64,000 nt of DNA from NCBI RefSeq assembly GCF_007993755.1, contig NZ_CP042467.1:831501-895500 (forward strand), in the 5' to 3' direction. Shown here piece by piece: positions 1 to 64,000 of this stretch (positions are counted from its first letter, which is position 1; the number at the start of each line of letters is the position of its first letter). The notes beneath the pieces were generated by a model. It was given only the letters and a program-made list of their open reading frames with translations. It did no database searches and had not been told where the DNA came from. The DNA is from Microvenator marinus. Lineage in GTDB: Bacteria > Myxococcota_A > Bradymonadia > Bradymonadales > Bradymonadaceae. Both the position numbers and the translations under genes were made by a program.

Positions 1-665
1 CCTTCAGCGACCAACAAATACCCAGCAGCGGTGTCCCAGGGACTCAGGTTAAATTCCCAAAATCCGTCTAATCTACCAACAGATACGTATGCTAAATCGA
101 GAGCAGCAGAACCCAGTCTTCGAATATTTCTCGTCTTGCGGGCGAGGTCAGCAAAATGCGGGATATTATCCACATCATCACGACCTCTAGGAGGCGGAAA
201 CCCTGTAGCCAACACGGCTTCAGACATTTCCTCTATCGCTGACACACCCACAGCCTTCCCGTTTAGATTCAGTCCCTCACCGATCGCAGCGCTAAAGAGT
301 TCGTCTCGGTTGGGATCGTAAATCACCCCCACCACGCTCTCGCCATCGACCTGAAGAGCGATGGAAACAACGTACATGGGGATGCCGCGCGCAAAATTCA
401 GCGTCCCATCAATCGGGTCGATCAACCAAACACGCGCCCCCTCGCCGTCTTCGCCATATTCTTCGCCATGAAAACGATCTTCGGGGAAAAGCGACTTGAG
501 CGCGGCCACGACATGCCTTTCAACCCAACGATCCACGCGAGTGACCACATCATTAGGCGCCTTGTACTCCACTTCAAAGCCGCGCCGACGCTCTTCGAGG
601 AGCAAATGCCCCGCCTCACGCGCAACGGCCTCGGCACAACGCCTTTCGAGAGCAAAACTTCCCAT
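1..665 (-). CDS. suhB: Inositol monophosphatase family protein (3' end beyond window)
   Basis: Mg2+-dependent phosphatase of the inositol monophosphatase/SuhB superfamily, which removes phosphate from myo-inositol-1-phosphate or related small substrates in the cytoplasm. Reading down from ATG 665, about 221 residues are present. Metal-site motifs are visible: GEE near residue 67, WLIDPIDGTLNF near 80-91, and a C-terminal PWDTAAG just before the window edge. Only the last 40 or so residues of a normal ~265-residue protein are missing. The start lies 9 bases after the stop of the UshA-like gene, so it is probably the last visible gene of the pal/cpoB run. The gene symbol reflects the family only; substrate cannot be told from sequence. 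Confidence 0.9.
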   Translation of the reverse strand, partial: MGSFALERRCAEAVAREAGHLLLEERRRGFEVEYKAPNDVVTRVDRWVERHVVAALKSLFPEDRFHGEEYGEDGEGARVWLIDPIDGTLNFARGIPMYVVSIALQVDGESVVGVIYDPNRDELFSAAIGEGLNLNGKAVGVSAIEEMSEAVLATGFPPPRGRDDVDNIPHFADLARKTRNIRRLGSAALDLAYVSVGRLDGFWEFNLSPWDTAAGYLLVAE

Positions 666-674
666 AATCATCTC

Positions 675-2162
675 TTAGTGTTTGTGTCCGGCATGATCAT
701 GGCCCGGGTGATCGTGCCCAGCATGATCGTTGGTCGGCCGAAATTCGGGGCGCTTCTTCTTTCTCTGGGCCACCAGAGCTTCGATCGAAGGCACCTGCGG
801 CACGTCCAGCTTCAGCGCGATAGCCCGAAGGTCGATGTAATCTGCACCGGTTGCTTTGGCTTGGGAGCCAGCAATCTGGGATTGAACCGACTCAGCAGCC
901 TCGGCCAACTCCTGGCTCGAGATCTGAACGCGCGTCCAAAACATCCCACGCTCCTTCTCAGCAAACTCTCTTCGCCCTGGCTCCACATCAGCTGGAAGCT
1001 CAAGAATGGCTCGCTCCGCCTTATTGAACCGAGCCTTCGCGCCAACGTAAACGCTCATCGCCTTCTGATAATCTCGCATCACCATCTGAGGATTGACCGA
1101 CTTGTTTTGAAAACCCGTAAACTCAGCTCCATTGCGGAAGATGTCCGCCCGAAGCGCATACTTTCCCTGGCTCAAAGCTTCGACCATAGCTGTGTCACCC
1201 ACCCATTCTGGCCGTTGGGTCAGTCGGTTCGAACCAGACAAGACAACCACATGGGGTCGCTCACTTGCCTCAAGCCCCTCAAGCATGACGCGAGTTTCAT
1301 CGTGGCCCAAATTCGAAAGAAGAATTTTCAGGTTGGTACCAGCCAACGAAGGCCACGCCGCCTTATACGACTCGACGGGGTCCTTGACCTCGAGTCCTCT
1401 CTCGGACCAAAAGTCGCTTAGCCTTGATTTCTGCCGTGTAAGCCCGATCACTCCCACTTTTTGGCCGTTACGCTCAAACGTGAATGTCGGCTCGAGCCAC
1501 GGCTTAGAGTCCTTCATCAGATTCGCGGAGATGAACTTCTTACCGCTCGTCTCCATCAACTCAGTGAAATTCTCGGTCCCAAACACCAGATCAAGCTCAC
1601 CCGCAAGGAACACGTCAATCGGCATTTGCTTTAACGCCATTGCCGCTGTGAGAGCATCATACTTCGCCTGAGCCTGAGTCGACTCCGCCGCTTTCGCAAG
1701 CGTTGGATTCTTATAGAAAAAGTCCCCGGCATCTACAGCAACCAAGGTCGCCTCTCCCCTCTTCGTCTCACCCCACCATTTCACTGCATCGACGTGCGTG
1801 GGATCGAGCGATAGTTCCATCATGCGGGCGCGACGGGCGAGGCCTCCCAAGGGGTTGGCCTTGCAGCCACAGTCCTCGGTCTCTCCGTGATTATTGCCAC
1901 CCACATGAAGCGTAAAAATATGGCCTTCAGCAGCCACCTCTTTCACTTCGTTTGAGGCGGACGACGTGTCTTGAGGCGTCGCGCGGACCGCGGCACCCAA
2001 ACCCAGCTGGACTCCGCGAAGAACCTTCTCTTGGGCCTCAAGATAGCCGAGCTTCCCTTCACGGGTCATCTCAACTTCGGGCTCAACAGGAGATGCGACC
2101 TCCGCTTTATCACAAGCAACGGTCATCAAGAGTGCAAGGAAAACAACCACTTTCAAGGGCAT
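675..2162 (-). CDS. UshA-like metallophosphoesterase-type lipoprotein with CGC motif and His-rich tail
   Basis: Lipoprotein of 495 residues with a lipobox ending at Cys17. The segment at about 88-110 contains GNNHGETEDCGC (Cys98, Cys100) followed by NPLGGLARRA. This resembles UshA-like proteins, related to 5'-nucleotidases, in which a GxTHG...CGC...GGLARR core is typical; from memory some members of that group are selenoproteins. The classical nucleotidase metal motifs are degenerate (VDAGDFF, LAGELDL, LSNLGHDE remain), so enzymatic activity is uncertain. The C-terminus is a short His/Asp repeat (HDHPGHDHAGHKH) that could bind metal. The start overlaps the end of cpoB by 10 bases, so the two are translationally linked; suhB follows after 9 bases. 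Periplasmic location is inferred from the signal. Confidence 0.72.
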   Translation of the reverse strand: MPLKVVVFLALLMTVACDKAEVASPVEPEVEMTREGKLGYLEAQEKVLRGVQLGLGAAVRATPQDTSSASNEVKEVAAEGHIFTLHVGGNNHGETEDCGCKANPLGGLARRARMMELSLDPTHVDAVKWWGETKRGEATLVAVDAGDFFYKNPTLAKAAESTQAQAKYDALTAAMALKQMPIDVFLAGELDLVFGTENFTELMETSGKKFISANLMKDSKPWLEPTFTFERNGQKVGVIGLTRQKSRLSDFWSERGLEVKDPVESYKAAWPSLAGTNLKILLSNLGHDETRVMLEGLEASERPHVVVLSGSNRLTQRPEWVGDTAMVEALSQGKYALRADIFRNGAEFTGFQNKSVNPQMVMRDYQKAMSVYVGAKARFNKAERAILELPADVEPGRREFAEKERGMFWTRVQISSQELAEAAESVQSQIAGSQAKATGADYIDLRAIALKLDVPQVPSIEALVAQRKKKRPEFRPTNDHAGHDHPGHDHAGHKH

Positions 2163-2947
2163 TGGCCCCCCTTCATTTTTGAGAGTCTCTCTCGAGCCTG
2201 AGAGACATAGGTACTTTTAGGATAATCACTGACAACTGACTCGTAGAAGAGTTGAGCTTCCTGGCACTTCTTGAGCTGGACGTAGCTCTCTCCGATTCGA
2301 AACACGGCATCTCCAGCCTTTGAAGAGCGTGGATAGTTCTTGAACACCTTTTGGTACTCAAAGACCGCGCTAACCCACTCACCTTCTTCGAAATAGGTCT
2401 CCCCCATCATGAACACGACGTCAGCCATTCGCGAGTCTCGTGCATGTTTGACGGCGAAGGACTCAAGAGCTTTTCGAGCAGCCCTGAAGTCTCGATTCTT
2501 GAACTTATCCTGAGCAAATTTGTAGAGCTCGTCGGCCTTCTCAGGCAATGGCGTTCCACCACCGTCCGCAAAGCGAATATCCACGTCCTCTTTAAACATC
2601 CTCAAATCAGACTGGAGTCTCTGAAGGTTAAAGTCAGTCTCCTCCATTTTCCCGACCAAACGCTGAAGCTCCTGGCGAACTTGCTCCAGCTCAAGACCAA
2701 AATCCGCATTGTTTCGAGCCAAGAGCTCAGTGGCTTCCTTGGTCATCTGATTGAGAGACGCCACGTCGTTTCGTGCACTTTCAACCATGGCGGAGAGTTC
2801 TTTTTGTTTCTCTTCAAGCGTTTCATTCTGACGCGCCTGCTCCGCTTTAAGCGCGGCAATATCGTCTTGCATGGTCGAGCCCGTCCAAATCGGGACACAT
2901 CCAGAAAGAAAAACGACTGCCATCAACATCACCAGATAACGCATCAT
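2153..2947 (-). CDS. CpoB/YbgF-like tetratricopeptide lipoprotein
   Basis: Partner protein of the Tol-Pal envelope system. I chose ATG 2947 (a second ATG follows at once), giving about 264 residues; the longer frame back to 3019 runs through the terminator hairpin. The start gives a signal ending LSGC, so the protein is a lipoprotein, whereas E. coli CpoB is soluble periplasmic. Residues about 25-115 are a long Glu/Gln/Lys-rich coiled coil, and the C-terminal half has three TPR-like units (ADELYKFAQDKFKNRDF, MADVVFMMGETYFEEGEW, AGDAVFRIGESYVQL) as in YbgF. It lies just downstream of pal, matching the usual tol-pal-ybgF order, but no tolQRAB genes are in the window. Confidence 0.85.
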   Translation of the reverse strand: MMRYLVMLMAVVFLSGCVPIWTGSTMQDDIAALKAEQARQNETLEEKQKELSAMVESARNDVASLNQMTKEATELLARNNADFGLELEQVRQELQRLVGKMEETDFNLQRLQSDLRMFKEDVDIRFADGGGTPLPEKADELYKFAQDKFKNRDFRAARKALESFAVKHARDSRMADVVFMMGETYFEEGEWVSAVFEYQKVFKNYPRSSKAGDAVFRIGESYVQLKKCQEAQLFYESVVSDYPKSTYVSQARERLSKMKGGQCP

Positions 2948-2978
2948 GACTTTCACCGATCCATCGTAAGTAAAACAC

Positions 2979-3009
2979 AAAAACCCAACGGGCGACCCGC
3001 TGGGTTTTA
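2979..3009 (-). terminator. Intrinsic terminator after pal
   Basis: On the minus strand a 13-bp stem with one mismatch (arms 2996-3008 and 2980-2992, loop TCG) ends in a T-rich run (TTTTTGTGTTTTA). It lies 25 bases past the pal stop and 32 bases before the cpoB start. It should end or attenuate transcription between pal and the three genes downstream. Confidence 0.85.
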
Positions 3010-3032
3010 GACGCCACATCTAGAAGTAGCCA

Positions 3033-3812
3033 CTATCGAATCGACATCTCTGCGCGACGATTCATTCGGTGGCAGCTTTCCGGACCTTCTTCTCCGCATT
3101 CGCGGACAAGTCGTTCTTCTCCGTAGCTCAGAGTGTTGACCTTGTCACGAGCCACACCCAGGCTTCGCAAGTATTCAGACGCGTTACGTGCGCGGCGCTC
3201 TCCGAGGGCGATGTTGTATTCCGAGGTTCCTCGCTCATCGCAATGCCCCTCGATAGTCACGCTCAGGTTACGGCTCTTGATGCACTCAGCGTTTCGCTGA
3301 AGCGTCGAGCGTGCATCGCCATCTACACTCGCGTCATCGTATCCGAAGTACACGGTATCAAGTTGGCATGCCGAGGGGCTAACACAGCGACCGGATTCGC
3401 AAACTTGTCCATCGCTACAGTCTGCATCCGCGGTACACTCGGATTTAGCCACACAGCTTCCGCCCTGGCACTCTTGACCGTCTGCACATTCGTCATTCGA
3501 CTCGCATTCAGCTCCACAACGGTTGCCACGGCATTTTTGGTTACCCGGACAATCCGAGGTTGACGAGCAAAAACCAGGAATCTGTTCACAACTTCCCGCA
3601 ACACATTCGAGAGAGGCATCACCACAATGGCTATCCTCTTTACATTGTTGGCAAAGGCCATTGAGGCAAAACGTTTTCCCTTCCGCTTTTCCCCGTTCGC
3701 TTGAAGCGCAGTCATCGTCATTGTCGCACTTCGGATACTCAGGGCCACAGCCGACCAAAACTGTAGCGAGTGTCACGCTAGCCAAAGACATCAAGATGTT
3801 CCGGAAACTCAT
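3033..3812 (-). CDS. pal: Pal-type OmpA-domain lipoprotein with Cys-rich repeats
   Basis: Peptidoglycan-associated lipoprotein of 259 residues. The signal peptide ends with lipobox LVGC (Cys22). Residues about 28-149 form an array of short Cys-rich units of the type CxxDxDCxxGQxCxxGxC, and residues 151-259 are a complete OmpA/Pal domain (TVYFGYD at the start, GHCDERGTSEYN, LGERRA, and RRAEMSIR at the end). Typical Pal proteins have only a short linker before the OmpA domain, so the Cys-rich spacer is unusual. The start has a good AAGGAG ribosome site and a sigma70-like promoter upstream; a terminator follows. It anchors the outer membrane to peptidoglycan. Confidence 0.9.
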   Translation of the reverse strand: MSFRNILMSLASVTLATVLVGCGPEYPKCDNDDDCASSERGKAEGKTFCLNGLCQQCKEDSHCGDASLECVAGSCEQIPGFCSSTSDCPGNQKCRGNRCGAECESNDECADGQECQGGSCVAKSECTADADCSDGQVCESGRCVSPSACQLDTVYFGYDDASVDGDARSTLQRNAECIKSRNLSVTIEGHCDERGTSEYNIALGERRARNASEYLRSLGVARDKVNTLSYGEERLVRECGEEGPESCHRMNRRAEMSIR

Positions 3813-3849
3813 AAGTTCTCCTTAAATTGTTGGTCTCAAAACAGTGGGG

Positions 3850-3878
3850 ACCATATGCAAGCGTCAAAATCTCGTCAA
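3850..3878 (-). promoter_or_regulatory. Sigma70-like promoter for pal
   Basis: Minus strand TTGACG (3873-3878), a 17-base spacer and TATGGT (3850-3855), ending 37 bases upstream of the pal start. It lies inside the 5' extension of the long MATE frame, which favours the later MATE start. Confidence 0.65.
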
Positions 3879-3971
3879 GCACACTTCCCCCTACATCTCA
3901 GAAAACGTTTGCTAAGCCGGGCGCATCCGATTACAACTCCCCGCCCACAGCCCTTCACGGCGCGAGTAAAA

Positions 3972-5480
3972 ATGGCTCTAAGTGTTGATTTAAAACGAGC
4001 AAAGACGATTTTGGTCCTGGGTGGGCCTATCGTCATTGCCATGTTCACTCAGACATTCATCAACGTCGTTGACACGATTTTTGTTGGAAAACTGGATCCT
4101 AGCTACGCAACGCCCGGCCAAGCCGCGCTTGGGTTTTCCCTGCCTATCCTCTGGAGCCTAGCCGGCTTCCTTGCCGCCATTGGCATCGGTACCCAGGCGA
4201 TGACGGCACGCCGTATCGGCTCACAAAAACCGGAAGAAGCCGGGGTCGTTCTCACGAACTCTATTGTCGTGGCCATCGTCGGATCGCTCATATTCACGGT
4301 ACTGGGATGGTTCATTGTCCCTCCCTTTTTTGAATTCCTGACTCGAAACCAGAACGTCCTGAATCTCGGTATTCCTTACGCTCAGATTCGTGTGCTCGGC
4401 ATTCTCGGGATGGTCCTGACCACGAGCTATAAGGGCTTTTTCGACGGAATCGGCAGCACCCGCGTTCATATGTACGCTGCGCTTGTGATGAACGCAGCAA
4501 ACATAGGACTCAACTATATTTTCATATTCGGCTGGGGTCCTATCCCGGCCATGTACGTAACGGGCGCGGCAGTCGCGAGCCTTCTCTCGACGTTCATCGG
4601 ACTCGTGATGATGGTAGTCTGGAGCCTCCGCGGCAAATACCGAAAGCCGCATCGCTACTACAGACCGCGAACTCTTAATCCAAAGCTCATGTGGGAGATC
4701 GTAAAACTCAGCGTACCAAGCGGCGCCGCACAACTCTTTGTGATGTCGGGCGTGCTGATGTTCCTCAAGATCATCGGCATGCTCGATGAGACTGCAGTCG
4801 AACAGACCCTGAGAGTCAGCGATTTCTACGCAGCACTCCCCGAATGGATGCAGTGGCAGGAAGCAATTCGAACGGCCACGGCAACCACAGGGACGCTCTT
4901 CGTCACGGATTGGAATTTCGCCCTGATCTCCGGGCGTCCACCTGTCTACACCACCGCAGCAAAGCTCGTGATCGACCTGCTTAGCATCGGGTTTGTGATG
5001 TGCATCGCGTTCGGAACCGCAACCGCAACGCTGGTCTCCAAATCGATGGGAGAGAAGAGGTTTGACCTCGCGGAAGCCTACGGATGGGACTCGGTAAAGA
5101 TCGGCTCTTACTTCTTTGGCGCGATCGGACTGATCATCATCTTACAGCCTGCCTTCTTCCTGGACCTCCTGACGGACGACCCGCAGGTCATCAACGCCGC
5201 AATTCCGGGCCTTAGAATCATGGCAGCGCTTGAGATCTTCATCGCGATGGCCCTCATTCTCACACAGGCACTCTTCGGTGCCGGGAACACACGATTCGTC
5301 ATGTGGATCGAGCTTATTCTCCACGGCTTGTGCCTGGCCCCACTGACCTATCTTTTCGGCGTAGTTCTCGATTTCGGGTTCCTCGGCGTTTGGCTCTCGG
5401 CCACGATCTACGTCATGGCGCTCGCGGTCGCGATGGCTTGGAAATTCTGGGAAGGCTCCTGGAAAGAAATCGAAGTCTAA
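3972..5480 (+). CDS. MATE family multidrug/metabolite efflux transporter
   Basis: Multi-pass inner-membrane antiporter of the MATE family, exporting small organic compounds in exchange for Na+ or H+. The protein is 502 residues from ATG 3972; a frame-compatible ATG at 3855 adds 39 basic, non-membrane residues that overlap the pal promoter. The sequence begins with ILVLGGPIVIAMFTQTFINVVDTIFVGKL, a typical first MATE helix, and about 12 hydrophobic segments follow. A loop of roughly 60 residues between helices 7 and 8 (containing EWMQWQEAIR) is longer than in NorM. It is convergent with the cytochrome-like gene, only 2 bases apart. Substrate is unknown. Confidence 0.88.
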   Translation: MALSVDLKRAKTILVLGGPIVIAMFTQTFINVVDTIFVGKLDPSYATPGQAALGFSLPILWSLAGFLAAIGIGTQAMTARRIGSQKPEEAGVVLTNSIVVAIVGSLIFTVLGWFIVPPFFEFLTRNQNVLNLGIPYAQIRVLGILGMVLTTSYKGFFDGIGSTRVHMYAALVMNAANIGLNYIFIFGWGPIPAMYVTGAAVASLLSTFIGLVMMVVWSLRGKYRKPHRYYRPRTLNPKLMWEIVKLSVPSGAAQLFVMSGVLMFLKIIGMLDETAVEQTLRVSDFYAALPEWMQWQEAIRTATATTGTLFVTDWNFALISGRPPVYTTAAKLVIDLLSIGFVMCIAFGTATATLVSKSMGEKRFDLAEAYGWDSVKIGSYFFGAIGLIIILQPAFFLDLLTDDPQVINAAIPGLRIMAALEIFIAMALILTQALFGAGNTRFVMWIELILHGLCLAPLTYLFGVVLDFGFLGVWLSATIYVMALAVAMAWKFWEGSWKEIEV

Positions 5481-5482
5481 GA

Positions 5483-6259
5483 CTACTTCGCGCCGCTCTC
5501 GATCCAATCCGAAATCAATCGAATCTCCTCGTTGCTGAGCGGCTCTTCATCAGACCATATCGGGGGCTGAACACCGAACCTTCGCACAGGATACTCGGGC
5601 AATATCTTATGCATCAAATAGGAATTGGCGGGATCAAACGGTCTCACTAAGTACGTATCAACCTCCGTAGCCCGCGCTCCCACCAAGGTCTCGTACTCCA
5701 AGGGATTCAGCTGCCACTCCGGATCGCGATGACATGATCCACAACGCGCCTCAATCAGCGCGTCGACCTCAGCCCAACGAACCGACTCCACCTCACGGGG
5801 CTCTTCGCTTGGCCCATCGGCTACAGCCATAAACTCAGGAGAAGGGCTCCTCAGTAGCTCCACGCCTGTGACACTACGAAGACGGTTCTCGTTAAACACG
5901 GCTCGGTATCTGAGACCCTCTTCAAGATTGGATAGCGCACGCCACTCGAGCTCGTTCTCTGCAAGGTCCCACCGCACGCGCCCGCTGACTCGAATGCCGT
6001 TGGAATTGAGGGTGAGCACATCAAAATCGAGAACACGATTGATATCGATAGGATCGTTGAAGCGCACACGAATCACAGGGCGCAAAGCAATTTCAGCGTC
6101 ATCGGGCCGCACAGATTCAACCTCGAGCCACCTGTCAAAAAAACCAGGCGCGGCGAGCGGCTCGCCGTTCTCGTCTAGTAATGGTGGGCTATCGACCCCT
6201 GTGCAAGACATCAGGAATATTGCCGAGGCGCCTAAGGTTGTGTGAATCCGTGCATCCAT
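5483..6259 (-). CDS. Lipoprotein with Ig-like domain and one c-type heme motif
   Basis: Predicted lipoprotein of 258 residues (lipobox LMSC). Residues about 45-140 look like a bacterial Ig-like (Big_5/SbsA-type) domain: RPVIRVRFNDPIDINRV and RYRAVFNENRL. The C-terminal third has a single heme-binding CGSCH at about residue 174 inside a small domain ending SNEEIRLISDWIESGAK, the usual end of single-heme cytochrome c-like domains found in planctomycete/delta-proteobacterial proteins. A distal Met that could serve as sixth ligand is present (SYLMHKIL). It may be a surface electron carrier or a structural heme protein; no partner is adjacent. No clear ribosome site precedes ATG 6259. Confidence 0.7.
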   Translation of the reverse strand: MDARIHTTLGASAIFLMSCTGVDSPPLLDENGEPLAAPGFFDRWLEVESVRPDDAEIALRPVIRVRFNDPIDINRVLDFDVLTLNSNGIRVSGRVRWDLAENELEWRALSNLEEGLRYRAVFNENRLRSVTGVELLRSPSPEFMAVADGPSEEPREVESVRWAEVDALIEARCGSCHRDPEWQLNPLEYETLVGARATEVDTYLVRPFDPANSYLMHKILPEYPVRRFGVQPPIWSDEEPLSNEEIRLISDWIESGAK

Positions 6260-6382
6260 GGATGCGCAGAATAGGCCGAGAGTTAGAGTTGGTCGAGTGT
6301 CGACGCTTGACTCTCAGCACTCGATCGCATTGAATACCGCAACTTTTTCCCGGCAATCAGCGCCGATTTCACCGAGTTATCT

Positions 6383-7318
6383 ATGTTTTTCAAGCACATC
6401 CTACTCTTAACCTTGAGCACATTGCTTTTTGCATCGTCATGTAAGAGCGACAACCCTACGCCAACCGCAACCTCCCCAACCGAGGAGACCGGAGCAACCG
6501 CGGAAAAAGCTGCTCAAAAGGATGCGCCAAGTGCCAAAGCTCCAAAGGGCGATATCTACCCTGGCTTTAACTTCGCGGCCTTGGAACCAAGCGAACAGGA
6601 GCGGTTTGTTGAGGTCGCAAAGGCAGAACTTTGTCCTTGTCCGAACATGCCAGAATCCCTGCACGAGTGCCTCCAGAAGGCAGACCAGCGCTGTGATCTA
6701 TCCGAGCAAGCTGCCTCACACGTTGCGATCAAGATCAAAGAGGGTTTGAACCAAACCGACACACTCGCATCGCTCGCGTCGTTCCTTGAGTCCACACGCA
6801 AGAAGCACGAGTTCAACCTCCAAAACTCGCCGCTTAAAGGCTCGGCTGATGCTGGTATCATCATCGTCGAATTTGCGGACTTCGAATGCCCTCATTGCCG
6901 AGAGTTTTCCAAGACCTTGGACAAGGCGCACAAACTGCATGGAGATAAGATCGGAGTCTATTTCAAGCATTTCCCGCTCAGTGCACATTCAAACGGAAGG
7001 CTTGCTGCACAAGCCGCTGTAGCCGCACATAACCAGAAGAAGTTCTGGCCAATGCACGACCTGGTCTTTGAGAATCAACGAAGCCTCTCGCCAGACCGCA
7101 TCATGAGCTTCGCACAGCAGATTGGCCTGAATATGGAGAAGTTCACCCAAGACTTGAACTCGGCTATGACTGTGGCCGCTGTGCAAGCAGACCGTGCCGA
7201 GGGAGAAAAGGCCCAACTCACGGGAACCCCAACCATTTACATTAACGGGGTTAAGTACATGGGAGACCGTTCAGAAGAAGGTTTCCTCAAACATCTTGAA
7301 GAATTGCTTAAAGAATAG
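6383..7318 (+). CDS. DsbA-family thioredoxin-fold lipoprotein
   Basis: Predicted lipoprotein of 311 residues (signal ending FASSC, Cys20). After an Ala/Pro/Lys-rich linker, residues about 83-140 hold LCPCP...C...C spacing and an ILE/helical pattern reminiscent of CcmH-type thiol domains. Residues about 155-311 are a DsbA/DsbG-like thioredoxin fold with CPHC (Cys169, Cys172), FKHFPLSAH, and the cis-Pro loop GTPTIYING. It should catalyse disulfide exchange in the periplasm, perhaps with the N-terminal Cys cluster as an internal partner. It sits 15 bases upstream of thrS in the same direction, with no obvious functional connection. Confidence 0.85.
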   Translation: MFFKHILLLTLSTLLFASSCKSDNPTPTATSPTEETGATAEKAAQKDAPSAKAPKGDIYPGFNFAALEPSEQERFVEVAKAELCPCPNMPESLHECLQKADQRCDLSEQAASHVAIKIKEGLNQTDTLASLASFLESTRKKHEFNLQNSPLKGSADAGIIIVEFADFECPHCREFSKTLDKAHKLHGDKIGVYFKHFPLSAHSNGRLAAQAAVAAHNQKKFWPMHDLVFENQRSLSPDRIMSFAQQIGLNMEKFTQDLNSAMTVAAVQADRAEGEKAQLTGTPTIYINGVKYMGDRSEEGFLKHLEELLKE

Positions 7319-7333
7319 TGACGGATAAATTTT

Positions 7334-9148
7334 ATGTCTTCGCCAGCTCAAGAACTCTCCAAATCAGAACAACTTTACAGGATCAGGCACTCGGCTTCCC
7401 ACATCATGGCGACGGCAATTCTGGAGATCTTTCCAGACGCCAAGCTCGCGATTGGCCCGCCGATCAAAGACGGATTCTATTACGATTTTGAACTCCCACG
7501 GCCCATCACTCCAGAAGATTTCGAAGAAATCGAAAAGCGCATGGCCGCTGCGATTTCTGCAAATCAGAAGTTCATTCAAGAGGAATGGCCGAAGGAAAGA
7601 GCCCGCGAATTCTTCAAAGACCAGCCCTATAAACTAGAGCTGATCGAGGGAATTGAGGGCGATACGGTCTCGACGTACACGAACGGCCCGTTTACCGACC
7701 TCTGTGCGGGCCCACACGTGGGCTACACAAAGAAGTGCAAGAACTTCAAATTGCTGAAAGTGGCAGGCGCGTACTGGCGAGGCGACGAGAAGAAGCCCAT
7801 GCTGCAGCGCATCTACGGGACTGCTTGGTCTTCCAAAGAAGAATTGGAGAACCATCTCCACATGCTCGAAGAAGCTAAGCGACGTGATCATCGTCGACTC
7901 GCAAAAGAACTCGAGCTCTTTGGCTTTGAATCGGTCGCCCCTGGGAGTGTCTTCTGGAAGCCGCTTGGTTGGGCGTCCTACAGAACGCTTCAAAGCTACT
8001 TCAGGGAACTCGAGGAGAAGAACGGATACGAGGAAATCTTCAATCCACTTCTCTACAAGAAGGAGCTCTTTGAGCAGTCCGGTCACTGGGACCATTATCA
8101 GGAAAACATGTTTGTCCTGCATTCGCATGACCAAACGTATTGCCTAAAGCCAATGAACTGCCCGGACACCATGCTCTACTTCAAGAGCAAGAGGCGCTCG
8201 TACCGTGAGCTACCCTTGCGCGTAGCGGAGTTTGGGGTTCTGCACCGAAATGAGCTTCAAGGCGCGCTCTCCGGAGCCACCCGCGTACGTCAGATGTGCC
8301 AGGATGACGCCCATATCTTCGTGATGGAAGACCAGATTCAAGGTGAGATCACGAACCTGTTAGGAATGATCGACGAGGCCTATGGCCTTTTGGGCTTGGA
8401 ATACGACCTCGAGCTTTCGACGCGACCAGAGGACCATATGGGCGACCCAGCCCTTTGGGATCTCGCAGAGGATGCTCTCAAGGCGGCTCTCAACGCTTCC
8501 GGAAAAGTGTATCGAGTCAACGAAGGAGACGGCGCGTTCTACGGTCCGAAGATCGATATTCAGCTGCGCGATTGTCTCGGCCGATCCTGGCAGTGCGCGA
8601 CGATCCAGCTAGACTTCCAGCTGCCAAGGCGATTTGAACTAACCTACGCCGCATCGGATAACTCAGAGAGAACTCCGGTCGTAATCCACCGAGCTATTGC
8701 GGGAACACTTGAGCGTTTCTTTGCGATCTTGGTTGAACACTTCGCGGGTGCGTTCCCCACATGGCTCGCCCCAGTTCAAGCTATCATCCTCGCCATCACC
8801 GACGATCAAAATGATTACGCGTGGAAACTCGCGAATGAATTAAAGAAACACGGTGTAAGGGTTGAGGTCGACGACCGAAATGAGAAGACCGGATATAAGA
8901 TCCGTGAGGCTGAGACGCGCAAGATCCCCTATATGCTCGTCGTCGGCGGAAAAGAAGCCGAGGCTGGAACCGTAGCCGTGCGCTCTTACACCGATGGACA
9001 ACGCGGTGTGATGCCGTTTGAGGACCTGAAGGCGGAAATTCTCGAACGAATTGAGACACGTGCGCTCGACGTTAAGATTTTCAAGTCTGAGCTCGCGATC
9101 GTTGAAGAGGATGAGGAAGTCGATGAAATGGTCGAGAGAGGCTACTGA
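7334..9148 (+). CDS. thrS: Threonyl-tRNA synthetase lacking the TGS domain
   Basis: Charges tRNA-Thr with threonine. The 604-residue protein starts almost directly with the editing domain: HxxxH (His19, His23) and C-x3-H (Cys124, His128). The catalytic core keeps the zinc ligands Cys276 (in KPMNCP), His327 (DDAHIF) and the His of VVIHRAIAG, plus motif 2 FGVLHRNE. The C-terminal anticodon-binding domain begins at LAPVQAIILAI. Compared with the 642-residue E. coli enzyme the N-terminal TGS domain is absent, as in cyanobacterial-type enzymes, and there is a short acidic C-terminal tail (EEDEEVDEMVE). NCPDTM replaces the usual NCPGH. The tRNA cluster starts 84 bases downstream. Confidence 0.97.
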   Translation: MSSPAQELSKSEQLYRIRHSASHIMATAILEIFPDAKLAIGPPIKDGFYYDFELPRPITPEDFEEIEKRMAAAISANQKFIQEEWPKERAREFFKDQPYKLELIEGIEGDTVSTYTNGPFTDLCAGPHVGYTKKCKNFKLLKVAGAYWRGDEKKPMLQRIYGTAWSSKEELENHLHMLEEAKRRDHRRLAKELELFGFESVAPGSVFWKPLGWASYRTLQSYFRELEEKNGYEEIFNPLLYKKELFEQSGHWDHYQENMFVLHSHDQTYCLKPMNCPDTMLYFKSKRRSYRELPLRVAEFGVLHRNELQGALSGATRVRQMCQDDAHIFVMEDQIQGEITNLLGMIDEAYGLLGLEYDLELSTRPEDHMGDPALWDLAEDALKAALNASGKVYRVNEGDGAFYGPKIDIQLRDCLGRSWQCATIQLDFQLPRRFELTYAASDNSERTPVVIHRAIAGTLERFFAILVEHFAGAFPTWLAPVQAIILAITDDQNDYAWKLANELKKHGVRVEVDDRNEKTGYKIREAETRKIPYMLVVGGKEAEAGTVAVRSYTDGQRGVMPFEDLKAEILERIETRALDVKIFKSELAIVEEDEEVDEMVERGY

Positions 9149-9172
9149 TTTCATTTTCGCTTCGCTTTTGTG

Positions 9173-9200
9173 TTGACGAACACTGCGTCGTGAGTATCCT
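9173..9200 (+). promoter_or_regulatory. Sigma70-like promoter for the tRNA cluster
   Basis: TTGACG (9173-9178), 16-base spacer, TATCCT (9195-9200). It lies between the thrS stop and tRNA-Ser(TGA), placing the start of transcription about 25 bases before the tRNA. Confidence 0.65.
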
Positions 9201-9232
9201 CCCATCCTCCAAACGGACCCACGGGTTCGTTC

Positions 9233-9319
9233 GGAGGGGTGGCCGAGTGGTTGAAGGCACCGGTCTTGAAAACCGGCAAGGGTTCACGCCCTTCGTGGGT
9301 TCGAATCCCACCCCCTCTG
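9233..9319 (+). tRNA. tRNA-Ser(TGA)
   Basis: Class II tRNA of 87 nt. The acceptor arms 9233-9239 and 9312-9318 pair (one G-U). The anticodon loop CTTGAAA-type segment carries TGA, a long variable arm is present, the T-loop is TTCGAAT, and the discriminator is G. CCA is not encoded. It reads UCA and other UCN serine codons. Confidence 0.96.
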
Positions 9320-9356
9320 CTTTGGAAGTCTTTGACAATTGAATAACCTCGCGAAT

Positions 9357-9445
9357 GGAGAAGTGGCCGAGTGGCTGAAGGCGCTCCCCTGCTAAGGGAG
9401 TATACGTGTTAAAGCGTATCGAGGGTTCGAATCCCTCCTTCTCCG
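9357..9445 (+). tRNA. tRNA-Ser(GCT)
   Basis: Class II tRNA of 89 nt. The acceptor GGAGAAG/CTTCTCC pairs perfectly, anticodon GCT lies in loop CTGCTAA, the variable arm is long, and the discriminator is G at 9445. No CCA is encoded. It reads AGC/AGU. It lies 37 bases after tRNA-Ser(TGA). Confidence 0.96.
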
Positions 9446-9497
9446 TGGCGAATCGGCTTTGCAACTGCGTTTTGACGTGGTAGCTACCCGTCGCCCT

Positions 9498-9571
9498 GCA
9501 CTCGTAGCTCAATTGGATAGAGCAACGGTCTACGGAACCGTAGGTTAGAGGTTCGAGCCCTCTCGAGTGCA
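9498..9571 (+). tRNA. tRNA-Arg(ACG)
   Basis: Class I tRNA of 74 nt with acceptor GCACTCG/CGAGTGC, anticodon ACG and discriminator A. This is the bacterial tRNA whose wobble adenosine is converted to inosine by TadA. The tadA gene starts 18 bases downstream. No CCA is encoded. Confidence 0.96.
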
Positions 9572-9589
9572 TTTCTTTTCGCAACCAGT

Positions 9590-10084
9590 ATGGAAACTCC
9601 CATATCTTCAAATCACGCCTACTTCATGGAGCTTGCTCTAAACGAAGCTCGGCGCGCAGCAGAGATGGGAGAAGTTCCAATCGGGGCTGTCGTTGTACTC
9701 AACGACGAAGTCATCGCTACCGGTCATAATCTCAGGGAAACCACTCAAGATCCTACAGCTCACGCCGAACTTCTTGCGATGCAAGAGGCGGCTCGGCACG
9801 TAGGTTCCTGGCGACTCATCGATTGTACCACCTACGTGACGCTTGAGCCCTGCCCTATGTGTGCCGGAGTCATGGTCAACGCCAGATTGTCAAATCTGGT
9901 CTATGGCGCTCGGGACCCAAAAGCTGGTGCAGTGAGATCACTTTTTACACTCGCAGACGACCCTCGACTCAATCATCGAGTCGAAATCATCGAGGGAATC
10001 CTCGATGCCGAGTGTGGTCAGATATTGACCGATTTTTTCCGTGGTATTCGCGAGGGCCACGTAAAGAAGCCCGGAAAGGGTTAA
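9590..10084 (+). CDS. tadA: tRNA(adenine34) deaminase TadA
   Basis: Zinc deaminase that converts A34 of tRNA-Arg(ACG) to inosine so that one tRNA reads CGU, CGC and CGA. The protein has 164 residues. The HAE motif (His58, Glu60) and PCPMC (Cys88, Cys91) give the zinc site and proton shuttle; EVPIGAVVV and NARLSNLVYGARDPKAGA are typical of TadA rather than free-nucleoside deaminases. There is no clear ribosome site, consistent with translation from a transcript that begins with the tRNA. It lies between tRNA-Arg(ACG), its known substrate, and tRNA-Ser(CGA), which begins 2 bases after the stop. Confidence 0.95.
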   Translation: METPISSNHAYFMELALNEARRAAEMGEVPIGAVVVLNDEVIATGHNLRETTQDPTAHAELLAMQEAARHVGSWRLIDCTTYVTLEPCPMCAGVMVNARLSNLVYGARDPKAGAVRSLFTLADDPRLNHRVEIIEGILDAECGQILTDFFRGIREGHVKKPGKG

Positions 10085-10086
10085 AC

Positions 10087-10175
10087 GGAGGGATGGCCGA
10101 GTGGTCGAAGGCGTCTGATTCGAAATCAGATTTATCGTTTACGCGGTAACGTGGGTTCGAATCCCACTCCCTCCT
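10087..10175 (+). tRNA. tRNA-Ser(CGA)
   Basis: Class II tRNA with acceptor GGAGGGA/TCCCTCC, anticodon CGA in loop TTCGAAA and a long variable arm. The discriminator position 10175 is T, unlike the G seen in the other three serine tRNAs here. No CCA is encoded. The gene begins 2 bases after tadA. It reads UCG. Confidence 0.93.
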
Positions 10176-10186
10176 TGTTAGATTCG

Positions 10187-10218
10187 CCATATTATGCGAA
10201 CCCTCGGGCGTAATATGG
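10187..10218 (+). repeat. Inverted repeat between two tRNA-Ser genes
   Basis: CCATATTATGC (10187-10197) and GCGTAATATGG (10208-10218) pair at 10 of 11 positions with one wobble-type exception and a 10-base loop. There is no T-run, so it is more likely an RNA-processing hairpin than a terminator. Confidence 0.55.
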
Positions 10219-10221
10219 TTT

Positions 10222-10310
10222 GGAGAGGTGGCCGAGTGGTCGAAGGCGCACGGCTGGAATCCGTGTATACGGTTCACACCGTATCGTGGGTTCGAATCCC
10301 ACCCTCTCCG
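10222..10310 (+). tRNA. tRNA-Ser(GGA)
   Basis: Class II tRNA with acceptor GGAGAGG/CCTCTCC, anticodon GGA in loop CTGGAAT, long variable arm and discriminator G. No CCA is encoded. It reads UCC/UCU. With the other three it completes a full set of serine isoacceptors within 1.1 kb. Confidence 0.96.
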
Positions 10311-10314
10311 TAGT

Positions 10315-10418
10315 TCGGCGTCGACGCGGTCAGCGCGACTTGTAGTCCGGCACCCCGTCAGGTCCGGGAGGAAGCAGCGGACCGGATAAAGAGTGTGCGC
10401 TGGCCGCATCGACGCCGA
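10315..10418 (+). ncRNA. ffs: Signal recognition particle RNA, small bacterial (4.5S) type
   Basis: About 104 nt. The conserved SRP domain-IV core GTCAGGTCCGGGAGGAAGCAGC-type sequence is at about 10367-10388, and the ends pair as a long hairpin (10315-10337 with 10396-10418). This RNA binds Ffh for co-translational targeting of membrane proteins. It starts only 4 bases after tRNA-Ser(GGA), so it is probably released from a shared transcript by tRNA 3' processing. A strong terminator follows. Confidence 0.95.
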
Positions 10419-10432
10419 GCAACCCATTTAAG

Positions 10433-10466
10433 AACCGCTCAGACATCAGTCTGGGCGGTTTTTTTT
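10433..10466 (+). terminator. Intrinsic terminator of the tRNA/SRP RNA transcript
   Basis: A 12-bp stem (10433-10444 with 10449-10460, one G-U, loop ATCA) runs into eight T residues. It lies 15 bases after the SRP RNA. Confidence 0.93.
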
Positions 10467-10543
10467 GTGATATTTCCCGTGCCCCACGCCCTCGCTTTGT
10501 TGTATACCGCTCGCCAACAATCAAAGTGTTTGAGGCTTCGACC

Positions 10544-11917
10544 ATGACTAAATACCCCCTGATTATTGGCGCATTTCTCCTTCCTGTGACCGTGTGGGCT
10601 CAGAACATTGAACCCCAAGCGGAAGAAACTCCCCCTGATGTCACGGAAACCGAGGTGGTTGAAGCGACTGAAGGTTCCGTTGAATCGACAGAAACTACGG
10701 TTCAGACGGCACCACCACCTCCTGTGGTTGAGGCCGAGCCTGCACCAAGTGCTGTCTCGGCCGTAGAACCAAACGGCGGTGTCCTCGTTAACCCACCATC
10801 GCTAAGCAATCACCCCGTGGATGTGGCCCTCAATGTGGAGCAGCGAGAAGAGGGAGTTGAAAACCCTTACCTTTGGAACCTGAGAATTGGCGGGTATTTG
10901 AGGACTGGTTTCACCGATATCCAAAACGATCCCAACAACGACCTCTTTGGACGAAACGACGGGTTTGTAGTCGCGTCAGCGCGACTAACCATCGAAGGTG
11001 ATATCCTCGAGCAGTTGACGTTCCGACTACAGCTTGACGGCGCGATCGATCAGGACTTGGGAGGTACGCGGCCATTAAGCCAGCTCGACACGCGGTTGCG
11101 TGACGCGATCATCGCTTGGAAGCCTCTCGACTTCGTTAGAATCAACGCCGGCCAGTTCAAAGCGCCGTTTGAGGTCGAAGAGACTTACTCTCGAGCGGAG
11201 CAACTTTTCGTTCAAAACTCGGTCGCAAGTCGTGGAGTTGGGGTGACTGAAGGGTTTGCCGTGGACGGGCTTGCGCGTGATCGCGAAGCAGGTGTCATGC
11301 TTGACGCGCCGATCATCCGCTTTGGGTCCGAGGACGGCCTTGGCGTGCGCTACGCGCTCGCTTTGACGAACGGACGTCCCGCATCGCTTCAAGGCAACGA
11401 CAACGATTCATTCGCTACCTATGGCCGACTCGAGGTCTACTGGGCGGAGATGGTCCGGCTCGGCGGTGCCGTCCAGATCAATGAAGAGCGCCTCCAGGCA
11501 GAAGAAGCCGATTTCATTGACCAAGACGTCTTTGGTTTTACGGCTGACCTGACGTTCCAGCACTCAGGCGTAACCCTAATCGGAAATTTCACGCAGACCA
11601 CATCAGAGATTGCAGCGATCTCGGCGCAACCTTCGGTCACGTCCACCGGATACCAGGTGAGCCTTGCGTATCAGGAGCCATTCTTCGGCTTCCAACCTGC
11701 CTTTCGCTACGCATATCTAGACCCGACATCGGATACGTCTGGACAGACTCCCGACCCACTTTTTGAAAATGATGCCAGAACCTTCTACACCATTGGATTG
11801 AACTATAATCCGGATTACCCGATTCGGTTGATGCTCAACTACACCATCACGGACGAAGAATCTGCGGTGGCTCTGGAAAACAATCGCTTTGACGCGTTGT
11901 TACAGGTGGTCTTTTGA
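10544..11917 (+). CDS. Phosphate-selective-type outer-membrane porin
   Basis: Predicted beta-barrel porin of 457 residues from ATG 10544 (GAGG site 9 bases upstream), with a signal peptide ending WAQ. A long Glu/Thr/Pro-rich segment (about 22-100) precedes the barrel. The barrel carries typical OprP/OprO-family features: NLRIGGYLRTGF, FRLQLDGAIDQDL, IAWKPLDFVRINAGQFKAPFEVEE and a final aromatic strand ending LLQVVF. The family includes phosphate and pyrophosphate channels, but many members have unknown substrates, so selectivity is not inferred. The next gene starts 9 bases after the stop; together with the following EF-hand gene this looks like one operon. Confidence 0.85.
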   Translation: MTKYPLIIGAFLLPVTVWAQNIEPQAEETPPDVTETEVVEATEGSVESTETTVQTAPPPPVVEAEPAPSAVSAVEPNGGVLVNPPSLSNHPVDVALNVEQREEGVENPYLWNLRIGGYLRTGFTDIQNDPNNDLFGRNDGFVVASARLTIEGDILEQLTFRLQLDGAIDQDLGGTRPLSQLDTRLRDAIIAWKPLDFVRINAGQFKAPFEVEETYSRAEQLFVQNSVASRGVGVTEGFAVDGLARDREAGVMLDAPIIRFGSEDGLGVRYALALTNGRPASLQGNDNDSFATYGRLEVYWAEMVRLGGAVQINEERLQAEEADFIDQDVFGFTADLTFQHSGVTLIGNFTQTTSEIAAISAQPSVTSTGYQVSLAYQEPFFGFQPAFRYAYLDPTSDTSGQTPDPLFENDARTFYTIGLNYNPDYPIRLMLNYTITDEESAVALENNRFDALLQVVF

Positions 11918-11925
11918 GGCTTCAC

Positions 11926-14900
11926 ATGAACAAGTTACTCCTTCTACTTCTGCTGTCCTTCGCCACCTTCGGGTGTAAGGATAATGAGCCTCCGCGCGCC
12001 AATGCCCAACGCGTGACGGACCGCAACCAACTCGTTGGCGGCCCCACAGCTCTTGGGGATATTGGGGATTACGTCCTCGAAAACGACAAAATCAAAGTTG
12101 TGATCCAAGACCTGACCTACAACCGTGGGTCCGGGCTCTTTGGTGGGTCACTCATCGACGCTGACCTCAAGCGCTACGACTCGGAAGGAAACCCGCTTGG
12201 TGGCAATGGCCGAGACACATTTGGCGAACTCTTCCCCGTGTTCTTTCTGGAGATGATCGACCCTCAAGAAATTTCGATCATCAACGATGGAACCGACGGA
12301 AAGGCGGCAATTATTGAGGTCAAAGGCAAAGGCGGTGAATTCGTCACAATGCTTCGCTACCTGAACCAACTCATGCTCAACAGCTATGCGGTTGAGCTCC
12401 CAGATTTGATCGGGGGAGTCCCAGCAAACTCCGACGGTGAGCCGCAAATTGAGTTTTCGACACGATACATTCTTGAGCCGGGAGCTCGGCATATCCGTAT
12501 CGACTCGACGATGCGGAACATCTCCCAAGAGTCGCTGGAATTCCCACCGTCTACGATCACCGGATTGCTCAGCGGTTTCGGGCTCGACCTCTCAGGCCTG
12601 CGCATCCCGACCGGCCACGTGCTCGGATTCGGGGCGCTTTCGAGCATCTTCGTTCCCGGGGTTGGATACGATCTTCGGTTTGGACTCGACGAAGCCTATC
12701 AAACCGCGGTCCCCCTCCCCGGCTTTCCCGGATTGCTGACAAATATCGTGGCTTCAACCACCGACCTCGGCGTCAATTACGGCTTCATCACGGTGGAAGA
12801 CCCTGAAAACAACTTTGTTTATCAACGTGACCAAGACGGCCTTTACGACGGACGCGCAGCCGCGGACGATTTCCTCTTTCTCTTTTACGCATCAGGGTTC
12901 GGCGGGGTCTTCAGCTCACAGGCCCCTCAATGGCTCAAACCCACAGAGTGTAGTGCTTCGAACACAAACGAATGTGAGGACGACTACTTCTGTAGAACTT
13001 CTTACGAAGCCTGTTTGGCTCGATGTGAAAGCGAAGATGGGCAATGCAGCGATGCATGCACGACGGCACTTGAAACGTGCAAAGAGCCGGCTACTTCTTA
13101 CACCTTCACAAATTACTTCGTTATCGGCGATGGAGACGTCGCAAGTATCTACGAAGAGCTTTATAAGGTTCGTGGAGTTCAGACCCAAAAAGTTCGTGGC
13201 CGCGTTCGAGATGCAACAACCGGCGTTCCGGTTGGGGCGCTGGCGAGTGTGCTTTTCTACTCTACAGACGATTCGAGCTGTTCCAATCCTCAACTTCTAA
13301 ACCAAGTTCACACCCGCAGCAGCGGGTTCTTTGAGCTTGAACTGCTCCCCGGCCGCTACTGCTACCGGACCCGGGCGGACGGCCATCCGCTTAGCGACTA
13401 TCAATTTATCGAAGTCAACGAGGCCACGGGTCTAATCAACGCGAGACTCGCCTCAGCCGGAGAAGTCTTGGTCCATGTCACCGATGAATCTGGCATGCCG
13501 ATGCCCGCAAAACTTACGCTTGTCGGCGTTCACGAATATAACGCAAGCAGTGACTATAAGACGTTTCTCTTCGACCTCGAGGCTGGTGAACCATGGCTCC
13601 CTACTGACCTTGTTCCCGACGACCCGAACGATCCAAACACACGCAAATTTATGCAAGAGATGGCGTACGGTGACGCGAGCGGGAAGATCAGAATCTTGGC
13701 TCCACCAGGGAAATACACGGCCTATATCAGCCGCGGTGCTGAATACGACCTGGCCACATTCGAGGTGGACCTGAAGCCTGCGAAGGTGGAAACCAAGGCA
13801 GTTACGCTCAAGCGCGTGGTGGACACAACCGGCTATCTGAGCGGCGACTTTCACCTTCACGCCGCCGGCTCTATCGACTCAGGTCTCGACAACAACGTCC
13901 GTGTCAGATCAGTGGCTGGAGAGGGAATTGAAATCGCGGTTTCAACCGACCATAACTACGTTACCGACTATCGGCCTTTCATTCAGCGCAACCAACTCGA
14001 CCCTTGGCTGACTTCGGTTATCGGCTTGGAGCTTACTACTTTCGAAGCAGGACACTTCAACGCCTTCCCAGTAAATCGTGAACTCGATTCGCAGTCGCGT
14101 GGTTCGATTAAATGGCAAGATGTTCCCCCTCAGAAGATCTTCGACACCCTACGGGAGATGGCCCCAGAAGGCGGCAATATCATTCAAGTCAACCACCCTC
14201 GAACCCCGATTCTGGGCTACTTTGCTCAACATAACGTGGACGCTTTCGACTCGACCGTCGATCTCGCCATCAATCAGGCGACCGGCACGGATAGACTTAC
14301 GGCCACTCTTACAAGCCCCACGGGCCCGGCATTCATCGAGGAAATCCAACAGCCGAACGGCACCTCTTCGATCTACCGCTCCACATTCTCTTGGGAGTTC
14401 GACGCGATCGAAGTCTTCAATGGCAAGCACCTCGAGGAATTGCGCCATTTCCGAATGCCATTTGATAAAACAGCGGCCGCTGGAACTCCGGACGCCCTTC
14501 CCCCAAGTGTGTTCGATAGTTTTAGGGCAGTGCTGACCGAAGACTCATTGGCTGAAACTACTGAATCTGGTTACTCCAGAAGCTTCCTCAGAGAGTTTTT
14601 CCCTGACGATACCAATACTGAGCTGGACGCGAGGACAGCTGCTGAAGTTGAACCACTTGTGGATGCGTGGACACTTGAGAATATCCCTGAGCAACACACC
14701 GTGCTTTGCGATGGCGACGACGTCGTATTCGCGGGCGGTCTTGACGACTACTACAATATTCTCAACCACAACCGCCCAGATGGGACCTATCGATACTACG
14801 CAGCAACTGGGAACTCCGATGTTCACGGCGCGAGAAGCGACGAAGCCGGGATTCCAAGGAATTACACGTTTGTGGGACATGACGACCCACAAAAGTTTAA

Positions 14901-15624
14901 TCCACAGCAGCTTGTGGATGGCCTGCGTGCACGCCACAATATCGTGACGAACGGTCCTTTCATCAATCTTTCGATCAATGACAACCCGGTAGGCTCGGAG
15001 TTCTCGGCAACAGGTGAGCTGGAGTTTGAGGTCTTGGTTCGGGCAGCTGATTGGGTAGGTGCGGATCGGTTCAGAATTGTGGCCAACGGAGAGGTCCTCA
15101 GGGGTGTTCCTGGCCAATCTGACGACTATTGGGGTTGGACTCCGGTGACGTTGAGCAACGGCGAGTTCAAGGCAACCTTTACGGCGAACGTAGCTCAGGA
15201 CACATGGTTTGTTCTCGAAGTCGAAGGCGACAACAATCTCTTCCCTGTGGTGACGCCTCAGGACATTCCGCCGTTTAACTTCGATGCCGTTATCGGTAGC
15301 CTCGCCGGGGCGTTTGGTTTCGGCGGAGGCGTTGAAGGTCTTGAGCCTAACTTTGTGTTCCCAGTGACTCCGTTCGCTTTCACCAATCCAATCTGGGTTG
15401 TGACGGATGGCGACGGTGCCTTCACCGCTCCCAATCCTCCAATCTTCCGATGCCAGGACGGTGCCTACGTCCAAGGTCTGACGCTCACCGCAGATAAGAT
15501 GCAGCGCATCAGACCGGCGCAGGTGCCTATCGAGTTGCATCATCACAACCCGCTTCCTCGGCAGCGCGGAAGCGTCACGCCAGACCTCCGAATGCTCTTT
15601 GAGTCATTCGGACACATTCACTGA
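11926..15624 (+). CDS. Large CehA/McbA-type (PHP-fold) metallohydrolase lipoprotein
   Basis: Lipoprotein of about 1,232 residues (ATG 11926 with TGAGGC upstream; lipobox FGCK). Residues about 25-480 resemble a beta-rich N-terminal region found in large CehA-like proteins and include a Cys-rich insertion (about 345-390). A carboxypeptidase-regulatory-like segment follows (RGRVRDATTGVPVGALASV). The PHP/CehA core starts at GYLSGDFHLHAAGSID (about 645), continues with STDHNYVTDY and GLELTTFEAGHFN, and has a later VNHPR and SDVHGARS. These His/Asp clusters are the metal ligands of this family, whose characterised members hydrolyse carbamate or phosphate esters. Its location after a porin suggests import and surface hydrolysis of a substrate, but none is identified. 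Confidence 0.8.
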   Translation: MNKLLLLLLLSFATFGCKDNEPPRANAQRVTDRNQLVGGPTALGDIGDYVLENDKIKVVIQDLTYNRGSGLFGGSLIDADLKRYDSEGNPLGGNGRDTFGELFPVFFLEMIDPQEISIINDGTDGKAAIIEVKGKGGEFVTMLRYLNQLMLNSYAVELPDLIGGVPANSDGEPQIEFSTRYILEPGARHIRIDSTMRNISQESLEFPPSTITGLLSGFGLDLSGLRIPTGHVLGFGALSSIFVPGVGYDLRFGLDEAYQTAVPLPGFPGLLTNIVASTTDLGVNYGFITVEDPENNFVYQRDQDGLYDGRAAADDFLFLFYASGFGGVFSSQAPQWLKPTECSASNTNECEDDYFCRTSYEACLARCESEDGQCSDACTTALETCKEPATSYTFTNYFVIGDGDVASIYEELYKVRGVQTQKVRGRVRDATTGVPVGALASVLFYSTDDSSCSNPQLLNQVHTRSSGFFELELLPGRYCYRTRADGHPLSDYQFIEVNEATGLINARLASAGEVLVHVTDESGMPMPAKLTLVGVHEYNASSDYKTFLFDLEAGEPWLPTDLVPDDPNDPNTRKFMQEMAYGDASGKIRILAPPGKYTAYISRGAEYDLATFEVDLKPAKVETKAVTLKRVVDTTGYLSGDFHLHAAGSIDSGLDNNVRVRSVAGEGIEIAVSTDHNYVTDYRPFIQRNQLDPWLTSVIGLELTTFEAGHFNAFPVNRELDSQSRGSIKWQDVPPQKIFDTLREMAPEGGNIIQVNHPRTPILGYFAQHNVDAFDSTVDLAINQATGTDRLTATLTSPTGPAFIEEIQQPNGTSSIYRSTFSWEFDAIEVFNGKHLEELRHFRMPFDKTAAAGTPDALPPSVFDSFRAVLTEDSLAETTESGYSRSFLREFFPDDTNTELDARTAAEVEPLVDAWTLENIPEQHTVLCDGDDVVFAGGLDDYYNILNHNRPDGTYRYYAATGNSDVHGARSDEAGIPRNYTFVGHDDPQKFNPQQLVDGLRARHNIVTNGPFINLSINDNPVGSEFSATGELEFEVLVRAADWVGADRFRIVANGEVLRGVPGQSDDYWGWTPVTLSNGEFKATFTANVAQDTWFVLEVEGDNNLFPVVTPQDIPPFNFDAVIGSLAGAFGFGGGVEGLEPNFVFPVTPFAFTNPIWVVTDGDGAFTAPNPPIFRCQDGAYVQGLTLTADKMQRIRPAQVPIELHHHNPLPRQRGSVTPDLRMLFESFGHIH

Positions 15625-15626
15625 AC

Positions 15627-16169
15627 ATGACCCTACGAATTGCACTCAGCTTGACCCTCATTCTTCTCTCAATGGGGATGGGAACCAGCGCGAGTGCACA
15701 CGAGCTTCCGATCGAGCGTCAGATGGTTCTCGATTGGAGCGACGAGGCCCTGGGAGCCATGCTCGTCTATCGCGAACCGCCTGGGCCCCGTTCTGACAGG
15801 CTGAAGTCGATGTTCGACGCGAATCGAGACAGTCGAATTTCGCCCGCTGAAGCTCGGAAAATGGGCCCCCAACTCTACATGCGAGCCACGCATAAGCTCG
15901 CTTTCAAGGTCAATAAGAAGCCAGTGATGCCCGTCTTGGTTGAAACCAAAGTGGTACGTGAGCGCACAGGTGGCTTCTCTGTGGCATTCCTGATTTCTTT
16001 CGAGCAGGGATCTGAATTCGAAGTGTCCGTTATCGATGAGCCGGGCGTCATCCCGCTCAACATCGCCCCCCTACCCTCGCAGAATTCGCAGGGTTTCACT
16101 GAGCTCCACCCCGGCCAATCCAAGGTTTTTCGCTTGCGGGAAGACGACGAGAAAGTTAGTAAACACTAA
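15627..16169 (+). CDS. Secreted protein with an EF-hand motif
   Basis: 180-residue protein with a Sec signal peptide ending ASAHE. One canonical Ca2+-binding loop is visible at about 65-77 (DANRDSRISPAEA). The rest is beta-rich with no named family that I recognise; the N-terminal half slightly resembles periplasmic domains that begin AHELPI in metal-related membrane proteins. It starts 2 bases after the CehA-like gene stop and is likely co-translated with it. Function unknown. Confidence 0.7.
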   Translation: MTLRIALSLTLILLSMGMGTSASAHELPIERQMVLDWSDEALGAMLVYREPPGPRSDRLKSMFDANRDSRISPAEARKMGPQLYMRATHKLAFKVNKKPVMPVLVETKVVRERTGGFSVAFLISFEQGSEFEVSVIDEPGVIPLNIAPLPSQNSQGFTELHPGQSKVFRLREDDEKVSKH

Positions 16170-16191
16170 CTAAGCATTCTCGGAGTCAGAC

Positions 16192-17796
16192 ATGGCCACA
16201 AATGAACGGATGAGGGAACTTGTTGCTAAGCTTGAGGCGAAGCGGAAAGACGCCCTTTTGATGGGTGGAGAAAAGCGCGTGCAAAGGCAACATGAACGCG
16301 GAAAGCTCGATGCAAGGCAACGCATCGACTACCTCTTTGACGAGGGAACCTTCTGCGAGTTCGGCATGCATGCGTTCTTTCACTCGAACGGCCAACCGGT
16401 AGACCCCGAAAAGGTCAGAACGCCTGCGGATGGCGTCATTACTGGCTGGGGTAAGATAAACGGACGCATCGCTTGTGTTGCGGCCTATGACTTCACAGTT
16501 CTCGGCGGATCGATCGGCGATGTGAGCGAGCGAAAGGTCACTAGGGCCAGGGAATTCGCGGTCAAGAATCGAGTGCCTATCATTTGGCTCATCGATTCGG
16601 CAGGCGCCCGTGTTCATGCGGGAGGCGGAATTGATGGCGAGCAGATTAGCAATTTTGCACTTTCGGGCTTTTTGTTCCGTGAACAAGTCCATATGTCGGG
16701 GGTGGTCCCCCAGATCGCCGCCATGGTGGGGCCAGGCGCTGCCGGAACCGCTTACATCCCGGGACTTGCGGACTTCGTCCCGATGGTACGCGGAACGTCT
16801 TCTATGGCGCTCGGTGGCCCTCCCCTGGTCAAGGCCGCCGTCGGAGAAGATATCGACGAAGAATCGCTTGGCGGTGCCGAAGTTCATAACAAACACTCGG
16901 GCGTTGCTGACCAAATCTACGATAACGACGAAGAGTGTCTGGACGCGATCAAGACCTACCTGAGCTATTTCCCGCAACATTGTTCTGAGAAACCGGCGAC
17001 TCTCGAGTACGTAGAGGACCCGACCAGGGATGACGATGGGGGCAAATACCGCGAAAAACTACTCGATGTTTTGCCGGAAAGTACTCGGCGCGCGTACGAC
17101 ATGAACAAGCTTCTGAAGTACGTGGTGGACGAAGATTCCCTCTTTCAGATGAAGCCACTTTTTGCGCCCAACCTCATCACGGCGTTTGCCCGGATTCATG
17201 GGCGTCCGGTGGGCATCGTGGCCAACAACCCAATGCACCTCGGAGGCATCCTCGACGTAGATTCGGCGGATAAGGCGGCAAGGTTCGTCAATCTTTGTGA
17301 CTCTTTCAACATCCCGCTCGTCTTCTTCCAAGATGTCCCTGGATTTATCATCGGCTCTAAGGTCGAGCGCGAAGGCATCATCAGGCACGGCGCCAAAATG
17401 CTCTACGAAGTGGCCAAGGCGAGCGTGCCCAAAATCACCGTTTTGGTTCGGAAGTGTTATGGCGCCGGCTATTACGTGATGTGTGGTAGGGCTTACGAGC
17501 CAGACTTGATCGTTGCATGGCCAACCGCCGAAATCAGCGTGATGGGCCCCGAAGGAATGGTATCCATTTTTGCGCGCACCATGCTCGAAGGTAATCCCGA
17601 CGCAGAGACGATCAAAGCGCAGATGGTGGAAGGAATTCGGCCGTTCATCGACATCTACAAGGTCGCCGGCAAGGGGCTTATAGACGAGGTCATCGACCCA
17701 CGCGAGACTCGCGACTACATCGCGGCCGGACTTGAGCTCTCTGAGAATAAATCCGTCCTAAGGCCGGACCGTAAAGATGGGGTCCGCCCCGTCTAG
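16192..17796 (+). CDS. Acyl-CoA carboxylase, carboxyltransferase (beta) subunit
   Basis: Biotin-dependent carboxyltransferase of 534 residues, transferring a carboxyl group between carboxybiotin and an acyl-CoA (propionyl-CoA, or in decarboxylases methylmalonyl-CoA). Both crotonase-like halves are present: N-terminal IDSAGARVHAGGG, SGVVPQIAAMVGPGAAGTAY and ALGGPPLVKAAVGEDI; C-terminal LFAPNLITAFARIHGRPVGIVANNP, FFQDVPGFIIG and RKCYGAGYYVMCGR. The length is normal for PccB/MmdA. No biotin carboxylase or biotin carrier gene is nearby, so the partner must lie elsewhere. The start has a GGAG site. Confidence 0.92.
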   Translation: MATNERMRELVAKLEAKRKDALLMGGEKRVQRQHERGKLDARQRIDYLFDEGTFCEFGMHAFFHSNGQPVDPEKVRTPADGVITGWGKINGRIACVAAYDFTVLGGSIGDVSERKVTRAREFAVKNRVPIIWLIDSAGARVHAGGGIDGEQISNFALSGFLFREQVHMSGVVPQIAAMVGPGAAGTAYIPGLADFVPMVRGTSSMALGGPPLVKAAVGEDIDEESLGGAEVHNKHSGVADQIYDNDEECLDAIKTYLSYFPQHCSEKPATLEYVEDPTRDDDGGKYREKLLDVLPESTRRAYDMNKLLKYVVDEDSLFQMKPLFAPNLITAFARIHGRPVGIVANNPMHLGGILDVDSADKAARFVNLCDSFNIPLVFFQDVPGFIIGSKVEREGIIRHGAKMLYEVAKASVPKITVLVRKCYGAGYYVMCGRAYEPDLIVAWPTAEISVMGPEGMVSIFARTMLEGNPDAETIKAQMVEGIRPFIDIYKVAGKGLIDEVIDPRETRDYIAAGLELSENKSVLRPDRKDGVRPV

Positions 17797-17803
17797 ACAC
17801 AGG

Positions 17804-18223
17804 CTAGTCCCCGTATTTCTCCCGCATCGCCTTCAAAGATTGGTCGATCAAATCCCTCAAGACCTCGCGATTCACATCACTAAGCTTCTTGATATAGAGA
17901 CAAGACTTACCAGTCTTGTACTTTCCAAGCTGACCCAAGAGATCATCGTACTCGATAAATCCGGGCATGATGTACACCACCAGATTCTGCTTTCTTGGTG
18001 CAAAACCTACCTCGAACCAATCGCCCTCTCGTCCGCTATCGTAGACGTAATGGTATGTGCCGAATCCAATCATCGACTCGCCCCACATCTTAGCGGGGGC
18101 ACCACTAAGTTCTTCCATTTGCTCCAAGAGCCAAAAGCAATCCTGCCGTTTTTCATCGGAGTCCACGGTCTCTAAGAACTCTCTCGGATCCAATTCGGTT
18201 GCTTTCGTTTTAAGCTCAGCCAT
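17804..18223 (-). CDS. DUF1801 domain protein
   Basis: Soluble protein of 139 residues, starting at ATG 18223 (AAAGGA site) rather than at the upstream end of the frame. The pattern WGESMIGFGTYHY, VYIMPGF and GKYKTGKSCLYIKKLSDV is characteristic of DUF1801/YdhG-like proteins, a small alpha/beta fold of unknown role. Its stop lies 7 bases from the carboxylase stop (convergent). No catalytic residues can be proposed. Confidence 0.85.
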   Translation of the reverse strand: MAELKTKATELDPREFLETVDSDEKRQDCFWLLEQMEELSGAPAKMWGESMIGFGTYHYVYDSGREGDWFEVGFAPRKQNLVVYIMPGFIEYDDLLGQLGKYKTGKSCLYIKKLSDVNREVLRDLIDQSLKAMREKYGD

Positions 18224-18267
18224 AGTTGATGTCCTTTCGTCTGTCAGTTTCGTGCTTGGAGAGTAAC

Positions 18268-18504
18268 ATGAGAATCTCAATCGCAGAGGCCATAGCTGAG
18301 GAAGCTAGATACTTTGGTTTCGAAATCGAGCATCTTTCCAACGAGTACATAATTGGGACTCGCAACGAGGTGAAATTCTCATTGATGAAGATGGACGAAT
18401 CTATGTGGCGACTGGGGATCAGGCGGGCAGACTTGGTTTTGCTCGACGAGTCAGGTCTGACGTATGCCGAAGTGTTGAAACGATTGGAGAACCACTGTGT
18501 CTAA
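18268..18504 (+). CDS. Small hypothetical protein
   Basis: 78 residues from ATG 18268, chosen because GGAGAG lies 6 bases upstream. The protein is soluble, starting MRISIAEAIAEEA, and I do not recognise it. It is divergent from the DUF1801 gene with a 44-base gap, and its end overlaps the start of the GNAT gene by 8 bases, so the two are probably co-translated. Confidence 0.6.
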   Translation: MRISIAEAIAEEARYFGFEIEHLSNEYIIGTRNEVKFSLMKMDESMWRLGIRRADLVLLDESGLTYAEVLKRLENHCV

Positions 18505-19057
18505 TCCTCCCACATTGACTACCGCACGACTCATTCTAAAGCCGCTCGTCGTTGAGCACGCCGACGACTACGAGAAGAACTTCGCGGATTATGAGGTGGT
18601 GCGATTTCTCTCGGACCAGGTGCCCTGGCCCTATCCCGAAGGAGGTGCCAGGTGGTTCATAGAAAACGTGATCCTTCCCGTTCAGGGCGAGACGCGATGG
18701 GCGTGGGGCATCTTTTTGAAATCGGAGCCGGAAGAGTGCGTGGGCGCCGTGGACCTATGGCGAGACGGAGTTCCAGAGCATCGAGGCTTCTGGTTAGCCC
18801 ATAGACACTGGGGGAACGGCTATATGGCTGAGGCTTGTGACGCGGTCACGGACTACGCCTTTGAGCAGCTTGGTTTTGAGGAACTCATATTCTCGAACGC
18901 TCTCGGCAATTCGCGCTCGGCGAGAATCAAAGAAAAGGCAGGCGCCGAGCCGATTGGCACGAGGCCAGCTGGATTTGTCGACCCTCAATTCACAACGTCT
19001 CAGTTGTGGCGTTTGACTCGCGTGGCATGGAGCTCAGCAAAGTCGTCTGCTCCTTAA
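18497..19057 (+). CDS. GNAT family N-acetyltransferase (RimJ/RimL-like)
   Basis: 186 residues from GTG 18497 (GGAG site). Resembles the RimJ/RimL group, which acetylates N-termini or small amines with acetyl-CoA: TTARLILKPLVVEHADDY near the start, then FWLAHRHWGNGYMAEACDAVTDYAFEQLG, which includes the acetyl-CoA-binding RxxGxG/A-like loop in variant form (HRHWGNGYM), then NSRSARIKEKAGAEPIG. The 3' end overlaps the convergent transglycosylase gene by 68 bases. Confidence 0.9.
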   Translation: MSNPPTLTTARLILKPLVVEHADDYEKNFADYEVVRFLSDQVPWPYPEGGARWFIENVILPVQGETRWAWGIFLKSEPEECVGAVDLWRDGVPEHRGFWLAHRHWGNGYMAEACDAVTDYAFEQLGFEELIFSNALGNSRSARIKEKAGAEPIGTRPAGFVDPQFTTSQLWRLTRVAWSSAKSSAP

Positions 19058-20330
19058 GGTAGGATGCTTTTGCCTTGGCCAATTTCGGAAGGTGCGTACG
19101 AACGAGGGAACGAGCCCTTGCCGCCGAGCCCGCACCGTACGTTGGATGCATGGCTTGAACCAGAACCGCATCGATTTCCTCGAGGCTTGCGTTTGGATTC
19201 TGTCCAAGGGCTAACCAAGCTCGTTTCGCCACGGCAGGCCCTGAATTGTAGCCGATGTACATCAGATAGATATTTCCCGAAAACTGGTTGTGCAGCGACT
19301 CAACATACGCCGCGCCTGCGGCGATGCTCCGATCCGGATTGAAACGAGCGTCAGTGAGTTTGCACGGGAATGAGCCTTTGTGCATCTCGATGCGCTCGCG
19401 AATGCCTGACTCGAGGTCTTTTTGAACGTTTCGGGGGATCCGACAATCCTTGGTTTGGCAGCCGCACGTATAAACCTGGCCAACCCCAAAGATGTCCTTG
19501 AATGGACCCGATTTGGCAGTGGGCGCACAAAATTGCATGAGGCCCGCACAACCGGTGTGGCTCACGGCAAATTGGCGTCCCGCGCTCTCCACCCACATGA
19601 ATGCCTTGATCGTCGCGAAGCGATCCGCGTCTCCTTTCGCGTTCTGCATGATGATTGGATCCCAGCGATCCATCATCGGGTTGTCGCCGATGGGAATTGG
19701 TGGAACGACTGGCTCGGTCAACTCAGCCACGTCCACAGCTGTGTCTACGTCATCTGAGCTCACGCCTTCGTCCACAACAACGGGCTCAGCGTAAATCTGC
19801 CTGTACAAGCCAATCACCGATTCGTGGAGCCCCACCACTGCAGTTCCGTCCACGAGGTTCGCTGCGCGTTCGCCCCACGAGTTGGCGCCCCATCCTGCCA
19901 CCAAGGTCGGTTGAATCAGGAAAGGAACGAGTAGCACCGTGATAAAGACGCTAAAGCCGACTTCAACAGGTGTCTTGATCTTCGGGACCTTTGCGGCAGC
20001 CCATGCGTAGGCGACGTAGGCCTTATCGAAGGCCGCATCTATCCCTCTTAGAACCACTCTAAACGGGCGCGAAATCAACCACCAAAAGAGTGCGTGAACG
20101 GGCAAAAAGACGGCAAGCCTAAGGATCCAATCGCGAACTCCGAGCTCATAGGACCATTTCGCCCAAGATTGAGAGAGATGCTCAAACCCAAAGTGCTGAA
20201 CCAGATACTCAAGCCCGAAATGCAGGCCGACCGAAAGAGCAATGAGCGGCAAGAGATGAAGGAAAAGGTAGCTCGCGAGGATATCGTAGATTCCTTTGAC
20301 CACCCGGAAAATGAACCGCAATAATTTCAC
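18990..20330 (-). CDS. Membrane-anchored lytic transglycosylase (SLT fold)
   Basis: 446 residues from GTG 20330 (GAGG 6 bases upstream). Three hydrophobic segments (about 20-40, 68-88 and 125-145) anchor the protein, followed by an acidic linker. Residues about 222-400 form an SLT-type domain: catalytic Glu248 in MWVESAGRQF, then GCAGLMQFCAPTA, RSIAAGAAYVESL and MYIGYNSG. It should cleave peptidoglycan between MurNAc and GlcNAc in the periplasm. Extra Cys residues (YTCGCQTKDC) in the domain are unusual. It lies downstream of parAB in the same direction with a 47-base gap. Confidence 0.85.
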   Translation of the reverse strand: MKLLRFIFRVVKGIYDILASYLFLHLLPLIALSVGLHFGLEYLVQHFGFEHLSQSWAKWSYELGVRDWILRLAVFLPVHALFWWLISRPFRVVLRGIDAAFDKAYVAYAWAAAKVPKIKTPVEVGFSVFITVLLVPFLIQPTLVAGWGANSWGERAANLVDGTAVVGLHESVIGLYRQIYAEPVVVDEGVSSDDVDTAVDVAELTEPVVPPIPIGDNPMMDRWDPIIMQNAKGDADRFATIKAFMWVESAGRQFAVSHTGCAGLMQFCAPTAKSGPFKDIFGVGQVYTCGCQTKDCRIPRNVQKDLESGIRERIEMHKGSFPCKLTDARFNPDRSIAAGAAYVESLHNQFSGNIYLMYIGYNSGPAVAKRAWLALGQNPNASLEEIDAVLVQAMHPTYGAGSAARARSLVRTHLPKLAKAKASYLKEQTTLLSSMPRESNATTETL

Positions 20331-20377
20331 GTAAACCTCTTCGTTGCCCCACTTAACGTATGAGATGCCGAAAAGAT

Positions 20378-21262
20378 TTATTCTTCTTCGATTAATCGGT
20401 CCAAAACCGATTGTAAGACGTCCACATTGGCGTAGTGAATTTCGATGCGCCCTTTGCCATTCTTGTCTTTGATTTTGACTTTGGTACCGAGCACCGTCTG
20501 AAGACGACCCACGAGGTCTCTAACCAAAGCATCGTCACGAACGGCCGGCTTGGTAGGTTTGATGGCATTGCCTGCCTTGGACTGCCGGACGAGCTCCTCG
20601 GCTTCGCGCACCGAATACTCATGCTTAACGATGATCTCGGCTAGCTCTTCGGCCTCTTCTTGCGAGAGCGCAGCGAGTATCTTGGCATGACCGGCAGTGA
20701 GTAGGCCCTGAATCAAGTAGTCGCGCACGGACTCGGGGAGACCCAAGAGCCGCAGCGAGTTCGCCACGGCTGACCTAGACTTCCCAACTTTCTCCGCCAA
20801 CTCCAACTGGGTCAGACCATGGTCTTCCACCAATCGCGCATAGGCACTCGCCTCTTCAACCGGATTGAGGTCCTCGCGCTGAATATTCTCGACGAGCGCC
20901 AGAACAAAGGCGTCTTTGTCTGAGAGCTCGCGCACCACCACCGGAACTTGTTTAAGTCCCGCCAACTTGCTAGCTCGAAGCCGTCTCTCGCCTGCAATAA
21001 GTTGATATCTCGAACCCTGGGCACGAGCGACCAGCGGCTGTACGAGGCCAGACTCACGAATACTCTGGGCCAACTCACGAAGTGCATCTTCATCGAAGAA
21101 CCGGCGCGGCTGCCCTGGGTGCGCGTCGATGAGATCGATATCGCAAAGCAGAAAGTCTCGGCGCCGTGGCTCGGTCTCAGTGCGGTCTTGTGCGCTGGAG
21201 CCGCCGGGAATCAAGGCACCAATACCCTTTCCCAGGGCCCGTTTTTTGGGTTTTTCATCCAT
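20378..21262 (-). CDS. parB: Chromosome partitioning protein ParB
   Basis: 294-residue CTP-dependent DNA-binding clamp that loads at parS sites near the origin. The N-terminal KKRALGKGIGALIPG matches the ParA-interacting segment. The ParB/Srx core has PGQPRRFFDEDALRELAQSI and GERRLRASKLAGL, followed by the helix-turn-helix LAEKVGKSRSAVANSLRLL and a C-terminal dimer domain. It lies 3 bases after parA. I found no convincing parS palindrome in the flanking DNA. Confidence 0.96.
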   Translation of the reverse strand: MDEKPKKRALGKGIGALIPGGSSAQDRTETEPRRRDFLLCDIDLIDAHPGQPRRFFDEDALRELAQSIRESGLVQPLVARAQGSRYQLIAGERRLRASKLAGLKQVPVVVRELSDKDAFVLALVENIQREDLNPVEEASAYARLVEDHGLTQLELAEKVGKSRSAVANSLRLLGLPESVRDYLIQGLLTAGHAKILAALSQEEAEELAEIIVKHEYSVREAEELVRQSKAGNAIKPTKPAVRDDALVRDLVGRLQTVLGTKVKIKDKNGKGRIEIHYANVDVLQSVLDRLIEEE

Positions 21263-21265
21263 GAA

Positions 21266-22051
21266 TCAAGCGATCTTCTGGTTTCTATCCAAGAATTCGC
21301 GCGCAAAAGCGCGATAGCGACGCGCACCACGAGAAGCATCATCGTACGCGATAATCGACTTACCGTGAGATGGCGCTTCGCTCAATCGAACATTTCGGGG
21401 AATCACGGTTTCGAAGACGAGGTTTCCAAAATGAGTAGTCACTTCGTCGGCAACCTGCTCACTAAGATTCGTGCGACCGTCGTACATCGTCAGCAGGATC
21501 CCTTCGATCTGCAACTCTGGGTTCAGGTGTTGATGCACCAGATTCACAGTGTGAAGGAGTTGTCCCATACCCTCGAGCGCGTAGTACTCGGTTTGCACAG
21601 GCAAGAGCACGGTCGAGGCCGCAACCAACGCGTTCACAGTTAGAAGCCCGAGGCTCGGAGGGCAATCCAAGATGATGAAATCCACGTCGAGTTCGGACGC
21701 TTGAAGTGCGCGGCGCAGCTGAAACTCACGGTCTGGGTGGTCGACCAACTCGATTTCGGCCCCTGCCAGGTCGGTAGTTGCCGGAAGCAGAAAAAGGCGC
21801 TCATGCTGAGTCGCGATCACCGCTTCATGAACCGCGACCTCGTTGTTAAGCACGTGGTACGATGAGCGAGTGACCTCGTCGCGATGTACGCCCAGGCCGC
21901 TGCTCGCGTTTCCTTGCGGGTCGATATCCACAAGCAAAACGGTGCATCCCGAATCGGCAAGGCACGCCGCAAGATTCACGGAAGTAGTTGTCTTGCCAAC
22001 ACCACCCTTCTGATTTGCGACCGCGACAACCTTGTTGGCTCTTTGCTTCAT
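21266..22051 (-). CDS. parA: Chromosome partitioning ATPase ParA/Soj
   Basis: 261-residue deviant-Walker ATPase. The signature lysine and P-loop are clear (KGGVGKTTTSVNLAA at about 14-28), followed by LLVDIDPQGNASSGLG and FIILDCPPSLGLLTVNAL. It moves ParB-bound origin DNA. GAGG lies 8 bases before ATG 22051. With parB it forms the usual pair; rsmG/mnmG neighbours seen in many genomes are absent here. Confidence 0.96.
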   Translation of the reverse strand: MKQRANKVVAVANQKGGVGKTTTSVNLAACLADSGCTVLLVDIDPQGNASSGLGVHRDEVTRSSYHVLNNEVAVHEAVIATQHERLFLLPATTDLAGAEIELVDHPDREFQLRRALQASELDVDFIILDCPPSLGLLTVNALVAASTVLLPVQTEYYALEGMGQLLHTVNLVHQHLNPELQIEGILLTMYDGRTNLSEQVADEVTTHFGNLVFETVIPRNVRLSEAPSHGKSIIAYDDASRGARRYRAFAREFLDRNQKIA

Positions 22052-22095
22052 TGCACGACCTCTTCAATCCCTGAGTCATCCATGTATCGCGCGGG

Positions 22096-22124
22096 ACTAT
22101 GTCCCGAAGGCGACAAAAGTTCAA
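22096..22124 (-). promoter_or_regulatory. Possible promoter for parAB
   Basis: Minus strand TTGAAC (22119-22124), 17-base spacer, CATAGT (22096-22101), 45 bases upstream of the parA start, in the gap divergent from the kinase gene. Confidence 0.45.
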
Positions 22125-22202
22125 CCTTCACGCTCAACAGAAAGCAGTGGTATGAGTTAAGCCTTAGCTATATTGGTGGATTTGGCGCATGCAGGCAATG
22201 CC

Positions 22203-23240
22203 ATGAGAAGAGAGATTCTTGAACCCGGCCAGGTAGTCGACGGGCGCTACCAGATCCTTGGGAAACTAGGCGCTGGCGGGTTCGCGACAGTCTTCGACGC
22301 CGTCCACCTATCGCTTGGACGATCAGTCGCGGTAAAGGTTCTCGATGTGTCCGGCATTAGTGATGACGCCTACATGGAGCGTTTCTCCCGCGAAGCCCGG
22401 ATCTGCGCTCAACTCGATCACCCGTCCATCGTGCGGATCCACGACTTCGGGCAACTCGGCGAGGGTCAGCCCTATATCGCCATGGAGAAGCTCACGGGTC
22501 ACGACCTCGAAGTAGAGCTCAAAGCGACTGGCCCACTGAGTGTTGAGCGGATGTTACGACTCTTCGTCCCCGTGCTTGAAGGTCTCGGACTCGCACACAA
22601 GGCGGGGATCGTTCACAAAGACCTAAAACCCTCCAATCTTTTCCTCGTAAACCCCAACACTCCAGAAGAGAGGTTGGTTGTCGTGGATTTTGGTATCGCG
22701 AGAGTCCTCGATTCGAAAACTCAACTCACTCAAGCGGGATCCTTCGCGGGCACGCCGGCCTACCTTGCACCCGAATACATCCAGAATCAGGTCGTCTCCC
22801 CAGCCCTGGACGTCTATCAAATGGGACTCATCATCGTAGAGACGCTTAGCGGTCGTCCTGTCGTGCGGTCTGAATCGGCGATCGGCTACATCATGAAACA
22901 CATTCAGGGTGAGCATGATATTCCGGACGGGATCAAGAGCGGCGCATTGGGAACCGTGCTACTAAAGGCGCTGAGCATCGATCCAACAAGCCGATATCCA
23001 GACGGTTCCGAGTTTTCTCGTGCACTAGCGGGAGTTCGGATGACCGGCGAGCCGGTGCCAACACTTGCGATGCCTCCCGTACACTCGCCCCCACCATCTT
23101 CCCCGTTGATCCAGACAAACTCCGCGGCTAAGGTGCCCGCGCATCGTTCCTCGGGAATGCCTCTTTGGATGTCGATGCTTATCCTCGTCTCGTTCTTTTT
23201 CTTTTCGGGATGCGTCATTTGCTCCCTTCTCTCCCTTTAG
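22203..23240 (+). CDS. Membrane-anchored Ser/Thr protein kinase
   Basis: Hanks-type kinase of 345 residues from ATG 22203 (a GTG at 22173 in the same frame is the alternative). Active-site features are complete: LGAGGFATVF, Lys45 in VAVKVLD, catalytic HKDLKPSN (Asp140; Lys replaces the usual Arg) and DFGIAR (Asp162), then GTPAYLAPEY. A Pro/Ser-rich linker leads to one C-terminal hydrophobic segment (about 320-340) ending in CVICSLLSL, so the kinase domain faces the cytoplasm and there is no extracellular sensor domain. It precedes folE2 by 8 bases. Confidence 0.92.
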   Translation: MRREILEPGQVVDGRYQILGKLGAGGFATVFDAVHLSLGRSVAVKVLDVSGISDDAYMERFSREARICAQLDHPSIVRIHDFGQLGEGQPYIAMEKLTGHDLEVELKATGPLSVERMLRLFVPVLEGLGLAHKAGIVHKDLKPSNLFLVNPNTPEERLVVVDFGIARVLDSKTQLTQAGSFAGTPAYLAPEYIQNQVVSPALDVYQMGLIIVETLSGRPVVRSESAIGYIMKHIQGEHDIPDGIKSGALGTVLLKALSIDPTSRYPDGSEFSRALAGVRMTGEPVPTLAMPPVHSPPPSSPLIQTNSAAKVPAHRSSGMPLWMSMLILVSFFFFSGCVICSLLSL

Positions 23241-23248
23241 AAAGCCCC

Positions 23249-24046
23249 ATGGAAGACGTACAAAACCGCAGCGATAACCGCGAGATCCCCATCGACCGCG
23301 TCGGTGTGACAAACCTCAGATATCCTATCATCGTGTGGGATAAGGCAAACGAGAGTCAGTCCACCGTGGCTACACTCTCGTTGTCAGTGCACCTGCCACA
23401 TCACTTCAAGGGGACTCATATGAGTCGATTCCTCGAAGTCCTCAACGAACATCGCGGCGAGTTCACCATTAAAACCTTGCCGACCGTCATTCACGAGCTC
23501 AAGACTCGCCTGGATTCAGAAGCCGCGCACATCGAAGCACGGTTTCCGTATTTCATCGAAAAACAAGCGCCAGTCACGAAGAAGACGTCTTTGCTTGATA
23601 TCGAAGGTTATTTCCATGGCGCTTCAGACGCTAGCGGCGATGACTTTATCCTCGGCGTCAGTGTACCGGTCACGAGCTTATGCCCGTGTAGCAAGGAAAT
23701 CTCAGACTACGGCGCGCACAACCAACGAAGTACCATCACGATTGAGATTCGCATGACTTCGGCGGCCAGCGAACACTTCGTTTGGATGGAAGACCTGATC
23801 GAAATCGCCGAAGCATCAGCCTCAGCGCCGCTCTATGCCTTGCTGAAAAGGCCAGACGAGCGTTTCGTGACCATGCAAGCTTATGACAACCCCGCGTTCG
23901 TCGAAGATATCGCGCGCAACGTGGCCAAACGCCTGCAAGACGACGAGCGAATCGGATGGTTTCGTGTAAAATGTGTGAATCAGGAAAGCATCCACAACCA
24001 CGATGCCTTCTCGGAAATCCTCTGGACCCGACCCACCGAATCCTAA
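23249..24046 (+). CDS. folE2: GTP cyclohydrolase FolE2 (type IB)
   Basis: 265 residues from ATG 23249. Converts GTP to 7,8-dihydroneopterin triphosphate, the first step to folate and queuosine. The family signature SLCPCSKEIS (Cys145, Cys147) and DYGAHNQRS are present, along with NHDAF near the end. FolE2 enzymes can use metals other than zinc, which is why they are often zinc-regulated; no Zur box is visible here. It lies between a kinase and pyrC and may be co-transcribed with both. No other folate gene is close. Confidence 0.95.
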   Translation: MEDVQNRSDNREIPIDRVGVTNLRYPIIVWDKANESQSTVATLSLSVHLPHHFKGTHMSRFLEVLNEHRGEFTIKTLPTVIHELKTRLDSEAAHIEARFPYFIEKQAPVTKKTSLLDIEGYFHGASDASGDDFILGVSVPVTSLCPCSKEISDYGAHNQRSTITIEIRMTSAASEHFVWMEDLIEIAEASASAPLYALLKRPDERFVTMQAYDNPAFVEDIARNVAKRLQDDERIGWFRVKCVNQESIHNHDAFSEILWTRPTES

Positions 24047-24062
24047 GACCTGAGAAGAGCCC

Positions 24063-25364
24063 ATGCCTACTTTTCACGACCGAAATCAACTCACCACGCT
24101 TTTGAAAGGTGTCCGGGTCATTTGCCCTGCGAAGTCCATCGATCGTGTTACGGATGTGCTCATTGGCCCTGAGGGGATCGAGCTGGACTCGCAGGCGAGT
24201 GCCGATCGTGTGATTGACGCAAACGGGATGTGGGCCACGCCTGGCCTCACGGATTTACAGGTCCATTTCCGCGAACCCGGGTTCGAGTACAAAGAGACCA
24301 TCGCGTCAGGCTCCAAAGCTGCGCTCGCCGGCGGGATTACCACCGTGGTGGTCATGCCAAATACCAAACCGGCTTTGGATTCGGCCGAAGAAGTTGAGCG
24401 GCAACACTCGCTTTCGAAAGCCTGTGATGGCGTTCGAGTTCTGGTGGCGGCCGGGGCGACCAAAGACATCCAGGGCCATGAACTCAGCGACTACGAGGCT
24501 CTGAAGTCCGCAGGCGCTGTGGCCGTGACGGACGACGGCTATCCTTTGGCCAACTCAGACATCATGTTGAAGAGCCTTGAGCATTGCGCGCAACACGACC
24601 TCCTCTTCATGCAGCATGCGGAAGACCTCACGCTCAGCAAAGATGGGGTCATGACCGAGGGGCCAACAAGCGACAGGCTCGGCCTCGCGGGGCAACTTGC
24701 GGACGCTGAAGGCGCGATGGTTGAAAGAGACGTTGCGCTCGCGCTCAAGACCGGAGCGCGCTACCATGTTTTGCATATGTCTACCCAAAGAAGTCTAAAC
24801 GCTGTCCGCGAGGCGCGCTCAAAAGGTGCAAAAGTGACGTGCGAAGTCTCGCCGCATCACCTGCTCCTGACCGACGCTGATGTTGACCAAGGCGGCACAC
24901 CGGACACGCATTTCAAGATGAATCCACCGCTTCGTGCCGAGCACGACCGATTGGCGCTGATCGAGGGATTGCGAGACGGCACGGTGGACGCGGTGGCCAC
25001 TGACCACGCACCCCACTCGGCCGAAGAGAAAGCGCGGGATTTTGCAAAGGCGCCTTTTGGTATAATCGGTCTTGAGACAGCTTTCGCATCGGTTTTACGG
25101 TTCGTACATGACGAAACGATTACGGACCAGCGCGCGGTCGAGCTCATGACATCCGGCCCTGCCCGCGTCCTCAACCGTCTGGAGCTCGCAGAACTTCATG
25201 GCGACCTGACGCTCATCGACCCGAACTACGAATGGGTCGTGTCGGAGTCGGATTTTTGCGGCGCACAGAAGAACTCCCCCTTCACGGGCCAGAAGTTCAA
25301 AGGGCGAGTCAGGGCGACATTTAAGGACGGCGCATTGAGATATACTCACGACTTGGAGGTTTGA
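24063..25364 (+). CDS. pyrC: Dihydroorotase
   Basis: 433-residue amidohydrolase that interconverts carbamoyl-aspartate and dihydroorotate in pyrimidine synthesis. Conserved segments: VVMPNTKPALDS, AVTDDGYPL, MQHAED, HVLHMSTQRS, EVSPHHLLLT, HFKMNPPLR and ATDHAPHS with Asp at the catalytic position. The usual HxH metal motif reads DLQVHFREPG, with Gln66 replacing the first His while His68 remains. Similar DxQVHFREPG forms occur in some active bacterial dihydroorotases as I recall, so this is probably a subgroup feature, not loss of function. xthA begins at the next base after the stop. Confidence 0.9.
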   Translation: MPTFHDRNQLTTLLKGVRVICPAKSIDRVTDVLIGPEGIELDSQASADRVIDANGMWATPGLTDLQVHFREPGFEYKETIASGSKAALAGGITTVVVMPNTKPALDSAEEVERQHSLSKACDGVRVLVAAGATKDIQGHELSDYEALKSAGAVAVTDDGYPLANSDIMLKSLEHCAQHDLLFMQHAEDLTLSKDGVMTEGPTSDRLGLAGQLADAEGAMVERDVALALKTGARYHVLHMSTQRSLNAVREARSKGAKVTCEVSPHHLLLTDADVDQGGTPDTHFKMNPPLRAEHDRLALIEGLRDGTVDAVATDHAPHSAEEKARDFAKAPFGIIGLETAFASVLRFVHDETITDQRAVELMTSGPARVLNRLELAELHGDLTLIDPNYEWVVSESDFCGAQKNSPFTGQKFKGRVRATFKDGALRYTHDLEV

Positions 25365-26123
25365 GTGAAGATCATCTCGTGGAATATCAACTCGGTTCGC
25401 GTGCGAATTGAGCAGCTTCTTGAGCTTCTAAGGCAAGAGAAGCCAGACATCGTTTGCCTGCAGGAAATCAAGTGTGAGTCCGGAGATTTTCCTCATCTGG
25501 ACGTGCGATCGCTAGGATACTACGCCGTAGTGCTCGGACAGAAGAGCTACAATGGGGTCGCCATATTGAGCCGAGATCAACCCGCTCTTGTGAGTGATGG
25601 ACTCGAGACCGATATCGGTGGTTTGCGAGAGGCCCGCGCCATCAGCACGCGGCTTGGATCGTTTGATGTTCTCAATGTCTACGTTCCAAATGGTGATGTG
25701 GTCTCGAGCGATAAGTTCGACCATAAACTCAAGTGGCTAGACGCGCTCTTTGAGTCCATCGACTCCAAATGGTTTGATGACGATCCCCTTATCGTATGCG
25801 GCGATTTCAATATTGCTCCGGAAGACGAAGACACTCACGACCCCGCTCAATGGAAGAGCTCGGTGCTCTGCGACCCACGCGTTCGAAAGCGACTCAAGAC
25901 GCTTGAGGATTGGGGACTCGAGGACCTCGGCCGAGATGCACACGAGTTCACCTGGTGGGACTATCGCAATCAGGGATTTGAGAAAGACGAAGGTTTGAGA
26001 ATTGACCTCATCATGGCCACCTCCGCCCTCAAGTGTACAAAAATCCGTGTGGCTCGGGAGTTCCGTGGCATGGAACAACCATCCGACCATGCGCCCGTTA
26101 TCGCTGAGTTTGAGGCCCCTTAG
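25365..26123 (+). CDS. xthA: Exodeoxyribonuclease III (AP endonuclease)
   Basis: 252-residue Mg2+-dependent endonuclease/exonuclease of the Xth family, acting at abasic sites in base-excision repair. Motifs: MKIISWNINSVRVR at the start, LQEIKC (catalytic Glu34), NVYVPNGD, CGDFNIAPEDEDTHDP, FTWWDYR, LRIDLIMAT and PSDHAPV at the end. It starts with GTG directly after the pyrC stop, with GGAGG 6 bases upstream, so it is translationally coupled to pyrC. Confidence 0.95.
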   Translation: MKIISWNINSVRVRIEQLLELLRQEKPDIVCLQEIKCESGDFPHLDVRSLGYYAVVLGQKSYNGVAILSRDQPALVSDGLETDIGGLREARAISTRLGSFDVLNVYVPNGDVVSSDKFDHKLKWLDALFESIDSKWFDDDPLIVCGDFNIAPEDEDTHDPAQWKSSVLCDPRVRKRLKTLEDWGLEDLGRDAHEFTWWDYRNQGFEKDEGLRIDLIMATSALKCTKIRVAREFRGMEQPSDHAPVIAEFEAP

Positions 26124-26213
26124 GACCGCTCTGGTGGGTTGATTTCCTAAGTTTAATTTCTGTGGTAAGCTTTTAACTTAGTGAGGGAAGTCACGAATTG
26201 ACCAGGAAGACCT

Positions 26214-26885
26214 ATGCCCTACAACTGGGACGCAATCAACGAAGACCCCCAAACGGAAACCCGTCTCTATCGCCTTATCGGCGAGATGCTCAAAGGCCGA
26301 GCGAGCATGGCCGATTTGGAGCGAGTGGCGCAGTTCCTACAAAAGGGGCAAATCGGACCAGACGCGTGGCAGACGGTTGGCGAAGCCCTTCACACCACGA
26401 CCAAAGGCGCCCCTGAGGGCTACAGGCTCTGGGCGGCGTGGTCCAAACGGCTACCCGACGTCACAAGTGATGACGAGGAACTCGGTTTGATGTGGCGGCG
26501 CTTTGGCGGAGAACTGATTTTCGCCGAAGACGATTGCCCGACCGACGAAATCGACTCCACCGCCATCGATGCCTTTGATAATAGCGTGGTGAGCCAAACA
26601 GCGGTCATCTCGCTGACCAAAAACACGCTCATGCAATACCTGCCCGAGGGCACTTACAGCATTCGGTTCATCGACGAAGAATTTCACGGTGTGGACGAGT
26701 TCAATATCGTCAAATTGCTTCGTCGCGGCATCCTCCTTGGTGCCGAGGTTCTATACCGAGGCCAATGGATTCCAGTCGCGCTGCACCCAGACTTCGAACC
26801 ACTCACACGTATGGTCCGCGCTGAAGTCCGCCGCGTACTCGCCAGAAGCGCATCTGAAAACACTTCCGAACAAAACCGCGCTTGA
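26214..26885 (+). CDS. PriCT_2-like domain protein
   Basis: 223-residue soluble protein. Residues about 37-101 (WQTVGEALHTTTKGAPEGYRL to SDDEELGLMWRRFGG) closely follow the pattern of primase C-terminal domain 2 (PriCT_2), a helical module normally fused to phage or plasmid primases. Residues about 165-215 (DEFNIVKLLRRG, EVLYRGQWIPVALHPDFE) resemble a GYF_2/DUF4339-type peptide-binding fold. No primase catalytic domain is present. Both assignments are pattern recognition only. The gene ends inside the promoter of tRNA-Pro; an AGGAAG site precedes ATG 26214. Confidence 0.6.
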   Translation: MPYNWDAINEDPQTETRLYRLIGEMLKGRASMADLERVAQFLQKGQIGPDAWQTVGEALHTTTKGAPEGYRLWAAWSKRLPDVTSDDEELGLMWRRFGGELIFAEDDCPTDEIDSTAIDAFDNSVVSQTAVISLTKNTLMQYLPEGTYSIRFIDEEFHGVDEFNIVKLLRRGILLGAEVLYRGQWIPVALHPDFEPLTRMVRAEVRRVLARSASENTSEQNRA

Positions 26886-26910
26886 CACTCGGCCGCTCTA
26901 CTTCTATCTA
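26882..26910 (+). promoter_or_regulatory. Sigma70-like promoter for tRNA-Pro
   Basis: TTGACA (26882-26887), exact 17-base spacer, TATCTA (26905-26910), 24 bases before the tRNA. The -35 box overlaps the last codons of the preceding gene. Confidence 0.85.
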
Positions 26911-26934
26911 TTCGCACGCTCGGTGACGAGCAAT

Positions 26935-27008
26935 CGGGGCGTGGCGCAGCCTGGTAGCGCACTTGCATGGGGTGCAAGGGGTCGCAGGTTCAAATCCTGT
27001 CGCCCCGA
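26935..27008 (+). tRNA. tRNA-Pro(GGG)
   Basis: 74 nt, acceptor CGGGGCG/CGCCCCG, anticodon GGG in loop ATGGGGT, discriminator A, no encoded CCA. Its anticodon arm (26959-26983) is copied exactly at 27821-27845. A terminator follows. Confidence 0.96.
26959..26983 (+). repeat. Direct repeat copy 1, inside tRNA-Pro (possible attachment site)
   Basis: 25 bases covering the anticodon stem-loop and a few flanking bases of tRNA-Pro are identical to 27821-27845. Integrases of the tyrosine family often recombine at the anticodon arm of tRNA genes, leaving the intact tRNA on one side. Confidence 0.7.
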
Positions 27009-27016
27009 TTTCGAAG

Positions 27017-27050
27017 AACCCGCTAAGATTTACTTAGCGGGTTTTCTTTT
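27017..27050 (+). terminator. Intrinsic terminator after tRNA-Pro
   Basis: Stem AACCCGCTAAG/CTTAGCGGGTT (27017-27027 with 27033-27043), loop of 5, followed by TTTTCTTTT. Confidence 0.92.
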
Positions 27051-27056
27051 GCTCGC

Positions 27057-27746
27057 TCAAAGACTCTCAAGCACTTGGATCTTCTTCGGATCCAGTCGTT
27101 CAACAAAACAATCAATGGGTATGATGATGCCTTCTATCATCTTCACCACGTTTGCAGGCCTGAGATCGAAAACCCCGAATTCGTCATTGTAAAAACTGAG
27201 CGAGTTCCTATAGCCAAATGAGTGTTGAAGCTCTCGAAAGCCAAGCTCAAACATGTGTTGGCGGATTTCGGGAACGGTAGCCCTCTCTCCAGCGATCCAA
27301 TCTTGTTGGATTAGGATCGAAAACTTGGATTGGACACCAGCGACGCCCACAAAATCGGTTTGGAACCCCCAGATTTCTTCAGCGGCAATGAAACGGTCGA
27401 GATACTTGAGAGGGTCTTGGCACGGCGAAAGTCCCGGCGAGTCGGTCTAAATCAACGAAGTATCCAAAACCAGGAGGAATTGTAGCCTTGAAACAGACCG
27501 TGCGACTGGAGCGGACTAGGTGTTCTCGCCCACCTCGGGCGAATTCAGCGAGTTCACTTGCGCAGATGTTTGGGTTGATGCCTTCAGCCCATTTGAAGAA
27601 AGCAATTCGAGTAAGGATATTGTTTTCAGACTCGTCCAACCATTCATCTTCATGATTTGTTGGTTCTGATCTTCGATAGTAGGACTGAAACTCTTCTTTT
27701 GCTTCTCTAATGCGCACAGAAACTTCTGTTTATAGTCTTCGTTCAT
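27057..27746 (-). pseudogene. Frameshifted kinase-like gene (polyvalent-protein-kinase type)
   Basis: Two minus-strand frames together read like one protein. The upstream frame (27379-27717) ends with FKATIPPGFGYFVDLDRLAG. The downstream frame resumes at about 27420 with KYLDRFIAAEEIWGF and continues through GERATVPEIRQHMFELGF to DLRPANVVKMIEG and IIPIDCFVERL. The order and the final DxRPxN...PID pattern recall putative polyvalent protein kinase domains carried by mobile elements. The strongest start (GGAGG, ATG 27746) is in a third frame, so there may be a second shift near 27700. It lies wholly between the two copies of the tRNA-Pro arm, so it probably arrived with an integrated element and decayed. 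Translational frameshifting is the alternative. Confidence 0.6.
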
Positions 27747-27820
27747 TTTTCGACCTCCGCAGAGTCCGCATCAGAATAACATTGCCGTCATACAAATCAA
27801 ACGGAAGCCATGTTTCTGGA

Positions 27821-27845
27821 GCACTTGCATGGGGTGCAAGGGGTC
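27821..27845 (+). repeat. Direct repeat copy 2, detached tRNA-Pro anticodon arm
   Basis: Exact 25-base copy of 26959-26983, 862 bases downstream and not part of any tRNA: no D-arm, T-arm or acceptor pairing surrounds it. It fits the far attachment site of an element that integrated in tRNA-Pro. Confidence 0.75.
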
Positions 27846-27898
27846 TGCTTTACTCTCTGAAGGGATGTGCTTAACATATGCGGGTGTGTGGAGTGCAA

Positions 27899-28387
27899 AT
27901 GAGCGAACCCGTTTGGAAAAAAATCAGGGAGGCCGCCCCGCTAAACGCCGAGGGATTATTGGCGGGACTCGACCTGGACCAAAGTTTTCCTGTGGATGTT
28001 GAGGCGGTGGCTCAAGGTATGGGAATCGGTATTGAGCGCACGGCCGATGACGAAGATGGCTGCCTCGTGATTGAAGATGGAAAGGCGACGATCAAGATTT
28101 CTGAGCGTGTGGCTCCGGTGCGCCAACGGTTTACGATTGCGCATGAGCTCGGCCACCTTGCGCTTGGGCACGAGTTCGAACGCACTATTCACCGCGACGT
28201 GAGCCCGCAGCGCCCTTGGAAAGTGGAACGTGAAGCTAACGCATGGGCTGCACAATTCCTGATGCCTGAAGACCGTGTAAGAGTCGTGGCGAAGGCCCTG
28301 AGTTCGTTGGAGGAAATGGCCAGCTACTTCAATGTCTCGACCGATGCGATGATTTACAGGCTCAAGGACCTTGGCATCATTGACTAG
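27899..28387 (+). CDS. ImmA/IrrE family metallopeptidase
   Basis: 162 residues from ATG 27899 (GGAG site). The zinc-protease motif HELGH sits in RFTIAHELGHLALGH, with a downstream EREANAWAAQFLMPEDRV supplying the third ligand (Glu) and the usual EANxFAAxLLMP-like box, and a C-terminal FNVSTDAMIYRLKDLG helix pair. Members of this family cleave phage-type repressors in mobile elements or regulate stress responses. Here no repressor (XRE) gene is adjacent. It starts 54 bases beyond the tRNA-derived repeat. Its stop shares CTAG with the convergent gene. Confidence 0.9.
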   Translation: MSEPVWKKIREAAPLNAEGLLAGLDLDQSFPVDVEAVAQGMGIGIERTADDEDGCLVIEDGKATIKISERVAPVRQRFTIAHELGHLALGHEFERTIHRDVSPQRPWKVEREANAWAAQFLMPEDRVRVVAKALSSLEEMASYFNVSTDAMIYRLKDLGIID

Positions 28388-28947
28388 GATTTTCGGCCGA
28401 TATCGAGCTGCTTCTTGGCTTTTTCCACCGTATCAAAAACAACTTCGGGGTCGGTCTTTTGGGTCTCGAGCTTTTTGACATTGAAGGAGATGAGTAGGTC
28501 CCTTTCACTAAGTGGGATCACCAGCCGTTCTGCGGTACTGAGCGCCTTCGCGATGACTCCACCTATCGCTCCCACCACAAGTGCTTTCGCAACGAGCCAG
28601 ATAACCAGATTCTGAGAAGAAAGGTCTGGCGGCTCCACATTCACGAAGAGCGCGAAGAGCACGTAGAAAAGAAGTCCGATAGCGACTGCGGCGCCAACGT
28701 AAAGAAGAATACCAACACGTCTACGAATGGTGTCGGCCGCTTTGCGAAAAGCGATTTGCTTCTCAACCTCAGCCTCCTTCATCTTGTAGGGCTGAAGCTG
28801 GGTGTTTAGGCTTTCGAGGTACGTATCGATACGCCGTTGCATGTCGTTAAACTCAGGCATCGGCAAATTGGGGGCCTTAGACTCTGGGGCGTTGCCGGAC
28901 TTATTGTCGGCAGGGAGTCCCTTGTTTTCAAGTTCATTGTTAGCCAT
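28384..28947 (-). CDS. Two-helix membrane protein of unknown function
   Basis: 187 residues. A polar, Asn/Pro-rich N-terminus and a Glu/Gln-rich helical stretch (about 35-75) precede two hydrophobic segments (about 79-102 and 115-135, the second with GAIGGVIAKAL), then a basic, charged tail. The layout suggests a cytoplasmic coiled coil joined to a membrane hairpin. I do not recognise a family. Its last codon and the ImmA/IrrE stop overlap in CTAG. Confidence 0.6.
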   Translation of the reverse strand: MANNELENKGLPADNKSGNAPESKAPNLPMPEFNDMQRRIDTYLESLNTQLQPYKMKEAEVEKQIAFRKAADTIRRRVGILLYVGAAVAIGLLFYVLFALFVNVEPPDLSSQNLVIWLVAKALVVGAIGGVIAKALSTAERLVIPLSERDLLISFNVKKLETQKTDPEVVFDTVEKAKKQLDIGRKS

Positions 28948-29001
28948 TTGAGTCTCTTATGAGTTTCTAGACGCCCGTCTGACGGGGAGCGCCCTCGACG
29001 A

Positions 29002-30108
29002 CTAGTCAGGCAAGTACACAAGGTTGATGGTGGCGCGCCATGCACCTAGTCGGCCCGTGTTATCATTCAATGCCCTTAGCGTAATGGTTTGGGGGCCAGG
29101 ACCAAAGTCGAAAACACGCGTCGTTGAGATATGGTTCGTGGTGTCCTTGGCGAGGAAGCCGAAGAAGTGGCCATCCGTGGTGTTGAAGTCGGTAAAGGTC
29201 TGCAGCGAGCTCGCGTTGGCCGTGAGTGCAAGATAGGCCTCAACATCAGTTGTTGAACAATAGGTTTGGGAGGTGGTCGCAAAGGTGTCGCAGAAGAAGT
29301 CCACGCTTCCTGTTGCCACGATGCTCCCAGCGGCCGGTAAGTTGATTTGAGCGCTGATTAGTGTATCGGCAGCGATGCCGTCAAAATAGACCGGATTCGA
29401 GTGCCCCGCGAAGGCGTAAACCGAAAACGGCTGGTTGGTGTTGCCGCCCGTCCCGTTACAAACGTATCGCGTGGAAGTGACCTCACCCGACTCAAGCACA
29501 CCGTTTCGGTTTTGGTCCAAACCAGACGTGATTCGCACTCCACCTGCCACACAGTTTGCGCCAGGTGCCTCGGCCTGAGTTGCTACCAGTGCGCTTAGGC
29601 CTGACTGCCCATCGGAGCCGTCTTGGCCGTTGGTTCCATCCTGGCCGTTCGTACCATCTTGACCGTCTTCGCCGTCCGCACCGTTGAGGCCGTTGGTCCC
29701 GTTGCACACGTACTCGGTGGATTTGACCTCCGAAGCCGAAAGAATACCGTCGCCATCAGAATCGGTTCCGATATCCAGGCGAATGCCACCTTGCCCACAA
29801 TTTGGACTGGGGGGCTCTTCCTCAGTGTTGACCACGGTCTCTGCGGCAGATTGAGGTTGGCAAAAGAGATTGTCTTTGTTGATTTCGAGTGGTGCCAACG
29901 CACCGTCGTTATTGAGATCCTCGCCCACAATCAACCTCTGTCCACCAATCGGACACTCATCGCCGGGTTCAATCTCTTCCACATCCACGATGAAACTTCG
30001 GCCGTCTTGACCGTCTGCTCCTGCTGCGCCGTCCTCACCGTCGAGGCCGTCTACGCCAGCACAAGATATAGAAAAAATAGCCAAAACAAGTGGAAGTCGT
30101 GTCTTCAT
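29002..30108 (-). CDS. Collagen-like repeat lipoprotein (DUF7151-type)
   Basis: 368-residue lipoprotein (lipobox SISC, Cys16). After the signal, GVDGLDGEDGAAGADG and a second block near 140-170 (GADGEDGQDGTNGQDG) are collagen-type Gly-Xaa-Xaa repeats. Between them are three copies of a unit patterned CxxGGxRixxGxDxNxDGxLxxxEVxxTxYVCNG, with Ca2+-loop-like Asp/Asn spacing (DLNNDGALAPLE, DSDGDGILSASE, DQNRNGVLESGE). This is the DUF7151 pattern as I recall it. The C-terminal 130 residues form a separate beta-rich domain. Likely surface-exposed; function unknown. An AGGAG site precedes ATG 30108. Confidence 0.78.
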   Translation of the reverse strand: MKTRLPLVLAIFSISCAGVDGLDGEDGAAGADGQDGRSFIVDVEEIEPGDECPIGGQRLIVGEDLNNDGALAPLEINKDNLFCQPQSAAETVVNTEEEPPSPNCGQGGIRLDIGTDSDGDGILSASEVKSTEYVCNGTNGLNGADGEDGQDGTNGQDGTNGQDGSDGQSGLSALVATQAEAPGANCVAGGVRITSGLDQNRNGVLESGEVTSTRYVCNGTGGNTNQPFSVYAFAGHSNPVYFDGIAADTLISAQINLPAAGSIVATGSVDFFCDTFATTSQTYCSTTDVEAYLALTANASSLQTFTDFNTTDGHFFGFLAKDTTNHISTTRVFDFGPGPQTITLRALNDNTGRLGAWRATINLVYLPD

Positions 30109-30251
30109 GGTACTCCTGAAACGTCTGAATTGAGGCTTTCTACTCTCTCACGCTGGATTTGTCAGTGTCTTTCGGTAAACTTGAGGAATTCTAGAGACTT
30201 GGAGCTTCGGGCCTTAAGGTTAGACGGCTTAAAGTTGATGAGGAGTAGATC

Positions 30252-30584
30252 TTGAAAATTCTGAATTTTTTCAACGTTCATCTCAAGTGGGTACAACCCG
30301 CTTGTACTGTTCTCCTCCTCGGTTGCATTGAGCCGCCGCCAAACTCGAGCTTTGATGAGGATTCCCCAGAAATAGTCGCGGACACCGATGAGAACTACGA
30401 TATGGGGATTCCTGACGCTGCTCCAACACCGAGGGATGAGCCAGACTTCGAGGGCCGCGACGACATGTGGGAGCCGGTAGAACCGGGACCTGACTACCCC
30501 TACCCTGACGGCCGAGAACCCGACCTCGGACCAACCAGCACCGAACCTGCCGCAGAAAGCGATATGGATGAAAACGGCCGTTGA
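30252..30584 (+). CDS. Small acidic Pro-rich lipoprotein
   Basis: 110 residues from a TTG start (AGGAG 6 bases upstream). The lipobox is LLLGC near residue 25; everything after is Asp/Glu/Pro-rich with no predicted fold. This composition is common in lipoprotein linkers of this organism. The gene could encode a disordered surface protein, or be the relic of a larger one. Function unknown. Confidence 0.5.
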   Translation: MKILNFFNVHLKWVQPACTVLLLGCIEPPPNSSFDEDSPEIVADTDENYDMGIPDAAPTPRDEPDFEGRDDMWEPVEPGPDYPYPDGREPDLGPTSTEPAAESDMDENGR

Positions 30585-30634
30585 GAGCGTTATAGCTCCG
30601 TGATAGCTCTCTTGAGCTTCTAACGGAGGACGAA

Positions 30635-30841
30635 ATGGAACTACATGTAGATGGAATGACTTGCGGCGGATGCGTACGGTCTGTGCAACGCGTAATCGCT
30701 AAACAAACTGGGATTGAGGCCGAGAAGGTCACCGTAGATTTGGAGAGCAAATCCGCACGATTCGAAGGAAACCCGCCCGATACAGAAAAGTTGGTGGAAG
30801 CCCTTAAGGCGGCTGGCTTTGAAGCCAAACCAAAGGGCTAA
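30635..30841 (+). CDS. Heavy-metal-associated (HMA) domain copper-chaperone-like protein
   Basis: 68 residues, a single HMA ferredoxin-like domain. The metal site GMTCGGC (Cys11, Cys14) is intact, followed by VTVDLESKSARFEG and a final KAAGFEAKPKG. It probably carries Cu(I) in the cytoplasm like CopZ. GGAGG lies 5 bases before ATG 30635. No copper ATPase is adjacent, so it stands alone. Confidence 0.9.
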   Translation: MELHVDGMTCGGCVRSVQRVIAKQTGIEAEKVTVDLESKSARFEGNPPDTEKLVEALKAAGFEAKPKG

Positions 30842-30842
30842 A

Positions 30843-31130
30843 TTAGAACGTGTAGGTGAAACCGAGTTTTGCCCCAGGCATCACCGGGGTTAGTCGGATG
30901 CAGGCTTCTTCACCGGTATTGTGATCCTTAAAAATCACCATCTCGAGTTTGTTCGCGACCGCCTTCTCCACCCCTTTAAACATCATGGGGAGCATGAGTG
31001 GAGCCTGTTTAACCGCGGAGCTTACTCGAACCAATGTGTTCTCATTGGTTGGTGACTCCGTCTCTTGAGCCGCCAGTGGACTCGCGAAAAGTGAGAGAGC
31101 CAAGAACACTAAAACGTGCAATCTTTGCAT
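30843..31130 (-). CDS. Small secreted hypothetical protein
   Basis: 95 residues from ATG 31130 (GAGG site). Sec signal peptide ending PLAAQ; mature part of about 74 residues with one Cys. I recognise no family. It is convergent with the HMA gene (1-base gap) and divergent from the metallophosphatase. Confidence 0.55.
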   Translation of the reverse strand: MQRLHVLVFLALSLFASPLAAQETESPTNENTLVRVSSAVKQAPLMLPMMFKGVEKAVANKLEMVIFKDHNTGEEACIRLTPVMPGAKLGFTYTF

Positions 31131-31202
31131 CAAAACCTCATCCGTTGAGATTCAATAGTAACAAAACCTACATGTCGCGCAAAGTTGAACTTCGATAAGA
31201 CC

Positions 31203-32180
31203 ATGAAAAAGATTTTCGTACTCGCCATCTTTCTCCTCGCTGCTGCGTCCGGTTGCGAGACGCCTCAGAAAGCTCCTCCTCAAGAACCAGCGGTCGAAAA
31301 GAAGACTGAAACTAAGGAAGAGCCCAAGCCTGAAGCCCCGACCACAACGCGTGATTTTTACAAATCAACCGAGAGTCGAGTTGTCGCGTTTGCTGACGTA
31401 CACGGTGATCTACAAGCTCTGCGTTCCATTCTGAGGGCCACAAAACTCGTGGACGAAAATGATTCGTGGATTGGAAGAGACGCCATACTTGTGCAGACGG
31501 GCGACCTCCTCGATCGCGGACCCGATGAGCGTGCGGTGGTAGACTTGATGCTCAAGCTCGCCAAGGAAGCCGAAGCGGCAGGTGGAGGCATCATTCAGCT
31601 CAACGGAAATCACGAAATCATGAACGTGATGGGGGACCTTCGCTACATTCCGTCTAAGGGATTCGAAGATTTTCAGGACATTCCAGGCGAGGTTCCGAAT
31701 GTCCCAGAGGTCGCCCGTGGTCGCGTTGCAGCGTGGCTTCCGGCCGGCCCATACGCGAAAGCCCTGGCCACACACGGTGTCATCGCTGGCGTCAACAACG
31801 CCCTCTTTGTCCACGGCGGCGTCTCGATGCAGGTCGTGCGCTACGGAATTGATCGCCTCAACTCAGAAACTCTGGCCTGGATGCGCGGTGTTGCCCCCGC
31901 ACCGCCCCAGCTCCTATTGGCGCAGGATGGTCCAATTTGGAGTCGCCGCTACTCGGAACCTGAGCCCTCCAAGTCCGCGTGCGATGAGCTCGGGAATGTG
32001 CTCGATACCCTCGGCCTCAAAATCATGGTGGTCGGTCATACCGTGCAAAAGAATGGGGCGACCCAGGCGTGTGGTGGACGTGTGTGGCGCATCGATACCG
32101 GCATGAGCGCGCACTACGGCGGAAAACCTCACGCACTCGATTTCTCCACCGACCCGCCAAGCGTGATTGTCGCTGAGTAG
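31203..32180 (+). CDS. Calcineurin-like metallophosphatase lipoprotein (Shewanella-like type)
   Basis: 325 residues from ATG 31203; lipobox ASGC, then a Glu/Lys/Pro-rich linker. Metallophosphatase motifs are in order: FADVHGD (about 63), TGDLLDRGPDE (about 100), LNGNHEIMNVMGD (about 137), then VHGGV and VVGHTV, with RIDTGMS at the end. The GNHE-with-DLLDRGP arrangement and the interposed helical region match Shewanella-like protein phosphatases. It would act as a phosphatase outside the inner membrane; substrate unknown. Confidence 0.88.
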   Translation: MKKIFVLAIFLLAAASGCETPQKAPPQEPAVEKKTETKEEPKPEAPTTTRDFYKSTESRVVAFADVHGDLQALRSILRATKLVDENDSWIGRDAILVQTGDLLDRGPDERAVVDLMLKLAKEAEAAGGGIIQLNGNHEIMNVMGDLRYIPSKGFEDFQDIPGEVPNVPEVARGRVAAWLPAGPYAKALATHGVIAGVNNALFVHGGVSMQVVRYGIDRLNSETLAWMRGVAPAPPQLLLAQDGPIWSRRYSEPEPSKSACDELGNVLDTLGLKIMVVGHTVQKNGATQACGGRVWRIDTGMSAHYGGKPHALDFSTDPPSVIVAE

Positions 32181-32293
32181 TTCACACCAGTTTCACACAC
32201 GTTCCGCGCACCTTTCATTTGCCCCGACAAAGCCGTTCATAAGCAGCTCCTAGAGTAGGTTCATCAACACGGACCGACACGAAGGAGTCAGAC

Positions 32294-32911
32294 ATGAACG
32301 CAGCCATCGAAAGATCAACCGAAGAAAGTTTCGCAGCAGGGATTGGATTCTTGGCAGGGATACTCATTGTCGGATGTATTGTCTCCGTGCTGAGCGGTGG
32401 AGGGCTCGGGGCCACGACAATGCTCGCGGCGAGCGCCCTGCCCTTGGCCGTTGCCGGCTCACTGGGGCTTCGCACGAAGAACAAGATGAGCACCCTCAAA
32501 GCCTTGAGGTACACGGCGCTCGGGCTTCCAACCATGCTTGCCATTTGTGCACTCGTTGGATTTGCTCCCGTGTCCGTCTTCGGTTTCGTCTTAAGCGGTG
32601 GTGCCCTGCTCGCCTTCAACATGCTGCTCGCGACCGCGCTCACGAGCCTTGTCTTTGGGCTTTTTCAACTCGGTGAGACCAAACCAATGTTTCAGGGGCT
32701 CGAGGCAAAGCTCAAAGTGGCGCCGTCCGTAGAACCCATGAATCGATGGACTATGGTGCCGTCCGTTTCCACGCAAAAAGACCTCGATGAGTTCGACCAG
32801 CGCTTGCGCGCAGCACTTCGAAGCCCCGAAGTTGAGCTCGATTTTGCACAAGAAAATGAAGTTTTTTCGCAACACTTCGAAAAAGTGTCCGATAATATTA
32901 GTAGGACCTAA
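32294..32911 (+). CDS. Hypothetical four-helix membrane protein
   Basis: 205 residues with four likely membrane segments between residues 14 and 125 (AGIGFLAGILIVGCIVSVL first), then an 80-residue soluble tail ending with Phe/Asp-rich helices. I know no family. RBS: AAGGAG about 8 bases upstream. The EF-hand/CHAP gene follows after 29 bases. Confidence 0.6.
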   Translation: MNAAIERSTEESFAAGIGFLAGILIVGCIVSVLSGGGLGATTMLAASALPLAVAGSLGLRTKNKMSTLKALRYTALGLPTMLAICALVGFAPVSVFGFVLSGGALLAFNMLLATALTSLVFGLFQLGETKPMFQGLEAKLKVAPSVEPMNRWTMVPSVSTQKDLDEFDQRLRAALRSPEVELDFAQENEVFSQHFEKVSDNISRT

Positions 32912-32940
32912 AACCAATTCCTCACCCAAAGGGGGGCAAA

Positions 32941-33798
32941 ATGAAACTCGACATCACACAAATCAAAGACACATTTCAAAGCGGCATCGATCTCGAAAAC
33001 GAGCGAGTCCATATCGCAGCTAAACATGCCGGACTCCACGAGGATACGCTGGCGGCCATGGACCAAAACAGCGATGGAGTCCTCGACCGCGCTGAGCTCC
33101 ACAGTCTCAAACTCCTCCTGGATACCGCCGATGCAGACGATGAGGGCATCGACCTCGGCTACAATGCCGACGGCAAAGTGGGAGGCGACACCGTGCTCTG
33201 GCACGGCCTGGCGGAATCCATTCGCGACCCCCGAGAGCGAATCCTCGCGGTAGCACGAACCGCCCTGCAGGACCCACGGCTTGAGGAGGGCTACAAAGGT
33301 CAAGAACGCATGCTTTCCCACAACACGATTCACAAGGGAGAGCGCGTAGGCGACCTGATCGAAACTCGGTTTGAGAATACCTACAAATGTAACCTCTTCG
33401 TTGGAGACGCACTCTGGCGCGCGGGATTTGAGGTGCCTTTGACCCGAGGGGACGGTTGGACACATATCAGCTCGGCCGAGGCGTGGCTTAAGAGTCCAAT
33501 CTTCAAGACGATCTCTGCCGAAGATGTTCAACCGGGAGATATTGTGGTGATCGACGACCTCACGACACGCGGCTCGGGAGGCGCCCATATCGAAATCGTG
33601 ACTGAAATCAACGGAAAGGATGTGGTTGCTATCGGTTCGCGCTGGACCGAGAACGGCGTCTTCGAAGACGCGGACCGCCTTTATGAATTCCGTGATGCCA
33701 CGCGCGTGGAATCTGGCGGCTACCAGGTTGGTGACCAAGAATTTCGGTTCTTGCGCCACCGCGACATGGAGACTCCTCAAGCTCAATTGCGAATCTGA
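32941..33798 (+). CDS. EF-hand protein with a CHAP/NlpC-like putative cysteine peptidase domain
   Basis: 285 residues, with a very strong ribosome site (AAGGGGGG). There is no signal peptide. Residues about 40-75 carry an EF-hand loop (DQNSDGVLDRAEL) and a weaker NADGKVGG. From about 140 the sequence resembles CHAP/NlpC folds: NTYKCNLFVGDALWRAGF with candidate nucleophile Cys, QPGDIVVIDD, and GGAHIEIVTE with candidate His. If active, it would cut peptidoglycan or another amide. Without a signal it would need another export route or act in the cytoplasm. Confidence 0.62.
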   Translation: MKLDITQIKDTFQSGIDLENERVHIAAKHAGLHEDTLAAMDQNSDGVLDRAELHSLKLLLDTADADDEGIDLGYNADGKVGGDTVLWHGLAESIRDPRERILAVARTALQDPRLEEGYKGQERMLSHNTIHKGERVGDLIETRFENTYKCNLFVGDALWRAGFEVPLTRGDGWTHISSAEAWLKSPIFKTISAEDVQPGDIVVIDDLTTRGSGGAHIEIVTEINGKDVVAIGSRWTENGVFEDADRLYEFRDATRVESGGYQVGDQEFRFLRHRDMETPQAQLRI

Positions 33799-33814
33799 AG
33801 TCCCAACAGAAAAC

Positions 33815-34741
33815 CTACTTCAACTTCTTGCGGGACAACTTGCCTCTGACGATGGTCTTGGAAATCGAGTCAGGGTCTTGGTCCGCTTGTTTCCTGAATT
33901 CATCGAGAGGAACACTCGAAAAGACCGCGGAATCATCGGGGATGGTTGGGATATCGTCGCTAAGAGGCGCGGTAGGGATTTCGTCGGAGCGTGGGCCCGT
34001 TGGAAGCTCGTGCCAGTTTACCGAATGCACAGGCTCAGGCGGGTCCAAAAAGAGAGGTGCCTTGTCCTCGCGATTGATGGTCGCTGAATCATCGGCGCTC
34101 ATCGGTGTCGCAGCCCAACCGAGGTCCACGGCTGGATTTGTTTTGGGGCGAGAAATGGTGGCTGAATCGTCTGAGGTCAAAGGCGCGATGGTGGGGAGAT
34201 CGATCTGAGCGCCGAGGGTGGCATCCGGATCGAGAGGTCGCACGCCGTCCACCATGGTTTGCTCGAGGTGATTCGCCTTGTGCCGTCGGTCCGTCGTGAT
34301 AGGTCCTTCAACTGGAGTTGGCTGGGCCTTTACTTCCGCCGCGAGTTTTCGAAGGTCTTTCATCTGGATCTCAAACTCTTGAGACCTATCCGCAAAAGGC
34401 TCGAGCACAGGAATTCGGTCCGCCATGGTGTTGACCGTGGCCTGCCGTTTGAGACGGAGCTTGGGCAAAAGGACCGGTCCCGCCACAAAAATCGAGAACG
34501 CGAGGCTCGCCGCAACAAAGAGGATAACCCAGATGATGTTTGGACCACTGCCTTCGGCTTCGCGCGTGGCAAGTGTTTCAACAGGCGCATTGCCGCCCAG
34601 CGCGACCACCACGCTTGCGTACTTCTGATAGAGGAAGTCTCCGAAAAGCGCGTAGGCGCCAACCACTAGTACGATAACCCCAAGAAGGACGACCAATTTC
34701 TCGGTGGTGGCCGCACCACGTCGGTTCAAAATCTCTCTCAT
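33815..34741 (-). CDS. Membrane-anchored protein with Flp-pilin-like N-terminus
   Basis: 308 residues from ATG 34741. The first 30 residues (RRGAATTEKLVVLLGVIVLVVGAY) resemble the N-terminal helix of Flp/TadE-type pilins, including the RRGA...E pattern, but the protein is far longer than a pilin. A second hydrophobic segment (about 75-97) follows. The rest is a low-complexity Asp/Thr/Pro-rich cytoplasmic or periplasmic tail with recurring DDSATI-type units (three near residues 180-225) and ends RGKLSRKKLK. Function unknown. Confidence 0.55.
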   Translation of the reverse strand: MREILNRRGAATTEKLVVLLGVIVLVVGAYALFGDFLYQKYASVVVALGGNAPVETLATREAEGSGPNIIWVILFVAASLAFSIFVAGPVLLPKLRLKRQATVNTMADRIPVLEPFADRSQEFEIQMKDLRKLAAEVKAQPTPVEGPITTDRRHKANHLEQTMVDGVRPLDPDATLGAQIDLPTIAPLTSDDSATISRPKTNPAVDLGWAATPMSADDSATINREDKAPLFLDPPEPVHSVNWHELPTGPRSDEIPTAPLSDDIPTIPDDSAVFSSVPLDEFRKQADQDPDSISKTIVRGKLSRKKLK

Positions 34742-35096
34742 GGGCGTCTTGATACTCGTTGAGCCTCGGGAATACAAGCAAACGAATGCCAGATTCTAGA
34801 TAATGGGCCTCAGCCCATCCCGTCGTCAGACAGGTTGTCCCCCATATCTTCAAATTGTTTGTTGTAAGCGCAGTCTACAAGACCGAACGGGCTCAAACAA
34901 ACAAAAATCCGGAAAAAAATGTCTGGCGGCAGCTCTCTTTGTGCAAAAACCTGCGTCAAAAGCGCACCAATCGCACGAAATCCCCGCGCATAATCTGCTC
35001 AATCGTCACAACGCACCGCGTCAGAACGATTCGTAAAAAAATTTGCGATTCTGGTCTCAGAACTCTCACTGAGGACCATAAAATTCCCGAACCCTG
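34742..35096. other. Intergenic stretch without a clear gene
   Basis: About 355 bases, AT-rich relative to neighbours, with several A-runs. Short plus-strand frames here encode basic, low-complexity peptides without ribosome sites, and I do not consider them genes. A small hairpin GGGCC-TCA-GCCC lies near 34804-34815. Probably the promoter region of the minus-strand gene at 33815-34741. Confidence 0.5.
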
Positions 35097-35867
35097 CTAA
35101 TTAGTCTGATCGTCGTCGCTCGAACCAAACGCAAACCGACTCAAAGTCGATGAGGTCTCTTCGATCGGAAGGTGGCCGGCTCCCACGCAGATATGCTCGA
35201 CTGCCTGAGGCCAGATGCCTTTCCAAAGTTCAACAGAATGCCGAATCGCGCGGAAAGTCTTCTCCCCTATCAAAAGTTCGATCTCGGGAACTGACTTAAG
35301 CGTGGCGAACCTTTGGTAGCCGCCGACCTCCCAAAGGAGCACCAGGTACTGATAGACCACGTCGTGGTTTAATTCGTTGAAGGACGCCGTTAGGTCGCTT
35401 CCTTCGCCACGATGTTTCGCGAGCCCCAGGTTCGTGAGAATGCGCCCGATGGGATTTTGAAAAGCCGTGGCGTAAAAGAGCCTGCCAAATCCGGGGACTA
35501 AGAGGAGCCGAAAGTACCAGGGAAAATAGGCGAACGGGTCGATGAGCACCAGGCGCCTGAAGCGCTCGGGCCTTAGTTGTGCCGCGCACATTCCAAAGAT
35601 TGCACCGCTGCAATTTCCCAAAAGTTCGAGCTCTCCCGGAAGTTCATCGATAAGCTCTACCAAGGGTTGAATCACGTGCTTAACCGACCATTCAGCCGGC
35701 CGCCGACTCGGACCGTAGCCAGGCATGTCCACGCTGACCAGGGCAAGGCCTGCGGGGAGATACGGGAGCAAGGGTACGAATGTCTTTGTTCCCCCACCCC
35801 ATCCGTGAATTCCCAAAAAAACGCGTTCAGCCGATTCAATGGGTTCCCCGAAGACCTCGTAGTTCAT
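35097..35867 (-). CDS. Alpha/beta-fold hydrolase
   Basis: 256 residues. The alpha/beta-hydrolase pattern is clear: GIHGWGGGTKTF (oxyanion loop), VDMPGYGPSR, nucleophile elbow GNCSGA (Ser at about 89 in ELLGNCSGAIFG), and GAGHLPIEE with the catalytic His. The gene start overlaps the stop of the giant TPR gene in ATGA, so it is translated with it. The substrate is probably a small ester or amide; the context gives no clue. Confidence 0.85.
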   Translation of the reverse strand: MNYEVFGEPIESAERVFLGIHGWGGGTKTFVPLLPYLPAGLALVSVDMPGYGPSRRPAEWSVKHVIQPLVELIDELPGELELLGNCSGAIFGMCAAQLRPERFRRLVLIDPFAYFPWYFRLLLVPGFGRLFYATAFQNPIGRILTNLGLAKHRGEGSDLTASFNELNHDVVYQYLVLLWEVGGYQRFATLKSVPEIELLIGEKTFRAIRHSVELWKGIWPQAVEHICVGAGHLPIEETSSTLSRFAFGSSDDDQTN

Positions 35868-38800
35868 TCCACCAACCCGTGATTGACGCCGAGGGAGAGT
35901 CTCAGACGCTCGACTTGAGCGTTCAAGAGGAAGAGATGGGCTGGGTCTCCGATTTTGGATTCCAAGAGCCCCGTGTGCCTAATAGCTGCGCCCGGGTCAT
36001 CGAGCGGAATCGTGGCAAGTCTATCGAGTGAAAGGTGGAGGACTTCGATCTGACGCTCAATGGCTTGCGCGCCGAACCGGCCCGATATCTCAAGCGCATA
36101 GGGAGCCACACGTTGGCCCTTTCGTTGAATCCATCTGCTGAGCCTTGGCACCGAGAATCCAGCCGGAAGAGCTTGCTGGTGAATGCCCCACCCTGAGACG
36201 AACCGAGAAACAACGGCATAGAACGCTCCAACTTCTTCAGCGCGCCCCAAAAGACCCCAAGGATAAATCCCCATCGAGAGCGAAGCGAGCTGCCGTCCGA
36301 GCCGAACCAACATCTCTGTGGGGTCGCGGTCTTGTTTCCACCTCGGGTCCAAAATCAACCGAACTCCCTGGTCGTAGACAATATCAACACCGCCTGGAAT
36401 GGCGCGAGTTGCCCAATACGCGTCCCTGAGCTCGAGTCCGTAGATTTGAGGCCACATGAAGGCAAGGCGAAGGGTCTCGCCCTGGGGCTCCTTGATTCTG
36501 TTTGCTCGCTTGATGAACTCTTGGGCTGCGGGGGCTTCAATCGCTTCCTGCAGCCCTTCCCTACTGAGCCTTAGGAGTTCGAGAACAGGCGCCACAAGCT
36601 CCTTGTGGATCACACCGGAGCTCAATTCCGGGGGAATCGGCCGTTTTGGCCATTGCCGCTCCCGAAGCTCGGCCTGATAGAACGCTCTTAGCTCGTCGTC
36701 CGCCTCACCGAAGAGTTCAGCCAGACTCGCGAGTCTAAATGCCCGATCTTGGAACCCCATTTTCTTAGCAATTCTAGCGTGCGCGGCATGAGACTTGGGC
36801 TGGCGCTTCGTGATCGCCTCAATGGCGAGCACTCGGAATATATCCGAAATCTCTTCACCACGCCCTGCCGCCACGAGGCGTGAGCGAATATCGTCCACCG
36901 TCTCTAGAGATTCTGGGTGGTGGAAAATCAAGGTCGCACCCACGCTCAAAATCTCGTCCAGAGTCTGATTCGCTTTAGTACTCACGCGGTAGAGCCCGAC
37001 TCGCGCGGTCTTCTGGACGTTCGAATCGCGGGAAATCTCCAACGCTTTGGTGAGGTAATCCAAGGCCTCGCGGTACTCATGGCGGACCTCACAAACCCGG
37101 GCGAGCGCCATCATGGCGTTGACGTCCTTGACCGAGACCTCGAGCGCCTTAGACCACGCCGATTTCGCATCGGCTGGGCGTTTGAGTTCTACTTCGACCA
37201 AATAGCCAATCTGCGACCAGATCTGGTGAACCTCTGGCGGCTCTTGACTCATACCCACGGCTGCGCTCCAGCAGGAGACAGCCTTTTCGAAGAGCCCCTC
37301 TTGTTCGTAGAGCTCTGCAATCTGTTTGGTTCGTCTCTTTTGGCCCGGCCGCTTTTGCAGACTGCGCGTCAGATAGCCAATCGCACCTCTGCGGTCGCCG
37401 AGTTCCTGCAAGGAAATCTCGGCCATGCGATTTAAGAGTTCGCACGATTCCTCATCGCCTTGTGCGTGGTGCACTTGATGTTCAAACACGCTCAACAACT
37501 CATGGAATTCTCGGCGCTGCCAGAGGATTTCCGAGAGCTTTTTGAACGCGTCCTTGTGCCGAGGTGTGGTCTTGAGCACGCCACGAAGCGTCTCGACGGC
37601 AGCATCCGTGTCTTTGAGATAGGTCTTTTGGACTTCGCTCGCCCGGAGTCGGTTGGCGTCCACAATGGCCTTGACCCTTGAGAGCTCCGCATCTCGTTGA
37701 TTCCAGCGGACCACGCTCTCCCATTCTTTCAACTCCTCAGCGAAGAGTCGTGCCATTTTCACGGACGGAAGGAAGTCCAAGTATTGGGTCAGAAGCTTTT
37801 CTACAATCTGCAAGGCAGCTCGCTTATCGCCGCGCAGATAGTGAGTCGCGACCATCCAGGTCAATTCTGCCGACCGCAAGACCGGGCTCGTTGCGCGGCG
37901 GGCACGTGTGGTAGCCAAAATCCCCAATGCCTCCAAGTCCTGATGTTTCCACGCAAAATGCATGGCCCTTAGAAGGCGCCCTTCTGAAAACGGATCTGTT
38001 CCAAGCTGCGAGGCCGTGTGAAGGGCCTCTCCAGCCAGCTGTGTCGGTTTGGTGAACCTACGCACAGCCATGGTCAGAATCTTAGTTTCGGGGTCGTCCC
38101 AGGTATTTTCAAGGCCACTAAGCGTGCCTTCCTCAACATCGGAGCCCTCCAAACCATTGGCGATCGTTGCGAGACGCAGCCCATAATGGGTGGGAAATTG
38201 CGTCTGAAGGAGTTTGCGCGCTCGTAGATTTTGCCTCGAAAACGCAAACAAATGATGCGCAAGGTCGGCGCGCTCTCGGGAAGATGAAGCAAGGCCTAGC
38301 CGAAGCTCAATCGCCCCAACCGCCACATCGCCCGTTTTGTCGGTGCGAAGGATTCCAAAGAACGCCAACGCTTGTTCGTTGTCCAATTCAAATGCCGCGC
38401 GATACGCCTCCAAGGCTCCAGGTACGTCATTGAGGTGGTGCTCGTAGATGGTGCCGAGCTCCACGAGATACGCGACCTTGACCTGAGCGGACTGGGTCAG
38501 CTCCACCAGCCTCGAGAGGTATTGCGATGCGGCTTCATAATTGAACTGGCGGAAAGCGATCGAGAGCAGCGCCTCGTAGGAAGGCACGTGTGCTGGCCGT
38601 GTCCGCGTGACATCCAGATACCAGGATTCAGCAATGGCATCCGCCTCGGGCTCACCACGCAAACGGCGGTCCCAGACATAGCCAAGTCGAAACGCGAGAC
38701 TTGAGCGTTGGTCAGGGTACTTCGCGTTTTGATGTTGGTGCTCTAAAGTTTTGGCGAGCCGTGCCCAATCCCCTCTTCGAATCAACTCACGCGCGGTCGC

Positions 38801-41800
38801 GATTTGCGCCGGTAGGAAACTCGGCCGCGCCTCAAGACTGGACTCATAGCACTCGAGCGCCTTATCCAGTGCGCCAACCGCTTCAAAATAATGGCCACGC
38901 TCATAGAGGCATTCCGCCTCGATAGCCGAGGACGATTGTTGCCTAAACGCCCACAAAGCTTGCGCCCAACGCGCGCTTTTGGGCCATTGTGCAAACGGGT
39001 CGAGCGCATGATTGAAGAGTGCCCACGCCATGGAAACGGCATCCATGTGCATTTCCTCGGGCATGAGTTCGTGGGCCAACGCGCGTTGTCCCATGCGCTG
39101 AAATTGTCTGGCGATCATGAGGCGGGCCTCGGAGGCCACTCCCTTATGCGCGAAGTCAACCACACGTCGATGCAGGCCTTGCAAGTCCTCCACGCTCAGT
39201 CCAAATCGCGTCAAATCGGCGTTAACCAGACGAATCGGACACCACGGGCTTCCCCAGAAAACCTCGTCAACCTCTAGCAAATACGCCATCAAGAGCCTAC
39301 GCACTTGCTCTGCGGATTCTTCTCGAATGGCTGTCGCCAGATTTAGATAGCGCGTGGATACTTCGAGTCCCGGAGCATGGACGCGCTCGCCTTGTGCCGC
39401 CTGAACCTCCACAAGCACCTGAGCTGCCGGCACGCCCTGCGCCGCAAGCCTCGGGAACATTCCCGAATCACCGACGATTTGTGAGAGTTCCAACTGCAGA
39501 ATTCGCTGACCACGAGCGCTCTTAGCACGATCTCGAAGTTGCTCGATCGCCGCAGTCCGTCTCAACGAGCGTCCAAACACCTCCTGGGCTAACTCCGACC
39601 ACTCAAAGACAGCGTAGACATCATCTTGAGCGAGCATATCCAAGGCCTTATCCGGCGCGTTGAGCGTAGTCGCCGTATGGAAAAGCGCGCGAATCGTAGA
39701 CCATTGTTGAAGCGGTCTCGGGTTTCCTGCTCGTTTAAGCCCACGGAGCTGGTTCACAAACTCAGTCGGGTCGCTCTCTCGAATAGCGAGCGCCCCCACG
39801 AAAGCGCCGACACGGTGGGTTGGGTCGCCCTCCTCGCTCGCCCCCACCAATTCATAGGCGAGGTCAGGACGCGGTGCCTGAAAATACCAGCCTAGGAACG
39901 CCGACATCCAGCGGTAATAAGGCTGTAGAGGCGCAGGCACCTTGGGAATTCGATCCTTGTACCATTTATGCGCCTGAAGTCCGCCTTTGGCCTCTTCGTA
40001 GACTTTGGACTCTGCGACCAGGGCCTGCGCCACTTGCGGCGTGAAATTGGAGTTTGCGTAGTCGGTCCACTCGGCGATTTTATCTTCTCGACCAAGCCGT
40101 GTGTAAGAGCGCAGATAGGCTCCAACGGCGAAAAACGGCGAGGTTGTTAGCGCGGCATCGAGCGACCAGAGGTCGTCCAAACACGCGATAGTCAGCTCTG
40201 GCGAATCCCAACCCCAGGCTCCAACCAACACTGCTTGCTCGAGCAAAAACGCTCTAAAATCGATTGAGCCGGCTTCTGCGGTGCCGAGCGCACGCTCAAC
40301 CAGGCGCGAGAGGCGTTTGGAATCTCGGGCACGATAGGCGAGTTCAATTTCGTCCAAGAGAATCACAGACGAATTCGAGTTTGCCTCCACATCATCGAGG
40401 TGAGCGAGCACCTCGCCAGGCTCGTCGAGGCAAGAGGCCAAGTGCCTCGTGAACTCGCCCACAGCTCTCGCCGATTCATTTTCGAAGCACTCGCCGGCGA
40501 AACGGAAACCTTCTGCCCAACGGCGCGACCTCAGAGAGTGATGGAACGCCCGTTCCGAAATCTCGGCTCGAATTCTCTCATCACTGCTGAGGGCAAGCGC
40601 GTGTTTGAACACATCGAGGGAGCGCTTGTATTGCCCTCCGAGCGCCAAAAGTTCTGCCGCCACCAGAATGCGGTACGATTCGTGCCGAACCTCGTCCACT
40701 TCAGGCAACGCCCAACCTTCAAGCGACTGAGACTCCAGGACACGTTCACCCAACCACGCAAAATCGCGATTTCGCAAGAGCCCTTGCACCGCAAAACGTT
40801 TGTGAAAAACGCCGCCTGGACGCTGAAAGAGCTCACGATAGGCCTCGATGGCCAGCCCTTCATCTTTGGTGTGGTACTCGGCGATATAGGCCATCCAAAT
40901 CAAAACGCGAGCGCGCTCAGGGCCCTTGGTCGCACGCAAACCCAACTCCAGCTCTTCGACCATCCTGAGTATTGACGCGACTTCGCCCTCTTCAATCGCG
41001 TTCGCAACCACCCTCCAGATCGCGCCTTCGTCTTTGGGATACGTCTCGATATGACGCTTCCAGAACCCCACGAACTCATCGGAGGGATCCTCGAGGAAGG
41101 CTTCCACAGCGAGCCGAGTAATAGGCAACGATTGGTACGCCGGCGAATCCGACGACACACTCTGGACATGGCCGCGTAGGCCTCGCCAATCGGCGAGTCG
41201 TGCGAGTGAGCGCTCGACGCAGAAATAGAGATGAACGCTCTCAGGATCGTCGTCTTGCGCGCTACGATAAAGGGTTAAGATTTCCCTCAAATCACCTTGT
41301 GAACGCTCCAAGATTTCAGCGCGTCTCCACGCGCTCTTCGCCGTTCGAGACTCCTCACCTTCAGGCACGCCTTGGAGCTGCAACATGTCGGCAAACGCCC
41401 CGTGCCGAATGATTTCCTGCCCGAGAGAGATCAGCGCCGGCAGACACGCCGGGTCTTCTTCGAGGCTTTTTTGCAGATAGTCCGCAACAATGGAGACGTC
41501 CGCCTCATTCTCGGAACTCAGGGCAGCCAATTTCTCCCAAAGCATTGCGCTAACACGGGCATCGTCCACGAGCGGCACCTGTGAAATCAGGGCTTGCTCG
41601 ACCATCGCGCGGTCTCCCTTTTCACGGGCCCAGCGCTCGAGCCGCCGCAGCGTCACGAGGTTCGTGGCGTGAAGAGAGACGGCGTCGCGCAGTACTTTGT
41701 AGGCGTCGATTCCCTCGAACTCATCATCACCTGCCTTGACTTGCGTTCGTGCGAGTCGGCGGAGGATGGTTGCGAGCCGAAAGAGTCTCGCCGAGGACTC

Positions 41801-43033
41801 CCGCAGTAGGCGCTTTCGAGACTGAGCTGATTCGTTTTCAATTTTTCGCCCAATCTTGCCATCCTGGGCCACGAGCCGCTTAAGCGCACGGGCTTCCGAG
41901 ACCCAGTTGCCTTGCTGAAAACTCTCGCGCTGAAGGAATGTCAGCATGCCTCGCGTCGAGATTCCCTCTTCCAGCATGGACTCCACAACCTGGAAAAACT
42001 CCGTGTGGCCGCTCAAGAGGTAGGGCACGAGTATGGTTGCGCCGCGGCGCAGCTCCCCGTTTGCATGCTTGCCAAGCCGCCGCCACGCGTGAAGCGCTCG
42101 ACTCAAATCCTTTACCCAATGCGCTTCTACGGCCTGAACGACCAGCGCTGGCAGGGTCTCGGGCGGAATCATCAGCGCGCGCAATCGCGCCTTTTCTTCC
42201 TCGCCCAATCCTGGGTCGAGCAGACGTTCGAGCGCAATCGAGGAGCGCCGAAGGGTTGCGAGATTCCCCTCGCCTTGAGTGTCCAAGCGCTCGAGGCGTT
42301 CAAGGAGTTCGAAGAAATGAGAGTTTGGATCGTCCCAAAGCGAGGCGAGCCGCTCCAGGAGTGAGGACCGAAGCACGCCACCCATTTCGTCCGAAAGCCC
42401 GCCGAGCGCTCGATTCATCAGCGACGAGCCGTTCAGCGCACGGATGATATTGGCGAACACGTAGACATACGCGGCGCGAAGCCCGATATCGGACTCCGCC
42501 ATAATCTCGGCCTTGAGCTCGGCCAAATACGCGGCCCACAGTCCCTTGAGAGGCAGTTCTTCTTCGTCGAGTACGAAGTTCAGCTTTCCGCCGTGCACGC
42601 CGAGCTCAGCGGTCGTGAGGATATCTCCAGTCTCTACGTTCACGATTCCGATGCCGGTCGTCTCAAAGACGTCTTTATCGGGGTCTGTCTGTTCTCGGAA
42701 GATCTCGATTTCAACGGTGTCGCCGGCGGTTAACGCCGCTCTCTGAGGGATTGCCGGCCCGGGAGGGGGTGGTGGAGGCAGTGGCACGGCGGTCGCGTCG
42801 ACCTCGTCTTCGAGTTCAAAACCCAGGTCCAGCGGGCCTGTCTTGGGTTCTTCGAGGATTTCATCGAGGAGATAGCTCGCGGTTTCTTGAACCACCTGAG
42901 CAAATTCCGACCAGTCCGGACCGAGGATTTCGTCTGCATCCGTGGGCTCATCAAGCCCCTCGCCGTAGCTCGACGAGCGCGGCGGATCGGTCACAAATCC
43001 CGAAACTGGGTAGTCATCGTCTTGATGCGCCAT
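35864..43033 (-). CDS. Giant TPR-repeat protein (about 2,389 residues)
   Basis: Cytoplasmic-looking protein without signal peptide or membrane segment, starting at ATG 43033 (GAGG 10 bases upstream). The first 150 residues are acidic with a Pro run at 84-93, followed by a beta-rich patch (GDTVEIEIFRE). Residues about 200-2,300 are an almost continuous superhelix of degenerate TPR units, e.g. EAYRAAFELDNEQALAFFGILR and DYLTKALEISRDSNVQKTA. The last 200 residues look like a separate helical domain. Large TPR proteins of this sort are common in Bradymonadales/myxobacteria and act as scaffolds; no partner is identified. It is divergent from the HEAT-repeat gene and coupled to the hydrolase. Confidence 0.8.
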   Translation of the reverse strand: MAHQDDDYPVSGFVTDPPRSSSYGEGLDEPTDADEILGPDWSEFAQVVQETASYLLDEILEEPKTGPLDLGFELEDEVDATAVPLPPPPPPGPAIPQRAALTAGDTVEIEIFREQTDPDKDVFETTGIGIVNVETGDILTTAELGVHGGKLNFVLDEEELPLKGLWAAYLAELKAEIMAESDIGLRAAYVYVFANIIRALNGSSLMNRALGGLSDEMGGVLRSSLLERLASLWDDPNSHFFELLERLERLDTQGEGNLATLRRSSIALERLLDPGLGEEEKARLRALMIPPETLPALVVQAVEAHWVKDLSRALHAWRRLGKHANGELRRGATILVPYLLSGHTEFFQVVESMLEEGISTRGMLTFLQRESFQQGNWVSEARALKRLVAQDGKIGRKIENESAQSRKRLLRESSARLFRLATILRRLARTQVKAGDDEFEGIDAYKVLRDAVSLHATNLVTLRRLERWAREKGDRAMVEQALISQVPLVDDARVSAMLWEKLAALSSENEADVSIVADYLQKSLEEDPACLPALISLGQEIIRHGAFADMLQLQGVPEGEESRTAKSAWRRAEILERSQGDLREILTLYRSAQDDDPESVHLYFCVERSLARLADWRGLRGHVQSVSSDSPAYQSLPITRLAVEAFLEDPSDEFVGFWKRHIETYPKDEGAIWRVVANAIEEGEVASILRMVEELELGLRATKGPERARVLIWMAYIAEYHTKDEGLAIEAYRELFQRPGGVFHKRFAVQGLLRNRDFAWLGERVLESQSLEGWALPEVDEVRHESYRILVAAELLALGGQYKRSLDVFKHALALSSDERIRAEISERAFHHSLRSRRWAEGFRFAGECFENESARAVGEFTRHLASCLDEPGEVLAHLDDVEANSNSSVILLDEIELAYRARDSKRLSRLVERALGTAEAGSIDFRAFLLEQAVLVGAWGWDSPELTIACLDDLWSLDAALTTSPFFAVGAYLRSYTRLGREDKIAEWTDYANSNFTPQVAQALVAESKVYEEAKGGLQAHKWYKDRIPKVPAPLQPYYRWMSAFLGWYFQAPRPDLAYELVGASEEGDPTHRVGAFVGALAIRESDPTEFVNQLRGLKRAGNPRPLQQWSTIRALFHTATTLNAPDKALDMLAQDDVYAVFEWSELAQEVFGRSLRRTAAIEQLRDRAKSARGQRILQLELSQIVGDSGMFPRLAAQGVPAAQVLVEVQAAQGERVHAPGLEVSTRYLNLATAIREESAEQVRRLLMAYLLEVDEVFWGSPWCPIRLVNADLTRFGLSVEDLQGLHRRVVDFAHKGVASEARLMIARQFQRMGQRALAHELMPEEMHMDAVSMAWALFNHALDPFAQWPKSARWAQALWAFRQQSSSAIEAECLYERGHYFEAVGALDKALECYESSLEARPSFLPAQIATARELIRRGDWARLAKTLEHQHQNAKYPDQRSSLAFRLGYVWDRRLRGEPEADAIAESWYLDVTRTRPAHVPSYEALLSIAFRQFNYEAASQYLSRLVELTQSAQVKVAYLVELGTIYEHHLNDVPGALEAYRAAFELDNEQALAFFGILRTDKTGDVAVGAIELRLGLASSSRERADLAHHLFAFSRQNLRARKLLQTQFPTHYGLRLATIANGLEGSDVEEGTLSGLENTWDDPETKILTMAVRRFTKPTQLAGEALHTASQLGTDPFSEGRLLRAMHFAWKHQDLEALGILATTRARRATSPVLRSAELTWMVATHYLRGDKRAALQIVEKLLTQYLDFLPSVKMARLFAEELKEWESVVRWNQRDAELSRVKAIVDANRLRASEVQKTYLKDTDAAVETLRGVLKTTPRHKDAFKKLSEILWQRREFHELLSVFEHQVHHAQGDEESCELLNRMAEISLQELGDRRGAIGYLTRSLQKRPGQKRRTKQIAELYEQEGLFEKAVSCWSAAVGMSQEPPEVHQIWSQIGYLVEVELKRPADAKSAWSKALEVSVKDVNAMMALARVCEVRHEYREALDYLTKALEISRDSNVQKTARVGLYRVSTKANQTLDEILSVGATLIFHHPESLETVDDIRSRLVAAGRGEEISDIFRVLAIEAITKRQPKSHAAHARIAKKMGFQDRAFRLASLAELFGEADDELRAFYQAELRERQWPKRPIPPELSSGVIHKELVAPVLELLRLSREGLQEAIEAPAAQEFIKRANRIKEPQGETLRLAFMWPQIYGLELRDAYWATRAIPGGVDIVYDQGVRLILDPRWKQDRDPTEMLVRLGRQLASLSMGIYPWGLLGRAEEVGAFYAVVSRFVSGWGIHQQALPAGFSVPRLSRWIQRKGQRVAPYALEISGRFGAQAIERQIEVLHLSLDRLATIPLDDPGAAIRHTGLLESKIGDPAHLFLLNAQVERLRLSLGVNHGLVE

Positions 43034-43081
43034 TGAATCACATCCTCGGGTCAAGTTGGGTGAGCCTTTTTCAAGGCTTGG

Positions 43082-43120
43082 AGTATCGGTCCCAAAAATT
43101 CCGGGTGTCAACTGTTGACG
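43082..43120. promoter_or_regulatory. Back-to-back promoters between the TPR and HEAT genes
   Basis: Minus strand: TTGACA (43106-43111), 18-base spacer, GATACT (43082-43087). Plus strand: TTGACG (43115-43120), with only a weak -10 (GATCGT at 43138). The two -35 boxes form the palindrome GTCAACTGTTGAC (43107-43119), which could also be an operator. Confidence 0.5.
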
Positions 43121-43164
43121 AACCCGTTCGGCTCACTGATCGTCTCAAAACCAAAGGAGATCGA

Positions 43165-44763
43165 ATGGACCGTTCATATATCGCAGGATTAATCCAAGAA
43201 CTCGACACACCGGATACCGAGGCCCAAAGGCTGGCCATGGACAACCTGGTGCTCGAATCATCTGATGCTGTCGACACGATAGTGGCGAGTTTGGGGTTTT
43301 CCACTCCGCGCGTCAAGAGCGCCCTGATTCAGGTTTTGGAAGAAATCGGGGACCAACAAGCACTCCTTCCGTTGATGCGCTACGTCTGGGATTCACGTCA
43401 GAAAGTCGAGGAGTCGAGCCCGCGAGCGCTGGCAATGCGAGCTATCGTACAGATATCGAGCCCCTTGGACGCCCCTCGCCTCTTCAACTTCATGATGGAT
43501 CTTGTTCAGGATGATGACCGATTTGTACGCGGCTGGGTTGCGGAAAGTTTTAGTAAGTTTGGAGACCCAAGGGCGGAGCCGATTCTCAAGGAATTGCTTC
43601 GCGACAAGGACGAACATGTGCGGGAACGCGCCGAAATCGCGCTGAACAGTTTGAAAGGTTCGGATCTACGCTCGCTTGACCAAGATTTGAGCGCGGATGA
43701 ATTGCTCGGTCGCATTCGTCAGGCGCGTGGCGGGCAGCAGGACTACTATATTGGGATCTTGAAGGAGCGTGAGGACGCGCTTGAGCTTAGCGCACGGCTC
43801 GTCAGAGAAGGCGGTCGTGGAGTGATTCAAGGGCTCTATGTGCTTCGTGAGATCAACGACCCACGGGCACGACTTGTGGCAGGACGAGTGCTTGAGCGCG
43901 AGCCAAACTCCGACCATCGCGCTATCGCACTTGCGATTCTGGCTCAGCATCTCAAGGCGGACGCCGACGCCGCTGAAATCGAACTCATTCGCGCGAATAT
44001 CTTCGACTCGGATCCCTTCGTTCGGGTGTCATCCCTCGAATGCGCCGCGCTTTCGGGCGAATTGGAGTTGGTTCAACGCGCGGTGGAGTCCCTCTTTGTT
44101 CGTGATACTGAGGCTTTGCTCTCAAGTGCACGCGGCCTCTCCAGAGGGCTGACCGCGCAGATGCGCTCGTTGTTTCCCCGACTCGCGGAGGCGTTTGACG
44201 TGGTTCATCGGCGCCGACTCGCCGAAGGCGACGAGAGGCTGGTACGGGCTGAGGCCTATGTCGTCCGGGCGATTTCCAGGCTCGTTGTCCCAGGTAGCCT
44301 TGGCCTTACCCAAGCTCGAGAGATAGCGCTTCGCGCGCTCTTTGATGCAGCGGAACACAAACCATTGGCTGTGACAGGCCTTGAGTTGCTGGAGAGTTCG
44401 ACCCCGGAGCCGTTGTCAGCGGATATCCGTTTTAGCGTAGAACACACGCGCTCGTTGGGCCTGCTTTTGGACGTTCCGAGCCGCGAAATTCGAGACCGCG
44501 CGTTGAAAATGCTCTGGCACGGTGCGGCTAAGAACACGGACTCGTTGGTACCTGCACTCGAGCGGATCCTCTTTGACCAGGATGCCGACTTGGAATGTGT
44601 GATTCATGTCTTGGAGGCTATCGACTCCAAGCGTTCAAGGAGCGTGCTCGAGGAAATCGTCAGGTCGGACTCAACCCTTTCAACGGCCGCCAAAGCCGCG
44701 CTGAACAGGCTTCGCGGACAAGACGATTGGATCGATGCTGAGTTTGAAGCCGACGAGTTCTAG
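43165..44763 (+). CDS. HEAT-repeat protein
   Basis: 532 residues from ATG 43165, chosen because AAAGGAGA lies 4 bases upstream; the longer open frame runs through the TPR gene. Repeats of HEAT/PBS-lyase type run through most of the protein: LLPLMRYVWDSRQKVEESSPRA, DDRFVRGWVAESFSKFGDPRAEPILKELL, DKDEHVRERAEIALNSL and others near the C-terminus. No catalytic residues are visible. It may be a helical scaffold paired with the TPR protein, since the two are divergent from one promoter region. Confidence 0.8.
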   Translation: MDRSYIAGLIQELDTPDTEAQRLAMDNLVLESSDAVDTIVASLGFSTPRVKSALIQVLEEIGDQQALLPLMRYVWDSRQKVEESSPRALAMRAIVQISSPLDAPRLFNFMMDLVQDDDRFVRGWVAESFSKFGDPRAEPILKELLRDKDEHVRERAEIALNSLKGSDLRSLDQDLSADELLGRIRQARGGQQDYYIGILKEREDALELSARLVREGGRGVIQGLYVLREINDPRARLVAGRVLEREPNSDHRAIALAILAQHLKADADAAEIELIRANIFDSDPFVRVSSLECAALSGELELVQRAVESLFVRDTEALLSSARGLSRGLTAQMRSLFPRLAEAFDVVHRRRLAEGDERLVRAEAYVVRAISRLVVPGSLGLTQAREIALRALFDAAEHKPLAVTGLELLESSTPEPLSADIRFSVEHTRSLGLLLDVPSREIRDRALKMLWHGAAKNTDSLVPALERILFDQDADLECVIHVLEAIDSKRSRSVLEEIVRSDSTLSTAAKAALNRLRGQDDWIDAEFEADEF

Positions 44764-44764
44764 C

Positions 44765-45679
44765 TCAGGACCACCGGAACGCTTCCATAGCTTGGATTTC
44801 GTCCCATTGGTGCTCAAATCCCGTGGCCTCTTTGAAACGCGACCCGTCAATGACGATCGGGTATTTGATATGTGCGATGGCGCCGGGCGGAAGTGACGGA
44901 AGCCCAAACTTTCCGGTGAGCCTCGTGAAGAGGGATTCTGGGATAGGGAACTGGTTTCGGCCCGTAACTCGAATCATCAAGGAAAGCGGCACGGGCTGTG
45001 GACCCGCCACGTTGAAGACCCCGCGCGGCGAATGTTCCAAAGCGGCGCAAACCGCACTGGCTACATCAAATTCGTGCATGAAATGGAAGAGCGGGTCGTA
45101 GCCCAGAATGGTGGGGACTTTTTGGCCCCTCAAGAAGCTCGCGAGGGTGCCGTGCCGAGACGGGCCAAGCGTGTAGACACATCGAAGCACGGTCGTGTTC
45201 ATCTCCGGATAGCGCCAAAGCGCCGAGCCCGCATAGAGGTCTGATGCCACCAGATCGGCAAGTTCGGGAAAAGTCATGACCCCAACAGGCGGTTCATCTT
45301 CATTATGGTAGAGCGGCGCATCGGGACCGGCGCCGTAGTAGGTATGACGGCCGACGAAAACAACATGGCCAACTCCATACTCGTGGGCGAAGTCGAAAAT
45401 CGCGCGTGTTCCCTCGAGATTGACGCGTTGGCGGTCTTCGGTGACGAGCGCGGTCAGGTGTGTCACCGTGGCCATATGAACGATGGCGTCCGGTTTTTGC
45501 TTTCGCACCACTTCTTCGGCGGAGCGTTTCCGGATATCCGCATCAAAAATCTTGACGCCTTTGGGGGCGTCCGGCCAAGGGCGGCGGTCGATTCCGACGA
45601 CCTTATGCCCAGACTTTAGGACCCTTTCCGCCACCATTCGCCCAATTTTTCCGGAGATTCCGGTGATCAGAACTTTCAT
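44765..45679 (-). CDS. NAD-dependent epimerase/dehydratase (extended SDR)
   Basis: 304 residues from ATG 45679. Rossmann NAD(P) motif [18 protein letters not shown] at the start, [10 protein letters not shown], then HTYYGAG in place of the usual YxxxK; a Lys is not in the expected place, so the catalytic pair is not obvious. Similar variants occur in SDRs acting on nucleotide sugars. It overlaps the PlsC-like gene in ATGA and is convergent with the HEAT gene (1 base apart). Confidence 0.82.
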
Positions 45680-46509
45680 TGCTGCTCCCACTCGGTCATA
45701 GGTGAATCGCGACGATCACGGCGCTCGAGTCCGAGCTCGATGAGGCGACCAATCTCCGTTTTGACCCTGGCCACCATCGCCCCAATCTCCTCATCGTCCT
45801 CTTTGCCGGTGCCCTCAAAAACCAAGGGTTCCCCATAGTATATTTCACAAGGAACTGGCCGAGGAAGCGGAAGAAGATAGGGCGTGATCGGCACGTAGGG
45901 CGCTCCGATAAGCCGGCCGAGCGTGAGCGAATTGTGCACGGTCGGGATGACTTCACCGCCACCAATAAACGCGAAAGGAATGATTGGGGTCTTGGTTTCA
46001 AGAGCCAGCCGGACGAATCCAGTCCCAAAACGCACGAGTGAGTTTCTTTCAGGATAGAGCTTGGCGGTCCCGCGTGCGCCCTCGGGAAAAACCATCAGAA
46101 GACGTTCATCTTCTAGCAGCCGAGACGCGTGCTCAGGAAGTCCGGTGAACTGCCCCACTCGATTGGTCCATTGAGAGCTAACGGGCAGGCGATTAAGGAA
46201 CTTTTCTGCCATGCCCTGTGCCAGCCGAGGGGGCTCTTTCTCCAAGAGCATGGAGGCCAAAACCATGGCTCCGTCCACAGCCACACCGCCGCTATGATTG
46301 CCCACCAACATCGCCCTACCCCGCGCCGGAACACGGTCTGCACCGTAGGTTCGCACCCGGAAATAGTGTTTATACAACCAGCCCAAGGTCGAAAAAAACA
46401 CATCGAGATGGGATTGCGAAATCCCATACGGGTCGATGCCATACTTATTGAATGGAAGCTCAATTCGACGCACTCGTGATTGAACATCCTCGTCGACTAA
46501 CCATCGCAT
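45676..46509 (-). CDS. Lysophospholipid acyltransferase family protein (PlsC-like)
   Basis: 277 residues from ATG 46509 (CAGGAG 6 bases upstream). The acyltransferase motifs are present: [10 protein letters not shown] (His72 and Asp79) and FPEGARG (142-147), with KFLNRLP between them as part of the substrate pocket. The His-to-Asp spacing is longer than in classical HxxxxD PlsC, as in the NHSGG-type subgroup. It should transfer an acyl chain to a lysophospholipid or related acceptor at the inner membrane. Coupled to the epimerase by overlap, so the two may modify a lipid together. Confidence 0.85.
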
Positions 46510-46630
46510 AGTGACTCCTGAAATAGGCCCTATCTCTACCTGAGTCGCCCGATCTTGACCAGCACCCTCGCTTGCTTTGAGGCTCAATTCCGAGTACGAC
46601 AGGCTCGCACGAGATCCATAAAGGAGAGAC

Positions 46631-48322
46631 ATGAATTTCAAGTATCTAATGATGACTGCGGCTTTGTTTGCACTTGGCTGCTCGAGCTCCAATGAGAAGA
46701 AAGACGCCGCTTTGACGGATAGCGCTGCGACCTACACGTCCGCAGTGCCTCATGACACGCCATACACCATGGCGGCGGTTGACCCGATTCCAGTGGGCCT
46801 GATTTTGGACAAAGTGGCGGGCATCACGAACACCTATACCGAGCTCCTCAACTCGATTGAGCCCATGGTGAACGACCCTTCATCGAGCGACGACGAAAGG
46901 AAGGTTTTCGCGGTGATGCGTGAGCTCGGCGATCTCTTCACTCGCGAAGGCATGGAGCGAAGTGGGCTCTCGATGAATCCGCGCTCCGTGGTCTGGGGCC
47001 TGGGAATCCTACCTGCGATGAAGCTCGATATCGCCGATGCGGAGAAGTTCAAGGCCTTCATCACTAGGCTAGAAACCGCTGCCGGCATGACCGCAATCGA
47101 CGCCAAGCTCGGCCAATACGAGTACAAAGTTCATACCGTCGACGACCTGATGATTCCCTACGCAGTTCAGGGAAACACCTTCGTCTTCGGCGTAACTCTC
47201 GAGAAGACAGCGGCACTCTACTTGCCGTACCTGCTCGGAGAAAAGAGGCCTGAGCGCTCACTCAACGACTCCAACTCGCTTGAAATTTTGAAGCAGAAAT
47301 ACGGATTCCTTGGCGTAGGAATTGGATTCCTCGACCTTCAGCGCGTCGTGAGCATTTTGGCGCGCGAGGGCGACGATATTCACGTTCAAATCACCCAAGC
47401 TCTGATGACCAACGCACCTCCAGTCGAGACCGTCTGCGTCAATGAATTCAAAGCCATCGCCGCGAACTATCCGCGCATCATCCTCGGATACGAGAAGTTT
47501 GATGAAACTGGCATGCGCGTCACCATGGGTCACGAGATGACCAATGGTTTTGGCGGGATGCTGGCTGGAACCAAGACCTCCATCCCCGGCTACGACACTG
47601 AGTTCTCCAAGGAGTCTATGTTTAAGGCGGGCTTCGGATTCAACGTGGGTGCGTTGAGTCAGGTGGTAATCGGCAAGGCCGCAGAAGTGGCCAACGCCCC
47701 CTACCAATGCCCGGACTTGATGGGCCTTAACGAAGTCGCAGGCCAGATCGCTGCCGCCGGGATGTTCTTGCCACCCGTCGTCTCTCAAATCGAGGGAGGC
47801 TCTCTGGTGGTCAAAGACGTCCAGATTCCGGAAGAAAGTGCCGTTCCTCAAGGCCCAGACGGCTCCATGGCGGGTCCGACTACGGATCCTTTGGTCGCCA
47901 ACGCTGTCGCGATGATCGCCTCCGCTGACGCACCTACGCTCTTCGAGTCCATCAAAATGATGGCGCCCGAACTCGCTCAGTTTATCATCGCGAGTGACGG
48001 CGTTCCCGTGCGAATCGACGCGGAATCCGTGACCCAGAACGTCAAGGACGTCTACCTTGCGCTTCGCCCGAATCGCATCGGAGTCAGCGTAGGAGAAGGC
48101 AACCAGAACATCATGGCAGATGCTCTCCAATCCACCAGTACTACAGCGACTCCCTGGGCCTCGTTGACGTACGATATCAAGAAATTTGGGGAGCTGGTGG
48201 CGGGCTCGGAGCCAGAACTTCAGACTCTGAAGACCATCTTCGACCAGGGCGTTCTCGTTGTGGACCTGAACCCTACCGAAGACGGCATCTTCGTCACGTA
48301 CGACCAAGCCTTCGCCCCTTAA
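46631..48322 (+). CDS. Large lipoprotein of unknown function
   Basis: 563 residues; AAGGAGAG ribosome site; lipobox ALGC (Cys17). No named domain. The mature protein is mixed alpha/beta, with the paired pattern of a repeated domain (LILDKVAGITNTYTELLNSIEP near the start and AVAMIASADAPTLFESIKMM later), suggesting an internal duplication. Bradymonadales-type genomes carry many such lipoproteins. Its 3' end overlaps the extensin-like gene by 4 bases (convergent). Confidence 0.7.
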   Translation: MNFKYLMMTAALFALGCSSSNEKKDAALTDSAATYTSAVPHDTPYTMAAVDPIPVGLILDKVAGITNTYTELLNSIEPMVNDPSSSDDERKVFAVMRELGDLFTREGMERSGLSMNPRSVVWGLGILPAMKLDIADAEKFKAFITRLETAAGMTAIDAKLGQYEYKVHTVDDLMIPYAVQGNTFVFGVTLEKTAALYLPYLLGEKRPERSLNDSNSLEILKQKYGFLGVGIGFLDLQRVVSILAREGDDIHVQITQALMTNAPPVETVCVNEFKAIAANYPRIILGYEKFDETGMRVTMGHEMTNGFGGMLAGTKTSIPGYDTEFSKESMFKAGFGFNVGALSQVVIGKAAEVANAPYQCPDLMGLNEVAGQIAAAGMFLPPVVSQIEGGSLVVKDVQIPEESAVPQGPDGSMAGPTTDPLVANAVAMIASADAPTLFESIKMMAPELAQFIIASDGVPVRIDAESVTQNVKDVYLALRPNRIGVSVGEGNQNIMADALQSTSTTATPWASLTYDIKKFGELVAGSEPELQTLKTIFDQGVLVVDLNPTEDGIFVTYDQAFAP

Positions 48323-49464
48323 TGCGGGCAACGCTCCCAGTGCTCATCGCCGATGTAGTAGTCTGGGAGCGACTTTCCAATAAAATTCGCGCCCTCAGAC
48401 AGATCCACATGAAAGTGGTTATCGTGGGCTGAGTTGTAGTTTGGCGTCAGCACGATATTGAAGATCCGATCGGTATGCATTCGCTGCCCAACCTCGTAGA
48501 GGATTCGAGCCGTGTCGTTGGAGAACGATTCGGTGTTGTGCTCCCAATCCTCTTCGAGAACCATGCGCGTGCCGTCCTCGGTCTCAAAGCCCCAAATATC
48601 AATGGCTTTGGCGTAGCCGTGCTGCGAGATAGACGAGGTGCCCGCGATTTTTCGGCAGTTGTATGTACCGATATGGAGCACGGTGTCGATATCGTATTCC
48701 TTGAGCACGTCTCCGAGCTTGTGTAGTGCCACGGCGAGCTCGCACGCCACCGGCATGGTACTTGAGGTTGCCTGACTATAGTAGCGATACTCAATGCCGT
48801 TGATTGGACTCGCCACGCGAATCGGATCGTCGATGGTACAGGCCAATCCATCATCATATTCGGTGGTATGAGACCAAGGCGACCAGAGTACTCCTAACCG
48901 GTCCAACTCCTGCAAACATGCAGTGGTAGCGTCTGGATTCTCAGAACCTTCGGGAACACAAACGGCTTGTTGCGTGCCGGGTTCGTTATGCCTTTCTTCG
49001 ATTCGACATTCATAACCGTCGCGGCAGCCCGTCCCCTCAAAAAGCTCGTAGTCGCAGCGCGATACACAGCGCCCTTGCCCGCCATCGGTGATGCAGAAAG
49101 TCACGGTGTTGTTGCCATCTTTGTCTGGACACGTGCGCTCACACGCCTGTGTGCATTGACCGTCAGGTTTGGCGGTATCGCAGATCGCACCGTCAAAATC
49201 GCACTCGGCATTGGTCATACACGCCCCGCCGATCCAACCCTCGTTGGGCACTGGTCCCGGGTCAATCACCGTCATATCGGGCTCGGAGGCGTCGGGCACG
49301 CCCTGATCATCGGGTTCCTCGGCCATATCTGGCGTGTCAACATCGACACCCAAATCCATGTCCGTCACCGGCTCTAGGGGGCCGTCCACAATCACTTCAT
49401 CGCCACAGCCTACCGCCGACAGCATAAGTGCAGTCACTCCAACCACAAATTTGATTCTCTTCAT
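48319..49464 (-). CDS. Extensin-like (VanY-type) metallopeptidase lipoprotein
   Basis: 381 residues from ATG 49464; lipobox VGCG. An Asp/Pro/Glu-rich linker and a Cys-rich segment (about 85-170, ten or more Cys) precede an extensin-like C-terminal domain: CELAVALHKLGDVL, GTYNCRKIAG, SQHGYAKAIDIWGF and TPNYNSAHDNHFHVDLS. The SQHxxAxAIDI and HxxHFHxD segments give the His/Asp zinc site shared with DD-carboxypeptidase-like folds. Likely a cell-surface peptidoglycan or protein peptidase. Confidence 0.85.
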   Translation of the reverse strand: MKRIKFVVGVTALMLSAVGCGDEVIVDGPLEPVTDMDLGVDVDTPDMAEEPDDQGVPDASEPDMTVIDPGPVPNEGWIGGACMTNAECDFDGAICDTAKPDGQCTQACERTCPDKDGNNTVTFCITDGGQGRCVSRCDYELFEGTGCRDGYECRIEERHNEPGTQQAVCVPEGSENPDATTACLQELDRLGVLWSPWSHTTEYDDGLACTIDDPIRVASPINGIEYRYYSQATSSTMPVACELAVALHKLGDVLKEYDIDTVLHIGTYNCRKIAGTSSISQHGYAKAIDIWGFETEDGTRMVLEEDWEHNTESFSNDTARILYEVGQRMHTDRIFNIVLTPNYNSAHDNHFHVDLSEGANFIGKSLPDYYIGDEHWERCPH

Positions 49465-49481
49465 TTCACACCCCATCTTGA

Positions 49482-49510
49482 TTGACGAGTCTACCTTAGA
49501 ACTCTAACAT
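49482..49510 (+). promoter_or_regulatory. Sigma70-like promoter of the STM4015-4011 operon
   Basis: TTGACG (49482-49487), 17-base spacer, TAACAT (49505-49510). It begins about 45 bases before the STM4015-like start, whose GGGAGA site is 6 bases upstream of ATG 49555. Confidence 0.7.
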
Positions 49511-49554
49511 CCTCCAAACTCGCGCGAAAGTCGCCTTTTTATTGGGAGAAACTC

Positions 49555-50760
49555 ATGACCATCGGTGAAAACCTATCCGAATTCTACGGAAAACCTGTCG
49601 AAGACTTTGAAATGGAAACGGGCATCCAAAATCCAACTGGCATCGTCTACCGACTCCGAAAAGACTGGGATAGCCAACATGAAGTCCCCGAAATGATCGA
49701 GAAGTTCGCTGCCGATCCAAACGCATCAAAGGTCAAAGCATTGGTCATCGGCGCGTGGGACCTCGAAGGCGACGACTCGTCATCCACGGTTGAAGCACTT
49801 CTGGCGGCAAAGGACACTCTGAAAGGCCTCGAGGCCATCATGTTCGGAGACGTCACGTATGAAGAGAGTGAAATCTCCTGGCTTGAGCAAACGGACCTCG
49901 GACCGGTGATCAATGCGTTTCCTAACCTCGTTCATTTCCAGTGCCGAGGTGGTAACTCCCTTGAGCTCAATAATGTGAAGCATCATGGCCTTAAGACCTT
50001 GATAGTCGAGACAGGCGGACTCTCACGAAGCGTGATTTCCGACGTGGTCAAAGCGGACCTTCCGGCGTTGGAACACTTGGAACTCTGGCTCGGCACGGAC
50101 GACTACGGGTTTGACGGCTCCATTCACGACTTGCGCCCATTCCTGGAAGGCGCAAAATGGCCGAATCTTAAGACTCTTGGCCTTAGAAACTCCGTCATCG
50201 CCGACAAGATCGCCTTTGCCCTAAGCGTGGCTGAAAAAGCGGATGCATCGAGCGTTCAGGTCGAAGGCAAGACCTTTGTGCTCACCGGTACCCTCCACAA
50301 CCTGAAGCGCTCCGACGCTGAAAAACAGCTCGCCTCGATGGGCGCAAAGATTGGAAGCGGCGTCTCCAAGACCACGGACTACCTTGTGGCTGGCGAAAAG
50401 GCGGGCTCCAAGATGGAGAAGGCGAAGTCGCTCGGCGTACCTGTACTCAGCGAAGCAGATTTGATGAAGATTCTAGGGGCCGAGGTAGACACGGTGTCCG
50501 AAGCTGGTGGCAGTATTTTGGACAAGATCAAGGTTCTCGACCTCTCGATGGGCACCTTGACCGATGAAGGCGCCAAGGCACTTTTTGAGAATCCCAAAAT
50601 CAAGAATCTGGACAAGCTCGATGTCCACTTCCACTACCTCTCCGACGAATGGGTTGAGAAGCTTCGTGGTTTGCCAATCGATGTGGACGTTGCTGACCAA
50701 CAAGAGGGCGATAGCTACGGCGACGACGAAGTCTATCGATACGTTGCCGTTTCTGAGTGA
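49555..50760 (+). CDS. STM4015-like leucine-rich protein with an inserted BRCT domain
   Basis: 401 residues, soluble. The N-terminal two thirds and the last 90 residues form a leucine-rich repeat of the STM4015 family (HGLKTLIVETGG, LEHLELWLG, LKTLGLRNSVIADKIAFAL, then IKVLDLSMGTLTDEGAKAL and a final RYVAVSE). A complete BRCT domain interrupts it at about 236-308 (GKTFVLTGTL, LASMGAKIGSGVSKTTDYLVAG, LSEADLMKIL), closest in pattern to the C-terminal BRCT of NAD-dependent DNA ligase. BRCT domains bind phosphopeptides or DNA ends; here the role is unknown. It is the first gene of the operon; the next start overlaps its stop. Confidence 0.85.
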   Translation: MTIGENLSEFYGKPVEDFEMETGIQNPTGIVYRLRKDWDSQHEVPEMIEKFAADPNASKVKALVIGAWDLEGDDSSSTVEALLAAKDTLKGLEAIMFGDVTYEESEISWLEQTDLGPVINAFPNLVHFQCRGGNSLELNNVKHHGLKTLIVETGGLSRSVISDVVKADLPALEHLELWLGTDDYGFDGSIHDLRPFLEGAKWPNLKTLGLRNSVIADKIAFALSVAEKADASSVQVEGKTFVLTGTLHNLKRSDAEKQLASMGAKIGSGVSKTTDYLVAGEKAGSKMEKAKSLGVPVLSEADLMKILGAEVDTVSEAGGSILDKIKVLDLSMGTLTDEGAKALFENPKIKNLDKLDVHFHYLSDEWVEKLRGLPIDVDVADQQEGDSYGDDEVYRYVAVSE

Positions 50761-51863
50761 AATTCGCCCTACTCTGCAACCCCGAAAACCGTCGCGCTGA
50801 CTACTTTATCCGCGCGCATGAGAGTCTTCTCGGTTGCGCTCCACACGTTATCTCATGGGAAGACTACTTGGCCGGGATGGAAAGCCCGCCAGACCTCCCC
50901 TTGCGCATTGAGTCTCCAGGAGAGAACCCGGTAGTGCGCGAGGCCTTGATCAGGCTGGGCGCGGAGCTCCGTGGGGCAATTGACCTCCAGATTAGCAGAG
51001 CCCACGGAGTCATCGAACACGAAGCGCTCTTCTTTGACGGGTTCAAGTCCTCGCTAGAGCGGCTTGAAAGCCTAGTGGAGTGCTTTGTGAACACTCCGGC
51101 CTCCATCATCGCCATGACGGACAAAATGCGAGCGCACGCGGTTCTAGAGGCCGCTGGGCTGCCACACGTGCCCCTTTTGTCCACCGTTTCTACCTGGGAA
51201 GAACTTTCGGCACTACTGCACGAACACGGCCGGGTATTCGTGAAGCCCCAATACGGCTCCTCAGCAAGTGGAGTCATCGCACTTCGCGCACGTTCCAGGC
51301 GATTTGAGGCCACGACGTCCATTGAATTGACCGAAAAACACCTCTTCAATTCTCTGAAAGTCAGAACTTACACCGATGAACGGGAGATCGGTGAGATCAT
51401 CAACAGGCTGGGAGATCCTCATGACGGCGTAGGCAAACTCTTGGTGGAGTTTTGGATACCTAAGGATGTCTTCGCCGGAAGAGGATGGGACCTCAGGGTT
51501 CTCGCCATCACCGAACGGCCTCCTGCGCACGTCGTGGTGCGCACTTCGACGAATCCAATGACGAACCTGCACCTCGGAAACCAGAGAGGTGACCTGGCAT
51601 TCGTCCAGGGTCGCCTTGGCCCTCAAAGATGGGCTCAAACCATGGACTTTGCTCGCCAGGCAGTCAAAGCTTTTGAGGCATCCTATACAGGGCTTGATAT
51701 CGCTTGGGACGCAGGTCTCAGGCGTCCGCTTATCATTGAGGCGAATGCTTTTGGAGATCTACTCCCTGGAATTCTGAACGATCAGGGCCAAGACACCTAC
51801 CACGCTACTCTCGAATCATTCACGAAAGTAGGCGCTCAAGCTCATCATGGAGTGACTCGGTGA
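50757..51863 (+). CDS. STM4014-like ATP-grasp protein
   Basis: 368 residues from GTG 50757, overlapping the preceding stop in GTGA. ATP-grasp features: MTDKMRAHAVLEAAGLP (about 120), VFVKPQYGSSASGVIAL (P-loop-like, about 162-178), DLRVLAI and a C-terminal IIEANAFGD with acidic Mg ligands. ATP-grasp enzymes ligate a carboxylate to an amine or thiol through an acyl phosphate. In the conserved STM4011-4015 set this is the only predicted ligase. Its end overlaps the antisense HAD gene by 44 bases. Confidence 0.85.
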   Translation: MKFALLCNPENRRADYFIRAHESLLGCAPHVISWEDYLAGMESPPDLPLRIESPGENPVVREALIRLGAELRGAIDLQISRAHGVIEHEALFFDGFKSSLERLESLVECFVNTPASIIAMTDKMRAHAVLEAAGLPHVPLLSTVSTWEELSALLHEHGRVFVKPQYGSSASGVIALRARSRRFEATTSIELTEKHLFNSLKVRTYTDEREIGEIINRLGDPHDGVGKLLVEFWIPKDVFAGRGWDLRVLAITERPPAHVVVRTSTNPMTNLHLGNQRGDLAFVQGRLGPQRWAQTMDFARQAVKAFEASYTGLDIAWDAGLRRPLIIEANAFGDLLPGILNDQGQDTYHATLESFTKVGAQAHHGVTR

Positions 51864-52521
51864 GTCTTAGCTCTCCAAGTGTTGAGAGCTCATTACGACA
51901 CGCAACGTCTCGTACCGCATTTTCCGCCAATTCTTTACGGTACGCTACGTCTCGTACCGCAATGTGAACCCAAAACACATCCATACCTAGCTCTAGTGCG
52001 GGAATGCAATCGTTCTCTAGCGAGTCACCAAAAAGGACTGACGAAGAAAAATCGGTACCGAGGCGTCCGACTATCAACTCAAAGATCGCCGGGTTTGGCT
52101 TCGAGATGCCTACTTCTTGGGAGATCACAACCTCGTCAAAGAGGCCTTCAATTCCAAGTCCTTGAAGCTTTCTCCGCTGATTTTCGGAGCCACCATTGGT
52201 TAGAACGCCGAGTCGAAAACTCTTCGTTAACCGCTCCAAGAGGCCGACCAAGCGGGCATCGTACTCGGTGTCTGATACGCGGAAGCGAAAGGCGTCCCAG
52301 AAGTCTTCGGGCCCCTCCCAAACCCCTGGCAGGAGTTCGATTGCCCGAGCCGAAAGCGCAAGCCTATCGGAGTTCCCACCCTGATCTAAAGTAACCATTT
52401 CCTCGAGCAGATCACCTTTAAACCCAAGATCTACAAAGGCTTTTCTCGCAAGCGCATCACGATCAAAAAGGGTGTTATCGAGGTCAAAAATCAGCGCGTT
52501 TTTGAATTGCTCTCGTTGCAA
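51820..52521 (-). CDS. HAD-like phosphatase, antisense within the operon
   Basis: 233 residues from TTG 52521, the start nearest to the fold; no better start or ribosome site is visible, so the N-terminus is uncertain. HAD motifs: FDLDNTLFD (nucleophile Asp), GVLTNGG, a Lys in ISKPNPAIF, and FGDSLENDC. The C-terminus contains two 14-residue copies of VRDVAxRxEL (encoded at 51896-51961) that look inserted. It points against the operon and overlaps the STM4014 gene end; 26 bases separate its start from the STM4013 gene. It may supply a phosphatase step or be an independent insertion. Confidence 0.78.
   Translation of the reverse strand: MQREQFKNALIFDLDNTLFDRDALARKAFVDLGFKGDLLEEMVTLDQGGNSDRLALSARAIELLPGVWEGPEDFWDAFRFRVSDTEYDARLVGLLERLTKSFRLGVLTNGGSENQRRKLQGLGIEGLFDEVVISQEVGISKPNPAIFELIVGRLGTDFSSSVLFGDSLENDCIPALELGMDVFWVHIAVRDVAYRKELAENAVRDVACRNELSTLGELRLTESLHDELERLLS
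51896..51961 (+). repeat. Two-copy palindromic repeat inside the HAD gene
   Basis: Two 24-base units, 51896-51919 and 51938-51961, match at 21 of 24 positions with a 42-base (14-codon) period. Each is near-palindromic, e.g. CGGTACG (51938-51944) with CGTACCG (51953-51959). It stays in frame with the HAD gene and adds about 28 residues to it. Confidence 0.75.
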
Positions 52522-52547
52522 GCGGCAGACTCGGGTATATACGCAAC

Positions 52548-53345
52548 ATGCGCGAGATGAACAAAATCGTAGGGGATTCCGATATCCTCTGGATAACCTT
52601 AGATACGCTTCGATGGGACGTGGCTCAAGACGCGTTTTGGAAGGGCGAGTTGCCAAACATTTCCAAGTTGATGCCCTCAACAGGATGGGAAGAACGTCAT
52701 AGTCCCGGCTCGTTTACGTACGCTGCTCATCACGCATTCTTCAGCGGCTTCTTGCCCACGCTGGCCAAGCCCGGACCCCACCCAAGGCTCTTTGCCGCAC
52801 GATTTCCCGGCAGTGAAACCACGGCACCAAACACGTTCACCTTTGAAGAAGCGACGCTCCCCGAAGCCCTCTCAAAGTCCGGCTACAGGACGCATTGCAT
52901 TGGTGGCGTAGGTTTCTTCAACAAACAAACGGCGCTCGGAAGCGTGCTGCCAGGGCTTTTTGATGAATCAGAGTGGAAGCCGAGCTGGGGTGTTACGTCC
53001 AGAAATTCGGCGCAATTGCAATTCGAACGAGCAGCCGAAGTTCTGGCCGAATCCGACGCCCCACACTTTCTCTTCATCAACGTTTCGGCAATTCATCAGC
53101 CGAATTGCCACTACCTGCCGGATTGCCAAACCGATGGCCTTGAGAGCCACAGGGCGGCGTTGCGGTACGTGGACAGCACCTTCCCGATACTTCTGGACGC
53201 ACTCAAGCGCCGCTCACGCGTGTTCGGGGCCGTTTTTGGCGACCATGGCACTGCATATGGCGAAGATGGCTTCTACGGACACCGTAACGGCCTGAGCTCG
53301 GTCATGAACGTGCCTTATTTCGATTTCCTTCTGGAGAACTCATGA
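52548..53345 (+). CDS. STM4013-like alkaline-phosphatase-fold hydrolase
   Basis: 265 residues. Sulfatase/alkaline-phosphatase-type core: LWITLDTLRWDV (metal-binding Asp at the N-terminal strand), LPEALSKSGYRTHCIGG, LFINVSAIHQPN, and a C-terminal GDHGTAYGEDGFYGH. The region corresponding to the usual Thr/Ser nucleophile is SPGSFTYAAHHAFFSGFLP. It is smaller than classical sulfatases. The start (ATG 52548, or 52557) lacks a clear ribosome site, and the gene begins 27 bases from the divergent HAD start. It likely removes a sulfate, phosphate or phosphonate from an intermediate. Confidence 0.85.
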   Translation: MREMNKIVGDSDILWITLDTLRWDVAQDAFWKGELPNISKLMPSTGWEERHSPGSFTYAAHHAFFSGFLPTLAKPGPHPRLFAARFPGSETTAPNTFTFEEATLPEALSKSGYRTHCIGGVGFFNKQTALGSVLPGLFDESEWKPSWGVTSRNSAQLQFERAAEVLAESDAPHFLFINVSAIHQPNCHYLPDCQTDGLESHRAALRYVDSTFPILLDALKRRSRVFGAVFGDHGTAYGEDGFYGHRNGLSSVMNVPYFDFLLENS

Positions 53346-54664
53346 GTTCTAGACGCACCACATGGGATTTGGCCAAGCAGGCAGGCCCGTATCAGGCCTA
53401 CGCCTACTCCTATCCTCACAAGACCGCCTATCGAAATTTCGTGCCGAGGCGGCTGAGCGACGTCTGGGAGAACGAGGACCAGTCCGGGCTTTTCCTCTAT
53501 GCCCATATCCCGTTTTGCGAGATGCGATGCGGGTTCTGCAATCTCTTCACCCTGGCGAGCGCCAAGGACACGCTTCAAGAGGCCTATTGTGACGCTTTTG
53601 AGCGGCAAGCTGCGCTAATTCGAGAAGAACTACCTGACGCTCGCTTTGCACGAATTGCAATCGGAGGCGGAACCCCGTCCATCTTGGAGATTCCTCAACT
53701 TGAACGGGTCTTTTCAAGCCTTTCAGCGTTCGTGAACCCGTTGGACGTTCCCGTGGCGATCGAGGTCTCTCCAGCCACCATATCGCGAAAAAAACTCGAT
53801 TACCTCAAGGCCGCTGGAGTTAACCGAATCAGCGTTGGAATCCAGAGTTTTATCGAGTCCGAAACCAAGTCGCTTCGCCGGCCCCAGTCTGCTGAACTGG
53901 CGCATCAAGCCCTCGATCTCATGCGCAACACGGGCTTCGACATCATGAACATCGACCTGATCTACGGAATCGAGAACCAGACCCCTGAAACCTTCAAGCA
54001 TTCGCTTCACGAAGCCCTCAAATACGCGCCAGAAGAAATCTATCTCTATCCACTTTACGTCCGCCCGCTCACCGGGCTCGGCCGCACGGATGCTGAATGG
54101 GACGACTTCCGGCAGACCCTCTACCGCGTTGGGCGCGACCTCTTGCTTGAGCAGGGCTATCACCAACTCTCCATGCGGATGTTTCGCCGTTCTGATGCCA
54201 TTGCGCCCGAAGGACCGCCCTACGCTTGTCAGGCAGATGGTATGGTGGGCCTCGGAGTTGGAGCCCGCTCCTACACAAGCAGCCTTCACTACTCCACGGA
54301 ATTCGCAGTGGGACGGCCTTCCGTCAAAGGAATCATACAAGACTTTGTGGAACGACCAGACCACGCGCATATCCACGCGAATTACGGGTTTGAGCTAAAT
54401 GTAGACGACCAGAAACGCCGCCACATCATCCTTTCGCTCCTCAGCGATGAGACGCTCCTCGACGCCACCTACGCGAGCCGATTTGGTAGCGAACCGGAGT
54501 CTGACTTTCCGGAGCTCCAGGAGCTAGTCGACGATGGAATCAGCGAGAGGACTCAAGAGGGAATGCGCCTTACGTCGCTGGGACTGGAGTGGTCCGACGC
54601 CATCGGTCCATGGCTCACATCCCATAAGGTGAAATCACTCTCCGAGGAGTTCGAACTACGATGA
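53342..54664 (+). CDS. STM4012-like radical SAM protein (HemN-like fold)
   Basis: 440 residues, overlapping the preceding stop in ATGA. The radical SAM cluster is CxxxCxxC at Cys59, Cys63 and Cys66 (HIPFCEMRCGFCNLF), followed by IAIGGGTPSIL and ISVGIQSF, with the C-terminal extension of oxygen-independent coproporphyrinogen oxidase-like (HemN/HutW) proteins. It should generate a 5'-deoxyadenosyl radical on an unknown substrate. It overlaps STM4011 by 4 bases, so the two radical SAM proteins are made together. Confidence 0.9.
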   Translation: MSSRRTTWDLAKQAGPYQAYAYSYPHKTAYRNFVPRRLSDVWENEDQSGLFLYAHIPFCEMRCGFCNLFTLASAKDTLQEAYCDAFERQAALIREELPDARFARIAIGGGTPSILEIPQLERVFSSLSAFVNPLDVPVAIEVSPATISRKKLDYLKAAGVNRISVGIQSFIESETKSLRRPQSAELAHQALDLMRNTGFDIMNIDLIYGIENQTPETFKHSLHEALKYAPEEIYLYPLYVRPLTGLGRTDAEWDDFRQTLYRVGRDLLLEQGYHQLSMRMFRRSDAIAPEGPPYACQADGMVGLGVGARSYTSSLHYSTEFAVGRPSVKGIIQDFVERPDHAHIHANYGFELNVDDQKRRHIILSLLSDETLLDATYASRFGSEPESDFPELQELVDDGISERTQEGMRLTSLGLEWSDAIGPWLTSHKVKSLSEEFELR

Positions 54665-55572
54665 AGCGTTGGTCTATTCTCTATCGCGGTTCTCTTTCGA
54701 GCTGCAATTACGCGTGCGACTACTGCCCCTTCGCAAAGACTTCCAACACGCGCAGCGAGCTCGCGAAAGACCGCGACGAACTCGAGCGTTTTGTGACGTG
54801 GGTGGAAGCAAGGCCCGACCAAGAGATTGGCGTCTTCTTTACCCCTTGGGGCGAGGCCTTGATACGAAAATACTATCGCGAGGCGATGGTTCGACTCTCG
54901 CACCTTCCAAACGTTTGGAAGGTCGCCATCCAGACAAATTTCTCCACATCCACATCCTGGGTAAAAGAAGCAAACCTTCAAAAGGTTGGGTTTTGGATGA
55001 CTTGGCATCCGACACAAACCTCCATGGAGCGTTTTGTCGAAAAATGCTTCGAGCTCGATGCGATTGGCGCATCCTATAGTGTCGGCGTAGTTGGATTCAA
55101 AGAAGAGCTCGAAAACATCCAGAAGTTGAGATCTCTCCTAAGGCCCAATCGCTATCTTTGGATCAACGCATTTAAGCGCGACCCCAAGTACTACAGGCCT
55201 GAGGACATTCGCGCCTTTGAAGAGATCGACCCGTATTTCCGGTTAAACACCGTCTACCACCCATCATTGGGCGGCGCTTGCCAGGCAGGCGAGACATCAT
55301 TTAGTGTAGATGGGAACGGAGACGCACGGCGATGTCATTTTATTCGAGAGCCCATCGGGAATATCTATGATTCGTCGTTCGCTTCATGCCTGAAGCCCCG
55401 CTCGTGTACCAACCAGACCTGCGGCTGCTTCATTGGGTACGTCCATATGGACCGACTCGGGCTTTATGACGAGTTCGGTGACGGAATACTAGAAAGGATC
55501 CCAAGAACTTTCTTGCCTGAGCATACAAAAGCACCGATGATGACGCGAACCTCTTCCATAGGAGCAGAATGA
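54661..55572 (+). CDS. STM4011-like radical SAM protein with SPASM-like Cys-rich end
   Basis: 303 residues from ATG 54661. Radical SAM cluster at Cys15, Cys19 and Cys22 (SCNYACDYC), a TPWGEAL-type segment, and about six Cys in the last third (GGACQAG, RRCHF, SSFASCLK, SCTNQTCGC), which may hold extra Fe-S clusters as in SPASM/twitch proteins. Enzymes with this architecture modify peptides or small molecules. The stop overlaps the start of the HiPIP gene. Confidence 0.9.
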   Translation: MKRWSILYRGSLSSCNYACDYCPFAKTSNTRSELAKDRDELERFVTWVEARPDQEIGVFFTPWGEALIRKYYREAMVRLSHLPNVWKVAIQTNFSTSTSWVKEANLQKVGFWMTWHPTQTSMERFVEKCFELDAIGASYSVGVVGFKEELENIQKLRSLLRPNRYLWINAFKRDPKYYRPEDIRAFEEIDPYFRLNTVYHPSLGGACQAGETSFSVDGNGDARRCHFIREPIGNIYDSSFASCLKPRSCTNQTCGCFIGYVHMDRLGLYDEFGDGILERIPRTFLPEHTKAPMMTRTSSIGAE

Positions 55573-55952
55573 TGAAGAGCGAAATTACACGAAGAAACTT
55601 TCTCGAGAAGACCGCTTACACGGCGGCCGCAACACTCACACTCGGCTACCTTCTTGCGGGTTGTAAGAGCGAAGGTGACGCGGGCGCAACCAAAGGGGCT
55701 GGCGACACCAAGAAGCAAGCGGCGTCTGGCGACTTCTCATGCAATGACGTGTCGGGCTTGAATGATGCCGATAAAGCAACACGCGAATCCCTCAAGTACG
55801 TGGACAAGACCCCAGACCCAGCCAAACCATGTGACGGATGTGCCCTCTACACCCAACCAACGGGTGGCGCACAATGTGGCGGATGCACCGTGGTTAAAGG
55901 GCCTATCCACCCCAAAGGCTACTGCACAGCATGGGCACCTAAACCTGCCTAA
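55569..55952 (+). CDS. Tat-exported high-potential iron-sulfur protein (HiPIP)
   Basis: 127 residues from ATG 55569, overlapping the STM4011 stop. Twin-arginine signal TRRNFLEKTAYTAAATLTLGYLLAGC; the LAGC may also make it a lipoprotein. The mature domain has the HiPIP Cys pattern (CDGC near 96-99, CGGC near 113-116, final GYCTAW), enough to hold one 4Fe-4S cluster. HiPIPs are periplasmic electron carriers. It is the last gene of the coupled series and is followed by a terminator. Confidence 0.9.
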   Translation: MMKSEITRRNFLEKTAYTAAATLTLGYLLAGCKSEGDAGATKGAGDTKKQAASGDFSCNDVSGLNDADKATRESLKYVDKTPDPAKPCDGCALYTQPTGGAQCGGCTVVKGPIHPKGYCTAWAPKPA

Positions 55953-55975
55953 GTTCAGTTGTCCAACGCATGAAT

Positions 55976-56014
55976 CTATGGTGAACTTGGTCCTTCAAGC
56001 GCCATAGGTTTTTT
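55976..56014 (+). terminator. Probable intrinsic terminator after the HiPIP gene
   Basis: CTATGG (55976-55981) and CCATAG (56002-56007) pair, with inner TGAA/TTCA and a small bulge, followed by GTTTTTT (56008-56014). It ends 3 bases before the methyltransferase start. Confidence 0.7.
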
Positions 56015-56016
56015 GC

Positions 56017-58698
56017 GTGCCTCATTCCGAATACACGATATTTTCGGCACTCTTAGGGCAATCCGACCCTTCCACCCTCCAAGATTGGTTTGAAGCCTCC
56101 TTTGGCCTAAGCTCGAACGAACTCGCCCGGAGGGTTCACGCGCTGGAGTGGACGTTCAAGTGCCCCCCCTACGATCAGGAACTTCAGACGTGGGTCAAAG
56201 CGGCCGAACTCAAAGGTCTCTTTTCATACCTACCCTTGGATGCAATTGAGCAGATCCTGGCCTCATCTGCTTGCATTGACGCGAAATCAGCCGCAGCCGA
56301 ACTCTTTTGGCGTGAACACGCGATCAAGCAACTAGAACTGGCAAGTGAGAAGGACCTTCCAAAACACCTCTTAGACAGCGCCGAATCCATGGTTGGCGCC
56401 CTGACGCCACTCTTCTCGACTCAGGGTTCCGCTCTCAGAGCGCGCGTCCTCTCGCTCTGGCCAGACCTCGGTGCCCTTTGCCACCACAACCCCGATACCA
56501 TCACCACAGAGCACGAGATAATTGGACAAACGAAAGAGTCGATGCCGCTTCTCGAACACCTCGTCGACCGTTGCCTCGCGCGAAAGCTCAGGGGTCTTGA
56601 GATCGACGACATAGGGGTCTTCCAAAGAGATCACTCGTTGAGTCCAGATGCGTTTCGAGCCGAGGTTGATGGACTCGCCACACTTTTTGAGCACGGCTTG
56701 GACAGAGTATGCCGTGCGGCTTTCCTCTTTCTAGACTTTACCAAGGGAGGGTCTGCCGAGATGCGGGCTCACTGGAAGACGATTCGTCCCGACCTTTCGA
56801 TTCATAACGAAGCATCGGCAGACATCGTAGAGGCCAAGGGCCTGCTCAAGCCCTTTGGCCTACCTGAGTGTTTTGAGCGGCTTGTGCTCGCCTTAATCAG
56901 AAGCCATGGTCTTGTGGGCCAGTGTACGCGCGGCGAAGCACCACTTACAGCGTTCGACTCCTGGATAGAGGATTGTCGCTCACTCGCGCCCGAAATCTCA
57001 AAAATGCTCGCCCTTGATTCAACAGAACGGGCCTACGACCTCATCCATAAATGCCTACATCTTGTGAACCTCTGCGATACAGCTGGCGTCCGTGAAGGAC
57101 TCATGACGGACTCCTTGCGCTTTGAGTTTATGGCAGTCGAGAGCCTACTAAATCAGATTGCAAAGGGAACTCAAGCCGCGTTCGACGAACTCTTGAAATG
57201 CGAAGCGAGTGTGCCAAGAGAAGACCCGCTCTGGGAGAACGCGCAGCGCCGCTGGCTCTTCGACCGAATCTGCCGGTTGAGAGCAGGGAGAATTCGTGCT
57301 GGAGAGCCCGAGGAAGAGGCACTGCGCGTGGTCAAGGGCTTGAGCGTAGAGACACTGGAGGCCATCTGTGAGCGCCTGCGGCAAACTTCACTATGGTACA
57401 TGGAAGTTGCGACGAGCTCTCTCTCCCCAGAATCCCAGATCAAACTGCTGGCAGGTGCACTCGCTTCAAGACTCCCAAACATCACGTTCATTGGGCTAGT
57501 CCGCGACCTCGACCGTGCCTCGGACCCAAGTTCGCCCTACCGAGTTCGTTTGATTGAGACCCTGCTCCGACAGGCCGATATCGACCAATTGATTCAACAT
57601 GGTTTTGATTCCAAAGAGCACGCTCTCGGAGGCCTCAAGGCGCAGATTGGCTCGAAAGACGCCCTGAACATCAAGTTTGAGGCGAGCGAGGAGGCCCGGG
57701 CACTTCTCACGCTTTTGCCGCTTTACGAAAGGAAATCTAACGCCGCATTTCATGCCACCCTGAAGGGACTATGCGACCTCTACGGGCTTCGAAAAGACGA
57801 GTTCGACCGAATATCCAACGAGAACACCTATCTATTGCACATGAACTCGGCACGCTCCGACAAGGAGAGAATGCTCGATTATGTTCCAGTTAACCCGGGA
57901 CTCATCGTAGAAGTTGGGCCAGGTGGAGGCGTGGTCCTCGATCTCTTGGAAGCCAGATTTCCGAGCTCCCGAATTGCGGGGATCGACATCTCAAAATTGG
58001 TCGTAGAGTCCTTGCAATCTCGTCGCGAAATCGAAGGACACCGTTGGGAAGTTTTGGAGGGAGATGCATTTCACCTTGAAACGCACTTTAACCAGTCCTC
58101 TTGCGATGCATTGATATTTTGCTCACTGCTTCATGAGATCTATTCTTATATTGAATATGACACGGGTAAAAACTCGAAAGAAAAGTTTAGACTTGAGTCA
58201 GTTCGCGACCTTTTACGGTCGGCGTTTAGGGTGCTCAAACCTGGTGGACGAATCATCATACGTGACGGAATCATGCCTCCTGATGAGCCACGCTACATTC
58301 GCTTCAAAGACCCAGACGGACCCGAATTCTTTCGGCTCTTTCAGGAACAATTTGAAGGCCGAAAAATCTTTGGAGAGTGGATCGATGAGGTCACGGTTCG
58401 GACCTTTGCCCCAGACGCGATGGAGTTTCTCTATTGCTACACGTGGGGCCCGGAGAGCTTTCCCTACGAAGTCCGCGAGCAATATGGAGTCTTGCCCTAT
58501 GAAGAGTATCAAGAGGCGATTGTCGCGTGGTTAGGGGCCGAGTGCAGAAGCGTTGAGGTCACGGACGGCTCGTACCTACAAGAGGGCTACATTCAGGGAC
58601 TCAAGGATAAAATCGACCTCTTCGACGAGCATATGCACCCCGTGTCGCTACCCGACTCGAACGCCATTTTGGTCTTTGAGAAAAAAGCGTTGCTCTAG
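56017..58698 (+). CDS. Large protein with a C-terminal SAM-dependent methyltransferase domain
   Basis: 893 residues from GTG 56017, which has no ribosome site and lies next to a terminator; a downstream start or leaderless expression is possible. Residues about 1-610 are an all-helical region of unknown fold without transmembrane segments. Residues about 625-800 are a class I methyltransferase: IVEVGPGGGVVLDLLEA (SAM site), GIDISK, ALIFCSLLHEI, and LRSAFRVLKPGGRIIIRDG. It follows the STM4011-4015 set in the same direction and may methylate its product or a protein. Its stop shares CTAG with the convergent pseudokinase gene. Confidence 0.75.
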   Translation: MPHSEYTIFSALLGQSDPSTLQDWFEASFGLSSNELARRVHALEWTFKCPPYDQELQTWVKAAELKGLFSYLPLDAIEQILASSACIDAKSAAAELFWREHAIKQLELASEKDLPKHLLDSAESMVGALTPLFSTQGSALRARVLSLWPDLGALCHHNPDTITTEHEIIGQTKESMPLLEHLVDRCLARKLRGLEIDDIGVFQRDHSLSPDAFRAEVDGLATLFEHGLDRVCRAAFLFLDFTKGGSAEMRAHWKTIRPDLSIHNEASADIVEAKGLLKPFGLPECFERLVLALIRSHGLVGQCTRGEAPLTAFDSWIEDCRSLAPEISKMLALDSTERAYDLIHKCLHLVNLCDTAGVREGLMTDSLRFEFMAVESLLNQIAKGTQAAFDELLKCEASVPREDPLWENAQRRWLFDRICRLRAGRIRAGEPEEEALRVVKGLSVETLEAICERLRQTSLWYMEVATSSLSPESQIKLLAGALASRLPNITFIGLVRDLDRASDPSSPYRVRLIETLLRQADIDQLIQHGFDSKEHALGGLKAQIGSKDALNIKFEASEEARALLTLLPLYERKSNAAFHATLKGLCDLYGLRKDEFDRISNENTYLLHMNSARSDKERMLDYVPVNPGLIVEVGPGGGVVLDLLEARFPSSRIAGIDISKLVVESLQSRREIEGHRWEVLEGDAFHLETHFNQSSCDALIFCSLLHEIYSYIEYDTGKNSKEKFRLESVRDLLRSAFRVLKPGGRIIIRDGIMPPDEPRYIRFKDPDGPEFFRLFQEQFEGRKIFGEWIDEVTVRTFAPDAMEFLYCYTWGPESFPYEVREQYGVLPYEEYQEAIVAWLGAECRSVEVTDGSYLQEGYIQGLKDKIDLFDEHMHPVSLPDSNAILVFEKKALL

Positions 58699-61493
58699 TT
58701 CAATCGCCGTTTCGCAAGTTCAATATACTGTTTCGCGTTCTTATTGTTCGGCTCACGCTTGAGAACTTCTTCCCAGACGTTGATCGCGTCCTGGAAGCGG
58801 CCCAGACGATAGTACGACTGTCCAAGATTGATTTGATAATCCGTGCGACCGGGCTTCAGCGTTAGTGCCTGACGCTGATGCTTGACTGCGTCGTTGTAGA
58901 GTGCTCGGTCGAAATAGACCTGACCCAGCCCAGCATGAACCTGATGATTATTCCCATCCGATGCCAAAAGGGTTTTGTAGAGTTCTTGTGCGCGGTTCAG
59001 ATCCCCCCTTGAGTATGCGGACTTGGCCTCGCTCAGAAGTTTTGAGTTATCCACGGCAGGAGCCGGCTCAGTCTTTTCAGGCTGAGTCGTCTTCTTTTCT
59101 GCAGGCTTTGATTCGTTCTTTGGCTCGGGCGCCTTGGTCTCTTCAGGCTCGACTACTGGCGCCTCAACGGCTTCTACTGGCTCCTCTACAGGCGGGTTTT
59201 CCGGGTTCTCTTGAGCCTGTAGGTATTCGGAATGATACTTTTCGGCCAGTGCACGAAGCTCTGAATCTTCAGGATCAAACTCGCTCGAGTAACCCACTAG
59301 CGCCTGAGCAAGCGCTAGGTTCCCCTCTTTGTACGCCTTCTCACCGTCCGTGCGAGTGAGGTTCACAAACTCTTTTCTCGCGTTTTCATAAGTCTCGGAT
59401 TCGGGCCCATGACGCTTGAGCTCATTGAGCGCGCTCATCGCCGAATTCGAAATCGGCCGGATGACCCTGCCCTCTTTGATTCCACGGTCAAAACGGTCTT
59501 TGATCTCAGCTAGATCCACCGTTTTGACTTCCGTGACCGGTGGCTCCTCGGGCTTTTCAACCACCTCGTCTGACGCGGCAAAGTAGTTGACCCACACCCA
59601 GAAACCCACTCCGACCAGAAGCATTGTGATGATTACGGCGGTTACAGCAAATCGATTGCTCTTCTCGGCCTGCTCAGCAATCTCCTCGGCTACTGACTCG
59701 TCCCACGCTTGCTCAGTAGAGCGAGAGAACCAGTCATCGGTCACCGTTTCAGGCTGCTTGACCGCAAGAGACCCGATTTCAAATCCCTCGTTCTTTAATG
59801 GCTTGACCTGATCCTTTACGGATTCCTTGACTGGCTCGGGCGCGGGTTCGGGCTCAGGTTCTTTGGTAGGCTCGGGCTCAGGTTCTTCTGCAGGCTCGGG
59901 CTCAGGTTCGGGCGTCGGTTCAGGCTCCGGCGTGGGCTCCGGTTCTTCCACCAAAGTGGGATCGACCTCAACCTTCGCAACCTCCATCTTTTCAGTCTCA
60001 GGCTGCGGCTCAGCCTCCTCGGGCTGAGCGGTCTCTTCTTCAACTTCCTCTGCGTCTGACGGCTCTGCGACTCGTTCTCCCGTCTCATCCACGGGCGTCA
60101 TCTTGAGCGTCATGCCAGAATCTTGCGGAAGCGGCTTGGACTCCTTAGTCGGCGTCTCTTCAGCATCCTTTTCGTCTTCGGACACACTCTCCTTAGAGAC
60201 GGATTGCACCTCGGCCGACGACCCCTTTCGAATCCATTGAGCTGCCGGCGCCTCCTCATTCTCGCGTGTGACCTCGTCTGAGGTCTCGGCATCTTGCTTA
60301 AATATCTCGGACACGTTGCCCATCATGAGCGTCTTCATCGGGCCACGTTCTTCCTCTTCAGCCCCGCCCTTAGACTGATTGAGCGCCACTGGACTTTGAA
60401 TCGTCTCTGAGCCACGCCCCATTAGCGCCAACGTGTCCGAGAGCCCCGGAATGGAATCTCGGTCTACCGAACTCATCTCAATCGTGGCGTAGTGGTCGTT
60501 CTCTTCCTGTTCCTCATCCCTTTCTATGGCGGGCGCTAGAATTGAAGGCTCTTCCCCCAAAATGCTCGCCAACGCACCAATAATGGCTGCAGGGGCCTGA
60601 AAGCGCGCATCCGGCGCCTTTGACAACATCATCTCCACGATTTGGTCGAGGTCCGCCGGAATATCGGAGACGCCACTTGCGGCCGATACCTTCGGGGGTA
60701 GATCCGCCAACTGTGCACGCAAGACCTCGGCTGGAGTCCCTCCCACAAACGGCTGTGCGCCAACGATGAGTTCGAAGAGCAACACGCCAAGGGAGTAGAC
60801 GGCCGAGCGCAGATCTGCACTTCGCGCCTGGTACGCAAGCTCCGGCGCCATATACGCCACATAGCCCACGAACCGCTCAGGAGTGGTAGAGAGCGTTTGC
60901 AGGGGATTGTCCACCCATTGGGCGTCCTCGGAATACCATTCGCCGAGCTGAACCTGCCCCTTGGCGAGGTCGGTGACGAAGATTGATCCGGGGTGAAGTC
61001 CGTGATGGGTGACGCCCTGTCCGTTCAGCCATTCGATAATCCTGGCCACATTGGAGGCGATTCGGGCGGCTTCTCGCCAGTCTAGTTTCCCACGCGCTTC
61101 GAGCAAAGAGCGAAGGCTTGGACCGCGCGGCGCGGTCTCAATCACGAACGCTGGGAAATGATCGAAACGAACCTGAAGTAGCGTAGACAACTGCTTTGGT
61201 ACCGGCGTGCCAACCTTTGCACGAGCCGTTTCGACCAAGCGCGGCGCATTCTGGCTGGGCGTAAACCGCCGGTTGAAGACAGTCACATAACACGGTCGTT
61301 TGCCCTCGAGAATGCGGCCGAGGTAGCGCTCCGCCATGACGTCAGTGAACTGGAGCGTCTCGAGTTTCACAGCGTTTCCGAGCGATGCCCCGACGAGCTC
61401 ACCCTTCCGAGGCTCCTCTAGCCGCGTCCCGTCCTTTGGACAAAACGTCTCAGCCCCCGTGAAAGTTGAATTACATGTCGGACAAAACTTCAC
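58695..61493 (-). CDS. Zinc-ribbon pseudokinase membrane protein with TPR end
   Basis: About 932 residues from GTG 61493 (an in-frame GTG at 61529 is the alternative). Order of parts: zinc ribbon CPTC...FCPKDG; a kinase-like domain (about 50-330) whose catalytic loop reads HHGLHPGS instead of HRDLKPxN, lacks the catalytic Asp and DFG, but keeps YMAPE and VYSLGVLLFEL; Glu/Pro-rich low complexity (EPEPTPEPEP); one membrane helix (VTAVIITMLLVGVGFWVWV); and TPRs at the end (LNRAQELYKTLLASDG, YQINLGQSYYRLGRFQDAINVW). It should be a catalytically dead scaffold linking cytosol and periplasm. Confidence 0.82.
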   Translation of the reverse strand: MKFCPTCNSTFTGAETFCPKDGTRLEEPRKGELVGASLGNAVKLETLQFTDVMAERYLGRILEGKRPCYVTVFNRRFTPSQNAPRLVETARAKVGTPVPKQLSTLLQVRFDHFPAFVIETAPRGPSLRSLLEARGKLDWREAARIASNVARIIEWLNGQGVTHHGLHPGSIFVTDLAKGQVQLGEWYSEDAQWVDNPLQTLSTTPERFVGYVAYMAPELAYQARSADLRSAVYSLGVLLFELIVGAQPFVGGTPAEVLRAQLADLPPKVSAASGVSDIPADLDQIVEMMLSKAPDARFQAPAAIIGALASILGEEPSILAPAIERDEEQEENDHYATIEMSSVDRDSIPGLSDTLALMGRGSETIQSPVALNQSKGGAEEEERGPMKTLMMGNVSEIFKQDAETSDEVTRENEEAPAAQWIRKGSSAEVQSVSKESVSEDEKDAEETPTKESKPLPQDSGMTLKMTPVDETGERVAEPSDAEEVEEETAQPEEAEPQPETEKMEVAKVEVDPTLVEEPEPTPEPEPTPEPEPEPAEEPEPEPTKEPEPEPAPEPVKESVKDQVKPLKNEGFEIGSLAVKQPETVTDDWFSRSTEQAWDESVAEEIAEQAEKSNRFAVTAVIITMLLVGVGFWVWVNYFAASDEVVEKPEEPPVTEVKTVDLAEIKDRFDRGIKEGRVIRPISNSAMSALNELKRHGPESETYENARKEFVNLTRTDGEKAYKEGNLALAQALVGYSSEFDPEDSELRALAEKYHSEYLQAQENPENPPVEEPVEAVEAPVVEPEETKAPEPKNESKPAEKKTTQPEKTEPAPAVDNSKLLSEAKSAYSRGDLNRAQELYKTLLASDGNNHQVHAGLGQVYFDRALYNDAVKHQRQALTLKPGRTDYQINLGQSYYRLGRFQDAINVWEEVLKREPNNKNAKQYIELAKRRLN

Positions 61494-61603
61494 CTTAGAA
61501 CTCCAAATTCGCCAGATCGGTGCGCACAATAACGGACCACTTGCGCGTTGTTAAGCGCGGAATGACGTGTTAAATCGCTCCGACTCATTTCTGGGCTATT
61601 TTT

Positions 61604-61957
61604 ATGACGATAGATGAAAACGACAACCATGATACCGGCCTTGTGACTCGACTCAGTCCAAAACTAAAGAGTAAGGACCGTCGATACTTACGCTCGCTTG
61701 CGCATCACCTGAACCCGATCGTGCTTGTGGGCCAGAATGGCGTCACCGAGGCTCTAGTAAAAAACTTTGAATCGGCGCTCTTGGCCCATGAGCTTGTCAA
61801 AGTCAAAGTACATGATGCCGACGAGACCCAAAGTGTTGCAGAAGCACTCTTTGAGCAAACCGGGGCACAACTCGTCCAACTCATCGGAAAAACGCTAGTC
61901 TTCTACAAGGCTCACCCTAAGAAGCCTGAGATTACGCTACCGGGTGGAAAATCATGA
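61604..61957 (+). CDS. yhbY: YhbY/CRS1-type RNA-binding protein
   Basis: 117 residues, a single CRM domain as in E. coli YhbY, which associates with pre-50S ribosomal subunits. The GxxG RNA-binding loop is GQNG in IVLVGQNGVTEALVK, followed by HELVKVKV and VQLIGKTLVFYK. A short polar N-terminal extension (about 20 residues) precedes the domain. Its stop overlaps the next start in ATGA. Confidence 0.9.
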   Translation: MTIDENDNHDTGLVTRLSPKLKSKDRRYLRSLAHHLNPIVLVGQNGVTEALVKNFESALLAHELVKVKVHDADETQSVAEALFEQTGAQLVQLIGKTLVFYKAHPKKPEITLPGGKS

Positions 61958-62589
61958 TCATCGAAATGCAAGCTGAGCATCCTCAACCGAGAAAAGTTCA
62001 ACACGTGGTGGATGCCCTGAAAAAGGGCGGCCTCGTGGCCTATCCGACCGACACCGTCTACGGGATTGGGTGCGATATCATGAACAAGGATGCGGTTCAG
62101 CGCCTTTACAAATTGGTCAGCGAGATCAAGTCCGCGCCAGACCACAGCCCACTTTCATTTATCTGCAGAGACCTCTCTAATATTTCTGAGTACGCCTTCA
62201 TCAGCGACTTTGCGTATCGGACGATGCGTCGCTTGCTTCCGGGCCCCTACACCTTTGTGCTCGAAGCGACAAAGCTCGTTCCAAAAGTGATGTTGGAGAA
62301 GCGCAAGACGGTTGGGATTCGCGTACCAGATGCGGCGATCCCCCTGGCCATCGTGGACGCCCTCGGAAATCCGATCACCACCACGAGTGCCACGCTCGGA
62401 GACGGTGAGCTCATCGCAGATCCTTGGACCATTGAGAACCTCTACGGGCACGCCATCGATATCGTGATCGACGGTGGCTACCTCGCCCCTGCTCCTTCAA
62501 CGGTGATCGATTTCACCACGGACTATCCGACGGTCATTCGACAGGGAAAAGGTCCGGTCGACGATTTCGAATTCGTCGAGCCCCTCTAA
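61954..62589 (+). CDS. Sua5/YciO/YrdC family protein
   Basis: 211 residues, overlapping yhbY by 4 bases. Pattern of threonylcarbamoyl-AMP synthase-like proteins: KKGGLVAYPTDTVYGIGCD, KSAPDHSPLSFICRDLSNISEYA, LLPGPYTFVL, VGIRVPDAAIP, NPITTTSA and STVIDFT. The KxR/SxN motif of true TsaC/Sua5 enzymes is partly changed, so I lean to the YciO subgroup; a role in t6A37 tRNA modification is possible. It follows an RNA-binding protein, consistent with translation-related work. Confidence 0.85.
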   Translation: MIIEMQAEHPQPRKVQHVVDALKKGGLVAYPTDTVYGIGCDIMNKDAVQRLYKLVSEIKSAPDHSPLSFICRDLSNISEYAFISDFAYRTMRRLLPGPYTFVLEATKLVPKVMLEKRKTVGIRVPDAAIPLAIVDALGNPITTTSATLGDGELIADPWTIENLYGHAIDIVIDGGYLAPAPSTVIDFTTDYPTVIRQGKGPVDDFEFVEPL

Positions 62590-62595
62590 CTCAAT

Positions 62596-63117
62596 TCAGT
62601 AGAATTCTTCGTAGGGTGGGCCTTTCTGGACTTCGATGAAGAAATCTCCATTAAAGTCTGAGACGAAGTCACCGCTGCGTCGACTCATGAGTTGACCGTC
62701 GATGGTGCCGGACACGATGCCTCCGTCGCCGGTCTCTAGGCTGTCTAGATTTAGCGAACCCGCCACGTAGAGGCTTTCCACCACATCTGGACACGTCTGC
62801 ATCCATTCGACCTCGGCTATCGCACTAGACTCGAAGTCTCCAGGCGCCCCGAGCGTATGAGTAAGCGTCTCCTGGTCAAAGATCTCGATGTAGACGAGGT
62901 CTTGGTCCCGGTAGGGACCGCTCTCTCCCTGCATAAAGAGCCCAACGGACCCCTGACGCACCCGTGCCGTAAGAAAGCTTGGCTCGAATGGGAACATCGC
63001 CTCCAGACACAATTCGTGTTGTGCGGGGTTCGGCGCATCGAAACGACCAAAAGAGTCGTTGCTGCAGCCGCTGAGGACCCCTGCAAGAAGCAGGAGTGAC
63101 TGAAGGGTCTTAGGCAC
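62596..63117 (-). CDS. Small lipoprotein of unknown function
   Basis: 173 residues from GTG 63117, inside the last codons of rpsT (8-base overlap). Lipobox LSGC, mature part beta-rich with two Cys (ELCLEAMF and QTCPDVV) that could form a disulfide. No family recognised. The start is inferred from the signal sequence, since the frame continues upstream without a ribosome site. Confidence 0.6.
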   Translation of the reverse strand: MPKTLQSLLLLAGVLSGCSNDSFGRFDAPNPAQHELCLEAMFPFEPSFLTARVRQGSVGLFMQGESGPYRDQDLVYIEIFDQETLTHTLGAPGDFESSAIAEVEWMQTCPDVVESLYVAGSLNLDSLETGDGGIVSGTIDGQLMSRRSGDFVSDFNGDFFIEVQKGPPYEEFY

Positions 63118-63376
63118 CAAGTGCTTGAAGACGGACAGCCATACGTGAAACTTTGCGTGATGCGCGTGCACTTGGAATCACACCTTTTGCAGCAGCACGG
63201 TCGAGTGCCGACACTGCAGTTTGGTAAGCCTCTTGAGCTTGTGCTTGATCACCGGCTTCAACCGTCGCATCGAACTTCTTGAGGATGGTTCGAACTTTGG
63301 AACGAATTTCTTTGTTACGCTGACGACGAATCTCGTTTGTACGGATACGCTTCATCGCCGATTTAGTGTTTGCCAT
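63110..63376 (-). CDS. rpsT: Small ribosomal subunit protein bS20
   Basis: 88 residues, basic three-helix protein that binds 16S rRNA. MANTKSAMKRIRTNEIRRQRNKEIRS is a typical bS20 start, and KGVIPSARASRKVSRM matches the end. A promoter with 17-base spacing lies upstream. The following lipoprotein gene overlaps it by 8 bases, an unusual partner for a ribosomal protein gene. Confidence 0.97.
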   Translation of the reverse strand: MANTKSAMKRIRTNEIRRQRNKEIRSKVRTILKKFDATVEAGDQAQAQEAYQTAVSALDRAAAKGVIPSARASRKVSRMAVRLQALGA

Positions 63377-63452
63377 CTTTCATCCTGCCGTAGACGTTAT
63401 GTCTGAAATTGTCTAATTCTTCGTGGGCTTTCGCCGCCAAACAAGGCGCAGG

Positions 63453-63481
63453 TAGTTAGCACTGGGCAAATTGGATGTCAA
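63453..63481 (-). promoter_or_regulatory. Sigma70-like promoter for rpsT
   Basis: Minus strand TTGACA (63476-63481), exact 17-base spacer, TAACTA (63453-63458), 77 bases upstream of the rpsT start, leaving a leader of about 70 bases that could carry autoregulation. Confidence 0.75.
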
Positions 63482-63629
63482 CTGCTGGCTCGAATTAATC
63501 GTGAGGAAAATCCCCTCATGGACGAATTTCACTTGAACTTGTAGATGGCGGAACAACTTTGGTGGCACGGGACTTATTCTATATAGTCGCGAAAGGCGTC
63601 GATTTCGCGTCAACCCTTGAGAGATACTC

Positions 63630-64000
63630 ATGAGCTCTAAAAAACCTGAGAACAATCAGGAACCTAGTTTTTTCCCGAAACGCGGACTGATCTTCGCGTT
63701 CCTGATGTTTATCACCGTCGGACTCCTCCTTATGCTCGATAGCCCGATGGTCACCGGGCACAAGATCGTCACCTACTCGGAGCTGAAAACACATATTCAA
63801 GCTGGGGATGTCAAAGATGTCTTGATCCAAGATCAAGTGATCATCGCCACACCGGTAGATAGTTATACGGAAAAGGCCGAAGGAAAGACTGAAGAAGAGA
63901 AGGCTGACGCCAAAGAGGGTGAGGCGGACTTCAAAGCCTGGCGCTCTAGCCTTGTAAAAGACGACGAATCGCTCATCCCTTTGCTCGAAGCAAACGGGGT
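63630..64000 (+). CDS. ftsH: ATP-dependent zinc metalloprotease FtsH (5' part only)
   Basis: First 123 residues from ATG 63630 (GAGAGA site). A basic N-terminus, one membrane helix (LIFAFLMFITVGLLLMLD) and the start of the FtsH periplasmic domain (VTYSELKTHIQAGDVKDVLIQD) are visible, the usual order for FtsH. The ATPase and protease domains lie beyond the window, so this call rests on the N-terminal domain alone. A Glu/Lys-rich insertion (about residues 83-100) in the periplasmic domain is longer than in E. coli. Confidence 0.8.
   Translation, partial: MSSKKPENNQEPSFFPKRGLIFAFLMFITVGLLLMLDSPMVTGHKIVTYSELKTHIQAGDVKDVLIQDQVIIATPVDSYTEKAEGKTEEEKADAKEGEADFKAWRSSLVKDDESLIPLLEANG

Follow-up and report, generated by a model that had tools for sequence, protein, structure and literature searches.

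A 25-nt anticodon-arm copy downstream of tRNA-Pro(GGG) in Microvenator marinus: a probable relic attachment site of a lost island

The window analyzed here, a 64-kb stretch of the single-contig, 5.85-Mb genome of Microvenator marinus, contains an intact tRNA-Pro(GGG) gene followed by its terminator, a decayed gene on the opposite strand, a second copy of an internal tRNA segment and a gene for a metallopeptidase. The locus is composed as follows:

26214-26885, plus strand: left-flank gene encoding a PriCT-2-like protein of 223 aa
26934-27009, plus strand: intact tRNA-Pro(GGG) (ARAGORN; Rfam RF00005, 60.1 bits)
26959-26983, plus strand: 25-nt repeat, proximal copy, inside tRNA-Pro(GGG)
27015-27045, plus strand: intrinsic terminator of tRNA-Pro(GGG)
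27057-27746, minus strand: decayed gene with two frameshifts, from a family of 230-250 aa, with a sub-threshold Kinase-PolyVal match
27821-27845, plus strand: 25-nt repeat, distal copy, probable truncated attR core
27902-28387, plus strand: ImmA/IrrE-type (M78) metallopeptidase gene, outside the repeats (Pfam PF06114, 5.1e-20)

The PriCT-2-like gene adjoins tRNA-Pro(GGG) in the genome studied and in the relative G004, and according to alignments a stem-loop resembling the terminator is also present 3' of this tRNA in most relatives, while the sequence 3' of the tRNA varies from genus to genus. A genome of the same genus with an empty or filled site was found neither among the relatives examined nor among the genome contigs scanned with the left-flank gene. 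In genus g13, an insertion polymorphism located 3' of the terminator (G016 vs. G013 and G018) was rejected as a counterpart; it concerns a different gene without tRNA repeats and is probably due to gene loss. Compared with relatives, the gene order beside the tRNA (window positions 22173-26885 and 30635-31133) is rearranged. Most members of the family have parA directly upstream of tRNA-Pro(GGG), whereas a kinase-FolE2-pyrC-xth block intervenes in the window, and the HMA-s96 pair resides on opposite sides of the tRNA in G004 and in the window.

In complete agreement with an earlier note on this DNA, the tRNA-Pro(GGG) segment GCACTTGCATGGGGTGCAAGGGGTC at positions 26959-26983 recurs as an identical copy in the same orientation at 27821-27845, with a start-to-start distance of 862 nt. 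The proximal copy corresponds to positions 26-50 of the 76 positions of the tRNA gene and runs from the end of the D-stem through anticodon stem-loop and variable loop. The distal copy is preceded by no tRNA 5' half and followed by neither T-arm, acceptor end nor terminator; its last base is position 50, where the variable loop meets the T-stem, and the sequence on each side of it is unrelated. The claim that no tRNA surrounds it was likewise borne out, as ARAGORN predicts none there.

Within the 64-kb window this pair is the sole exact direct repeat of at least 25 nt, and the remaining direct repeats of at least 18 nt, which stem from tRNA-Ser genes and simple repeats, reach 18-21 nt at most. 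A chance repeat is ruled out by the number of exact 25-nt pairs expected at the base composition of the window, about 2e-6 per window and about 7e-8 within 1 kb. Presence of the repeat in many genome copies, which the earlier note had named as evidence against an integration scar, was not observed: a search of the complete 5.85-Mb genome allowing up to three mismatches yielded no third copy, and with two copies in the whole genome membership in a repeat family is also ruled out.

From the terminator to the distal copy there is a single minus-strand gene of about 230 codons that is frameshifted twice. Intact homologues of 231-247 aa are encoded in G004, G035, G202 and G268, and neither tRNAs nor recognized integrases occur in their neighborhoods. 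The decayed gene matches Kinase-PolyVal (PF18762) with 21.5 bits, below the curated cut-off of 27, and the homologue from G035 scores 31.4 bits. Identification as a known phage or plasmid gene was rejected, as there is no phage or plasmid match at E<=1e-3. Of the statement that the copies enclose only a terminator and a frameshifted mobile-element-type gene, the terminator and the twice-frameshifted gene thus stand, while the attribute "mobile-element-type" depends on a match scoring 21.5 against a cut-off of 27 bits. The interval 27057-27820 has a GC content of 0.467, and because this lies below every other 764-nt window sampled over the 64 kb (mean 0.548, sd 0.024), the interval is probably foreign.

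Guides of Tn7-like and CRISPR-associated elements can match tRNA genes. As tRNA fragments also occur as CRISPR spacers (PMC9897764) and the insert starts just after the terminator, the copy might be a guide or spacer of such an element that homed to the tRNA; with no CRISPR-type repeats beside the copy and neither Cas nor Tns among the Pfam-scanned genes flanking it, we consider this extremely improbable. A search of the genome for TniQ gave no match, a result that does not prove absence since control genomes gave none either.

The ImmA/IrrE gene beyond the distal copy had been taken as typical of mobile elements. The gene as such is present, but its GC content of 0.558 is host-like, and its nearest homologue (44%), located in G011, is surrounded by large chromosomal genes with no recognized integrase. 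Because it lies outside the repeats and has host-like composition, the gene would seem to add little to the idea of an island. Farther to the right, positions 29002-30108 of the window encode a secreted-looking protein of 368 aa with three DUF7151 matches and collagen-like repeats.

The distal copy, located ahead of immA within the divergent intergenic region 27747-27901, folds into the anticodon hairpin, as would suit an anticodon stem-loop mimic serving as a decoy or regulatory element 5' of immA/irrE. Such a function appears quite improbable, however, given that the region is no more structured than shuffled sequences (z -0.48), that a search ahead of immA revealed no promoter-like site and that G011, with the nearest ImmA homologue, and G004, with a homologue of the decayed gene, each have one match to the 25-mer, their tRNA. 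That the 25-nt anticodon arm has been kept as a transcribed tRNA-Pro anticodon-arm mimic in the leader of the ImmA/IrrE-type protease gene and is no dead scar would be very improbable. A conserved role upstream of immA is not supported, as relatives possess homologues without the copy.

To judge what a displaced tRNA fragment looks like in this group, seven intact anticodon-type att duplications from the window's genome and its family served as controls. In all seven the duplicated segment begins at position 28-32 of the tRNA gene and extends at least as far as the tRNA 3' end, so the copy studied here, which starts at position 26, begins 2-6 nt further 5'. Two of the intact islands are in the same genome as the window:

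3315903-3324783 of G000:C1 (L216:8903-17783): intact island of 8.8 kb at tRNA-Pro(TGG), with a 48-nt exact repeat
604154-612822 of G000:C1 (L217:7154-15822): intact island of 8.5 kb at tRNA-Ala(GGC), with a 54-nt exact repeat

At tRNA-Ala(GGC) identity continues past the 54-nt repeat through the terminator, and in each island an integrase of 383-411 aa is encoded beside the distal att. These are two of the four integrase-family genes of the genome; the other two, specifying proteins of 308 and 330 aa, match XerC/XerD as far as predicted size is concerned.

Further islands were found at tRNA-Pro(GGG) itself. In G003 a second copy is located 21 kb away, in G010 tandem att copies follow 35-46 kb downstream of the tRNA, and a tyrosine integrase is present beside one end in both cases. 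Besides the window, these two genomes are the only ones in the family with non-tandem second copies of the 25-mer. The remaining genomes of the class that match twice are G034, G037 and G240; their matches, about 91-107 bp from each other, resemble tandem tRNA genes. Based on the islands in G003 and G010 and those of the window's own genome, tRNA-Pro(GGG) can be regarded as a genuine integration hotspot in this family, with anticodon-arm crossover usual in the group and a non-tandem second copy of the 25-mer otherwise signifying an island.

The islands of G003 and G010 show additional features. In G003 (G003:C4:240001-277000, L130-L131), the tyrosine integrase carries an Arm-DNA-bind_3 domain and the 21-kb element also encodes an Eco57I-type restriction-modification methylase. 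The att copies at tRNA-Pro(GGG) in G010 (G010:C1:125001-195000, L059-L061 and L128) are located at about 132.1, 167.1, 174.6 and 178.6 kb, with the integrase about 150 bp after the intact tRNA, and in every distal copy the tRNA 3' half is accompanied by a terminator unlike that beside the intact tRNA. The same genome also contains a shorter duplication at tRNA-Pro(CGG).

Our preferred reading, to which we assign a probability of roughly 0.6, is that the distal 25-mer is the relic attR core of an anticodon-loop island at tRNA-Pro(GGG) whose interior has disappeared together with the integrase and the 3' portion of attR. A tyrosine-integrase island, with the 3' half of the tRNA duplicated in its attP, would have crossed over at the anticodon loop; its integration would have restored a whole tRNA at one end and left the displaced tRNA fragment at the other. 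Later deletion of the larger part of the island, integrase included, would have spared a single frameshifted gene of low GC content. Through a second deletion or rearrangement, on the right, the displaced fragment would have lost its T-arm, acceptor end and terminator, and the core would have come to adjoin the upstream region of the ImmA/IrrE gene. This second event is indispensable: closing up between the copies yields no tRNA, so excision between them could not give a viable starting site, and the simple model of an element bounded by the two copies fails without it.

Several observations are consistent with a relic attR. The repeat is exact, not explicable by chance, and located 3' of the tRNA with its orientation preserved, as expected of attR; the other non-tandem second copies in the family belong to islands with a tyrosine integrase; two intact anticodon-type islands, each with an integrase, occur in the same genome; the start at position 26 is close to the 28-32 of the seven intact duplications; the insert combines the lowest GC content in the window with a gene frameshifted twice; and the DNA 3' of tRNA-Pro(GGG) differs between genera. 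On the other hand, the fragment is internal (26-50) while true displaced fragments reach the tRNA end, and its left edge is 2-6 nt beyond that of the intact copies. In the section of the window from 25 to 40 kb neither an integrase nor an integrase remnant was detected, and the genome's two integrase-family genes outside the intact islands are XerC/XerD-sized. Insert and sequenced intact islands show no nucleotide similarity beyond the core, the left-arm sequences of att sites share with the relic only chance matches of 9-10 nt, and homologues of the decayed gene reside in neighborhoods devoid of tRNAs and recognized integrases. The proposal of the earlier note, an element that used tRNA-Pro and then shrank, is therefore retained in part: the tRNA-Pro(GGG) islands of G003 and G010, the two islands of the own genome, the foreign insert and the side and orientation expected of attR speak for it, while the internal fragment, the lack of an integrase and the failure to regain a tRNA on closing up do not.

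A rival explanation is an illegitimate duplication, in which a template switch during replication or repair placed 25 nt of the tRNA at the edge of a nearby insertion or rearrangement, a site-specific integrase never having been involved. The copy is internal to the tRNA with both flanks unrelated, no integrase is nearby, and the locus is rearranged relative to relatives, as is evident from the kinase-FolE2-pyrC-xth block and the side taken by HMA-s96 in G004. Nevertheless, this origin appears rather unlikely, because the 25 nt coincide with the core used by integrases in the same genome and family and the copies exactly enclose a foreign gene of low GC content. Alternatively, the distal copy could be an attP-like core brought along by another element that entered otherwise and had no mimic of the tRNA 3' end, so that an island never existed between the copies. 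The near-symmetry of the copy about the 7-nt anticodon loop, with unrelated sequence on both flanks, would be compatible with such a core, yet the tRNA 3' half is part of all intact sites observed in this analysis, and left junction plus core were matched in no viral contig; we judge this origin improbable.

Islander catalogues anticodon-type (site A) tRNA islands, uses an internal-fragment filter and applies a length criterion of 2-200 kb (PMC4383910). In keeping with its rules, the tDNA fragment shares replicon and orientation with the tRNA gene and lies on the side where integration would put the displaced piece. However, the distal copy is internal (26-50 of 76) and not an end fragment, no integrase lies inside or overlaps, and 862 bp fall short of 2-200 kb. 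As it stands, the candidate falls outside the class "tRNA island" and could be nothing more than a relic of one. What would be asked of a relic attR is found in three respects: the fragment starts in the 5' anticodon arm like the intact att copies of the clade (26 vs. 28-32), intact islands occupy the same tRNA in G003 and G010, and the DNA between the copies is probably foreign (GC 0.467 vs. 0.548, frameshifted gene).

With the anticodon-type islands of Islander the locus thus shares an intact tRNA, a downstream fragment in the same orientation from the 5' anticodon arm and foreign DNA between them, while it differs in the internal fragment, the length of 862 bp and the missing integrase. The islands at tRNA-Pro(TGG) and tRNA-Ala(GGC) belong to the same genome and use the same class of anticodon-arm site, but they feature repeats of 48-54 nt to or past the 3' end, an integrase and 8.5-8.8 kb of cargo. 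Those of G003 and G010 agree in tRNA gene and core and, unlike the relic, possess complete displaced tRNA 3' halves and integrases; they have no cargo in common with it. The tRNA-gene fragments that mobile elements leave behind are known as attR relics, and those reported delimit elements of about 9-23 kb (PMC9897764). They resemble the present case as partial tRNA copies near an intact gene, whereas the distance here is below 1 kb.

Such fragments are already well known, and the candidate would be a degraded member of this group (PMC4383910, PMC9897764). If a relic attR is the right reading, the locus would be a further integration hotspot at a tRNA-proline gene, marked by a fossil attachment site. 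Standard island finders would discard such a site as short, internal to the tRNA and without integrase, and its main use is that of a worked example for reading relics against intact islands of the same genome.

Finally, the two intact islands of the window's genome are sister elements, with protein segments about 65-75% identical over much of their bodies. Both encode a CHC2/Toprim primase and a helicase-like protein with a weak DUF5906 match, and no close relatives of the latter turned up elsewhere in the class. The integrases are 23% identical, and one targets tRNA-Pro(TGG), the other tRNA-Ala(GGC), such that the pair looks like a satellite-like element with a swapped integrase module.
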